Shown here: positions 1 through 35,277 of the stretch, piece by piece
Layout: the number at the start of each line of letters is the position of its first letter
How positions within the stretch are numbered: the stretch's first letter is position 1
NCBI GenBank assembly: GCA_013822345.1
Contig: PNKH01000081.1
Span: forward strand, 1 to 35,277
Direction of reading: 5' to 3'
Length of the DNA: 35,277 bases
Source of the DNA: Isosphaera sp.
Lineage (GTDB): Bacteria; Planctomycetota; Planctomycetia; Gemmatales; Gemmataceae
Position numbers and translations under genes: made by a program
The notes under the pieces: generated by a model
Seen by the model: only the letters and a program-made list of their open reading frames with translations
Told to the model about the DNA's origin: nothing
Databases searched by the model: none

Positions 1-634
1 GTTAGGCACGCCTTGCTGCCGGGATACCGGACGCCGAGCGGGACAGGCTTCCACGGACGAAAACTCTCTTGGTCGATCGACATGGATCTCTCCGTTGTTT
101 CGACGCTGTCGGGCCCGTGGGAGAACCAGCCCTCACTGTGAGGGTGCCCCGGGCCATCTGGCCCTCCGAAGCAGACATCATCGTGATGGCGCTTACGGAG
201 GGCGTGACCCACGCCCGCGTGACCAGGCTTCGCGTCACGTCCTCATCCGCGGGATATTCGGGGGAACAATGTGATCCCCGACGGAACAAAAATGTGACTT
301 CGCTGGGAACAACCCCCTGGCGGCCCCGGAGGGCGCCCCGTGGCCCGGCTGTGGTGCCGTCTGAGCGGGGCCGACCGCAGCCGTATCCGGCCATCTGCTG
401 GCCGCGGCCGGCTCGCGCTTGGCGAACACCCGGGCAGTCGGTTGGGCCGGTCGGTGGTCTCCGGTGCCCGGAGCTACAGATGCGGCACAGGGTACGCGGA
501 CGTGGCGCACCAGGGAGCGCCCTTCCCCGGAGGCGGGGCGGCCCAATAATGGGGTAGGCAGACGCCCGCTCCCGGTTGTTCGGGGAGGCGAGGTGCGTCT
601 CCGGCCGCATGGTCCAGGGAAGGAGCACACGCCG
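1..634. other. Gene-poor left edge; no supported coding region
   Basis: Several open frames cross this stretch on both strands, but they overlap one another, are rich in Arg, Pro and Gly, and show no recognisable motif, so I call none of them a gene. The stretch contains short repeats of GGAACAA (listed separately) and ends in the ribosome binding site of the gene at 635. Its base composition is more mixed than that of the core genes further right. It may be the remnant of an insertion element or part of an integrated island whose other end lies outside the window. Confidence 0.5.
263..312. repeat. Three direct copies of GGAACAA, about 20 nt apart
   Basis: GGAACAA occurs at 263-269, 283-289 and 306-312. 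The first two copies continue similarly (GGAACAATGTGATC and GGAACAAAAATGTGAC), so these are repeats of about 14-16 nt with small differences. Spacings of 20 and 23 nt are close to two helical turns. Repeated short sequences of this general kind occur at the ends of IS21-family elements, where the transposase binds. An operator array for a DNA-binding regulator is the alternative. No transposase gene is visible next to it. Confidence 0.45.
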
Positions 635-1792
635 ATGTCCGTCCTCGCTGAGCTAATCGGTCAGTTGCGGACCCGCCGCGTCCAGGCCGAGGAGGAGGCC
701 CGCGGCCGGGACCGCGCCGCCCTCGTCCGCGAGGTCTGTCAGGGTTGGTGCGACTCGCTGGCCGGCTTCGGCCCGGACCGAGTGATCGTCCCCAGCTGGC
801 GGCGGGCTACGGACGAGGACCTGTACGACCAGTGGGTGCGGGGGTTCATCGACCTCGGCCGCTGGCTGCGCCGGCACGGTCTTATCGGGCGCCTCGATCG
901 CGTGAGTGTTAGCGGCGACCCGGCGACCGGGTGGGTCGTCGCTGCTCTTCGGTCGCCCGACCGGCAAGCCGAACTCGCCGGCTCCCTCCGAACGGCAGTT
1001 GAGGACGGCGTTCTCGGCGAAGTCCGGGCCGCCCTGCGCCGCCTCCCGGGCGAGCTTCTCGCGGGAGCGCCGGACGAAGAGGGCCTGCCGCCTGTAGCCC
1101 GGCCCCCCGATGCCGTCCCGACGCCGGCGGCCTCGGCTGACGAGCCCCCGCGGGGCGGCGAACCCGAGCCGAGCCGGGTGGCAAACCTGTTCCGCCGGGA
1201 GGGGTCGGGGTGGCACATCTGCTATTCAGGGGCAAAGGCGTTCTGGCTGCCTAACTCTAAGGGGCTGAACTACGTCGCTCATTTACTGCAGCGCCCAAAA
1301 GTGAGCGTCGAGGTGTTGGAACTGGTCGCGGCTGTCGGGCAGCTCAACGGCAGCCGCCTCCGGAACGCGGAGTACTCGCAGATGAGCACCGAGGACCTCT
1401 CGGGCATGGGCCTCAGCGTGTCGGGCCTGGGAGGAAGCGGCCGAAAACTGGACCTGGAGTGCGCCTCCCAGGTGAGAAAGCGATGGAGTGAACTGCAGGA
1501 GGAGATCGAGGAGGCCCGGTCCGACGGCGACCCCGGCAGGGTGGAGCGGGCGCAAAGGGAGGTCCAAGAGCTGGCACGTTACATGGAAGAGGGCTTAGAT
1601 TGGTGGGGTCGACCCCGTGAAGACGGGGCCGCCAGAGAGCGGGCGCGGCTGAGCGTGAGGAAGGCGATCTGGGCGGCTGTGGAGAGCATCCAGCGGAGTG
1701 ATCCCCGCCTTGGGCAGCACCTCGACAAGTCCGTCACGACGGGGGCTTCCTGCTCCTATGACCCGGGGGAGCCGGTGCACTGGAGTTGTTGA
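635..1792 (+). CDS. Stand-alone regulator-associated domain protein (function unknown)
   Basis: Protein of 385 residues. The ATG at 635 is preferred because AGGAG lies 9 nt upstream (621-625); the frame stays open upstream to 419, but that extension looks non-coding. Residues 1-130 are a charged helical region, followed by a Pro/Ala linker. The second half carries a block around GWHICYSGAKAFWLPNSKGL, then a coiled coil rich in Glu and Arg, then an ERARLSVRKAIWAAVESI helix and a tail with TGASCSY. From memory, this order (W-x-I-x-Y block with SKGLxYLAxLL, coiled coil, ERARxxVxKAI, HLxxxxxTGxxCSY) is found at the ends of actinobacterial and planctomycete ATPase or adenylate-cyclase-type regulators. 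Here it stands without an ATPase. It lies 119 bp before the convergent recombinase gene. The family link is an inference; the molecular role is unknown. Confidence 0.75.
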   Translation: MSVLAELIGQLRTRRVQAEEEARGRDRAALVREVCQGWCDSLAGFGPDRVIVPSWRRATDEDLYDQWVRGFIDLGRWLRRHGLIGRLDRVSVSGDPATGWVVAALRSPDRQAELAGSLRTAVEDGVLGEVRAALRRLPGELLAGAPDEEGLPPVARPPDAVPTPAASADEPPRGGEPEPSRVANLFRREGSGWHICYSGAKAFWLPNSKGLNYVAHLLQRPKVSVEVLELVAAVGQLNGSRLRNAEYSQMSTEDLSGMGLSVSGLGGSGRKLDLECASQVRKRWSELQEEIEEARSDGDPGRVERAQREVQELARYMEEGLDWWGRPREDGAARERARLSVRKAIWAAVESIQRSDPRLGQHLDKSVTTGASCSYDPGEPVHWSC

Positions 1793-1911
1793 TCGGATGC
1801 GGCGGGGTCGTCAGGTCGCGCACTGGTACCTCACGAGCTGAGGACAACCCGAGCGCGTTGGCTGCGGACCTTGGTGCCGCTGCACGACCTCACGTGCGCG
1901 AAGGCAGTCAG

Positions 1912-3636
1912 TTAGGACCGCGGCACGGCGGGCTGGGCGGGTGCCTCGGCGCTCGCTCGGTGCAGGTGGTGCCGTACCGCCCCGATAGACAGACCCATCT
2001 CCTCGCCGATGCGCGCCAGGGTGTGGCCCTGCCCCCGCAGGTCGGCGACGCGCTGGCGCTTCTGCAGGATGGCCTCCGACGTGTGGTGCTGACGTTTACC
2101 GGCGACAAACGGTTCGGGCACTGCCGCGAACATGGCGGCGAGCCGCTCGCCCCACTTGTCGCAGGCGTCGTGGACCCGCCGGAAGTCACGGTTGCTATAG
2201 AGGTCGATCAACCCGTCCGTCGGCACCGGCTTGCCGTGGCAGCCGAACACCCCCGCCGTCTCGCCCCCGGCGATGTCGCGGATGGCGTCGATCGCCGTCT
2301 TCCTGAGCTTGTTGAACGACAGCCTCCGGAAGTTTTTGTCCTCCAGCTTTCGGACGCGGGCCGTCAGCCGCGCCCAGCTGTTCGGTACCGTCTGGGCGCG
2401 GTTGCCGCCGCCCGTCTGGTCGAGGACCGGCTCGCCCGCCTCCGTCAGCACCAGGGCCGTCTGGTCGCCCCGGGGGCGAACCCCCAGGTACCAGCGGATC
2501 GCCTCCGCCGTCTGGTCCCAGAGCCGCCACTCGCCGTAGACGGAGGTCTTGGACCGGATGCGCATGACCCAGTTCCCCGGCACGCCGTACTTCCGGTGCG
2601 GCTGGCCGAGCCGGACCTCGTTCGTCTGGAGCGACGCGACCTCCGCGATCCCCGCCCCGGTGTTCAGGGCGAGCAGCATGTAGAGCCGCTCCCGGGGCTT
2701 GGCGTGCCGCCACAGGGTGACGAGTTCGGCGGCCGTGTAGGTCTCCACCTGGTCGCCGGACGCCCGCCGGGCCAGTTCGGCCGCGGACACCTTCACCCTC
2801 ACCGGCAGCACCTCGTAATCGACGGGCTTCCGCCAGTCCCACTCCGCCGCCCGGTGCAGCCAGCGGACGAACATCCGGATCCGCTTGATCGCGTTGGTGC
2901 AGGTCTTCGGGGCGGCCGGCCTGCCCCGCTTCGTGACCGGGCGCTTCGCCCAGTGCTCCACCCACCGGTCGAGGGCCGCGAGGTCCAGGTCGCCCAGGGG
3001 GATGTCGGCGACGTGCGCCTTGAGCAGCGGGATCTCCTTGCGGGCGACCTGCCCGGTGAGGGAGAGCCGGCCGGCGTGGTCGGAGTAGTGCCGCCGCAGG
3101 TGCTCGCCGAAGGCGTCCAGCGCCTCGTGCAGGGTCTGGCGGGTGTTCTTCTGCAGCAGCCTCTTGCCGTGGGCGACCAGGCGCCCGGCGTGTTCCTGCC
3201 ACTCCCGCTCGCCCTCGGCCAGCACCTCCTCGTCGGCCAGGGTCAGCCGGATGATGGGGAAGTCCTGCTGCACGCCCCGCAGCCAATGCACCACGGTGCC
3301 CGCGTCCAGCTGGTCCGCGACCGCCCAACCGGGGACGTCGAGCCGGCAGGCGGACTGGCCGCGGGAGACGGCCTGCGCGATCTGGAGCGTCGTCTCGTCC
3401 CAGAGGGGCCGCCCGGGCTCCCCGTCCCGCACCCAGCGCTTCTCGGCCGCCGCCCAGACCTGGTCGAGCCGGAGGTACCGGAGCTGGGCCTCGGTCCGGT
3501 CGCCGCCGAGGTAGAACTTGTGCTGGCGGAGCTTGCCCGGCTCCTTCGCTGGCTTCCACCCGAGTTCGCGGGAGTACAGGCCGTCGCCGTCCGGCTTGAG
3601 CTCCGGCACCCCGCCGTTCTTCGCCCTACGTCCCAT
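1912..3636 (-). CDS. Tyrosine-recombinase-like integrase with altered catalytic residues and C-terminal HTH
   Basis: Protein of 574 residues from ATG 3636; an upstream ATG at 3678 in the same frame would add 14 residues but has no visible ribosome binding site. The middle resembles the core-binding (SAM-like) domain, and residues 320-500 resemble the catalytic domain of phage-type integrases. The box normally reading TGxRxxE is TGAGIAEV (near residue 326), so the first catalytic Arg is Gly. The HxLR box is NKLRK (near 442), with His replaced by Asn and Arg kept. A His in FGCHG (near 465) and a Tyr in DLYSNRD (near 480) fit the last two positions. The final 60 residues look like a helix-turn-helix (GHTLARIGEEMGLSIGAVRHH). 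The gene lies about 300 bp from the 3' end of ssrA, a well-known integration target. It may be a diverged active recombinase or an inactive relative that binds DNA. Confidence 0.8.
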   Translation of the reverse strand: MGRRAKNGGVPELKPDGDGLYSRELGWKPAKEPGKLRQHKFYLGGDRTEAQLRYLRLDQVWAAAEKRWVRDGEPGRPLWDETTLQIAQAVSRGQSACRLDVPGWAVADQLDAGTVVHWLRGVQQDFPIIRLTLADEEVLAEGEREWQEHAGRLVAHGKRLLQKNTRQTLHEALDAFGEHLRRHYSDHAGRLSLTGQVARKEIPLLKAHVADIPLGDLDLAALDRWVEHWAKRPVTKRGRPAAPKTCTNAIKRIRMFVRWLHRAAEWDWRKPVDYEVLPVRVKVSAAELARRASGDQVETYTAAELVTLWRHAKPRERLYMLLALNTGAGIAEVASLQTNEVRLGQPHRKYGVPGNWVMRIRSKTSVYGEWRLWDQTAEAIRWYLGVRPRGDQTALVLTEAGEPVLDQTGGGNRAQTVPNSWARLTARVRKLEDKNFRRLSFNKLRKTAIDAIRDIAGGETAGVFGCHGKPVPTDGLIDLYSNRDFRRVHDACDKWGERLAAMFAAVPEPFVAGKRQHHTSEAILQKRQRVADLRGQGHTLARIGEEMGLSIGAVRHHLHRASAEAPAQPAVPRS

Positions 3637-3893
3637 CACTCGACCCCGTGCCGCGAGAAGCGGGTTCCAATCCACCATAGTTTAGCCGGGTCTGATCCGA
3701 GGAGCAACGGCGGTAGAGTCCCCGGACGTGATCGACGACGGCCACCGTTTTCGAGGCCGACTCGTCGCGAAATCGAGAGCGTTGAAGTGGGAAGTGGCGA
3801 CGTTATCCGCTGGGAATCCTATGGTAAAATCCGATGGAATACGCCATCCCGAACAAAAAGAGTCACTCGTAGCATGTCGCAAGTGAAATGAAC

Positions 3894-3924
3894 AAGGCCG
3901 CTTGCGTCGGACGCAAGCGGCCTT
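3894..3924 (-). terminator. Probable terminator hairpin of ssrA
   Basis: A perfect 14-bp stem (3894-3907 with 3911-3924) closes a 3-nt loop and begins 5 nt past the mature 3' end of tmRNA. On the minus strand the stem is followed by GTTCATTTC rather than a long U run, so termination may be imperfect. The symmetric stem could also act on readthrough from the left. Confidence 0.7.
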
Positions 3925-3929
3925 GAAAG

Positions 3930-4334
3930 TGGAGGCGCCGGGAATTGAACCCGGGTCCCGTGGCACTTCCGTGCCGGCATCTACGTGTGTAGCCCGTCGA
4001 TTCCCGGGGTACACCTTGCGGCTACCCCGCGTTCGTCTCCCCGGGCTCCGACGGACAGGATCCCGGGTCGACTATCGGCCAGGTGGTTTAGCGGGAGCCG
4101 CCGCCGAGCCGGGCCGGGTCGTGTCCCCGGCCCTCAGGCGCCCGCGAGCCTGACTTGGCGTCCGGACCACACCCTCTCAGGCGAAGGGTGCGGAACGGCC
4201 CGCGGGTCTTTACGCCGCGAGGGAGAACTGCGGTTCAGCAGTTAGTGTGCGATCAGCTTTTTACGTGGCCGGCTGATCAACCACGACACGCCGCACGAGC
4301 ACTTCCGACGCCCGGTCGATACCAGATCGCCCCC
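3930..4334 (-). ncRNA. ssrA: tmRNA (transfer-messenger RNA), one-piece
   Basis: The RNA rescues stalled ribosomes together with SmpB and adds a degradation tag to the unfinished protein. The 5' end GGGGGCG (4334-4328) pairs with the 3' CGCCTCC (3937-3931) to give a 7-bp acceptor stem whose third pair is G-U, the alanyl-tRNA synthetase identity pair, followed by discriminator A (3930). The T arm reads CCGGG-TTCAATT-CCCGG. The 5' part contains GGTATCGACCGG, matching the conserved tmRNA D-like region, and the 3' part contains the conserved GGCTACACACGTAGATG stretch. CCA is not encoded (the next bases are CTT), so it must be added after processing. At 405 nt it is a normal length for one-piece tmRNA with several pseudoknots. 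A TATAAT box lies just upstream and a strong hairpin just downstream. Confidence 0.95.
4210..4257 (-). other. tmRNA-encoded proteolysis tag, ADRTLTAEPQFSLAA
   Basis: Within ssrA the resume codon is read as GCT at 4257-4255, directly after a TAAAAA stretch, as in many tmRNAs. The frame gives ADRTLTAEPQFSLAA and ends at TAA (4212-4210). The terminal LAA matches the usual ClpXP-recognised ending (ALAA), with Ser in place of the first Ala. The frame was chosen because the neighbouring frame stops after two codons and because of this ending. Confidence 0.85.
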
Positions 4335-4345
4335 GGACACCCCCC

Positions 4346-4351
4346 ATTATA
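4346..4351 (-). promoter_or_regulatory. Minus-10 box (TATAAT) for ssrA
   Basis: A perfect TATAAT on the minus strand ends 11 nt before the mature 5' end of tmRNA, in otherwise G/C-only sequence. Transcription would start a few nucleotides inside this gap, leaving a short leader for RNase P to remove. No good TTGACA match is visible 16-18 nt further upstream. Confidence 0.7.
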
Positions 4352-4453
4352 CCCCCGCCGCCCGCCCCGGGAACAGCCCGGCCCCGCCGGTTGCCCTTGC
4401 CCGCCCCGCCCCCGGCGCGGTAACCCGCGGCCGAATGTCACGAGGGCGGTGCC

Positions 4454-5413
4454 ATGCTGTCGACGAAGCGACTGGTCCGCGGGCTCTGCCCGCCGCTCCT
4501 CTGGCAGGCCGCCCGCCGCGCCTACCGGCTGCTCGCCCCGCGCCGGCCGCCGGGGCACCCGGGCCGCGTCCTCACCCTCGACGACCTGGACGCCGAACTC
4601 GCCCGGGCCGTCGGGGCCGCGGCCGTCTCCCACGACGCCTTCCTCGCCGCCCTGGACGAGATCCGCCTGGCCTACCCGCCCGACCTCCCGCCCGACCCCG
4701 ACTCCCCGGAGTACCGCGCCGCCCAGATGGCCCTGTACCACCGGGTCTCCGGCCGGCCGGCGTACCGCCCGGAGACGAGCGAGGCGACCCCGTTCGACGC
4801 CCGCCACGTCGAGTTCCCGTTCCCGTACTTCACCCGCAGCTGCCGGATCGTCGGCCGGCAGCTGGTCGGCATCGGGCTCCTGATCGAGGCCCTCGACCTG
4901 CCGCCCGGCGGCCGGGTCCTGGAGTTCGGGGTCGGGTACGGGAAGACGACCATCGAGCTCGCCCAGATGGGGTTCGACGTGACCGCGGTCGATGTCTACG
5001 CCCCGTTCCTCGACCTCGTCGTCCGCCGCTGCCGGGCCCTCGGCCGGGAGGTCACCCCGGTCCGGGCCGACATGCTCGAGTACCGCCCGGCGGCCCGGTT
5101 CGACCGGGTGGTGTTCTCCGCCTGCTTCCACCACTGCAGCGACCCGGCCCGGATGGCCGCCCGGCTCGCCGACCTGGTGGCCCCCGGCGGGGCGGTGGTG
5201 TTCGCCGACGAGCCGGTGGTCGACCACTTCCCGGTCCCGTGGGGGCTGAACCTGGGCGGCCAGGCCCTGTGGGCGATCCGCACCAACGGGTGGCTGGAAC
5301 TCGGGTTCCGCACCGACTACTTCCTCCGCCTGCTCGCCCGCTACGGGTGGGGGTGCGAGGTCCGGGACGCCCCGGGGCTCCCGTCGCCCGTATTCGTCGC
5401 CCGCCGCCGGTGA
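4454..5413 (+). CDS. Class I SAM-dependent methyltransferase
   Basis: Protein of 319 residues. The ATG at 4454 has GAGG 8 nt upstream. Residues 1-150 are a basic, Pro-rich leader plus a helical region of unknown role. The Rossmann methyltransferase fold follows: motif I LEFGVGYGKTT (about 156-166), the acidic end of strand 2 in VTAVDVYAP, DMLEY (motif II region), then FSACFHHCSDP and LVAPGGAVVFADEP, the usual motif III region. This order matches Methyltransf_11/25-type enzymes. The substrate cannot be told. The C-terminal third (WAIRTNGWLELGF) could shape the substrate pocket. It lies 75 bp before the LptB-type gene on the same strand, so the two may be co-transcribed, and a role in envelope or lipid/sugar modification is possible but unproven. 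Confidence 0.88.
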   Translation: MLSTKRLVRGLCPPLLWQAARRAYRLLAPRRPPGHPGRVLTLDDLDAELARAVGAAAVSHDAFLAALDEIRLAYPPDLPPDPDSPEYRAAQMALYHRVSGRPAYRPETSEATPFDARHVEFPFPYFTRSCRIVGRQLVGIGLLIEALDLPPGGRVLEFGVGYGKTTIELAQMGFDVTAVDVYAPFLDLVVRRCRALGREVTPVRADMLEYRPAARFDRVVFSACFHHCSDPARMAARLADLVAPGGAVVFADEPVVDHFPVPWGLNLGGQALWAIRTNGWLELGFRTDYFLRLLARYGWGCEVRDAPGLPSPVFVARRR

Positions 5414-5487
5414 CCGCCGGCCCCCCTTGCGTCGCCCGCCCGGTTCGGGTAATCCGCCCACCCCACCACCGGGCACACGGGGGCCGC

Positions 5488-6663
5488 ATGCCGCTCTTGC
5501 AGGTCGACGGGCTGGAGAAGGTGTACGGCCGCCGGAAGGTGGTGAACGGGGTGTCGTTCGCGGTCGACCCCGGGGAGGTGGTCGGGCTGCTCGGGTCCAA
5601 CGGGGCCGGCAAGACCACCAGCTTCCGCATGGCCACCGGCCAGATCGCCCCGAACGCCGGGACCGTCACCTTCAACGGCGAGGACGTCACCCCGCTGCCG
5701 ATGTACCAGCGGGCCCGCCGCGGGATGGGCTACCTGTCCCAGGAGCCGAGCGTCTTCCGCAAGCTCACCGTCGAGCAGAACCTCCTCGCCATCCTCGAGG
5801 TCCTCCCCCGCAGCCGCAGCCTCGGCCGCCGCCTCACCCGGGCCGAGCGGCGCGACCGGGTGGACGCCGCCCTCGCCCGGTTCAAGCTCGACCACGTCCG
5901 GAAGAACACCGCCGGCCGGTGCTCCGGGGGCGAGAAGCGCAGGCTCGAGATCGCCCGCTGCCTGGTGTGCGAGCCGCTGCTGATCCTCCTCGACGAGCCG
6001 TTCGCGGCTGTCGACCCGCTGACCAAGGAGGACATCCGCCGGAACATCCGCGAGCTGGCCGACGCCGGGATCGGCGTCCTGATCACCGACCACGACGTCC
6101 GGGAGGTGTTCCGGACGGCCGACCGGGCGTACCTGATCTCGGACGGGCGGGTGGTCACCCGGGGGACGCCGCACGAGCTGGTGAACGACCAGCAGGCGAT
6201 CGACGCCTACCTCGGGCGGACGTTCGAGGAGGACGGGTTCACCCGCCAGTTCGCCACCCGGGCCCGGGTGTTCGACCCCGGCCCCGAGCCGGCCGCCGCG
6301 CCGGAGGCCGGGCCCGCGGAGCCGGAGCCGGACGTGGTGCCGTTCGCCCCGGGGCCGCTCGGGGGCGTCGCCGGGGCGGTGCTGGAGTTGGAGCGACTGC
6401 ACGACGCGGTCGAGCAGTTGGTGGGGGACGACCGGACGGTGCGGGCGGCGACACTGCTGCTGGCGAACCGCGGGCGGACGGCGGTCGCCCCGCTCCTGTC
6501 GGCGCTGGAGCGGCGCGACCCGGTCCTGCGGCGGCGGGCGTTCGAGCTGTTGAAGTACGTCGCCCGGGACGCCGGCCCGCTCGACTACGACCCGGACGGC
6601 CCGGACGACACCCGCCTCCGCCAGGCCGCGTACCTGCGGGCCAAGCTGGAGCGCCGGGCGTAA
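5488..6663 (+). CDS. lptB: ABC transporter ATPase, LptB type, with C-terminal extension
   Basis: Protein of 391 residues starting at ATG 5488. Residues 1-240 form an ABC ATPase: Walker A GSNGAGKTT (36-44), Q-loop Gln in YLSQEPSVFRKLT (Q85), signature CSGGEKRR (Cys replaces the usual Leu), Walker B LLILLDEPFAAVDP, and H-loop ITDHDVRE. The SQEPSVFRKLTVEQN and DHNV/DHDVRE-like stretches are typical of LptB, which powers export of lipopolysaccharide to the outer membrane with LptF/LptG. LptF and LptG are not in this window. Residues 255-300 are an Ala/Pro/Glu linker, and 300-391 form a helical HEAT-like segment (RTAVAPLLSALERRDPVLRRRAFELLKY) not present in ordinary LptB of about 240 residues. The assignment is good; the role of the tail is unknown. 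Confidence 0.88.
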   Translation: MPLLQVDGLEKVYGRRKVVNGVSFAVDPGEVVGLLGSNGAGKTTSFRMATGQIAPNAGTVTFNGEDVTPLPMYQRARRGMGYLSQEPSVFRKLTVEQNLLAILEVLPRSRSLGRRLTRAERRDRVDAALARFKLDHVRKNTAGRCSGGEKRRLEIARCLVCEPLLILLDEPFAAVDPLTKEDIRRNIRELADAGIGVLITDHDVREVFRTADRAYLISDGRVVTRGTPHELVNDQQAIDAYLGRTFEEDGFTRQFATRARVFDPGPEPAAAPEAGPAEPEPDVVPFAPGPLGGVAGAVLELERLHDAVEQLVGDDRTVRAATLLLANRGRTAVAPLLSALERRDPVLRRRAFELLKYVARDAGPLDYDPDGPDDTRLRQAAYLRAKLERRA

Positions 6664-6665
6664 GT

Positions 6666-6766
6666 GTAGGGTGGGCCGAGCCCGGCGCCTCGCCGGGCGA
6701 GTCCCACCGGGCGCACGTCGGCGCGGTGGGACTCGCGGGCGAAGCGCCCGCTTCGGCCCACCCTAC
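6666..6766. repeat. Compound inverted repeat just after the LptB-type gene
   Basis: The outer 14-bp arms GTAGGGTGGGCCGA (6666-6679) and their complement (6753-6766) are perfect. Inner arms GCGAGTCCCACCG and its complement are also perfect, with small GC hairpins between. It starts 2 nt after the stop codon and ends 12 nt before the DinB-like start. It probably folds into a long imperfect stem in RNA. Confidence 0.85.
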
Positions 6767-6778
6767 GGAGACCCGCCG

Positions 6779-7252
6779 ATGCCCACCCCCGCCGAACTCG
6801 CCGACCAGTACCTCGCCGGGGCCGCCGCCCTCCGCCAGGCCGTCGCCGGGATGACCCGCGACCAGCTCGTCGCCCGGCCGGTCCCGGGGAAGTGGAGCAC
6901 CCTCGAGGTCGTCGCCCACATCGCCGACTTCGAGCCGGTCCTCGCCGACCGGGTCAAGCGGATCGTCGCCCTCGGGGACGTCCCGCTGCTGCTCGCCGCC
7001 GACGAGAACCTGTACGCGAAAGCGTTCGACTACCACGGCCGGGACGTGGAAGACGAGTTGGCCCTGGTCGACGCCGTGCGCAAGCACACGGCCGGGATCA
7101 TCCGGGCGCTGCGGCCGGAGCAGCTGGAGCTGACCGGGTGCCACAACAAGAAGGGGCTGGTGACGCTCGCCCAGGTGATCCGGACGGCGACCAACCACAT
7201 CCACCACCACCTGCCGTTCGTCGCCGAGAAGCGGAAGGCGCTCGGAGTGTGA
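6779..7252 (+). CDS. DinB-like (YfiT/DinB superfamily) protein
   Basis: Protein of 157 residues; ATG at 6779, preceded by CGGAG. It is predicted to be an all-helical four-helix bundle. Metal-ligand-type histidines are visible at H47 in VVAHIAD and in the C-terminal cluster NHIHHHLPF (H140, H144), matching the three-His arrangement of the DinB superfamily. The stretch PVPGKWSTLEVVAHIADFE closely follows the family pattern (PxxGKWSxxEVxxHLxD). Members act as metal-dependent thiol transferases or have unknown roles; many are stress-induced. It is flanked on both sides by long hairpins and is probably monocistronic. Confidence 0.88.
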   Translation: MPTPAELADQYLAGAAALRQAVAGMTRDQLVARPVPGKWSTLEVVAHIADFEPVLADRVKRIVALGDVPLLLAADENLYAKAFDYHGRDVEDELALVDAVRKHTAGIIRALRPEQLELTGCHNKKGLVTLAQVIRTATNHIHHHLPFVAEKRKALGV

Positions 7253-7262
7253 CCGCCGCACC

Positions 7263-7349
7263 GCGTAGCCGCGACGCGGAGTCCCTCGGAGCGGAGCGCG
7301 GGCGCGTCCCCCGCGCTCCGCTCCGAGGGACTCCGCGTCGCGGCTACGC
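7263..7349. repeat. Perfect 40-bp inverted repeat, 7-nt loop
   Basis: Arms 7263-7302 and 7310-7349 are exactly complementary over 40 bp. It lies 10 nt after the DinB-like stop and 10 nt past the end of the convergent outer-membrane-factor gene, so it could end transcription from both sides, although no U run follows either arm. Confidence 0.93.
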
Positions 7350-7359
7350 CGGACGAAGT

Positions 7360-8601
7360 TCACCGCCGCCCCGGGGCCGCCTCCCACCCCAGCCACCCCT
7401 GCGCCGCCCGCAGCCGCACCCGGGCCTGGTGCCACCCCGACACCTCGGCCGCCACCTCCGCCCGCGCCTTCAGCCACTCCGTCCGCACCTGCGGCTCCGC
7501 GAACTCCGCCCCCGGCTGGTTCGCCTCCTTCTTCCTCACCGCGTCGGCCAACTTCTCCTCCCACCCGGCCAGCCGCTCCCGGGCGAGCCCCACCCGCCCG
7601 GCCGCCGCCGTCACCGCCAGCGCCGCCGCCCGCGCCTCGTCCGCCGCCGACCGCTCCCGCTCCGCCAAGAGCGCGAACAACTGCCCCCGCCGCACCTCCA
7701 GCTCCGCCGCGGCCGACGGGTCCGGCTTCCGCAGCAACAGCAGCCGGACCGGCAGCGGCGCCGGCGACCGGCCGAGGAGCGGGTTGCCGGCCCGCAAGGC
7801 GTCGCGCGCCGCCGGCAGCGTGTCCGGGGTCAGCCCGTGGGCCAACGCCCGCAGCCCCCGCAGCTCCGGCCGGTCGGCCAGCGCCGCCGCGGCCGCCGCC
7901 TCCGGGTCCGCCGGCTTCGGGTCGACGGCGAAGTCACCGACCGGCCACAGCCGCTCCCCGGGCGCCGGCGGCAGACCGAGCCGCCGCTTCAGGTCGACGT
8001 TCAAGAGCCGCGCGGTGTGCTCGGCCCGTTCGAGGTCGGTCACCAGCTGCGACCGCTGCCGCTCCAGGTCGGCGATGTCGAGCGGGAACCGGACGTCCGC
8101 CGCCTTCGCCCGCCTCGCCTTCGCCAGCAAGTCGTCGACCACCGGGAACGTCTGCCGCAGGAGGTCCGCCCGGCACTCGGCGTCGGCCAGTTGGAAGAAC
8201 CGCTCCAGGGCGTCGGCCGCCGCCCGGTTGCGGAGTTCGAGCGCCGCGTGGAACCGGACCGACCGCCGGACCGGCTCGGCCGCCTCGCACCCGGACTCCG
8301 GCGGGACGCGGTTCTCCTCGTCGAGCAGGTTCGCCGCAGTCACGTTCGCCGCCGCCAGGGCCAGGCCGTCCGCTTCCGTCAGCCGGCGGAACGCGGCCCC
8401 GTCCAACTTCCCCGGCTCGCGCGGTGCCGGCCGCGCCGCGCCTTTGCCGTCGAGCACCGGGACCGTCGGGTCGGTGGCGGGGAGGTCGACCGACACCGGG
8501 ACCGCGGACGGGACGGCGGGGCGCGGCGCGACCGGGCACGGGGCGCGGCACCCGGCCGCCGCCACCGCCACCAGCACCCAGACTCGCCCGCACGTCCCCA
8601 T
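7360..8601 (-). CDS. Outer membrane efflux (TolC/OprM-like) lipoprotein
   Basis: Protein of 413 residues from ATG 8601; longer readings would run into the hairpin at 8627-8695 and are rejected. The N-terminus is a lipoprotein signal with lipobox AAAGC (Cys18). The body is long, Ala/Arg/Glu-rich alpha-helix with two related halves. The segments DIADLERQRSQLVTDLERAEHTARLLNVDLKRR in the first half (near residues 200-235) and the ARAAALAVTAAAGRVGLARERL helix in the second half fit outer membrane factors, which form the tunnel of tripartite pumps. It is divergent from the membrane-fusion/ABC genes starting at 8958 and shares their upstream region, which supports a joint role. Sequence similarity in this family is low, so the call rests on composition, the lipobox and context. 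Confidence 0.72.
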   Translation of the reverse strand: MGTCGRVWVLVAVAAAGCRAPCPVAPRPAVPSAVPVSVDLPATDPTVPVLDGKGAARPAPREPGKLDGAAFRRLTEADGLALAAANVTAANLLDEENRVPPESGCEAAEPVRRSVRFHAALELRNRAAADALERFFQLADAECRADLLRQTFPVVDDLLAKARRAKAADVRFPLDIADLERQRSQLVTDLERAEHTARLLNVDLKRRLGLPPAPGERLWPVGDFAVDPKPADPEAAAAAALADRPELRGLRALAHGLTPDTLPAARDALRAGNPLLGRSPAPLPVRLLLLRKPDPSAAAELEVRRGQLFALLAERERSAADEARAAALAVTAAAGRVGLARERLAGWEEKLADAVRKKEANQPGAEFAEPQVRTEWLKARAEVAAEVSGWHQARVRLRAAQGWLGWEAAPGRR

Positions 8602-8626
8602 AACCGCCCTTCGCGCCGTCGGTGCC

Positions 8627-8695
8627 TCGCTCGGTGGGGCAGGCATTCCTGCCTGCCCTTGCTCGGCAGGCAGGAATGCCTGCCCCACCGAGCGA
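8627..8695. repeat. Perfect 31-bp inverted repeat, 7-nt loop
   Basis: Arms 8627-8657 and 8665-8695 are exactly complementary, with CTTGCTC as loop. The core GGGGCAGGCATTCCTGCC is itself partly palindromic. It lies in the shared upstream region of the divergent efflux genes, 26 nt before the ATG at 8601, so it would be in the 5' untranslated region of the outer-membrane-factor mRNA. Confidence 0.93.
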
Positions 8696-8799
8696 AGAAG
8701 CCACCCGCGCCGTCGGTGCCGGTTGAGATCGACCGGCCGGTCCGGGCGGTTTGAGGGAATGACCGGAACGGGGCGATTTTCCCGCCGCGGGCACCGGGG

Positions 8800-8829
8800 T
8801 TGAGTACCGTCGACCGGTCGGACTAGGAT
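8800..8829 (+). promoter_or_regulatory. Possible sigma-70-type promoter for the efflux operon
   Basis: TTGAGT (8800-8805) and TAGGAT (8824-8829) are separated by 18 nt and lie about 130 nt before the membrane-fusion gene. The spacer contains the perfect palindrome CGACCGGTCG (8811-8820), a possible operator. The match is moderate and is unsupported by experiment. Confidence 0.35.
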
Positions 8830-8957
8830 GACCGGGGTGGCGCGGGCGACCCGCCCGGCGGACCGGCCTGGAACCCGCCGGCCTGGTGCGGGGTAAGGAA
8901 CTACTCAGCCTCCGGTTCCGTCCCCTTCGGACGGCCCCGGCCTTGGGAGTGCCATTG

Positions 8958-10193
8958 ATGCCGACCCGGACCGAACCCGACCCGTCCGCGAACGGGGAGC
9001 TGATCGACCGGGTGCAGCAGCTCCGGCTGACGCCCCAGCTCGGGGCCGGCGCCGCAGGAAGCAGCCGGGGGTCGTGGTTGCCGTGGGTGCTGTGCGGGAT
9101 GATGGCGGTGGTGTGGGCCGGGGTCGGGGTGCGGTCGTACCGGACCGCCGGCAAGGCCGACGCCCCGGCCGGCGCGGCCCCCGCCGCCGCCCCGGCCGGC
9201 GCGGCGGCCCAGCCGGCCGCCGCCCAACCGGCCGCCGGCGAGCTGGTGATCCAGATCAAGGGGATCGTCATCCCGTCCCTGCAGATCCAGCTCAGCCCGG
9301 ACGACGTGTCGGGGATCGTGGAGACGATCCACTTCAAGGAGGGCGACCGGGTGGAGAAGGGGAAGGTGCTGGCCCGGATCCGCCCGGACCGGTACCGGAA
9401 CGACGCGGCGGCGGCGAAGGCGGCCCTGACGGCGGCCGAGAACCGCCTGGCCGACCTCGGGAGCGAGGCGGTCCGGGCGGAGGAGCGGCGGCAGGCCCAG
9501 GCCGAGCTGGACGAGGCCGAGGCCGCCCGGGTCCGGGCCGACCTGGAGTTGAAGCGGGTGACCACCGGGCGGGCGGCGACCGTCATCTCGACCCAGGACG
9601 TGGAGCGGGCCGAGGCCGACCTGCGGTCCGCGAAGGCCCGGGTGGAGCGGCTGTCCGCCGCCCTGAACCTCCTGAACATGGGGGCCCGGGTGGAGCGGCT
9701 GGCGGCCGCCCGGGCGGAGGTCGCCCAGGCCAGGGCCCGGCACGGGGAGGCCGAGCGGCTGCTGGCGAACTGCGAGGTCCGGGCCCCGATCGACGGCACC
9801 GTCCTGACCAAGGCGGCCGACCGGGGGACGCTGGTCAGCCCGATGTCGTTCAACGTCGCGTTCGGGATCTGCACCCTGGCCGACCTGTCGCAGCTGGAGG
9901 TCGAGCTGGACGTGCCGGAGCGGCAGATCGAGCGGGTGAAGCCCGGGCAGGCGGTCCTGATCCAGGCCGACGCCGACCCGGGCCGGGCGTACCGCGGGGT
10001 GGTCGACCGGAAGCAGCCGGTCGCCGACGACACCAAGAACGTGGTCCGGGTGCGGGTCCGGGTGTACCTGCCGAAGGGCGAGGTGCCCGGGGTGTTCCTG
10101 AAGCCGAAGATGAGCGTCGTCGCCACCGTGTACAACCGCCCGTTCGCCGCCGACCCGGCCAAGGACGCCCCGTGGGGCGACGAGACGAAGTGA
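8958..10193 (+). CDS. Periplasmic membrane-fusion (HlyD/MacA-type) protein
   Basis: Protein of 411 residues. The ATG at 8958 is preferred over an upstream in-frame start (8886) because GGGAG lies 8 nt before it. One transmembrane helix spans residues 40-58. After an Ala/Pro-rich linker comes a lipoyl-like half (VSGIVETIHFKEGDRVEKGKVL), a long coiled-coil hairpin rich in Ala, Glu and Arg (about 150-260), the second lipoyl half (CEVRAPIDGTVLTKAADRGT) and a beta-barrel region with VELDVPERQIERVKPGQ. This is the classic adaptor order. It joins an inner-membrane ABC transporter to an outer-membrane tunnel. It is the first gene of a plus-strand run with the ATPase and two permeases and is divergent from the outer-membrane factor. 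The substrate is unknown. Confidence 0.9.
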   Translation: MPTRTEPDPSANGELIDRVQQLRLTPQLGAGAAGSSRGSWLPWVLCGMMAVVWAGVGVRSYRTAGKADAPAGAAPAAAPAGAAAQPAAAQPAAGELVIQIKGIVIPSLQIQLSPDDVSGIVETIHFKEGDRVEKGKVLARIRPDRYRNDAAAAKAALTAAENRLADLGSEAVRAEERRQAQAELDEAEAARVRADLELKRVTTGRAATVISTQDVERAEADLRSAKARVERLSAALNLLNMGARVERLAAARAEVAQARARHGEAERLLANCEVRAPIDGTVLTKAADRGTLVSPMSFNVAFGICTLADLSQLEVELDVPERQIERVKPGQAVLIQADADPGRAYRGVVDRKQPVADDTKNVVRVRVRVYLPKGEVPGVFLKPKMSVVATVYNRPFAADPAKDAPWGDETK

Positions 10194-10195
10194 CC

Positions 10196-10270
10196 CGGCC
10201 CGTCCGAGCCGGAAGCGTGAGCGACGGGTTTCGCCGACCCGTCGCTCACGCTTCCGGCTCGGACGGGCCG
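10196..10270. repeat. Perfect 34-bp inverted repeat, 7-nt loop
   Basis: Arms 10196-10229 and 10237-10270 are exactly complementary. It begins 2 nt after the membrane-fusion stop and ends 19 nt before the ATPase start. The core GAGCCGGAAGCGTGAGCGAC recurs with one change in the hairpin at 26777-26843, so the two belong to one family. Confidence 0.94.
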
Positions 10271-10289
10271 CGACCCCCCGAGGGACCGC

Positions 10290-10997
10290 ATGCCCGCCAT
10301 CGTCCGGGTCCGCGACCTGCACAAGTCGTTCACCCGCGGGACCGAGCGGATCGACGTCCTCCGCGACCTCACCCTGGACGTCGGGGCCGGCGAGTTCCTC
10401 GCCCTGATGGGGCCGTCCGGGTCCGGCAAGACCACGCTGCTGAACCTCATCGCCGGCCTCGACACCCCGACCGCCGGCGAGATCAGCGTCGGGGAGAACG
10501 TCATCTCCGAGATGTCGGAGAGCGAGCTGGCCCGGTGGCGGACCCGGCACGTCGGGTTCGTGTTCCAGTTCTACTACCTGCTCCCGGTCCTCACCGCCTA
10601 CGAGAACGTCGAGCTGCCGCTGCTCCTGCTGCCGCTCACCCGCGAGCAGCGGCGGAAGCAGGTCGAGACGGCGCTGGACCTGGTCGGGCTGTCGAACCGG
10701 ACGGACCACCGCCCGGGGCAGTTGTCGGGGGGTCAGCAGCAGCGGGTCGGGATCGCCCGGGCGATGGTCACCGACCCGACCCTGATCGTCGCCGACGAGC
10801 CGACCGGGGACCTGGACACGAAGAGCGCCGACGAGGTGCTGACGCTGATGGAGATCCTGCGGGCGCAGCTGAACAAGACGATCATCATGGTGACCCACGA
10901 CCCGAAGGCGGCCGCCCGGGCGCAGCGGATCATGCACCTGGAGAAGGGGCAGCTCGCCCGGGACACGGCGGCGATCGGGATGGCGGCCGGGCGCTAG
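10290..10997 (+). CDS. MacB/LolD-type ABC transporter ATPase
   Basis: Protein of 235 residues, a full-length stand-alone nucleotide-binding subunit. The ATG at 10290 has GAGGGA 7 nt upstream. Walker A is GPSGSGKTT (41-49), the Q-loop is VGFVFQFYYLLP, the signature is LSGGQQQR, Walker B is LIVADEPTGDLD and the H-loop is IIMVTHDP. The VFQFYYLLPVLTAYENVELP stretch and ADEPTGDLDTKSADEV are typical of the MacB/LolD/FtsE group, which work with FtsX-type permeases in mechanotransmission rather than ordinary import. The two permeases that follow (11103 and 12719) are the expected partners, and the preceding membrane-fusion protein suggests export. Confidence 0.93.
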   Translation: MPAIVRVRDLHKSFTRGTERIDVLRDLTLDVGAGEFLALMGPSGSGKTTLLNLIAGLDTPTAGEISVGENVISEMSESELARWRTRHVGFVFQFYYLLPVLTAYENVELPLLLLPLTREQRRKQVETALDLVGLSNRTDHRPGQLSGGQQQRVGIARAMVTDPTLIVADEPTGDLDTKSADEVLTLMEILRAQLNKTIIMVTHDPKAAARAQRIMHLEKGQLARDTAAIGMAAGR

Positions 10998-10998
10998 C

Positions 10999-11060
10999 GG
11001 TCCGAGCCCGAGCGCCAGCGAGGGTCGAGGTCGCCCCTCGCTGGCGCTCGGGCTCGGACC
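10999..11060. repeat. Perfect 26-bp inverted repeat, 10-nt loop
   Basis: Arms 10999-11024 and 11035-11060 are exactly complementary. The first base lies 1 nt after the ATPase stop codon. The following gene starts 42 nt later, after CGGAGGA. Confidence 0.93.
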
Positions 11061-11102
11061 CCCTCGCTCGGACCGCGACCGACCCCACCCGGAGGAACCC
11101 CG

Positions 11103-12554
11103 ATGCACGGCCTGCCCCCCGAGTTCGGCCCGGTCAGCCTCGACTCGTCGATGCTCCTGCTGGCCGGTTACTTGTTGAAGGGCTTGGTCCAGGTGAACCT
11201 CCTCGGCCTGGTCCTCGGGCTGCTGACCCTGCCCGTCTTCTTCCTCGTCCTGTACGCCGCCGAGCGGGCGGTCGGGGCGGTGGCGTCGGCCACCGGGTCG
11301 TTCCCGGCCAAGCTCCTGCTCATCATGTTCCGCGGCGTCCGCCGCAGCCCGCTCCGCTCCTCCCTCACCTACCTCGCCCTGTTCGTCCTCACCCTGGTCC
11401 TGTGCCTGATCTACGCCGTGCTCCACCTGATCGGGAACGCGACGGCGGAGAAGGAGGCGAACTTCAAGGCGATCGTCACCCACAAGACGCTGATCCCGAG
11501 CCAGATGCCGCCGGGATACCTCGCCACGTTCCGCCGCCTCTGCCTGGAGGAGCTGCCGCCGGACATGCGGCCGGTGAACGGCGAGAAGGACATCCTGAGC
11601 TGGAGCTTCGTCGGCGGGACGACGGACAAGGTGAACCCGCGGAAGGACAACACCCTGTTCATGTTCGCCCTGGAGCCGGACAAGGTGATGTCGATGATGG
11701 ACGGGCTGGACGACCTGACCGGGGCGGAGAAGGAGGCCCTGGCGAAGGGGCTGGAGCTGATGGGGCGGAACAAGCAGGCGATCTTCGTCAGCCCGAGCCG
11801 GCTGCGGGCGATGAACCTGCAGGTCGGCCAGCGGGTCAAGCTGCACGGGCTGAACTACAAGGACCTGACCGGCGAGTTCGAGGTCGCCGGCACCCTCCCG
11901 GACGGGAAGTACGAGGGCGTCGGGTTCATGAACGTCCAGTACCTGTTCCAGGCGCTCGAGGCGTACAAGCGGGACACCGGGGCGGCCCACCCGATGGCCG
12001 ACAAGTGCGTCAACCTGATCTGGGTCAAGCTCCCGACGAAGGAGGCGTTCGAGCGGCTCGCCCAGATGGTGAACAACCCGAAGCACTTCGGCACCGTCCC
12101 GATCAAGCTGGAGACGGCGTCGAGCGGGATCGGGACGTGGCTGGCCGCGTTCAAGGACATCTTCTGGGGGCTGAAGTTCATCCTGGTGCCGGCGATGGTC
12201 GGGATCATGAGCCTGGTGGTGGCGAACGCGATCAGTATCTCGGTCCGGGAGCGGCGGACCGAGATGGCGGTGCTGAAGGTGCTCGGGTTCCAGCCGCGGC
12301 ACGTGATGGCCCTGGTGCTCGGGGAGGCGCTGCTGGTCGGGTTCCTGGCCGGCGGGATGAGCAGCCTGCTCGCCTGGGGGCTGCTCGGGAACTTCAAGTT
12401 CCAGATCATGTTCTTCGGGGCGTTCTTCGTCCCGCTGGTCGCGCTGGTGTACGGCCCGCTGCTCGGGATGGCGGTGTCGTTCGCCGGGAGCCTCGGCCCG
12501 GCCCTGAGCGCGAAGGACGTGAAGGTCGCCGAGGTGTTCGCGAAGGTGGCGTAG
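11103..12554 (+). CDS. FtsX/MacB-type ABC transporter permease (first)
   Basis: Protein of 483 residues. The ATG at 11103 follows GGAGGA with 7-8 nt spacing. Residues 18-55 are a hydrophobic stretch (probably one or two membrane segments), and residues 93-120 are a transmembrane helix after RRSPLRSSLT, the usual first helix of this fold. A periplasmic domain covers about 120-345. Three C-terminal helices follow: IMSLVVANAISISV with the conserved ERRTEMAVLKVLGF coupling segment, HVMALVLGEALLVGFLAG, and PLVALVYGPLLGMAVSF. The RRTExxVLKxLGF segment contacts the ATPase in MacB/LolC-type transporters. It has an extra N-terminal membrane region compared with the usual four-helix permease. It likely pairs with the ATPase at 10290 and the larger permease at 12719. 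Confidence 0.9.
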   Translation: MHGLPPEFGPVSLDSSMLLLAGYLLKGLVQVNLLGLVLGLLTLPVFFLVLYAAERAVGAVASATGSFPAKLLLIMFRGVRRSPLRSSLTYLALFVLTLVLCLIYAVLHLIGNATAEKEANFKAIVTHKTLIPSQMPPGYLATFRRLCLEELPPDMRPVNGEKDILSWSFVGGTTDKVNPRKDNTLFMFALEPDKVMSMMDGLDDLTGAEKEALAKGLELMGRNKQAIFVSPSRLRAMNLQVGQRVKLHGLNYKDLTGEFEVAGTLPDGKYEGVGFMNVQYLFQALEAYKRDTGAAHPMADKCVNLIWVKLPTKEAFERLAQMVNNPKHFGTVPIKLETASSGIGTWLAAFKDIFWGLKFILVPAMVGIMSLVVANAISISVRERRTEMAVLKVLGFQPRHVMALVLGEALLVGFLAGGMSSLLAWGLLGNFKFQIMFFGAFFVPLVALVYGPLLGMAVSFAGSLGPALSAKDVKVAEVFAKVA

Positions 12555-12570
12555 GAGAAGGCCGCAGCAG

Positions 12571-12690
12571 GGACTCACCACAGAGGACACAGAGGAAGAC
12601 CAAGACCGAGAGATGTCAGTTCTTCAAACCCTGCGTCTCCTCTGCCTTCCTGTCTTCCTCTGTGCCCTCTGTGTCCTCTGTGGTGAGTCC
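12571..12690. repeat. 25-bp inverted repeat of the ACCACAGAGGACACAGAGG type, long loop
   Basis: Arms 12571-12595 and 12666-12690 are exactly complementary, separated by about 70 nt with further weak pairing (GAAGAC with GTCTTC). The arms contain the near-tandem words CACAGAGG and ACACAGAGG and have a base composition unlike the flanking genes. From memory, similar ACCACAGAGGACACAGAG sequences are scattered through planctomycete and other bacterial genomes. It fills the gap between the two permease genes. Confidence 0.9.
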
Positions 12691-12718
12691 GGCTTTCGCT
12701 CCCATCCCCCGGAACCCG

Positions 12719-15106
12719 ATGCCCGACACCCCCGCCGTGAACCTGAGGCTGGCCCGCGAGGGCCGCCCGTCCGTCCCGGTCCGGGCGTGGCGCGGCGCCC
12801 GGGCGTTCGGCCGCGGCCTGTTCCGCCTCGTCGGCACCCTGTTCACCATCGGGTTCTCGCTCCTCCCGCTCGCCGCCCTGCTCGTCGCCCTCCCGGCCGT
12901 CGCCCCGAACGAGGCGGTCCTCTCCGAGACCGTCCGCCCGGCCCGGTCGCGGCTCCGCCGCACCGCCCGCCGGGTCCTCGCCGCCGCCGCCGGGGTCGTG
13001 GTGCTCGTCATCCTGCTGGCGTTCTCGGTCGAGGTGGTGGCCCGGCTCCCGCTCCCGTCCGGCGGGCAACTCGGCACCCTCGCCCGCAAGGTCCTCGGGG
13101 CGTCGGCCGTCGAGTTCGTCCCGTTCGCGTTCCCCGAGGACCCGTCGCCGGCGTCGGACGGCCCGCTGAAGGAGATGCTGGCCGCGCGGGAGCGGGTGCG
13201 GAAGGACCTGACCGACCGGGCCGACGCCACCCCGGCCGAGCAACTCCCGAGGCTCGCCGAGCTGGCCGGGGTGAACGCCGCCATCGCCGACTGGGCCGAC
13301 CAGCCGGAGTACCGGTGGATGGTGCCGGGCGCCCTGCTCGCCGAGCGGTCGGCGGCCGACGCGGCGTCGGCGGACGAGGCCGCCCGCGGCCGGCGGGCGA
13401 AGGCGGACGCGGCGGTCGCCGACCGGGTCGCCGAGGTGACCGGGCGGTGGCTCCCGGCGGCCGACCTGCTCGACCGGCGGGACGTGCTCCGGAAGGCGGC
13501 GGCCCGGCCGAACCTCGACCCCCGCGACTTGACCGACGCGCGGGCGAAGCTGGCCGAGGTCGAGGCGGAGGTTCTGGCCCGCACCCCGAACTCGGTCCGG
13601 CTCCGGGTGACGCAGGACCCCGACCTGGCCCCGGTCCTGGCCGTCCCGCTCTGGAAGCTCCTCCCGCCGCCGCTCGTCGACCAGTGGCCGTTCGTCTTCC
13701 TGGTGATGTACGCCACCGACCTCGGGCTGCTGCTGCTCATCGGGAAGGTGCCGCTGGCGTACAACTTCCGCTACCTGTGGGTGCGGAAGCGCGACACCGC
13801 CCTGACCGCCCTGGCGTTCACCGTCGTCGTCGCCCTCGTCGTCGTCCTCCTGTCGTTCGTCAACGGGATGTACAAGCTGAACGAGGGGACCGGGGTGCCC
13901 GGAAACGTGCTGGTGCTGTCTGAGGGGTCAACCGACGAGCTGTTCAGCAACCTGACCCGGGGCGACGGGCAGAACGTCGAGCGGGAGGCGGTCACGGCCG
14001 ACCGGGACGGCCGGCCGGTCGGCCCCGGCGGGAAGGGGGTCGGGGTGGCCCGCGGGGTCGTCGGCCCGGGCGGGGTGCTCACCCGGCTGCCGGCCGATGC
14101 CCCGAAGGACCTGCCCGGGGCGGTCTACCTGGCGAGCTACGAGGCGTACCTGGTGATGAACCAGGAGGTGCCGCAGAAGCCCGGGGAGCCGGCCCGGCGG
14201 CGGTTCCTGCAGGTGCGGGCGTTCCAGGACGTGCGGGTCGGGGCGGCGGTCCACGCCATCGATCTGGACCCGGGCGGGGTGTGGTTCAACGAGAACGCCG
14301 TCGACCCCGGGCCGAAGGCCCCGGACGGGCTGGAGTACCTCCAGTGCTGTGTCGGGGAGGGGTCGGCCGGGACGCTCGGGGAGGACGTCGGGAAGCCGCG
14401 GCTGGCGGCCGGGGACACGTTCAAGCTGGGGGACCGGTTCTGGAAGGTGACCGGGGTGATGCGGACCCGCGGGACGGCGTACGGGTCGGAGCTGTGGACG
14501 TCGTCGCGGAACCAGGTGGTGGACAAGGCCGGGAAGGCGGACAAGTTCACGACGCTGGTGCTGCGGATGGCGGACGACGGGGCGGACACGGCGAAGGCGA
14601 TGGCGTGGTACCTGAACGAGGGGTACACGCAGGCGAAGTTGAAGGCGTTCGCCGAGCCGGACTACTACGCCGAGCTGACGAAGACGAACGAGCAGTTCCT
14701 GACCGCGATCGTGCTGGTGGCGGTGATCATGGCGGTCGGCGGGGTGTTCGGGGTGATGAACACGATGTTCGCGTCGATCGCCGCCCGGATCCGCGAGGTC
14801 GGGGTGCTGCGGGTGCTCGGGTTCAAGCGGTGGCAGATCCTGATCTCGTTCATGCTCGAGTCGCTGGCGATCGGGGCGGTCGGCGGGGTGCTGGGGTGCC
14901 TGCTCGGCCTGGCGGCCGACGGGTGGGAGGCGGCGAGCACGCTGTCCGGCGGGCAGGGGGGCGGGAAGAGCGTGACGCTGACGATGAGCGTCGACTACCA
15001 GATCCTGGCGGCCGGGATGCTGTTCACGCTGGTGATGGGCCGGCTCGGCGGGCTGGTCCCGGCGCTGTCGGCGATGCGGACGGAAATCCTCGACTCGCTG
15101 CGGTAG
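12719..15106 (+). CDS. Large FtsX/MacB-type ABC transporter permease (second)
   Basis: Protein of 795 residues from ATG 12719. The same frame is open far upstream (to 9074), but only because of GC content; that part overlaps the MFP, ATPase and first permease genes out of frame. Two hydrophobic helices lie at about 36-62 and 86-108, followed by a soluble, partly coiled region to about 320. A second membrane section (FVFLVMYATDLGLLLLIG; ALAFTVVVALVVVLLSFV) leads to the usual large periplasmic domain and the three C-terminal helices with VGGVFGVMNTMFASI, REVGVLRVLGFKRWQ and SLAIGAVGGVLGCLLGLA. The last part is standard for the family; the roughly 300-residue N-terminal addition is unusual. It is last in the operon and probably forms a heterodimer with the 483-residue permease. 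Confidence 0.9.
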   Translation: MPDTPAVNLRLAREGRPSVPVRAWRGARAFGRGLFRLVGTLFTIGFSLLPLAALLVALPAVAPNEAVLSETVRPARSRLRRTARRVLAAAAGVVVLVILLAFSVEVVARLPLPSGGQLGTLARKVLGASAVEFVPFAFPEDPSPASDGPLKEMLAARERVRKDLTDRADATPAEQLPRLAELAGVNAAIADWADQPEYRWMVPGALLAERSAADAASADEAARGRRAKADAAVADRVAEVTGRWLPAADLLDRRDVLRKAAARPNLDPRDLTDARAKLAEVEAEVLARTPNSVRLRVTQDPDLAPVLAVPLWKLLPPPLVDQWPFVFLVMYATDLGLLLLIGKVPLAYNFRYLWVRKRDTALTALAFTVVVALVVVLLSFVNGMYKLNEGTGVPGNVLVLSEGSTDELFSNLTRGDGQNVEREAVTADRDGRPVGPGGKGVGVARGVVGPGGVLTRLPADAPKDLPGAVYLASYEAYLVMNQEVPQKPGEPARRRFLQVRAFQDVRVGAAVHAIDLDPGGVWFNENAVDPGPKAPDGLEYLQCCVGEGSAGTLGEDVGKPRLAAGDTFKLGDRFWKVTGVMRTRGTAYGSELWTSSRNQVVDKAGKADKFTTLVLRMADDGADTAKAMAWYLNEGYTQAKLKAFAEPDYYAELTKTNEQFLTAIVLVAVIMAVGGVFGVMNTMFASIAARIREVGVLRVLGFKRWQILISFMLESLAIGAVGGVLGCLLGLAADGWEAASTLSGGQGGGKSVTLTMSVDYQILAAGMLFTLVMGRLGGLVPALSAMRTEILDSLR

Positions 15107-15137
15107 GCGGCCCGCGTCGCGGCGACGCGGGGTCGGG

Positions 15138-15491
15138 TCACCACCGGAACCCGTAGGGGCCGTAGAACCCGCGGTTGTAGAACCCGCCGCCGTAGTACGG
15201 GCGGTAGAAGCTGCCGTACCCGGGGTAGCCGTACCCGAACCCGCGGCCGATCGAGATGTTGATCCCCGACCCGTACCCGCCGAACCCGTACCCGGGGTAG
15301 CCGAACCCGGAGTACCCGTACCGCGGGTAACCGTACCCGTACCCGCCGCCGTAGAACCCGCCGTAGGACGGGACGACGACGACCGGGCGGCCGTAGAACC
15401 CGCCGCGGTAGAACGGGTCGGTGGCGGACGCGGTCCCGGCGGACGCGGTCAGGGCCGCCGCCGCGGCCAGTGACAGGATGCCGAACTTCAT
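15138..15491 (-). CDS. Exported Gly/Tyr-rich small protein
   Basis: Protein of 117 residues. It begins MKFGILSLAAAAALTASAGT, a clear Sec signal peptide with likely cleavage after an Ala near residue 20-23. The mature part is almost wholly Gly, Tyr, Phe, Pro and Arg in repeated units such as GYGYPRYGYSGFGYPGYG, and has no Cys or charged core. Low-complexity exported proteins like this are common in planctomycetes; a structural or surface role is possible, but no function is established. The repeats make the DNA internally repetitive (CCGTACCCG units on the plus strand). It follows the sigma-like gene by 126 bp on the same strand. The upstream Shine-Dalgarno match is weak (CACGGAG). Confidence 0.8.
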   Translation of the reverse strand: MKFGILSLAAAAALTASAGTASATDPFYRGGFYGRPVVVVPSYGGFYGGGYGYGYPRYGYSGFGYPGYGFGGYGSGINISIGRGFGYGYPGYGSFYRPYYGGGFYNRGFYGPYGFRW

Positions 15492-15617
15492 GGCGCAACT
15501 CCGTGGGGGCGGGCGACGGGCGGAGGGCGACGTGATCCGTCCGGAACGGGAACGCGAACCGCCGGTCGACTTGCGCCGGCGGTTCCGGTTGCAGGAGTTG
15601 CGAACGTCGTGCCGGCG

Positions 15618-16211
15618 TCACGCCCCGAAGTAGTGCTGGAGCTTCTTCACCGCCTTGTACTTCTCGTCGCTCACCCGCTCCGGGGTGGTCTTCAGCTCGG
15701 CGGCGATCTCCGGCACCGTCCACCCGTCGGCGGTCAGGTCGATGAGCCGCCGCTGCCGCGGGCTGAGCACCTCGGCGGCGGCCTTGGCCACGGCCTCCCG
15801 GTCGTCGCGGGACGTGTTCGCCGGGGCGCGGTCGGCCAGGTCCGCGGTCAGCCCGCCGAACTTCCGGGCCCGCTGGGTCCGCTTCTTCACCGCGTCGACG
15901 GCCCGCAGGAACTCGCGCCGCTCGGCCGTCTCGTCGTCCACCAGGACGGTCCCCCACTTGTCCGCCTCGACCCGCTCCAGGAGCCGGACGAACACCTCCT
16001 GGGTGCAGTCCGGCCACCGGTCGGCCGGGAGGCGGGCGTTCCGCCAGCACGTCTGGCAGTACCGGGTGATGTCGGTCACGGCCTTGGCGGCCGGGGCGGC
16101 GGCCGACGGGGCCGCGGCCCGGGCCTTGGACGGGGTGGCGGCCAGGGCGCCGAGCACCACCGCCACCATCATCTGGCGGGGGCGGGGGCCGGCCGGGAGG
16201 AGGCGTCGCAT
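15618..16211 (-). CDS. Sigma-70-like protein with hydrophobic N-terminal segment
   Basis: Protein of 197 residues from ATG 16211. A GTG at 16244 in the same frame lies only a few nucleotides from a TATAAT box and is probably ahead of the transcript start. Residues 14-27 (MMVAVVLGALAATP) form a hydrophobic segment followed by an Ala-rich stretch, like a signal peptide or membrane anchor. Residues 50-83 (ITRYCQTCWRNARLP through DCTQEVFVRLLERV) resemble sigma region 2, and the C-terminus (LSPRQRRLIDLTADGWTVPEIAAELKTTPERVSDEKYKAVKKL, read in parts) matches region 4 with a helix-turn-helix. This resembles the ECF-type sigma factors abundant in planctomycetes. A DNA-binding sigma factor should be cytoplasmic, so the hydrophobic leader is odd. 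It could tether the protein to the inner face of the membrane. Confidence 0.72.
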   Translation of the reverse strand: MRRLLPAGPRPRQMMVAVVLGALAATPSKARAAAPSAAAPAAKAVTDITRYCQTCWRNARLPADRWPDCTQEVFVRLLERVEADKWGTVLVDDETAERREFLRAVDAVKKRTQRARKFGGLTADLADRAPANTSRDDREAVAKAAAEVLSPRQRRLIDLTADGWTVPEIAAELKTTPERVSDEKYKAVKKLQHYFGA

Positions 16212-16246
16212 CCGTGGTGACCCGTTCGGGGAAGAACCTGTCACCG

Positions 16247-16252
16247 ATTATA
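16247..16252 (-). promoter_or_regulatory. Possible minus-10 box (TATAAT) for the sigma-like gene
   Basis: A perfect TATAAT on the minus strand lies 35 nt upstream of the ATG at 16211, in a GC-rich setting. No clear minus-35 box is visible at 16-18 nt spacing. It is used here to prefer ATG 16211 over GTG 16244. Confidence 0.45.
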
Positions 16253-16338
16253 CCGACGCCACGGGGGACCTCTCTCGCCTGGCGGCGGGAAAAATCTCGG
16301 CGGCGGCCCGGCGGGGTTGCGGTATCCTGTCGCCACCC

Positions 16339-16405
16339 GGCGAACCGCGACCGTCAGGGAGCGGGTGTCCGTCCCGCACCCGCTCCCTGACGGTCGCGGT
16401 TCGCC
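16339..16405. repeat. Perfect 29-bp inverted repeat, 9-nt loop
   Basis: Arms 16339-16367 and 16377-16405 are exactly complementary. It sits between the divergent sigma-like and esterase/SMP-30 genes, 21 nt before the ATG at 16427, so it would form a stem close to the ribosome binding region of that mRNA. Confidence 0.92.
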
Positions 16406-16426
16406 TCCGCACCCACGAGACCACCC

Positions 16427-18142
16427 ATGTTCCGCCGACTCCTCCCGCTCCCCCTGTTCCTCGCCGCGGCGGCCGCCGTCGCCCAGGACGGCAAGCAACC
16501 CGCCGCCGTCCCGAAGGGCGACACGTTCACCTTCACGTTCGACGCCAGCAAGGTGTTCCCCGGGACGACCCGGACCGTCACCGTGTACGTCCCGAAGCAG
16601 TACGACGGGAAGACCCCGGCGTGCGTGTACGTCAACCAGGACGGGCTGCCGGGGTACGTCCCCCCGACGTTCGACAAACTCATCGCCGAGAAGGCGATGC
16701 CGGTCACCATCGCGGTCGGGATCACCCCCGGGGTGGTGAAGGAGGCCCGCAAGGACGCCCTGCCGCGGTACAACCGGAGCTTCGAGTACGACGGCCTCGG
16801 GGACGCCTACGCCCGCCTGGTCCTCGACGAGGTGTTGCCGGCGGTCGAGTCGAAGGCCGCCCCCGGGGACCGGAAGCTCGTGCTGTCGAAGAAGGGGGCG
16901 GACCGGGCGATCGGCGGGGCGTCGAGCGGGGCGATCTGCGCGTTCACCGCCGCGTGGGAGCGGCCGGACGCGTTCACCCGGGTGTTCAGCACCATCGGCA
17001 CCTACGTGGGTTTGCGCGGCGGGGACGGGTACCCGACCCTGGTCCGGAAGTTCGAGCCGAAGCCGCTGCGCGTCTACCTGCAGGACGGGAGCAAGGACCT
17101 GAACATTTACGGCGGGGACTGGTGGATGGCGAACCAGACGATGGAGCGGGCGCTGGCGTTCGCCGGGTACGAGGTGAAGCACTCGTGGAACGACGGCGGG
17201 CACAACGGCGGGCTGGCCGCCGGGGTGTTCCCGGAGGCGATGGCGTTCCTGTGGAAGGACTGGCCGGAGGCCCCGAGGGCCGGGCTGGGGTCGTCGCAGA
17301 TGAAGGAGATCCTGATCCCGGGCGAGGGGTGGCGGCTCGTCGGCGAGGGGTACAAGTTCACCGAGGGGCCGGCGACGAACGCCAAGGGCGAGGTGTTCTT
17401 CAACGACGTGGGGGGCAGCAAGACGTACCGGGTGGTGGACGGCAAGCCGGCGGTGTTCCTGGCCGACTCGAAGCGCGGCGACGGCCAGCGGTTCGGCCCG
17501 GACGGCCGGCTGTACGCGAACGCCGCGGCCGAGAGCAAGATCCTGGCGTGGGACGCGGACGGGAAGGCGACCGAGTTCGCGGCCGGGTTCAAGGGGAACG
17601 ACCTGGTGGTGCTCCACAACGGCTCGGTCTACGCCACCGACCCGTTCGAGACGGCGGGGAACAGCAAGGTGTACCACGTCTCGCCGAAGGGCGAGAAGAA
17701 GGTGGTCGACACCGGGCTGAAGTTCGCGAACGGGATCACCGTGTCGCCGGACCAGACGCTGCTGTACGTCGCCGACAGCCGGACGCACTGGGTGTACAGC
17801 TACCAGATCCGGGACGACGGGTCGCTGGCCTACAAGCAGAAGTACTACCACCTGCACGTCCACGACCGGGACGACGACAGCGGGGCGGACGGGTTGCGGT
17901 GCGACCGGGACGGCCGGCTGTGGGTGGCGACGCGGCTGGGGCTGCAGGTGTGCGACCAGGCCGGGCGGGTGAACTGCGTCATCCCGACGCCGAACGGGCG
18001 GGTGTCGAACCTGACGTTCGGCGGGCCGGACGGGGACATCCTCTACGCGACGTGCGGGGACAAGGTGTACAGCCGGAAGGTGCGGGTGAAGGGGGCGAAC
18101 GCGTTCGAGCCGCCGTTCGCCCCGGCGAAGCCGAAGTTGTGA
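16427..18142 (+). CDS. Exported esterase fused to an SMP-30/gluconolactonase-like propeller
   Basis: Protein of 571 residues starting at ATG 16427 with a signal peptide ending near AVAQ (about residue 20). Residues 30-285 resemble the Esterase D/enterochelin-esterase alpha/beta hydrolase family: TVTVYVPKQYDGKTPACVYV, nucleophile box GGASSGA (Ser166 in GASSG), an acidic turn at YLQDGSKDLN and a His in NDGGHNGG. Residues 300-571 resemble SMP-30/gluconolactonase six-bladed propellers: GYKFTEGPATNAKGEVFFNDV, FGPDGRLYA, FANGITVSPDQTLLYVADS, GADGLRCDRDGRLWVAT and NLTFGGPDGDILYAT. The first half may cleave an ester and the second a lactone, both on sugar derivatives, in the periplasm. Substrates are unknown. 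Only 21 bp separate it from the DUF4365 gene. Confidence 0.88.
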   Translation: MFRRLLPLPLFLAAAAAVAQDGKQPAAVPKGDTFTFTFDASKVFPGTTRTVTVYVPKQYDGKTPACVYVNQDGLPGYVPPTFDKLIAEKAMPVTIAVGITPGVVKEARKDALPRYNRSFEYDGLGDAYARLVLDEVLPAVESKAAPGDRKLVLSKKGADRAIGGASSGAICAFTAAWERPDAFTRVFSTIGTYVGLRGGDGYPTLVRKFEPKPLRVYLQDGSKDLNIYGGDWWMANQTMERALAFAGYEVKHSWNDGGHNGGLAAGVFPEAMAFLWKDWPEAPRAGLGSSQMKEILIPGEGWRLVGEGYKFTEGPATNAKGEVFFNDVGGSKTYRVVDGKPAVFLADSKRGDGQRFGPDGRLYANAAAESKILAWDADGKATEFAAGFKGNDLVVLHNGSVYATDPFETAGNSKVYHVSPKGEKKVVDTGLKFANGITVSPDQTLLYVADSRTHWVYSYQIRDDGSLAYKQKYYHLHVHDRDDDSGADGLRCDRDGRLWVATRLGLQVCDQAGRVNCVIPTPNGRVSNLTFGGPDGDILYATCGDKVYSRKVRVKGANAFEPPFAPAKPKL

Positions 18143-18163
18143 AGCGCCCGACCGGGGTCCGCG

Positions 18164-18670
18164 ATGACCGACGAGCACCGCATGGAGCAGTTGTCGCGGG
18201 CCTACGCCCAGGCCGTCGCGGCCGTCGCCGGGTGCACGTGGTCCGCGCCGGAGCCGGACTACGGGGTGGACCTGACCGTCCGCCGGGTCGGCCGGCGGGC
18301 GGGTCGGTACCTGCCCGTCGGCCGGGCGGTCGACCTGCAGCTCAAGAGCACGGCGGCGGGCGTCCCCGGACCGGACCACGTCGGGTACGACCTGGACATG
18401 CGGGTCTACGACCTCCTCCGCCGGGCGACCCGGGCGGCGCCCGCCCTCCTGATCCTGTACGTCCTCCCGGCGGACCCGGCCGACTGGCTCGACCAAACGG
18501 AAGAGCGGCTCCTGCTCCGCGGGTGTGCGTACTGGCTGTCCCTCCGGGGCGAGCCCGCGTCGGCGAACACGAGCACCATCCGGGTGTGGGTTCCGCGCGC
18601 GAACGCCTTTACCCCCGCGGCACTCGGGCGGATAATGGATGCCGCCGGCCGCGGAGAGGACTTGTCATGA
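18164..18670 (+). CDS. DUF4365-type PD-(D/E)xK nuclease-like protein
   Basis: Protein of 168 residues. The start is ATG 18164 (a second ATG at 18182 is possible). The sequence follows the DUF4365 pattern: a helix near the start (AYAQAVAAVAGC), then PEPDYGVDLTV, VDLQLKST, a YDL...YDLLRRA stretch, PALLILYVLP, LLLRGCAYWLSLRGEP and a final VWVPRANAFTP. Asp36 in YGVD and Gln59-x-Lys61 in QLK fit the D...QxK active site of restriction-endonuclease-fold enzymes, as in Mrr-like nucleases. The family is widespread, and I know of no settled function; nuclease or defence roles are inferred. Its stop codon overlaps the start of the 95-residue gene (ATGA), so the pair is translationally coupled. Upstream it follows the esterase gene by 21 bp. 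Codon use is like that of the neighbours. Confidence 0.82.
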   Translation: MTDEHRMEQLSRAYAQAVAAVAGCTWSAPEPDYGVDLTVRRVGRRAGRYLPVGRAVDLQLKSTAAGVPGPDHVGYDLDMRVYDLLRRATRAAPALLILYVLPADPADWLDQTEERLLLRGCAYWLSLRGEPASANTSTIRVWVPRANAFTPAALGRIMDAAGRGEDLS

Positions 18671-18954
18671 CCCCGACGACGCTCCCGAGCCCGACCGCCA
18701 TCCGGACCTACCTCGCCGCCCGCGGGTGGAGCGAACGGCCCGCCGCCGACGGCCTGGGGGTGGTGTTCGACTACCGGGACGTGGACGACGACGGGAACCC
18801 GATCACGGTGTTCGTCCCGGCCCGCCCGGCCGACGACTACCCGCTCCGCGTCGCCGACATCGTGGACACCGTCTCGGCCGTCGAGGGCCGTACCCGGGAC
18901 GCCGTCGAGGCCGACCTCGCCCGGGGCGCGGCCGCAGTCCCGCCCCAGCTCTGA
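18667..18954 (+). CDS. Small acidic partner protein coupled to DUF4365
   Basis: Protein of 95 residues. ATG 18667 overlaps the upstream stop by 4 nt (ATGA). It starts with a helical segment, IRTYLAARGWSE, followed by a short beta region (GVVFDYRDVDDDGNPITVFVPAR) and a helical tail (RVADIVDTVSAVEGRT). It is acidic (many Asp and Glu) with no Cys. The shape (YLxxxGW, then VFVPxxP..DYxLRxxDxVxxLAxxEGR) recalls small proteins that I have seen beside DUF4365 genes in other phyla, though this is from memory only. An inhibitor or partner of the nuclease-like protein is an obvious hypothesis, as in toxin-antitoxin pairs, but nothing in the sequence proves it. Confidence 0.75.
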   Translation: MTPTTLPSPTAIRTYLAARGWSERPAADGLGVVFDYRDVDDDGNPITVFVPARPADDYPLRVADIVDTVSAVEGRTRDAVEADLARGAAAVPPQL

Positions 18955-18963
18955 CGGTCCCCG

Positions 18964-19158
18964 TCACCGCTTCGGCGGCAGCCGGCCGCGCCGCCGCGCC
19001 CACTCCTCTTCTTCCCGCCGCAGGTTCCGTCGCACCCACAGCACGACCAGCCCCAGCACCCCGGCCAGGCCGAGGATCCCCAACAGGATGCCGACCGCGA
19101 CCGGGTCGCCGTCGCCCAGCCGCCGGAAGAACTCCCCGAGCGCCCGCAGGTTCTGCAT
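18964..19158 (-). CDS. Small single-pass membrane protein
   Basis: Protein of 64 residues. A strong ribosome binding site (GGAGGGGAGGGG) stands directly before ATG 19158. Residues 20-42 (PVAVGILLGILGLAGVLGLVVLW) form one transmembrane helix, followed by a very basic and acidic tail (RRNLRREEEEWARRRGR). Positive-inside logic places the C-terminus in the cytoplasm. It ends 9 bp from the stop of the convergent 95-residue gene. No family is recognised. Confidence 0.7.
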   Translation of the reverse strand: MQNLRALGEFFRRLGDGDPVAVGILLGILGLAGVLGLVVLWVRRNLRREEEEWARRRGRLPPKR

Positions 19159-19237
19159 CCCCTCCCCTCCGCCGGGTTCTCCGGGCTATGGTATCACCGC
19201 CGACATCCGACATCCCCACCCCCGGAGCCGCCACCCG

Positions 19238-20197
19238 ATGACCCGCCTCCGCGTCCTGCTCCTCCCGCTCCTCCTCGCCGGGTGTCAGAAGAAGAACACC
19301 GCCCCGACCCCGCCCGGCGGCCCCGGGCCGGACGACGCCGCGACCACGCTCGTTGAGGCGCGCCGCGGGTTCGCCACCAAACTCGCCCGCCAAGTCCGGG
19401 CGGGCGAGCCGGTCCCGGCCCCGCCGCCGCACGTCTTCCGCAAGGTGACTTACGACGCCCCGACCGGGCAGCTGGCCGCGTACCTCACCCCGGACCCGGG
19501 CGACGGGAAGAAGCGGCCGGCGGTCGTCTGGGTCACCGGCGGGGACTGCAACTCGATCGGGGACGCCGCGTGGTCCCCGGCGAAGGCGTCGAACGACCAG
19601 TCGGCCCGCCAGTACCGGGAGGCGGGGTTCGTCATGATGTTCCCGTCGCTCCGGGGCGGGAACGACAACCCGGGGGTGCAGGAGGGGTGCTACGGCGAGG
19701 TGGACGACGTGCTCGCGGCCGCCGACCACCTGGCGAAGCAGCCGCACGTCGACCCGGACCGGATCTACCTCGGCGGGCACAGCACCGGCGGGACGCTGGT
19801 GCTGCTGGTGGCCGCGTCGACGGACCGGTTCCGGGCGGTGTTCTCGTTCGGCCCGGCGGACACGATCGCCCACTACCCGCCGGACTTCACCGCCCCGGTG
19901 AACACGGCCGACCGGCGGGAGGTCGACCTGCGGTCGCCGGGCAAGTGGCTCCACTCGGTCAAGTGCCCGACGTTCGTGTTCGAGGGGGCGGTGGACGGGA
20001 ACGCCGCCGACCTGCGGGCGATGAAGGGGCGGTCGACCAACCCGAGGGTGCAGTTCTTCGTGGTGGCCGGGGCGGACCACTTCAGCGTGCTGGCCCCGGT
20101 GAACGCGCTGATCGCGGCGAAGATCGCCCGGGACGACGGCCCGGAGACGGAGCTGTCGTTCACCGACGCCGAGGTGAACTGGGCGGTGCGGAAGTGA
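19238..20197 (+). CDS. Alpha/beta hydrolase lipoprotein (prolyl-oligopeptidase/dienelactone hydrolase-like)
   Basis: Protein of 319 residues from ATG 19238. The longer reading from 19088 would be a non-coding leader. The lipoprotein signal is MTRLRVLLLPLLLAGC (Cys16). The hydrolase core shows PAVVWVTGGDCNSIGD (oxyanion region), the nucleophile elbow YLGGHSTGGTLVLL (Ser in GHSTG), KCPTFVFEGAVDG (acid region) and VAGADHFSV (His). This matches S9-like or dienelactone-hydrolase-like enzymes. The substrate is unknown; the lipid anchor suggests a periplasmic or outer-envelope location. Its stop overlaps the ATG of the next, broken hydrolase (TGATG), so the two were once translationally coupled. Confidence 0.88.
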   Translation: MTRLRVLLLPLLLAGCQKKNTAPTPPGGPGPDDAATTLVEARRGFATKLARQVRAGEPVPAPPPHVFRKVTYDAPTGQLAAYLTPDPGDGKKRPAVVWVTGGDCNSIGDAAWSPAKASNDQSARQYREAGFVMMFPSLRGGNDNPGVQEGCYGEVDDVLAAADHLAKQPHVDPDRIYLGGHSTGGTLVLLVAASTDRFRAVFSFGPADTIAHYPPDFTAPVNTADRREVDLRSPGKWLHSVKCPTFVFEGAVDGNAADLRAMKGRSTNPRVQFFVVAGADHFSVLAPVNALIAAKIARDDGPETELSFTDAEVNWAVRK

Positions 20198-20992
20198 TGA
20201 CGCCGGACCGCGGCGGGTGCCGGCTGGCGTACGCCGTCCGCGGGGCCGGGCCGCCGGTGCTGTTCGTCCAGGGGGTCGGCCTGCACGGGGCGGGCCCCGC
20301 AGACCGACGCTCTGGCCGACCGGTTCCGGTGCCTGACGTTCGACAACCGGGGGACCGGCGGGAGCCTCCCGGTCCCGCCCGCGGTCACCGTCGGGCAGAT
20401 GGCCGACGACGCCCGGGCGGTGGCCGGCGCCGAGGGGTGGGACCGCTTCCACCTCGTCGGGCACTCGCTCGGCGGGCTGGTCGCCTTGTGCCTGGCCCTG
20501 GCCGACCCCGGGCGGGTGCGGAGCCTGTCCCTGATGTGCACGTTCGCCGACGGCCGGGCGGCCGCCCCGCTCACCGCCCGGATGTGCTGGCTCGGGCTGC
20601 GGGCCCGGGTCGGCACCCGGCGGATGCGGCGGCGGGGGTTCGTCCGGCTGGTGACCCCGCCCGGCACGCCCGACCCCGACGCCCTGGCCGACCGGCTCGC
20701 CCCGCTGTTCGGGCACGACCTCGCCGACGCCCCGCCGGTTGCGAACAAGCAGTTGAAGGCGATGCGCGGGTACAGCGCGGCGGCCCGACTCGGGGAACTG
20801 GCCGGGGTGCCGACCCTCGTCCTGGCGGGGGCCCACGACCCGATCGCCCCGCCGCGGCTCGGCCGGGCGCTCGCGGCCGGCGTGCCCGGGGCGCGGTACG
20901 TCGAGTTCGCCGACGCCTCGCACGGGCTGCCGATCACCCACGCCGACCGGGTGAACGAGTTGCTCGTCGAGCACCTGACGGCGGCCGGCTGA
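20197..20992 (+). pseudogene. Frameshifted alpha/beta hydrolase
   Basis: The first part (from ATG 20197) reads RLAYAVRGAGPPVLFVQGVGLHGAG in one frame. The rest (TDALADRFRCLTFDNRGTGGS, MADDARAVAGAEGWDRFHLVGHSLGGL and so on to 20992) is in the next frame. The break falls at about 20290-20300. From the family pattern (VxGxGWRPQxDxLA) I infer that about 5 nt encoding part of Trp-Arg-Pro are missing. Otherwise the enzyme is complete: nucleophile box GHSLGG, acid in LAGAHDP, catalytic His in DASHGLP. About 264 residues would be expected. The lesion could be real or a base-calling error in a GC-rich stretch (GGGGCGGGCCCCG). An internal ATG at 20399 could only make a truncated product. Confidence 0.78.
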
Positions 20993-21090
20993 TCGCGGGA
21001 AGGTGGTGAAGGACACCGGGCGGCGAGGCGGCGACATCGGCCCCCCGGTCTGGTATCCTCCGGACTGGTCCCCGCCCCGGAGGAACGACC

Positions 21091-22287
21091 GTGGACCCGA
21101 CCCCGCCCCGGCCCGGCCGCACCGTGCTGCTCATGGTCGCCGTCGCCGTCGCCGCCGGCGCGGTCGCCGGCTCCGCCCTGACCTGGGCCGTCGTCCGCCC
21201 GGACCGCCCGGCACCGGCGGCGGGCGCCCCGCCCGAAATGGCGAGGCCGGAGCCCCCGCCCGCGGCCGAAGTCGCCCCCGCCCCGCGGGAGGTCAAGCCC
21301 GCACTGCGGGTCGTCGAACCGACCGCGGGCGAGATCGCTGCGGCGGCCGGGCTCCACTTCGCGCGGACGTACGAGTTCAGCCGGCCGGCGGTCTGGTGCC
21401 TGATCCGCGAGCACAACCACCCGGACGCCGACAAACCCGTCTACAGCAGTAGTGGGCGAAGGATCCTCTACCCGGGTGAGCGCCTGACGATCGTGGGGCG
21501 TCACGTACCGGTCCGGAGCTTGGGGGGGGATCACTACCGCGTCACCGTGCGGGGCGGGCGGGAGGGGGGGGGCAGCTTCTTTGACCCGAAGGAGTTGTTG
21601 GGCCTGACGGATTCGGCATCGTGGTCGGTGAGCGGCGCGATCGAGGGGAAGGCCGGGGAGGCTTACACCCTCTGTCAGTTCGGTTGGTCCAGCGGTAACG
21701 TCGACTTCAACATGTCCCTCGACACGTCGGACCGGACGTTCTGGCCGCTGGTCGACTACCGGCGGCCCTACTACTCCCGGCGGGGGGGTGGGGGTGTTGC
21801 TGTCCGCTGGTCGCTGCGGGTCTTGTTCGTCGAGTCGAAGTCGAATGGCGACCCGCAATGGGGGGGCGACTCCGTCTACCGGTTCCTGGACGCCGAGAAC
21901 CTCATCCGGGACACCCGCGAGCCGTTCCTGAGGCAGAAACTCGAAAGAATGGTCAAGGAGACCGGGACCGATACGCCCTTCGTGCACGATGCGAACAACA
22001 TCGCCTGGCTGCTCGCCACCGCCCCGTTCCCGAGTCTGCGGGACGGTCGGCGGGCGGTGGCGTACGCCATCCGGGCGTGCGAACTGAACAGGTGGAGTAG
22101 CATCGAGTTCCTGGAGACGCTGGCGGCCGCCCACGCTGAGGCCGGCGAGTTCGACAAGGCGGTGGAATGGCAGCAGAAGGTGTTGGACTCCCCGCACTTC
22201 GACAAGGTGTTCACGCCCCGGGAGCAGGCGAACGCCCGGGAGCGGCACCTCCTGTACCTGGGGCGGAAGCCGTTGCGGATGCCGTGA
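21091..22287 (+). CDS. Membrane-anchored protein with C-terminal TPR-like region and long G tracts
   Basis: Protein of 398 residues. It starts with GTG 21091, preceded by GGAGGA with 7 nt spacing. One transmembrane helix lies at about 12-32 (VLLMVAVAVAAGAVAGSAL), followed by an Ala/Pro-rich linker to about 75. The middle (80-290) is rich in aromatic residues and beta-strand-like, and is unrecognised. Residues 300-398 show NNIAWLLATAPFPSLRDGRRAVAYAIRACELNRW and TLAAAHAEAGEFDKAVEWQQKVL in separate helices, a typical planctomycete TPR pair. The gene contains four G runs of 7-9 nt (21532-21539, 21564-21572, 21782-21788, 21860-21866) and is slightly less GC-rich than its neighbours. The frame is intact. 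The role is unknown. Confidence 0.8.
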   Translation: MDPTPPRPGRTVLLMVAVAVAAGAVAGSALTWAVVRPDRPAPAAGAPPEMARPEPPPAAEVAPAPREVKPALRVVEPTAGEIAAAAGLHFARTYEFSRPAVWCLIREHNHPDADKPVYSSSGRRILYPGERLTIVGRHVPVRSLGGDHYRVTVRGGREGGGSFFDPKELLGLTDSASWSVSGAIEGKAGEAYTLCQFGWSSGNVDFNMSLDTSDRTFWPLVDYRRPYYSRRGGGGVAVRWSLRVLFVESKSNGDPQWGGDSVYRFLDAENLIRDTREPFLRQKLERMVKETGTDTPFVHDANNIAWLLATAPFPSLRDGRRAVAYAIRACELNRWSSIEFLETLAAAHAEAGEFDKAVEWQQKVLDSPHFDKVFTPREQANARERHLLYLGRKPLRMP

Positions 22288-22420
22288 CCGGCGGGCTGAG
22301 GTTTCGGGCGGCGGCGTAAGGTGTGCTGGACAGTTGCCGGCGGGCGGGGGTGAACTAAGGTTGGGGGCGGCCGCCGGACGCGCCGCCCGCCCACGCCCGC
22401 GCGCCGCGGGGTCCCACCCG

Positions 22421-23350
22421 ATGTCCGCCGTGCCCCCGCCAGACCCCACGGACGACCCGCTCCCGGACCTCGTCCGGGGGCTCCGGGGACACCTCCCGCT
22501 CGACCGACTTCGCGCCGCCCGGCACCTCGGCCGCCTCGGGTGGCTCGCCCGGGACGCCCTCCCCGCCCTCCGGGCCGCCCTGGCCGACGACGACCCGCGG
22601 GTCCGGGAGGCGGTCGCCCAGGCGGTCGGGCAGATGGGGCCGGGCGCCCTCCCGGCCATCGCCGGGATGCTGGCCCACCAAGACAAGTACGTCCGCCGGC
22701 ACGCCGTCTGGGCGATCGGCCGGCTCGGCCCGGCCGCCCGCCCGGTCCTGGCCGACCTGTGCGCCGCCCTCCGCGACCCGGACCCGCGGACCGGGAGCGG
22801 GGCGGCCCAGGCCCTCGGCAACCTCGGGGCCGGCGGGGCGGACGCGGTCCCGGCCCTGACCGAGGCGATGCGCGGGACGAACATCGTCCTGTGCCGCCTG
22901 GCGGCCAAGGCCCTGAGCCAGATCGGCCCGCCGGCCCTGGCCGCCCTGGTCGCCCACCTCCAGCACTCCGACCCGTTCGTCCGCGGGGAGGCGGCCCTGG
23001 CCCTCGGGTGGATGGGGGCCCCGGCCCGGTCCGCCGTCCCGCTCCTGGCCGCGGCCGTCCGCGGCCCCCGGTCCCGGGACGGCCGGCCGCTCGACTACAC
23101 CCCCCCGCCGGTCCGCTCCCGGGCACCCGACGACGACCCGGACGAGTCCCCGACCCCGACCCACACCCCCGCCCCGACCGCCTCCGGCACCCCGGAGGAG
23201 ACGTGCCGGGTCCACGCCGCCCAGGCCCTCGGGCGGATCGGCCCGCCGGCCGCGGCCGCGCTCGACGACCTGTGGGAGGCGGCCCAGACCGGCCCGGACG
23301 CCGTCCGCCGGGCCGCCCTTCACGCCGTCAAGCAGATCCAGGGGACGTGA
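22421..23350 (+). CDS. HEAT-repeat protein (cytoplasmic)
   Basis: Protein of 309 residues from ATG 22421. No signal peptide is visible. Residues 25-215 hold five or six HEAT-type helical pairs, such as DALPALRAALADDDPRVREAVAQAV, QDKYVRRHAVWAIGRLGPAARPVL, RTGSGAAQALGNLGAGGADAVPAL and FVRGEAALALGWMGAPARSAVPLL, read in pieces. A disordered Pro/Thr/Asp linker follows (about 225-262), then one more pair (CRVHAAQALGRIGPPA). Such repeats make a curved protein-binding surface. In planctomycetes they are frequent and mostly uncharacterised. A hairpin starts 8 nt after the stop. Confidence 0.88.
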   Translation: MSAVPPPDPTDDPLPDLVRGLRGHLPLDRLRAARHLGRLGWLARDALPALRAALADDDPRVREAVAQAVGQMGPGALPAIAGMLAHQDKYVRRHAVWAIGRLGPAARPVLADLCAALRDPDPRTGSGAAQALGNLGAGGADAVPALTEAMRGTNIVLCRLAAKALSQIGPPALAALVAHLQHSDPFVRGEAALALGWMGAPARSAVPLLAAAVRGPRSRDGRPLDYTPPPVRSRAPDDDPDESPTPTHTPAPTASGTPEETCRVHAAQALGRIGPPAAAALDDLWEAAQTGPDAVRRAALHAVKQIQGT

Positions 23351-23358
23351 ACACGACT

Positions 23359-23462
23359 TGGAGCGCGGCCGTCCCGGCCGCTGCTACCCAGTTCGGGCGG
23401 CTCGGCGGGTCACTCCGCCGCCTCCCGAACTGGGTAGCAGCGGCCGGGACGGTCGCGCTCCA
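23359..23462. repeat. 39-bp inverted repeat with one G-T mismatch, 26-nt loop
   Basis: Arms 23359-23397 and 23424-23462 are complementary except for one position. It fills the gap between two convergent HEAT genes, 8 nt after one stop and 8 nt before the other gene's end, so it could act as a shared terminator. Confidence 0.92.
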
Positions 23463-23470
23463 GACCGGTA

Positions 23471-24328
23471 CTACGGCGCGCCCTTCCGGATCGGCGGCTC
23501 GGCGGTCGGCTCGGGGAACGGGGTGCTGCCCGGGATCACCCCGGGGTGCGGCACGATCGGCGGGAGGTCGAGGGCCAGCGGCGGCAGCGGCACCGCGACC
23601 GGCACCGGCGCCGCCTCCCACGGGGCGAACGGCGGCTCGGCGGACGGCGGGGCCGGCCGCCTCGCCACCGGCGGCTCGGCCGTCGTCTGCGGCCGCGGCC
23701 GGTCGGTCGCGAACAGCGTCCGCGGGCCGTTCAACCCGGGGAACAGGGTGGCGCGCGGCCCGGGCGGCGGGGCGACCGGGGCCGGGGCCGGGGCCGGGGC
23801 CGGGGCGGACACGCCGGTCGGGACGATCGCCGCCGGCGGCTCGACCGGGGCCCGCGGCCGGGCGAGCGGCGGCTCGGCCGTCGACGCGGCCAGCCCGTCC
23901 CCGCCGCGGGTCCCGCGGTAGCCGTTCAGGTGGTACTGCCACAGGGCCTGCCGGGCGACCGCCCGGACCGCCGGGGACGGGTCGGTGTCGGCCGCCGCCT
24001 CCAGCGCCTGCCCGGCGACCGGGAACACCGCCCGGAACCGCCCGATCGCCTCGGCCGCCGCCGCCCGGACCGCCGCCGCGTCCCGCTTCAGGGCGGCGAG
24101 CAGGGCCGGCATCACGTCCGGGTTGGCCCGCGGGTCGGCCGCGGCCAACTCGCCGACCGCGGACCGGCACGCCTTCTCGTCCGGGTCGGTGCGGAGGACG
24201 TTGGCCAGCACCCGGACGCGGGCCGGGTCGGGCGGGGTCGGGGTGCGGGCGGACGGGCCGTCCCCGAGGGCCGGGGCGGCGACGGCGAGCGCGGCCAGGA
24301 CGGCGGACGCCAGGCGGGTGCGGGTCAT
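23471..24328 (-). CDS. Exported HEAT-repeat protein with Pro/Ala-rich tail
   Basis: Protein of 285 residues starting at ATG 24328. Residues 1-22 are a Sec signal peptide (LASAVLAALAVAAPALG). Residues 30-130 hold two or three HEAT-like repeats (CRSAVGELAAADP; PALLALKRDAAAVRAAAAEAIGRF, in pieces; SPAVRAVARQALWQY). From about 150 the protein is Pro/Ala-rich with an (AP)5 run and several AEPP motifs, probably disordered and periplasmic. The (AP)5 run is encoded by a GGGGCC hexamer tract (23778-23806). It ends beside the 39-bp hairpin. No specific role is known. Confidence 0.8.
   Translation of the reverse strand: MTRTRLASAVLAALAVAAPALGDGPSARTPTPPDPARVRVLANVLRTDPDEKACRSAVGELAAADPRANPDVMPALLAALKRDAAAVRAAAAEAIGRFRAVFPVAGQALEAAADTDPSPAVRAVARQALWQYHLNGYRGTRGGDGLAASTAEPPLARPRAPVEPPAAIVPTGVSAPAPAPAPAPVAPPPGPRATLFPGLNGPRTLFATDRPRPQTTAEPPVARRPAPPSAEPPFAPWEAAPVPVAVPLPPLALDLPPIVPHPGVIPGSTPFPEPTAEPPIRKGAP
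23778..23806. repeat. GGGGCC tandem hexamer, 4.8 copies
   Basis: The plus strand reads four full GGGGCC units plus GGGGC. It lies in the coding frame of the 285-residue protein and gives an Ala-Pro dipeptide repeat. Copy number changes would stay in frame. The G-rich strand could form a quadruplex. Confidence 0.9.
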
Positions 24329-24470
24329 GGGTGCTCCAGTCCCCGCGGCGGCGGGGCATCACACCCTCGGGATCGGCCCGCCGGAACGGCGGCTTCGGAC
24401 GGAGTGGGAGGATTCGGGCGGCCCGGAACCGGGCCCGACGGAACGACCTGTGCGGCCCGCCGGACCGGAC

Positions 24471-24490
24471 CGCCGCTTGTGGCGTTGCGG
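24471..24490. repeat. Half copy of the CCGCTTGC-GGCGTTGCGG hairpin family
   Basis: The sequence around CGCCGCTTGTGGCGTTGCGG matches one arm of the hairpins at 29587-29645 and 31198-31265 with one change (T for C). No second arm is present nearby, so this looks like a decayed or half element. It ends 7 nt before the end of the minus-strand gene at 24498. Confidence 0.7.
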
Positions 24491-24497
24491 CACGACT

Positions 24498-26450
24498 CTA
24501 ACCGTGGCGGGTGGCCCCCCGGGGGACGGCGGCGAACCGGCCGGCGGACGCCGGGGCGTGCCGGTCGAGCCAGGCGGCGGCCCGGGCCGCGTCCCACCCG
24601 GCGGCCGGGTCGAACGCGACCGCCGCGGTGAACCCGCCGACCACCTTCTCCCGCACGCCCGGGTCCAACTCGACCCACGCCGCCGCGGCCCCGGACTCGG
24701 CCGCCGGCCAGCAGGCGGTCAGCCCGTCGGCGTGCCACCCGGCCGGGCCGCACGGCCGCAGCACCACCTCGCCGAGCTGGCCGTACAGCAACCCCTTCGC
24801 GGCGGCGACCGCCGTCCCGGCCGGGAACGCGACCTCGACCAGGTCCGGCTCGCCGCCCGGCCCGGCCGCGAACCGCAGCTCCACCTCCGGCCGGTCCAGC
24901 AGCGGCTCCCGGGTCAGCGCCCGCCGGCCGTCCGGGGTCGGGTGGGCGAGCCGGCAGACGAGCCGGTCGCCCTCGACCGCCCACGCCTCCCGGTCCAGCG
25001 CCCGGGCGAGGCGCGACGCGAACGCCGGCTCGGCCGGCCGCACGCCCCGGGCCGGCGGGTGGACCACCCGGCCGGACCCGTTCAGCCCCGGCCGCGGGTC
25101 GGCCGCCGGCGCGGCGTCCCCGACCAGCACCCACCGCCGGGCGAGCCGGGCCAGCCCGACGAAGTCCGGCTCGGCGAGGTCCTCCGCCCGGTCGAGCACC
25201 AGGAGCGCGAACGGCGGGCCGTCCGCCCCCGGGTCGCGGGCGAACACCGGGTCGGCCCCCAGGCTCCGCGGCACCCCGACCACCACCCGGGCGTCGGCCA
25301 GCGCCCGCCGGGCGAGGTCGGCGGGCGACCGGGTCACCTCCGCGGCCCGCTCCCGGGCGAGGACCAGGTCGTGGGTCGCGGCGTACCGGGCGGCGGCGAG
25401 GTCGCCGCCGGCCCACCCGGCGGCGGCCATCTCCGCCCGGAGCCGGTCGCGGTCGGCGGCCAGCGCCGCCAGGCGCGGCTCGAACTCGGCCCGCCGCGCC
25501 GCGACCTCGGCCCGGACCGCGTCCTCGCGCTCGGCCTCCGCGGCGGCCCGCTCCTTGTCCGCCGCCGCCCGCAGGTCGGCCGCCCGGGCCGCGAGCGCGG
25601 CGGCCTCCGTCTCCAGCGCGGCCGCCTGCTTCTCGACCTCGGCCGGGTCGGGGCCGTGCTTCCCCCCGCCCAGCAGGCGGGCGAAGAACCCCGTCTTCTT
25701 CGCCGGCTCCGCGGGAGCCTCGGCCGACTGGTGCCGCAGCGCCCCGGCGGCGGCCGCCTTCGCGGCGCGGGCGGCGTCGGCGGCCCGGGCGTCGGCGGCG
25801 AGCCGGTCGGCGGCCGCGGCGCGGGCGGCCGCCTTCGCGGCGAGCGCGGGGTCGGCCCGGACGGCGGCCTCGACCGCGTCCCGGCGGGCGAGGAGGTCGG
25901 CGGCCTCGGCGTCGAGCGGGGCCAACCGCTCGGCCAGTTCGCCCGCCTTCTCCAGACCGGTCAGCCGGGCGTCGGCGGCGGCCACCGCGGCGGCCGCGTC
26001 CCGCTTCGCCTGCTCCGCCCGGCCGGCCCCGACGGCGGCGGACGTGACCCGGGACGCGACCGCGGACGGGCGGGCCGGGTTCTCGTCGTCGGCCAGGGCC
26101 CGGACCACGGCCGCGCCGGCACGGGCCAGGCGTTCCGCGACCCGGTCGGCGGCGGCCGGGTCCGGCGAGAGCACGAGGACGCGGCCGGCGGCGGCCCGGG
26201 CGACCTCGGCGATGACCCGCTCGCCGGCGAGCGGGTCCGGGGCGTGGACCACGAACAGGTCGGGGCAGCCGGCGGCGCGGGCGGCCGCCTCGGCCTCGGC
26301 CGGGGTGCGGTCGGCGGACGGCAGCAGTGCGGCGGGGGCGAACGCGGGGAGGTCGGCGGTCCCGGCGGACAGGCCGGCGAGCCAGGCCCGGACCGGGTCC
26401 GGGGGCGGGGTGTCGGGGCGGGGGCGGGGCGGAGCAAGCGTCAGGGACAT
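24498..26450 (-). CDS. Degenerate helicase-like (SF1-type) protein with central coiled coil
   Basis: Protein of 650 residues from ATG 26450; longer readings (from 26576 or 26570) would add an unlikely Pro-rich leader. Residues 60-150 look like the first strand and motif Ia of an SF1/UPF1-type helicase: DLFVVHAPDPLAGERVI then VLVLSPDPAAADRVAERL. The place of Walker A (GPPGTGKT) reads APDPLAGE and lacks GKT. Residues 150-390 are an Ala/Glu/Arg-rich coiled coil interrupted by KKTGFFARLLGGGKHG. Residues 385-445 show VVVGVPRSLGADPVF and FALLVLDRAEDLAEPDF, a Walker-B-like box (D420), then RRWVLVGDAAPA (motif III-like). The last 200 residues are mixed. An ATPase role seems lost or altered. A structural or DNA-linked role is possible. 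Confidence 0.7.
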   Translation of the reverse strand: MSLTLAPPRPRPDTPPPDPVRAWLAGLSAGTADLPAFAPAALLPSADRTPAEAEAAARAAGCPDLFVVHAPDPLAGERVIAEVARAAAGRVLVLSPDPAAADRVAERLARAGAAVVRALADDENPARPSAVASRVTSAAVGAGRAEQAKRDAAAAVAAADARLTGLEKAGELAERLAPLDAEAADLLARRDAVEAAVRADPALAAKAAARAAAADRLAADARAADAARAAKAAAAGALRHQSAEAPAEPAKKTGFFARLLGGGKHGPDPAEVEKQAAALETEAAALAARAADLRAAADKERAAAEAEREDAVRAEVAARRAEFEPRLAALAADRDRLRAEMAAAGWAGGDLAAARYAATHDLVLARERAAEVTRSPADLARRALADARVVVGVPRSLGADPVFARDPGADGPPFALLVLDRAEDLAEPDFVGLARLARRWVLVGDAAPAADPRPGLNGSGRVVHPPARGVRPAEPAFASRLARALDREAWAVEGDRLVCRLAHPTPDGRRALTREPLLDRPEVELRFAAGPGGEPDLVEVAFPAGTAVAAAKGLLYGQLGEVVLRPCGPAGWHADGLTACWPAAESGAAAAWVELDPGVREKVVGGFTAAVAFDPAAGWDAARAAAWLDRHAPASAGRFAAVPRGATRHG

Positions 26451-26776
26451 CGGCGGGCCGTCGCCTCGGGGGGCGGGTTCCGGGTGCGCGTGCGGGGTCG
26501 TCGGGCCGGGCTTCGTCACCCCCCCGCGCGCGGGCGACCCGGCCGGGACGGTCCGCTCCCGGTCGGTCATGCCCACACGCGGGGTCGGGCCGGCGGGGTC
26601 ATCGCATCGGGTCTCGCTCGGCGACCGCGGCGCCGGGCCTCGGGCCCGGCCGCGGGGAACGGATGCCTGGCGGCGACTTGCGCCCCCGGCTCGGGCAGGG
26701 CTCGCGCACTCTCACGAGTATAGACGCCGTCTCCGGGGTAAGCTATCTCACACCGGGATTTCACAGCCCCGGTCCG
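26451..26776. other. Intergenic region; no clear gene
   Basis: The region is open on the minus strand as a 42-residue N-terminal extension of the helicase-like protein, but that is Pro/Gly/Arg-rich and looks non-coding. At about 26710-26760 the sequence becomes more AT-rich (GAGTATAGACG, GTAAGCTATC), a possible promoter region for the minus-strand gene, though no good paired boxes are visible. Confidence 0.4.
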
Positions 26777-26843
26777 GGCGAGCCGGGAGCGTGAGCGACC
26801 GGAGGGCGACGAAACCTCCGGTCGCTCACGCTCCCGGCTCGCC
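26777..26843. repeat. Perfect 29-bp inverted repeat, 9-nt loop
   Basis: Arms 26777-26805 and 26815-26843 are exactly complementary. The core GAGCCGGGAGCGTGAGCGAC matches the hairpin at 10196-10270 apart from one base. It lies 8 nt downstream of the transglutaminase stop. Confidence 0.93.
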
Positions 26844-26851
26844 GACCCGCC

Positions 26852-28606
26852 TCACGGGTCGGCCCGCAGCACCTCGACCGCCGGCTTCGCGGTCAGCGCC
26901 CGCAGCACCGGCAGCAGCGGGGCGAACGACTTCTCCTCGTGCCAGCTGTGGTCGGTGATCTTCAGGTGTCCGGGGCCGACCCCGCCCATCCCCAGCGTCG
27001 CGTCCAGCGGCACCCACCGCCCGGCGGCGTAGACCTCGAACCACATGTGGTACGCCAGGTACGGCTTGCCCCCCGGGCCGGGGGCGTACACCACCCCCAG
27101 GGCCGTCCGGCTCGGCACCCCGACCGCCCGGCACATCGCCGCCGCCAGCATCGCGTACTCGGTGCAGTCCCCGGTCAGGTTCTTCGCCACCTGGTCCGCC
27201 GTCGCCATCGCCTGGGAGAACTCGAACGCCTTCATGTTCGCCTTCACCCACCGCTCCACCGCCGCCGCCTTGTCCCACGCCGTCGCCGCCGCCGGCAGCC
27301 CCGCCACCGCCCGCGCCGCGTGCCCCTTCACCGCGTCGTTGTCCCAGTTGACGAAGAAGCTGCTGCCGGTGAACTCCGGCCCCGGGGCCGGGTCCGCCGG
27401 GGCGTTCTTGTCCGGCCCCCGCCCCGCCGCGACGTGCAACTCGAACGTGCGCGCCTTCGGGTCGAGGTTCTTCACCTGCTGCCGGGCGTCCGGCGGGAAC
27501 ACCGACCCCGGGTCGTCGTCCCGCGGCACCGACACCCTGTAGACGACCGAACCCTTGGCGTGTATTCCCGGAATCTCCCGGTCCAGCCGGATCGACTGGA
27601 CGTTGAACATCTCCACCGGCCTGGTCACCGGGGCGGTCGCCGCCTCCTTCGTCGTCCGGAGGAACAGGAGCCGGCCGCCGAGCGCCGGGAAGTCGGTCTC
27701 CAGGGCGAGCGGCTCGAACGTGTCCGCGTCCACCCACGTCGTCGACGGCGGGAGCTTCACCTTGCCGATCGCCTCCGGCCTGGTCACGAACCGGAGCAGT
27801 TTGCGGGCCGGGGTCTTGTCCCACAGGGCCTTCGTCTCCTCGCCGTCGTAGGTGAGGGTCGTCTTCACCACCCGGTTCACGGTCGGGATGTACGACGGGT
27901 AGTCGAACCCCTCCCCGGCCTTCGGCCCCAGCTCCTTGAACAGCTTCGGCTCCCGGACCAGCCCGACCACGCCGCCCGGCCACGGGGTGTCGGACGCCCC
28001 GGCCGCCGCCCCGTCGCCCTTGATCTTCAGCGTCTTCCCCTCGACCACCCCGGTCAGGGCCAGGGCCTGGTCCTTCCCGAGCCCCTGCCGCATCGAGGTC
28101 ACCAGCACGTCCCCGGCCGGGGACTCGACGGTCGACTCCTCGCCCCACTGGGTGACGGCGGTGCCGAACCGGGAGACGGTCAGGTTCAGGTACCGCACCC
28201 CGACGGCGAACGGCTTGCCGTTCTGCTCCCGCTCGACCGCCGCCCAGTTCACGTACCCGACCCGCTGGCCGTCGACCCCGACCGCGAACCAGTAGTCGAA
28301 CACCGGGGTGCCGTCCTTGCCGGCGACGGCCGGCGGCTGCGGCCCGGGCGGCGGGACGGGGAGGAGCCCGGCGGCGGGCGGGGCCGGGACGGCCGGCAGC
28401 TTCGGGTCGGCGACCTGTTGGGTCGTGGTGAGTTTGCCGCCGGGGACGATGACGATGAACCCGTCCTTGCTGAGCGGGGCGGCGGGGTCGGCGGGCCGCT
28501 TCGGGGCGATCACGATGGGCGGCGGGTCGGCCGGGCGGGCCGGGGGTTGGGCGGCGACCCACCCGGCGGCGAGGACGAACAGGAGTGTTGCCGTTCCGGC
28601 CCGCAT
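26852..28606 (-). CDS. Exported transglutaminase-like protein
   Basis: Protein of 584 residues from ATG 28606, with GAGGG about 9 nt upstream. An open frame continues to 29623 but would overlap another gene and is rejected. A signal peptide (TATLLFVLAAGWVAA) is followed by a Pro-rich linker, then a beta-rich region (120-440) with PVFDYWFAVGVDGQRVGYV near its start. Residues 440-560 are a transglutaminase-like core: LTGDCTEYAMLAAAMCRAVG (Cys481), AYHMWFEVYAAGRWVPLD (His520 and Asp535). This is the Cys-His-Asp triad. Proteins of this type act as periplasmic cysteine peptidases or amide-modifying enzymes; the substrate is unknown. A large N-terminal beta region precedes the catalytic core, as in other planctomycete members I recall. 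A hairpin follows the stop. Confidence 0.88.
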   Translation of the reverse strand: MRAGTATLLFVLAAGWVAAQPPARPADPPPIVIAPKRPADPAAPLSKDGFIVIVPGGKLTTTQQVADPKLPAVPAPPAAGLLPVPPPGPQPPAVAGKDGTPVFDYWFAVGVDGQRVGYVNWAAVEREQNGKPFAVGVRYLNLTVSRFGTAVTQWGEESTVESPAGDVLVTSMRQGLGKDQALALTGVVEGKTLKIKGDGAAAGASDTPWPGGVVGLVREPKLFKELGPKAGEGFDYPSYIPTVNRVVKTTLTYDGEETKALWDKTPARKLLRFVTRPEAIGKVKLPPSTTWVDADTFEPLALETDFPALGGRLLFLRTTKEAATAPVTRPVEMFNVQSIRLDREIPGIHAKGSVVYRVSVPRDDDPGSVFPPDARQQVKNLDPKARTFELHVAAGRGPDKNAPADPAPGPEFTGSSFFVNWDNDAVKGHAARAVAGLPAAATAWDKAAAVERWVKANMKAFEFSQAMATADQVAKNLTGDCTEYAMLAAAMCRAVGVPSRTALGVVYAPGPGGKPYLAYHMWFEVYAAGRWVPLDATLGMGGVGPGHLKITDHSWHEEKSFAPLLPVLRALTAKPAVEVLRADP

Positions 28607-28796
28607 GACCCGCCCTCGCCGTGCCCGCCGTGCCGCCCCGCCGGTGTCATCGGTCCCGGCCCGGGGGGAGCTTACCCGTTTGTCGGGGCCCCGCCTACCC
28701 GTGTCGGCGGCAATCCCGGCCGCCGGGTGCGGGATTCCGAAAATCCGGACACCCGGCCCGGTCGGGCGGACCGCGCCGCCCGGCCGGTCGGGGGCG

Positions 28797-28802
28797 TATA
28801 AT
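28797..28802 (+). promoter_or_regulatory. Possible minus-10 box (TATAAT)
   Basis: A perfect TATAAT lies about 135 nt before the GTG start at 28937, in a 330-bp gap between divergent genes. No clear minus-35 box is seen. The long leader (about 125 nt) could carry regulatory structure. Confidence 0.4.
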
Positions 28803-28936
28803 TCCCCGCGGCACGGACGCCGGCGGCGCCGAACAGGGACTATGTTTGGCCCGTACCCGGGACCCCACACCTTCGACCCCACCCCACGACACCCGCCCCT
28901 CCCGGGCCCGACAACCCGCTGTCGCGAGGGCGATCC

Positions 28937-29566
28937 GTGAACCGGGACCGGCTGTCCGCGCACCTGTCCGTCGGCCGATACGGCGACTTCCAACTGACGG
29001 GGGCGGTCCGCCCCGGGCCCGGCGTCCCGGTCCTGCCGCGGGAGGGCTACCGGGTCGGGGTGTTCCGCGACCGCGACGCCGGCCTCCGCATCCCGGTGCT
29101 GTCGGCCGCGGTGTCGGCCGACCGGCTGTTCGACACCTTCCTGGCCCTGCTCCGGCCGCTCGGGGCGGTGGTCGACGTGGTGCTGGAGGGGAGCCACGCC
29201 GGGGACCGGCACGCCGAGTTCCGCCGCGACCACATCGACCGGCCGGTCCTGGCCAGCCACCTGTGCGACTTCGAGGACCTCCTGACCGACGACGGGTGCA
29301 CCGGGGTGGCGGTGCTGGCGGCCGGGCGGCCGGCCGAGGTGCAGTTCGACGAGCACAAGCTGCTGCACGTCTACGCCCCGGACCTGCGGCCGTTCCGGCG
29401 GGTGCTGCGGCGGGCGGGGGTGGGTCGGCGGCCGGGCCTGGCCCTGATCTCCGACGCCGAGCACCTGCACCACACCAACCCGGGGCACGCCGAGGAGTTC
29501 CGGTCGCTGGCGGCCCGCCTCGGGGCCGGCGACCCGGACCGGGTGTACAGCGCCGACGGGTGGTGA
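28937..29566 (+). CDS. Conserved-looking protein of unknown function
   Basis: Protein of 209 residues. GTG 28937 is preceded by GAGGG at about 8 nt. There is no signal peptide or transmembrane segment. It starts with RDRLSAHLSVGRYGDFQLTG. The middle shows VDVVLEGSHAGDRHAEF and HIDRPVLASHLCDFEDLLTDDGCTGVAVL, mixed alpha/beta with many Asp and His. The end shows LISDAEHLHHTNPGHAEEF and a YSADGW tail. I do not recognise the family. The good ribosome binding site, codon pattern and intact frame make it a real gene. It converges on the secretin-N-like gene with a hairpin between them. Confidence 0.72.
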   Translation: MNRDRLSAHLSVGRYGDFQLTGAVRPGPGVPVLPREGYRVGVFRDRDAGLRIPVLSAAVSADRLFDTFLALLRPLGAVVDVVLEGSHAGDRHAEFRRDHIDRPVLASHLCDFEDLLTDDGCTGVAVLAAGRPAEVQFDEHKLLHVYAPDLRPFRRVLRRAGVGRRPGLALISDAEHLHHTNPGHAEEFRSLAARLGAGDPDRVYSADGW

Positions 29567-29586
29567 GATCACCCGTTCCGAGCGGT

Positions 29587-29645
29587 GTCGGGGCCGCCGC
29601 TTGCGGCGTTGCGGGCGCCGCAACGCCGCAAGCGGCGGCCCCGAC
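29587..29645. repeat. Perfect 28-bp inverted repeat, 3-nt loop
   Basis: Arms 29587-29614 and 29618-29645 are exactly complementary, with the core CCGCCGCTTGCGGCGTTGCG. It lies between convergent genes, 20 nt after one stop and 6 nt from the other. It is the same family as 31198-31265 and the half copy at 24471. Confidence 0.93.
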
Positions 29646-29651
29646 GACCGG

Positions 29652-31043
29652 TCACGGGAGCGGGATGTCCTTGAACTCGAACGTCACCTCGTGGGTGACG
29701 GTGAGCCACTCGTTGACGACCAGCCGGGCCGGCGGGCCGACCTTCAGCGCCTTGCCGGTCCGCGGGTCGGTCGGGCCGAACGGGATGGTCATCTGGACCG
29801 CCGCCCCGTTGTTGTTCAGGCTGTTCAGCCCGTTCGCCCGGTACTTGTTCCCGTCCGCGTCCACCAGCTCGATCTTCTGCCAGACGTAGTTGCTCCAGTT
29901 GTAGTCGATGTTCCCGTCCGGGTCGCCCGGGCCGAGCTTCTTGACCGTCACGTCGACGGTGTAGTGCCCCTTCTGGTTCGCGTCCTCGGCCACCGACGCC
30001 AGGTCCATCTCGACCGTCCGCCCGGAGAACGTCCGGTTCTTCACCTTCAGCGGGTCCGGGACGGAGATCTCCGCGACCGTCCCGGACAGGAGGACGACCC
30101 CGATCTTCGCCTTCAGCGCCTTGACCGCCGTCCCGGACCCGCCGCCGGACCGGTTCAGGTTCAGGTTCCCGTGCATGCTGTGCCCGCGCTGGCCGCGGCT
30201 CTCGTAGTACCCGGACCGGTGGTTGTTCTGGTCCCGCGGCGGGAGCAGCGACACCCCGGCGTCGTCGGCCGCCACCAGCACCTCCGCCGGGGTCACCCCG
30301 AGCATCGGGTTCTTCGGCTCGGACTGGATCTGGAAGTTCAGGTTGGTGTACTCGTGCCGGTGCGGCCCGCCGCCGCGGCCGAGGTTGGCGAGCTGGACGC
30401 TCTTGTTCGAGTGGATGTTGGTGGCCAGGAACCGGAACGGGCCGGCGTACGCGACGTACGGGTTCACCACCCCCTGGCTGTACACCCGGACGGTGTCGTC
30501 CTCGTAGTCGGTGTTGACGGTGCACCCGGCGGCGGCGGCGACCTTGTCGACGGCCACCCAGAACGGGGCGTTGTCGAACTCGAAGCTGTGCCTGTCCTCC
30601 CGCCCGCCGCGGCCCTGGTAGTCGATCCGGTACCCGGTCTGCTTGGCGATCTCGTCGAAGATGTCCTTGGCCGACTTGTCCTTGACGGCGAGGGTGACCC
30701 GCTTGGGGGAGACGAGCCGCTCGATGTCCATCTTCTTGACGAGGACGGCGAGCCGCTGCCGGACCTCCGGGCTGTCGCTGCCGACGAGGGCGGCGCGCAT
30801 GGCGGGGAGGGCCTTGTCGCCGAGGGCGGCGAGGTCGCGGCCGGCCTTCTCGCGGGTGCGGTAGTCGTCGGCCCCGAGGTCGTCGATGAGCCTGGCGACG
30901 GCCGGGTCGACCTTCGGGCCTGGTGCCGGGGTCGCGGGTTTGGGGGCGGGGGGTTGTGCGGGTGGCGGCGGCTGTCCGGTGCCGGTGGCGCCGACGGCCG
31001 CGGCGGTGAGGAGTGCGGCGACCGAACCGGACGTGCGGCGCAT
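29652..31043 (-). CDS. Exported protein with HEAT-like pair and STN/secretin-N-like domain
   Basis: Protein of 463 residues starting at ATG 31043 (AGAGG upstream; an open frame continues to 31130 but looks non-coding). A signal peptide (SVAALLTAAAVGATGTG) is followed by a Pro/Ala linker. Residues 45-105 are one HEAT-like pair (LGADDYRTREKAGRDLAALG; PEVRQRLAVLVKKM). Residues 108-180 (VTLAVKDKSAKDIFDEIAKQ, then FEFDNAPFWVAVDKVAAAAG) match the short STN/secretin-N fold seen at the start of secretins and TonB-linked proteins. The remaining 280 residues are beta-rich with Asn and Gly, ending in EVTFEFKDIPLP. I infer a periplasmic binding or structural protein. It is divergent from the toroid gene at 31348. 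Confidence 0.8.
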   Translation of the reverse strand: MRRTSGSVAALLTAAAVGATGTGQPPPPAQPPAPKPATPAPGPKVDPAVARLIDDLGADDYRTREKAGRDLAALGDKALPAMRAALVGSDSPEVRQRLAVLVKKMDIERLVSPKRVTLAVKDKSAKDIFDEIAKQTGYRIDYQGRGGREDRHSFEFDNAPFWVAVDKVAAAAGCTVNTDYEDDTVRVYSQGVVNPYVAYAGPFRFLATNIHSNKSVQLANLGRGGGPHRHEYTNLNFQIQSEPKNPMLGVTPAEVLVAADDAGVSLLPPRDQNNHRSGYYESRGQRGHSMHGNLNLNRSGGGSGTAVKALKAKIGVVLLSGTVAEISVPDPLKVKNRTFSGRTVEMDLASVAEDANQKGHYTVDVTVKKLGPGDPDGNIDYNWSNYVWQKIELVDADGNKYRANGLNSLNNNGAAVQMTIPFGPTDPRTGKALKVGPPARLVVNEWLTVTHEVTFEFKDIPLP

Positions 31044-31197
31044 GGGAAGCCTCTGGGGCGGTCGGAGAGGTCGGTCGGACCGGCGCGCGAAGACGGGTTC
31101 TAGCCTAGCAGCGGGTCGGGCGGGTCTCAAGGCGCCGGGTCCGGCCCGTTACCGAAATGTGGCAGGAAGGAGTGAAGCCGTGCGGGCGGCGGGCCGG

Positions 31198-31265
31198 GTC
31201 TCGGTTTCGCCGCTTGCAGCGTTGCGCTCGGGGTGGCGCAACGCCGCAAGCGGCGAACCGGAGAC
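31198..31265. repeat. 30-bp imperfect inverted repeat
   Basis: Arms 31198-31227 and 31236-31265 match except for a few positions. The core (CCGCTTGCAGCGTTGCGC with CGCAACGCCGCAAGCGG) is shared with 29587-29645. It lies in the 304-bp gap between divergent genes, which otherwise shows no gene. It may be an older, partly decayed copy. Confidence 0.85.
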
Positions 31266-31347
31266 ACGACCGCGTGCCGGGGCCGGTTGCCCGGCCCCGC
31301 CGCCGCGGTTAGACTCACGCCACCTCACATCTCCACGGGGGTCCGCC

Positions 31348-32583
31348 ATGTCTCGACCCGTCCCGTTCCTGTTCGCCGGACTGGCCCTCGCCGCCGCGGC
31401 GGCCGCGGCGGTCCCGCCCGACCCGGACAAGGACGCGCCCGCGCCGGCGTTCGCCGGCCGGGTCGGCGCGGCCAAGGAGAAGCTGCTGGCCGACGGCGGC
31501 GGGAACAAGGAGAGCGAGCTGGCGGTCGCCCGCGGTCTCGCCTGGCTCGCCAGGCAGCAGAAGGCGGACGGGAGTTGGCAGTTCGACGGCACCTCGAAGG
31601 AGGAGAAAATCGCCGCGACCGGGATGTGCCTGCTCCCGTTCCTGGCCGCCGGGGAGACACACAAGTCCGGGAAGAAGTACCAGCAGTACGTCACCGCCGG
31701 GCTGGCGTACCTGGTCAAGAACTGCCCGGTCCTCGGCGACAAGGCCGGGGTGCTGACGGATAACGCCTACGCCCAGGGGATCGCCACCCTGGCCCTGTGC
31801 GAGGCATACGCGATGACCCGGGACGACGCCCTGAAGGCCCCGGCCCAGGCCGCCGTCAACGCCGTCCAGCGGGCCCAGGGGCCCAACGGCAGTTGGGGGT
31901 ACTCGACCAAGAACCCGAACAACGGGGACACGTCCATCACCGGGTGGCAGGTCCAGGCGCTCACGGCCGCCCGGCTGTCCAAGGACCTCACCGTCGACGC
32001 CCGGGTCGTCAGGAAGGCCGTCGCCTTCCTGGACCTCGCCGGGGCCGACCCGGACGGGAACGACCCGAAGAGCGCCCGCAAGTCGGCCTACGGCTACCAG
32101 GACAACACCCGGGCCAGGCCGGGCACCAGCCTGACCGCGGTCGGCCTCTGGTGCCGATCCTCCATCGACAACTGGACCCCGGACAACGCCGCGATGCAGG
32201 CCGGCGTCCTCGGGCTGATGAAGCGGCCGCCGGCGGCGCCCGAGAAGGCCGCGCTGCTGGACATGTACTACTTCTACTACGCCACCCAGGTGCTCCACGC
32301 CTTCGGCGGGGACGAGTGGAAGGAGTGGAACGAGGGGAAGAAGCAGGCGGGCGGGACCCGGAAGGGCGGGATGCGGGACTGGCTGGTCGACCTCCAGGTG
32401 AGGAAGGACGGGGCGAACCTCGGGAGCTGGGAGGCGGACGCCGGGACGGTCGGCGGCCACTGCGGCCGGCTCGGCACCACCGCCCTGTGCGTGCTGACCC
32501 TGGAGGTGTACTACCGCCACCTGCCGCTGTACAAGCGGGTCGACGGCGCCGACGCCCTGAAGATCCTCGACCCGGCGAAGTGA
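31348..32583 (+). CDS. Exported squalene-cyclase-like (alpha/alpha toroid) protein
   Basis: Protein of 411 residues from ATG 31348 with a signal peptide (VPFLFAGLALAAAAAAAVP). The rest is helical with repeats typical of prenyltransferase/squalene-oxidase toroids: ARGLAWLARQQKADGSWQF, AYAQGIATLALCEAYAM, QAAVNAVQRAQGPNGSWGYS and DTSITGWQVQALTAAR. The QxxxGSW boxes are the mark of the fold. The catalytic DxDD of squalene-hopene cyclase is not visible, so cyclase activity is doubtful. A MYYFYYATQVLHAFGG helix and HCGRLGTTALCVLTLEVYYR end the domain. Exported proteins of this type are common and uncharacterised in planctomycetes. Confidence 0.85.
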   Translation: MSRPVPFLFAGLALAAAAAAAVPPDPDKDAPAPAFAGRVGAAKEKLLADGGGNKESELAVARGLAWLARQQKADGSWQFDGTSKEEKIAATGMCLLPFLAAGETHKSGKKYQQYVTAGLAYLVKNCPVLGDKAGVLTDNAYAQGIATLALCEAYAMTRDDALKAPAQAAVNAVQRAQGPNGSWGYSTKNPNNGDTSITGWQVQALTAARLSKDLTVDARVVRKAVAFLDLAGADPDGNDPKSARKSAYGYQDNTRARPGTSLTAVGLWCRSSIDNWTPDNAAMQAGVLGLMKRPPAAPEKAALLDMYYFYYATQVLHAFGGDEWKEWNEGKKQAGGTRKGGMRDWLVDLQVRKDGANLGSWEADAGTVGGHCGRLGTTALCVLTLEVYYRHLPLYKRVDGADALKILDPAK

Positions 32584-32657
32584 CCCGGGCGGCTTCAGCC
32601 CGAAGGACCGGGACACCGTAGCCCGGCGCCCCGCCCCGGGTCCGCTTCTCGGCCGGC

Positions 32658-33431
32658 TCAGGAGGAGGGATTGTACTTCTTGTCCAGGAAGATGGTGTTG
32701 GGCAGCGTTTCCCCGCGGACGACGTAGTCCTTGCTGAGCAGGAAGTTGCGGATTTCCGGAACATACGTTCCGTTCACGGTGATCGTCTCGATGCAGATCA
32801 CTTTGGGCCGGTACTTCGTGAAATCAATGGTCTTGAGGACCGCCAAATCCAACCCCTCGATATCCATGGAGAAGAAATCCGGGGCACCGTTGAAGTGCTC
32901 GGCCATCACGTTGTTGACGTTGACCAGACGCCTCTTGATGACGTTCACGATCTTGTCCCCGCCCCTCGCGAGCTCCTCGGCGCGTCCCTTGTCGAACGTA
33001 CTCAGGTCGGGATTGTTCATGACGTAGAAGTCCACATCCTTCTCGTCGGAAGTCCCGATGCCGACTTCCAGAACCTTGTCGTCCGGCCGCTCCTTGCGGA
33101 GCACCGTGGTCAGGTCCGGGTTCGGCTCGACCAGGACGCCCCGGCCGCCTCGTGAGTAGAACAGGTACGTGTTATTGATTACGTAAGGGTGGGCGGCACC
33201 GATGTCGAGGTAAGTGATCTTCTTGAGGTCGGGGAGAACGTACTCAAAGATGAAGGAAACAACCAGGTCCTCCCCGGACTGGGCGTAGGAGGACGCCCTC
33301 GCGGGCGGCGGTTCCGGCGGCTTGCTCTCGAAGTGCGGGGGAAGACGCAGCAACTGCTTAGCCTTGAGCCCGCACGCGCCCAGAACGGCCGCCCCAGATC
33401 CCACCAGCAAGTCCCGTTTGGTGATGCCCAT
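32658..33431 (-). CDS. FkbM-type methyltransferase with export-like N-terminus
   Basis: Protein of 257 residues from ATG 33431 (GAGGG 9 nt upstream; a TTG at 33446 is less likely). Residues 1-22 (MGITKRDLLVGSGAAVLGAC) look like an export or lipoprotein signal with a Tat-like KR and a LGAC box. The domain starts YAQSGEDLVVSFIFEYVL, then YLDIGAAHPYVINNTYLFY (motif I), GVLVEPNP (acidic strand-2 end), FYVMNN, DFFSMDIEGLDLAVLKTIDF and VICIETI, the normal order of FkbM methyltransferases, which methylate sugar hydroxyls. An export signal on a SAM-dependent enzyme is unexpected. The gene is clearly lower in GC than its neighbours and uses more A/T-ending codons, suggesting transfer. Confidence 0.86.
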   Translation of the reverse strand: MGITKRDLLVGSGAAVLGACGLKAKQLLRLPPHFESKPPEPPPARASSYAQSGEDLVVSFIFEYVLPDLKKITYLDIGAAHPYVINNTYLFYSRGGRGVLVEPNPDLTTVLRKERPDDKVLEVGIGTSDEKDVDFYVMNNPDLSTFDKGRAEELARGGDKIVNVIKRRLVNVNNVMAEHFNGAPDFFSMDIEGLDLAVLKTIDFTKYRPKVICIETITVNGTYVPEIRNFLLSKDYVVRGETLPNTIFLDKKYNPSS

Positions 33432-34432
33432 GGCTGCTGCCCTCAACGAGTCTGTCCCGGATCAACGCCCACTGAAACCTCGGCCTCGGCCCCGACATTT
33501 CGGGCCACCGTCGCGAACGTCCGATCGCCGCCAACCGGTCGCAACTGCTGGGTCCAGCCAAGAGAACGATCCCATCGAGTCGATGGGTGAGCCATCTTAC
33601 GTGTATCGCAGAACCCGCCCGGTGTAACGGAAATATCTCCGGCGCCCCCGGATCCGGCGCCGTCTGGCAAGCGAGCGACCCGCGAGGGCAATTCCTTGCT
33701 CCCCTTGTCAACAACATACTCTGCACGTTCCAGCAGTAACAAAAAATCAGGTTTGACCTATACCGTTGTCGACCAGAGTCAAGCGAAAAGGGGGGAAATT
33801 GCTTAAGCCCCTGCTTTTGCTCGACTTGTGTGATCTGCCGATCCGTACGAACCACCGGCCGGCGTGTGAGCCGGGAGGAGCATGAGGTTGTGGGTCGGCC
33901 TCGCAGGTGCCACTGCCGCTCGCGGGACACCTCCGAGCGGCCCCCGGGCACTCCCGAGCCACCGCCTGTGCCGGCCGTACACCCGCCCGTGGCGACTCCC
34001 CTCGGACTTCTTCCGGAACCGCTCCGCCGCCCGCACCCGGCCTCCGGCCACCTGCGGCCCCGGCCCGGCGGTGGCGGCGTCGTCGGGGTGCAACTCGTGA
34101 TGAACACCGCCGGCACGTCGCGGGCGTCCATCCGCCCGACGCCCGCTTCACGGCGGGGTTGGCCGGCTTGCGGGTGGGGCGGCGGGCAGGCGCTTCGCGA
34201 GGTCGACAACGCGAGTGACGTGGGCGTTGCCCCACCGGATTGGTGTGGTGCGACGGGCGACACGCTGACAACTCGTGCCCCCTTTGACGTGGGCAATCGA
34301 CCCACGTCGTCGACTTCGTGTCCGCACCACCTTCCCCCGGCCTTGACCTGGTCGGGCGGTTTCGGGTTGCGACCGCCCCGCCCCGGCCCGACAATCACCC
34401 GCAGCCCACCAGGTTTCAGCGGGGAGCGAGCG
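33432..34432. other. 1-kb region without a supported gene
   Basis: The first part (to about 33800) is AT-richer and probably contains the promoter of the FkbM gene. The second part (33880-34250) has overlapping frames on both strands with no motif, possibly remnants of a decayed gene. A small hairpin, GACGTGGG/CCCACGTC, lies at 34286-34308, within a longer, partly matching inverted repeat (about 34198-34318). Confidence 0.45.
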
Positions 34433-35188
34433 ATGACCGGGACGCGAGCGGCGGTCTGGGCGACCGGGGCGGTGGCGGTGGCGGCGTCCGCCGCCGTCGC
34501 CCTCCAGGTGAAGGAGTACAAGAGCGGGATCGTCTGGCCGGAGCCGAAGGTCGTCGCCCCGGGCAAGACCGACCGCGACCCCCCGGCCGACGCCGTCGTC
34601 CTGTTCGACGGCAAGGACCTGTCGAGGTGGGACAAGGGCGAGAACTGGGAGGTGAAGGACGGGGTGGCCACCGTCCGGAAGTCCGACATCACCACCAAGG
34701 ACGCGTTCGGCGACTGCCAGCTCCACCTCGAGTTCGCCACCCCCGAGAAGGTCGAGGGGAAGGGCCAGGGCCGCGGCAACAGCGGCGTCTTCCTGATGGG
34801 CAAGTACGAAGTCCAGATCCTCGACTCGGTCGACAACCCGACGTACTTCGACGGCCAGGCCGCGGCGGTGTACAAGCAGTCCCCGCCGATGGTGAACGCG
34901 TCCCGCGGGCCGGGCGAGTGGCAGACGTACGACATCGTCTTCACCGCCCCGCGGTTCGCCCCGGACGGGAAGGTGGCGAAGCCGGCGTACGTCACCGTCG
35001 TCCACAACGGGGTGGTGGTGCACAACCACTTCGAGCTGCTCGGCGGGACGTTCTTCGACCGCCCGCCGGCGTACGAGAAGCACGCCGAGCGGCTGCCGAT
35101 CCGGCTGCAGAACCACGGCAACCCGGTCCGGTTCCGGAACATCTGGGTGCGCGAGATCGCCCCGATCGAGGGGAAGAAGCCGCAGTGA
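34433..35188 (+). CDS. DUF1080 (3-keto-disaccharide hydrolase-type) exported protein
   Basis: Protein of 251 residues. ATG 34433 has GGGGAG 6 nt upstream. It has a signal peptide (AAVWATGAVAVAASAAVA). The DUF1080 concanavalin-like fold is clear: DAVVLFDGKDLSRWD, WEVKDGVATV, DCQLHLEF, GRGNSGVFLMGKYEVQILDS, EWQTYDIVFTAPRF, VTVVHNGVVVHNHFEL and LPIRLQNHGNPVRFRNIWVRE, in that order. DUF1080 proteins are heavily amplified in planctomycetes, and some hydrolyse 3-keto-sugars. This is a single-domain version of normal length. The exact sugar is unknown. It probably acts in the periplasm. Confidence 0.92.
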   Translation: MTGTRAAVWATGAVAVAASAAVALQVKEYKSGIVWPEPKVVAPGKTDRDPPADAVVLFDGKDLSRWDKGENWEVKDGVATVRKSDITTKDAFGDCQLHLEFATPEKVEGKGQGRGNSGVFLMGKYEVQILDSVDNPTYFDGQAAAVYKQSPPMVNASRGPGEWQTYDIVFTAPRFAPDGKVAKPAYVTVVHNGVVVHNHFELLGGTFFDRPPAYEKHAERLPIRLQNHGNPVRFRNIWVREIAPIEGKKPQ

Positions 35189-35233
35189 GCCGGGGCCGGC
35201 TCCGGCGCGACTCGGTGCGTGGCGCCCCTCACC

Positions 35234-35258
35234 CGGCTCCGGCGAAGGGCCGGAGCCG
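35234..35258. repeat. Small hairpin near the window end
   Basis: A 9-bp stem (35234-35242 with 35250-35258) closes a 7-nt loop, 45 nt after the DUF1080 stop. The surrounding CCTCACCCGGC and CCTCTCCCC words suggest that this is part of a longer element cut off by the window. Confidence 0.6.
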
Positions 35259-35277
35259 ACCTCTCCCCGGCGGGGGG

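Follow-up and report, generated by a model that had tools for sequence, protein, structure and literature searches.

Two overlapping genes in the window, as we call the whole 35,277-nucleotide stretch of Isosphaera sp. DNA analysed here, likely form a coupled, mobile module of a nuclease (gene A) and a small adaptor (gene B). On balance we lean towards reading the pair as a minimal, mobile form of PDC-M02, in which a dormant nuclease would be gated by a small adaptor and the usual sensor parts would be absent. PDC-M02 is a widespread catalogued candidate phage-defence system, and the window pair would be its stripped-down form. Among relatives, gene B occurs in three builds that separate a constant core (the nuclease plus the amino-terminal domain of B) from an optional middle domain and OB fold. 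Being small, the window pair lends itself to asking whether binding, gating and firing of the nuclease need more than the core, and whether sensing is the task of the OB half. Through it, an Argonaute-free module is also linked to the DREN nucleases known from SPARDA.

Layout, family and predicted fold

The two genes together encode 263 residues (Table 1). The first-pass annotation of this DNA had described a 4-nt ATGA overlap between them, residues D36, Q59 and K61 in a DUF4365 protein, and a small acidic partner, and each of these was found in the sequence. The overlap likely couples translation of B to that of A, and a probable ribosome-binding site lies inside A, seven bases before the B start as read from the sequence. 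The computed pI of B is 4.33 and its net charge is −6. While B is therefore small and acidic as described, the comparison with typical stand-alone inhibitors did not hold, because B corresponds to one domain, the amino-terminal one, of a protein whose usual length is ~380 aa.

Table 1. Features of the gene pair and its flanks, in window coordinates
Feature	Position	Strand	Basis
Gene A, DUF4365 / PDC-M02A nuclease-like, 168 aa	18164..18670	+	Pfam, PADLOC, residue conservation, homologue fold
Gene B, 95-aa short PDC-M02B, amino-terminal domain only	18667..18954	+	PADLOC, W21/P51 conservation
ATGA shared by the end of A and the start of B	18667..18670	+	sequence; same 4-nt overlap in 61/76 pairs
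GGAGAGG inside A, probable ribosome-binding site of B	18653..18659	+	read from sequence
Esterase/SGL fusion, left flank, outside the pair; ends 21 nt before A	16427..18142	+	Pfam; same-genus orthologues
Alpha/beta hydrolase, right flank, outside the pair	19238..20197	+	Pfam; same-genus matches
Small membrane-type protein, 64 aa, convergent with B	18964..19158	-	same-genus homologues

The neighbours had been described as not being known defence genes, and Pfam and the sequence agree: one encodes the esterase/SGL fusion, the other a small protein that contains a membrane-like stretch. We considered the latter as a third gene of the module and dropped it, since its homologues occur elsewhere without an adjoining pair. 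Of 18 other same-genus genomes, five have such a homologue, in no case next to such a pair, and a search across 163 loci returned nothing better than E 0.16 except the window's own copies. The 64-aa gene is probably outside the pair. Elsewhere in the window lies a tmRNA gene (3927-4334, minus strand; tag AEPQFSLAA).

The protein encoded by gene A matches Pfam DUF4365 (PF14280) with 70.1 bits (E 2.6e-19; cut-off 24.3) and PADLOC PDC-M02A with E 9.1e-47 over profile positions 1-165 of 167. B matches PADLOC PDC-M02B with E 4.2e-14, over profile positions 4-83 of 364 only. The M02B profiles matched by B have 270-412 positions, mostly 364-412. By these matches the pair belongs to a candidate defence system that is already catalogued, although its second protein is much shortened, and so the claim that such a pair is undescribed has to be corrected: PADLOC already lists candidate PDC-M02. 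A literature search found no paper naming PDC-M02 and no experiment on any of its members. The window pair resembles PDC-M02 in nuclease family, gene order, coupling and the amino-terminal domain of B, but full-length M02B carries a middle domain and an OB fold, and window B has neither. Against NCBIfam, neither protein had a match at E up to 5.

The putative catalytic residues of A do not vary freely among relatives. In an alignment of 76 A sequences, D36 and Q59 are each present in 76/76 rows and K61 in 75/76, the sole exception being L023, a short-form locus with R in its place. In NbaSPARDA the catalytic residues are D41, Q60 and K62, and activity was abolished by D41A and Q60A and impaired by K62A, as given in the excerpted text of that report (PMC12205087). 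A DUF4365 effector of a contractile injection system, EAT16, carries the motif DxGxD...QxK; the excerpt of its source lists activity against E. coli and a loss on mutation of three of four conserved motif residues (PMC11297309). A resembles EAT16 in its DUF4365 domain and in this motif, which reads DYGVD...QLK in the window. However, EAT16 is an injected toxin of two domains, while A has a single domain and a coupled partner gene.

The fold was examined on a homologue, L036, an in-frame A-B fusion of 343 aa from a cyanobacterium (8001-9032) whose A part is ~40% identical to window A. This fusion could be genuine or an assembly error. Its AlphaFold2 model (pLDDT 90.0, pTM 0.66) was built from an alignment whose composition was selected among several so that rows lie in the correct half; at this pTM it gives no reliable A-B interface. 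The top twelve Foldseek matches of the model were all SPARDA chains (E 1.3e-7 to 3.2e-5). With VIA-align, six SPARDA entries contributed chains that match 135-140 residues of the A part at Z 11.1-13.6, and lower-scoring matches were archaeal Hjc resolvases (Z up to 10.3) and I-Ssp6803I (9.2). A search of solved structures by sequence with the A profile gave no meaningful hit, the best being glycerol kinases at E 0.84 and weaker.

Prediction thus supports a PD-(D/E)xK fold for A, as the first-pass annotation had proposed from the D...QxK pattern; the catalytic residues are near-invariant, and the fold is backed on the homologue rather than on the window protein. A is likely a DNA-cutting enzyme. 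With SPARDA it shares, through its homologue, the same fold and the same D...QxK catalytic pattern, but in SPARDA the nuclease is fused to APAZ and works with Argonaute, whereas A is unfused and has another partner. No Argonaute or APAZ was found at the locus among the domains scanned: A has DUF4365 only, B has no Pfam family, and three neighbours were scanned. The excerpted text on a DUF4365-APAZ protein with a short Argonaute describes nonspecific DNA degradation by this complex once it is activated (PMC10810196).

Gene B across relatives, and probable mobility of the pair

To describe the pair among relatives, we scanned a genome collection with the A profile and kept 80 of 140 relatives. 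B sequence adjoins A, in the order A then B, at all 80 kept loci, so the gene order of the proposed two-gene module is conserved. At 73 loci B was assigned by rule (an ORF of at least 90 aa starting between -30 and +10 of the A stop) and at seven by eye, namely the L036 fusion, five loci with a stop inside A, and L079 with a different start. B is broken too at one of the five, L034. Because the rule fixes a window for the B start, some overlap is built in, but the exact figure of 4 is not: exactly 4 nt were shared in 61 of 76 measured pairs (the 73 rule-based pairs, the window, L003 and L011).

The A tree and alignment leave out seven of the 80 loci (L034, L050, L075, L076 and L099, with an in-frame stop, and the incomplete L080 and L087), and the B alignment also leaves out seven (L034, L036, L050, L075, L076, L079 and L099). 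Both add the window, L003 and L011. An eleventh short-type locus, L008, has an incomplete A and falls outside both alignments.

Three builds of B were distinguished among the 76 rows. The long build, with amino-terminal domain, middle domain and OB fold, accounts for 47/76 (at least 260 aa, mostly ~370-395). The medium build of 177-191 aa is without the middle domain (19/76, all 19 of them cyanobacterial), a layout checked against the long-B profile on one protein, from a Nostoc plasmid, which matched positions 1-89 and 297-378 with nothing between. The short build consists of the amino-terminal domain only (10/76, 95-132 aa); seven of the ten are in Planctomycetota-named records, and the other three comprise the window pair plus two loci from a genome of the same genus. 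W21 and P51 are each present in 76/76 B rows, even though these rows were chosen by position.

Pfam returned no match for window B at E up to 1, nor for two long B proteins, and one long B had no hit in a search of solved structures by sequence. The structure of the long B of L068 was predicted with pLDDT 92.6 and pTM 0.85. Its last ~85 residues match OB folds in the VIA list (SilF Z 10.6, SSB 9.2, PriB 8.4), and an OB fold at the end of the longer B proteins, seen on two relatives, is supported by prediction. Foldseek found nothing for this model at E up to 0.001, the best match being 4.2e-3. Since the Foldseek and VIA lists contain almost only the OB part, they barely cover the middle and amino-terminal domains.

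We asked whether the missing domains of window B are supplied from elsewhere in the genome, and dropped this candidate: the long-B profile found no second match in the window's genome (95.2% complete) at E up to 10.

The amino-terminal domain of B may be related to HicA, although the relation is suggestive only. In the long-B model this domain has the order helix-strand-strand-strand-helix, and hhalign gave a probability of 68-81% against HicA over 37 columns only. The HicA profile was made from 10 of 15 fetched loci, those with an internal stop or a partial match being left out. The comparison scored 26.9, against a maximum of 13.9 among 200 column shuffles of HicA (0/200 reached the score) and of 14.9 among controls with the second partner family described below and four stretches of A and B; a further control, the adjoining stretch of B, into which the rows of the amino-terminal domain themselves reach, scored 22.8. 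At the column aligned with what we take to be the catalytic histidine of HicA, window B has V, and around this column, at positions 31-33 of window B, the eight commonest residues do not include His. The pair is thus like HicAB in the weak profile similarity of B and its order of elements (in the long-B model), and unlike it in that B is without the catalytic His column and its partner is a nuclease-like DUF4365 protein rather than HicB.

A and the amino-terminal domain of B have a common history: a mirror-tree comparison of their distances over 74 rows gave r 0.88, against a top value of 0.20 in 500 permutations. In the A tree, the ten short rows fall within a supported set of 15 rows that also holds five long forms (100/98). 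The short label requires two changes on this tree, and just one in 5% of 200 bootstrap trees; a single origin of the short form is possible. For seven pairs of short loci, NG86 dN/dS was ~0.1-0.3 for A and ~0.2-0.5 for B, ratios that are rough because dS exceeded 1 in 5/7 A and 6/7 B comparisons. Both short genes look constrained, and B, while evolving faster than A, does not resemble a remnant released from constraint.

The pair looks like a mobile insertion. An orthologue of the left-flank esterase (at least 80% identity) was found in 10 of 18 other same-genus genomes, with the pair beside none of them. In seven of these ten (G008, G009, G010, G011, G013, G014 and G016) the esterase is followed by a match to the hydrolase after 93-357 nt, an interval too short for A and B, which indicates that the site is empty in these genomes. 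No A match was found anywhere in six of the seven; the two in G016 lie at other places. The corresponding interval in the window is 1,098 nt and contains A, B and the small membrane-type gene. Because the short intervals differ among genomes, the ends of the insertion cannot be fixed.

Relatives of A are sparsely distributed and also occur on mobile elements. In a Planctomycetota sample, A was found at E 1e-10 in 6 of 294 genomes; apart from the window's own genome these are five that have a long B. A genus-weighted sample gave an A match at E 1e-3 in 10 of 59 genomes, and some of these matches belong to the distant second family. A-type relatives were found in 26 of 72,556 plasmid records and in 4 of 50,697 phage records. 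The four phage records represent two temperate phages or prophages, one prophage type and phage LE1, each occurring twice. In four plasmid and phage records that we inspected, a long or medium B directly follows A; the A of the Methylobacterium plasmid rests on a tblastn match. In IMG/VR, one viral contig carries a long B together with the final third of A.

In a Mycobacterium abscessus prophage (L131:398-2160), a long-form pair makes up genes 1 and 2 at the record end, and prophage record ends are a usual site of accessory genes. The planctomycete isolate SCN18_26_2_15_R2_P_68_10 has three pairs, two short and one long (L022, L027 and L068).

Near neighbours of short pairs (ten scanned) comprised seven with metabolic or structural Pfam families and three without a match. 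We called 85 neighbour ORFs at seven short loci by G+C at codon positions, of which nine were A or B and the other 76 were scanned with PADLOC. The matches listed, which cover 25 of 41 matched families, were PD-T4-6, mad6, a kinase profile and MkoA, with two members each, and we took all of them for ordinary protein kinases. We dropped the idea that the short pair sits inside a defence island, as only kinase-type profiles were among the matches listed for these seven loci.

Proposed mechanism and competing explanations

In the mechanism we propose, A would be a DREN/DUF4365 nuclease with a D...QxK active site, and B a small adaptor that may have a HicA-like fold, minus the catalytic histidine of HicA. 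Coupled translation would let A and B assemble together, and B would keep A gated. Most relatives have a longer B that also includes the middle domain and OB fold, which are presumably the trigger sensors. The window pair is without these domains and may have no sensor, so that detecting the trigger would fall to the A-B core or to some unrelated factor of the host. Once triggered, A would cut nucleic acid, and the infected cell would be stopped or the invading DNA destroyed. In this mechanism the physical A-B complex, the gating, the trigger and the role in defence are inferred; the suggestion of phage defence draws on the filing of the family, its mobility and its kinship with SPARDA.

B might restrain A or enable it. 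The excerpted report on SPARDA describes its nuclease (DREN) domain alone as a monomer with undetectable activity (PMC12205087). Because a homologous domain is inactive alone, the partner may activate A rather than restrain it, which suggests that B is more than an antitoxin.

This bears on a competing explanation, in which the pair is a toxin-antitoxin module without antiviral sensing, A being a nuclease toxin and B its dedicated inhibitor. We regard it as possible but unlikely. The small acidic partner, the tight coupling and the mobile, patchy occurrence of the pair would all suit it, as would the listed activity of EAT16, also a DUF4365 protein, against E. coli in the excerpt cited above (PMC11297309). 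However, if A resembles the DREN domain of SPARDA, for which the excerpt reports undetectable activity in isolation (PMC12205087), an inhibitor may be unneeded. The domain found in B is, moreover, usually part of a larger protein (medium or long in 66/76). The nuclease gene also comes first in the pair; in toxin-antitoxin pairs the antitoxin gene is more often first.

Less probable still is that the window pair is a remnant, once a full PDC-M02 system, which after loss of the sensor half is now in decay or has been turned to another use. The grouping of the ten short forms with five long forms in the supported 15-row set is what such a loss could leave, and a stop inside A at five other loci and the R in place of K61 in the short-form A of L023 could be signs of decay. 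Against this, the ten short loci are diverged and have intact frames, with D and Q in 10/10, and their dN/dS is below 1 where measured.

We consider it very improbable that the pair is an accessory of DNA repair or recombination, with A an Hjc-like junction enzyme and B an aid to DNA binding: the fold of A does also match archaeal Hjc, and longer B proteins have an OB domain resembling SSB and PriB, but SPARDA nucleases score higher, the pair is rare, also found on plasmids and prophages and absent from the same site in relatives, and window B is without the OB domain.

Our preferred reading, the minimal PDC-M02 form, could be extended to a bolder proposal that we hold to be doubtful. A HicA-like fold that has lost its RNase site would serve as a universal clamp for the DREN nuclease, with sensor halves added or removed, and the planctomycete short form would be the smallest self-sufficient defence unit, in which the complex of clamp and nuclease does the sensing.

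Other DUF4365 genes in the same genome

The window's genome contains a second, different DUF4365 gene (G000 C70:16724-17131, minus strand), followed by its own partner at 16444-16680 on the same strand, with kin at L009, L010 and L013. We examined this ~79-aa partner as a relative of B, using a profile from 8 of 9 fetched loci, and dropped it: hhalign gave 1.5-20%, and 2 of 200 shuffles reached the score. Its own profile similarity to HicA is clearer (hhalign 84-91%). The partner was found in 7 of 59 related genomes, and a frame bearing QxK lies just upstream of it at 6 of 8 loci checked. A third DUF4365 match in the window's genome, G000 C7:67336-67671 (minus strand), scores 30.1 bits, above the Pfam cut-off.
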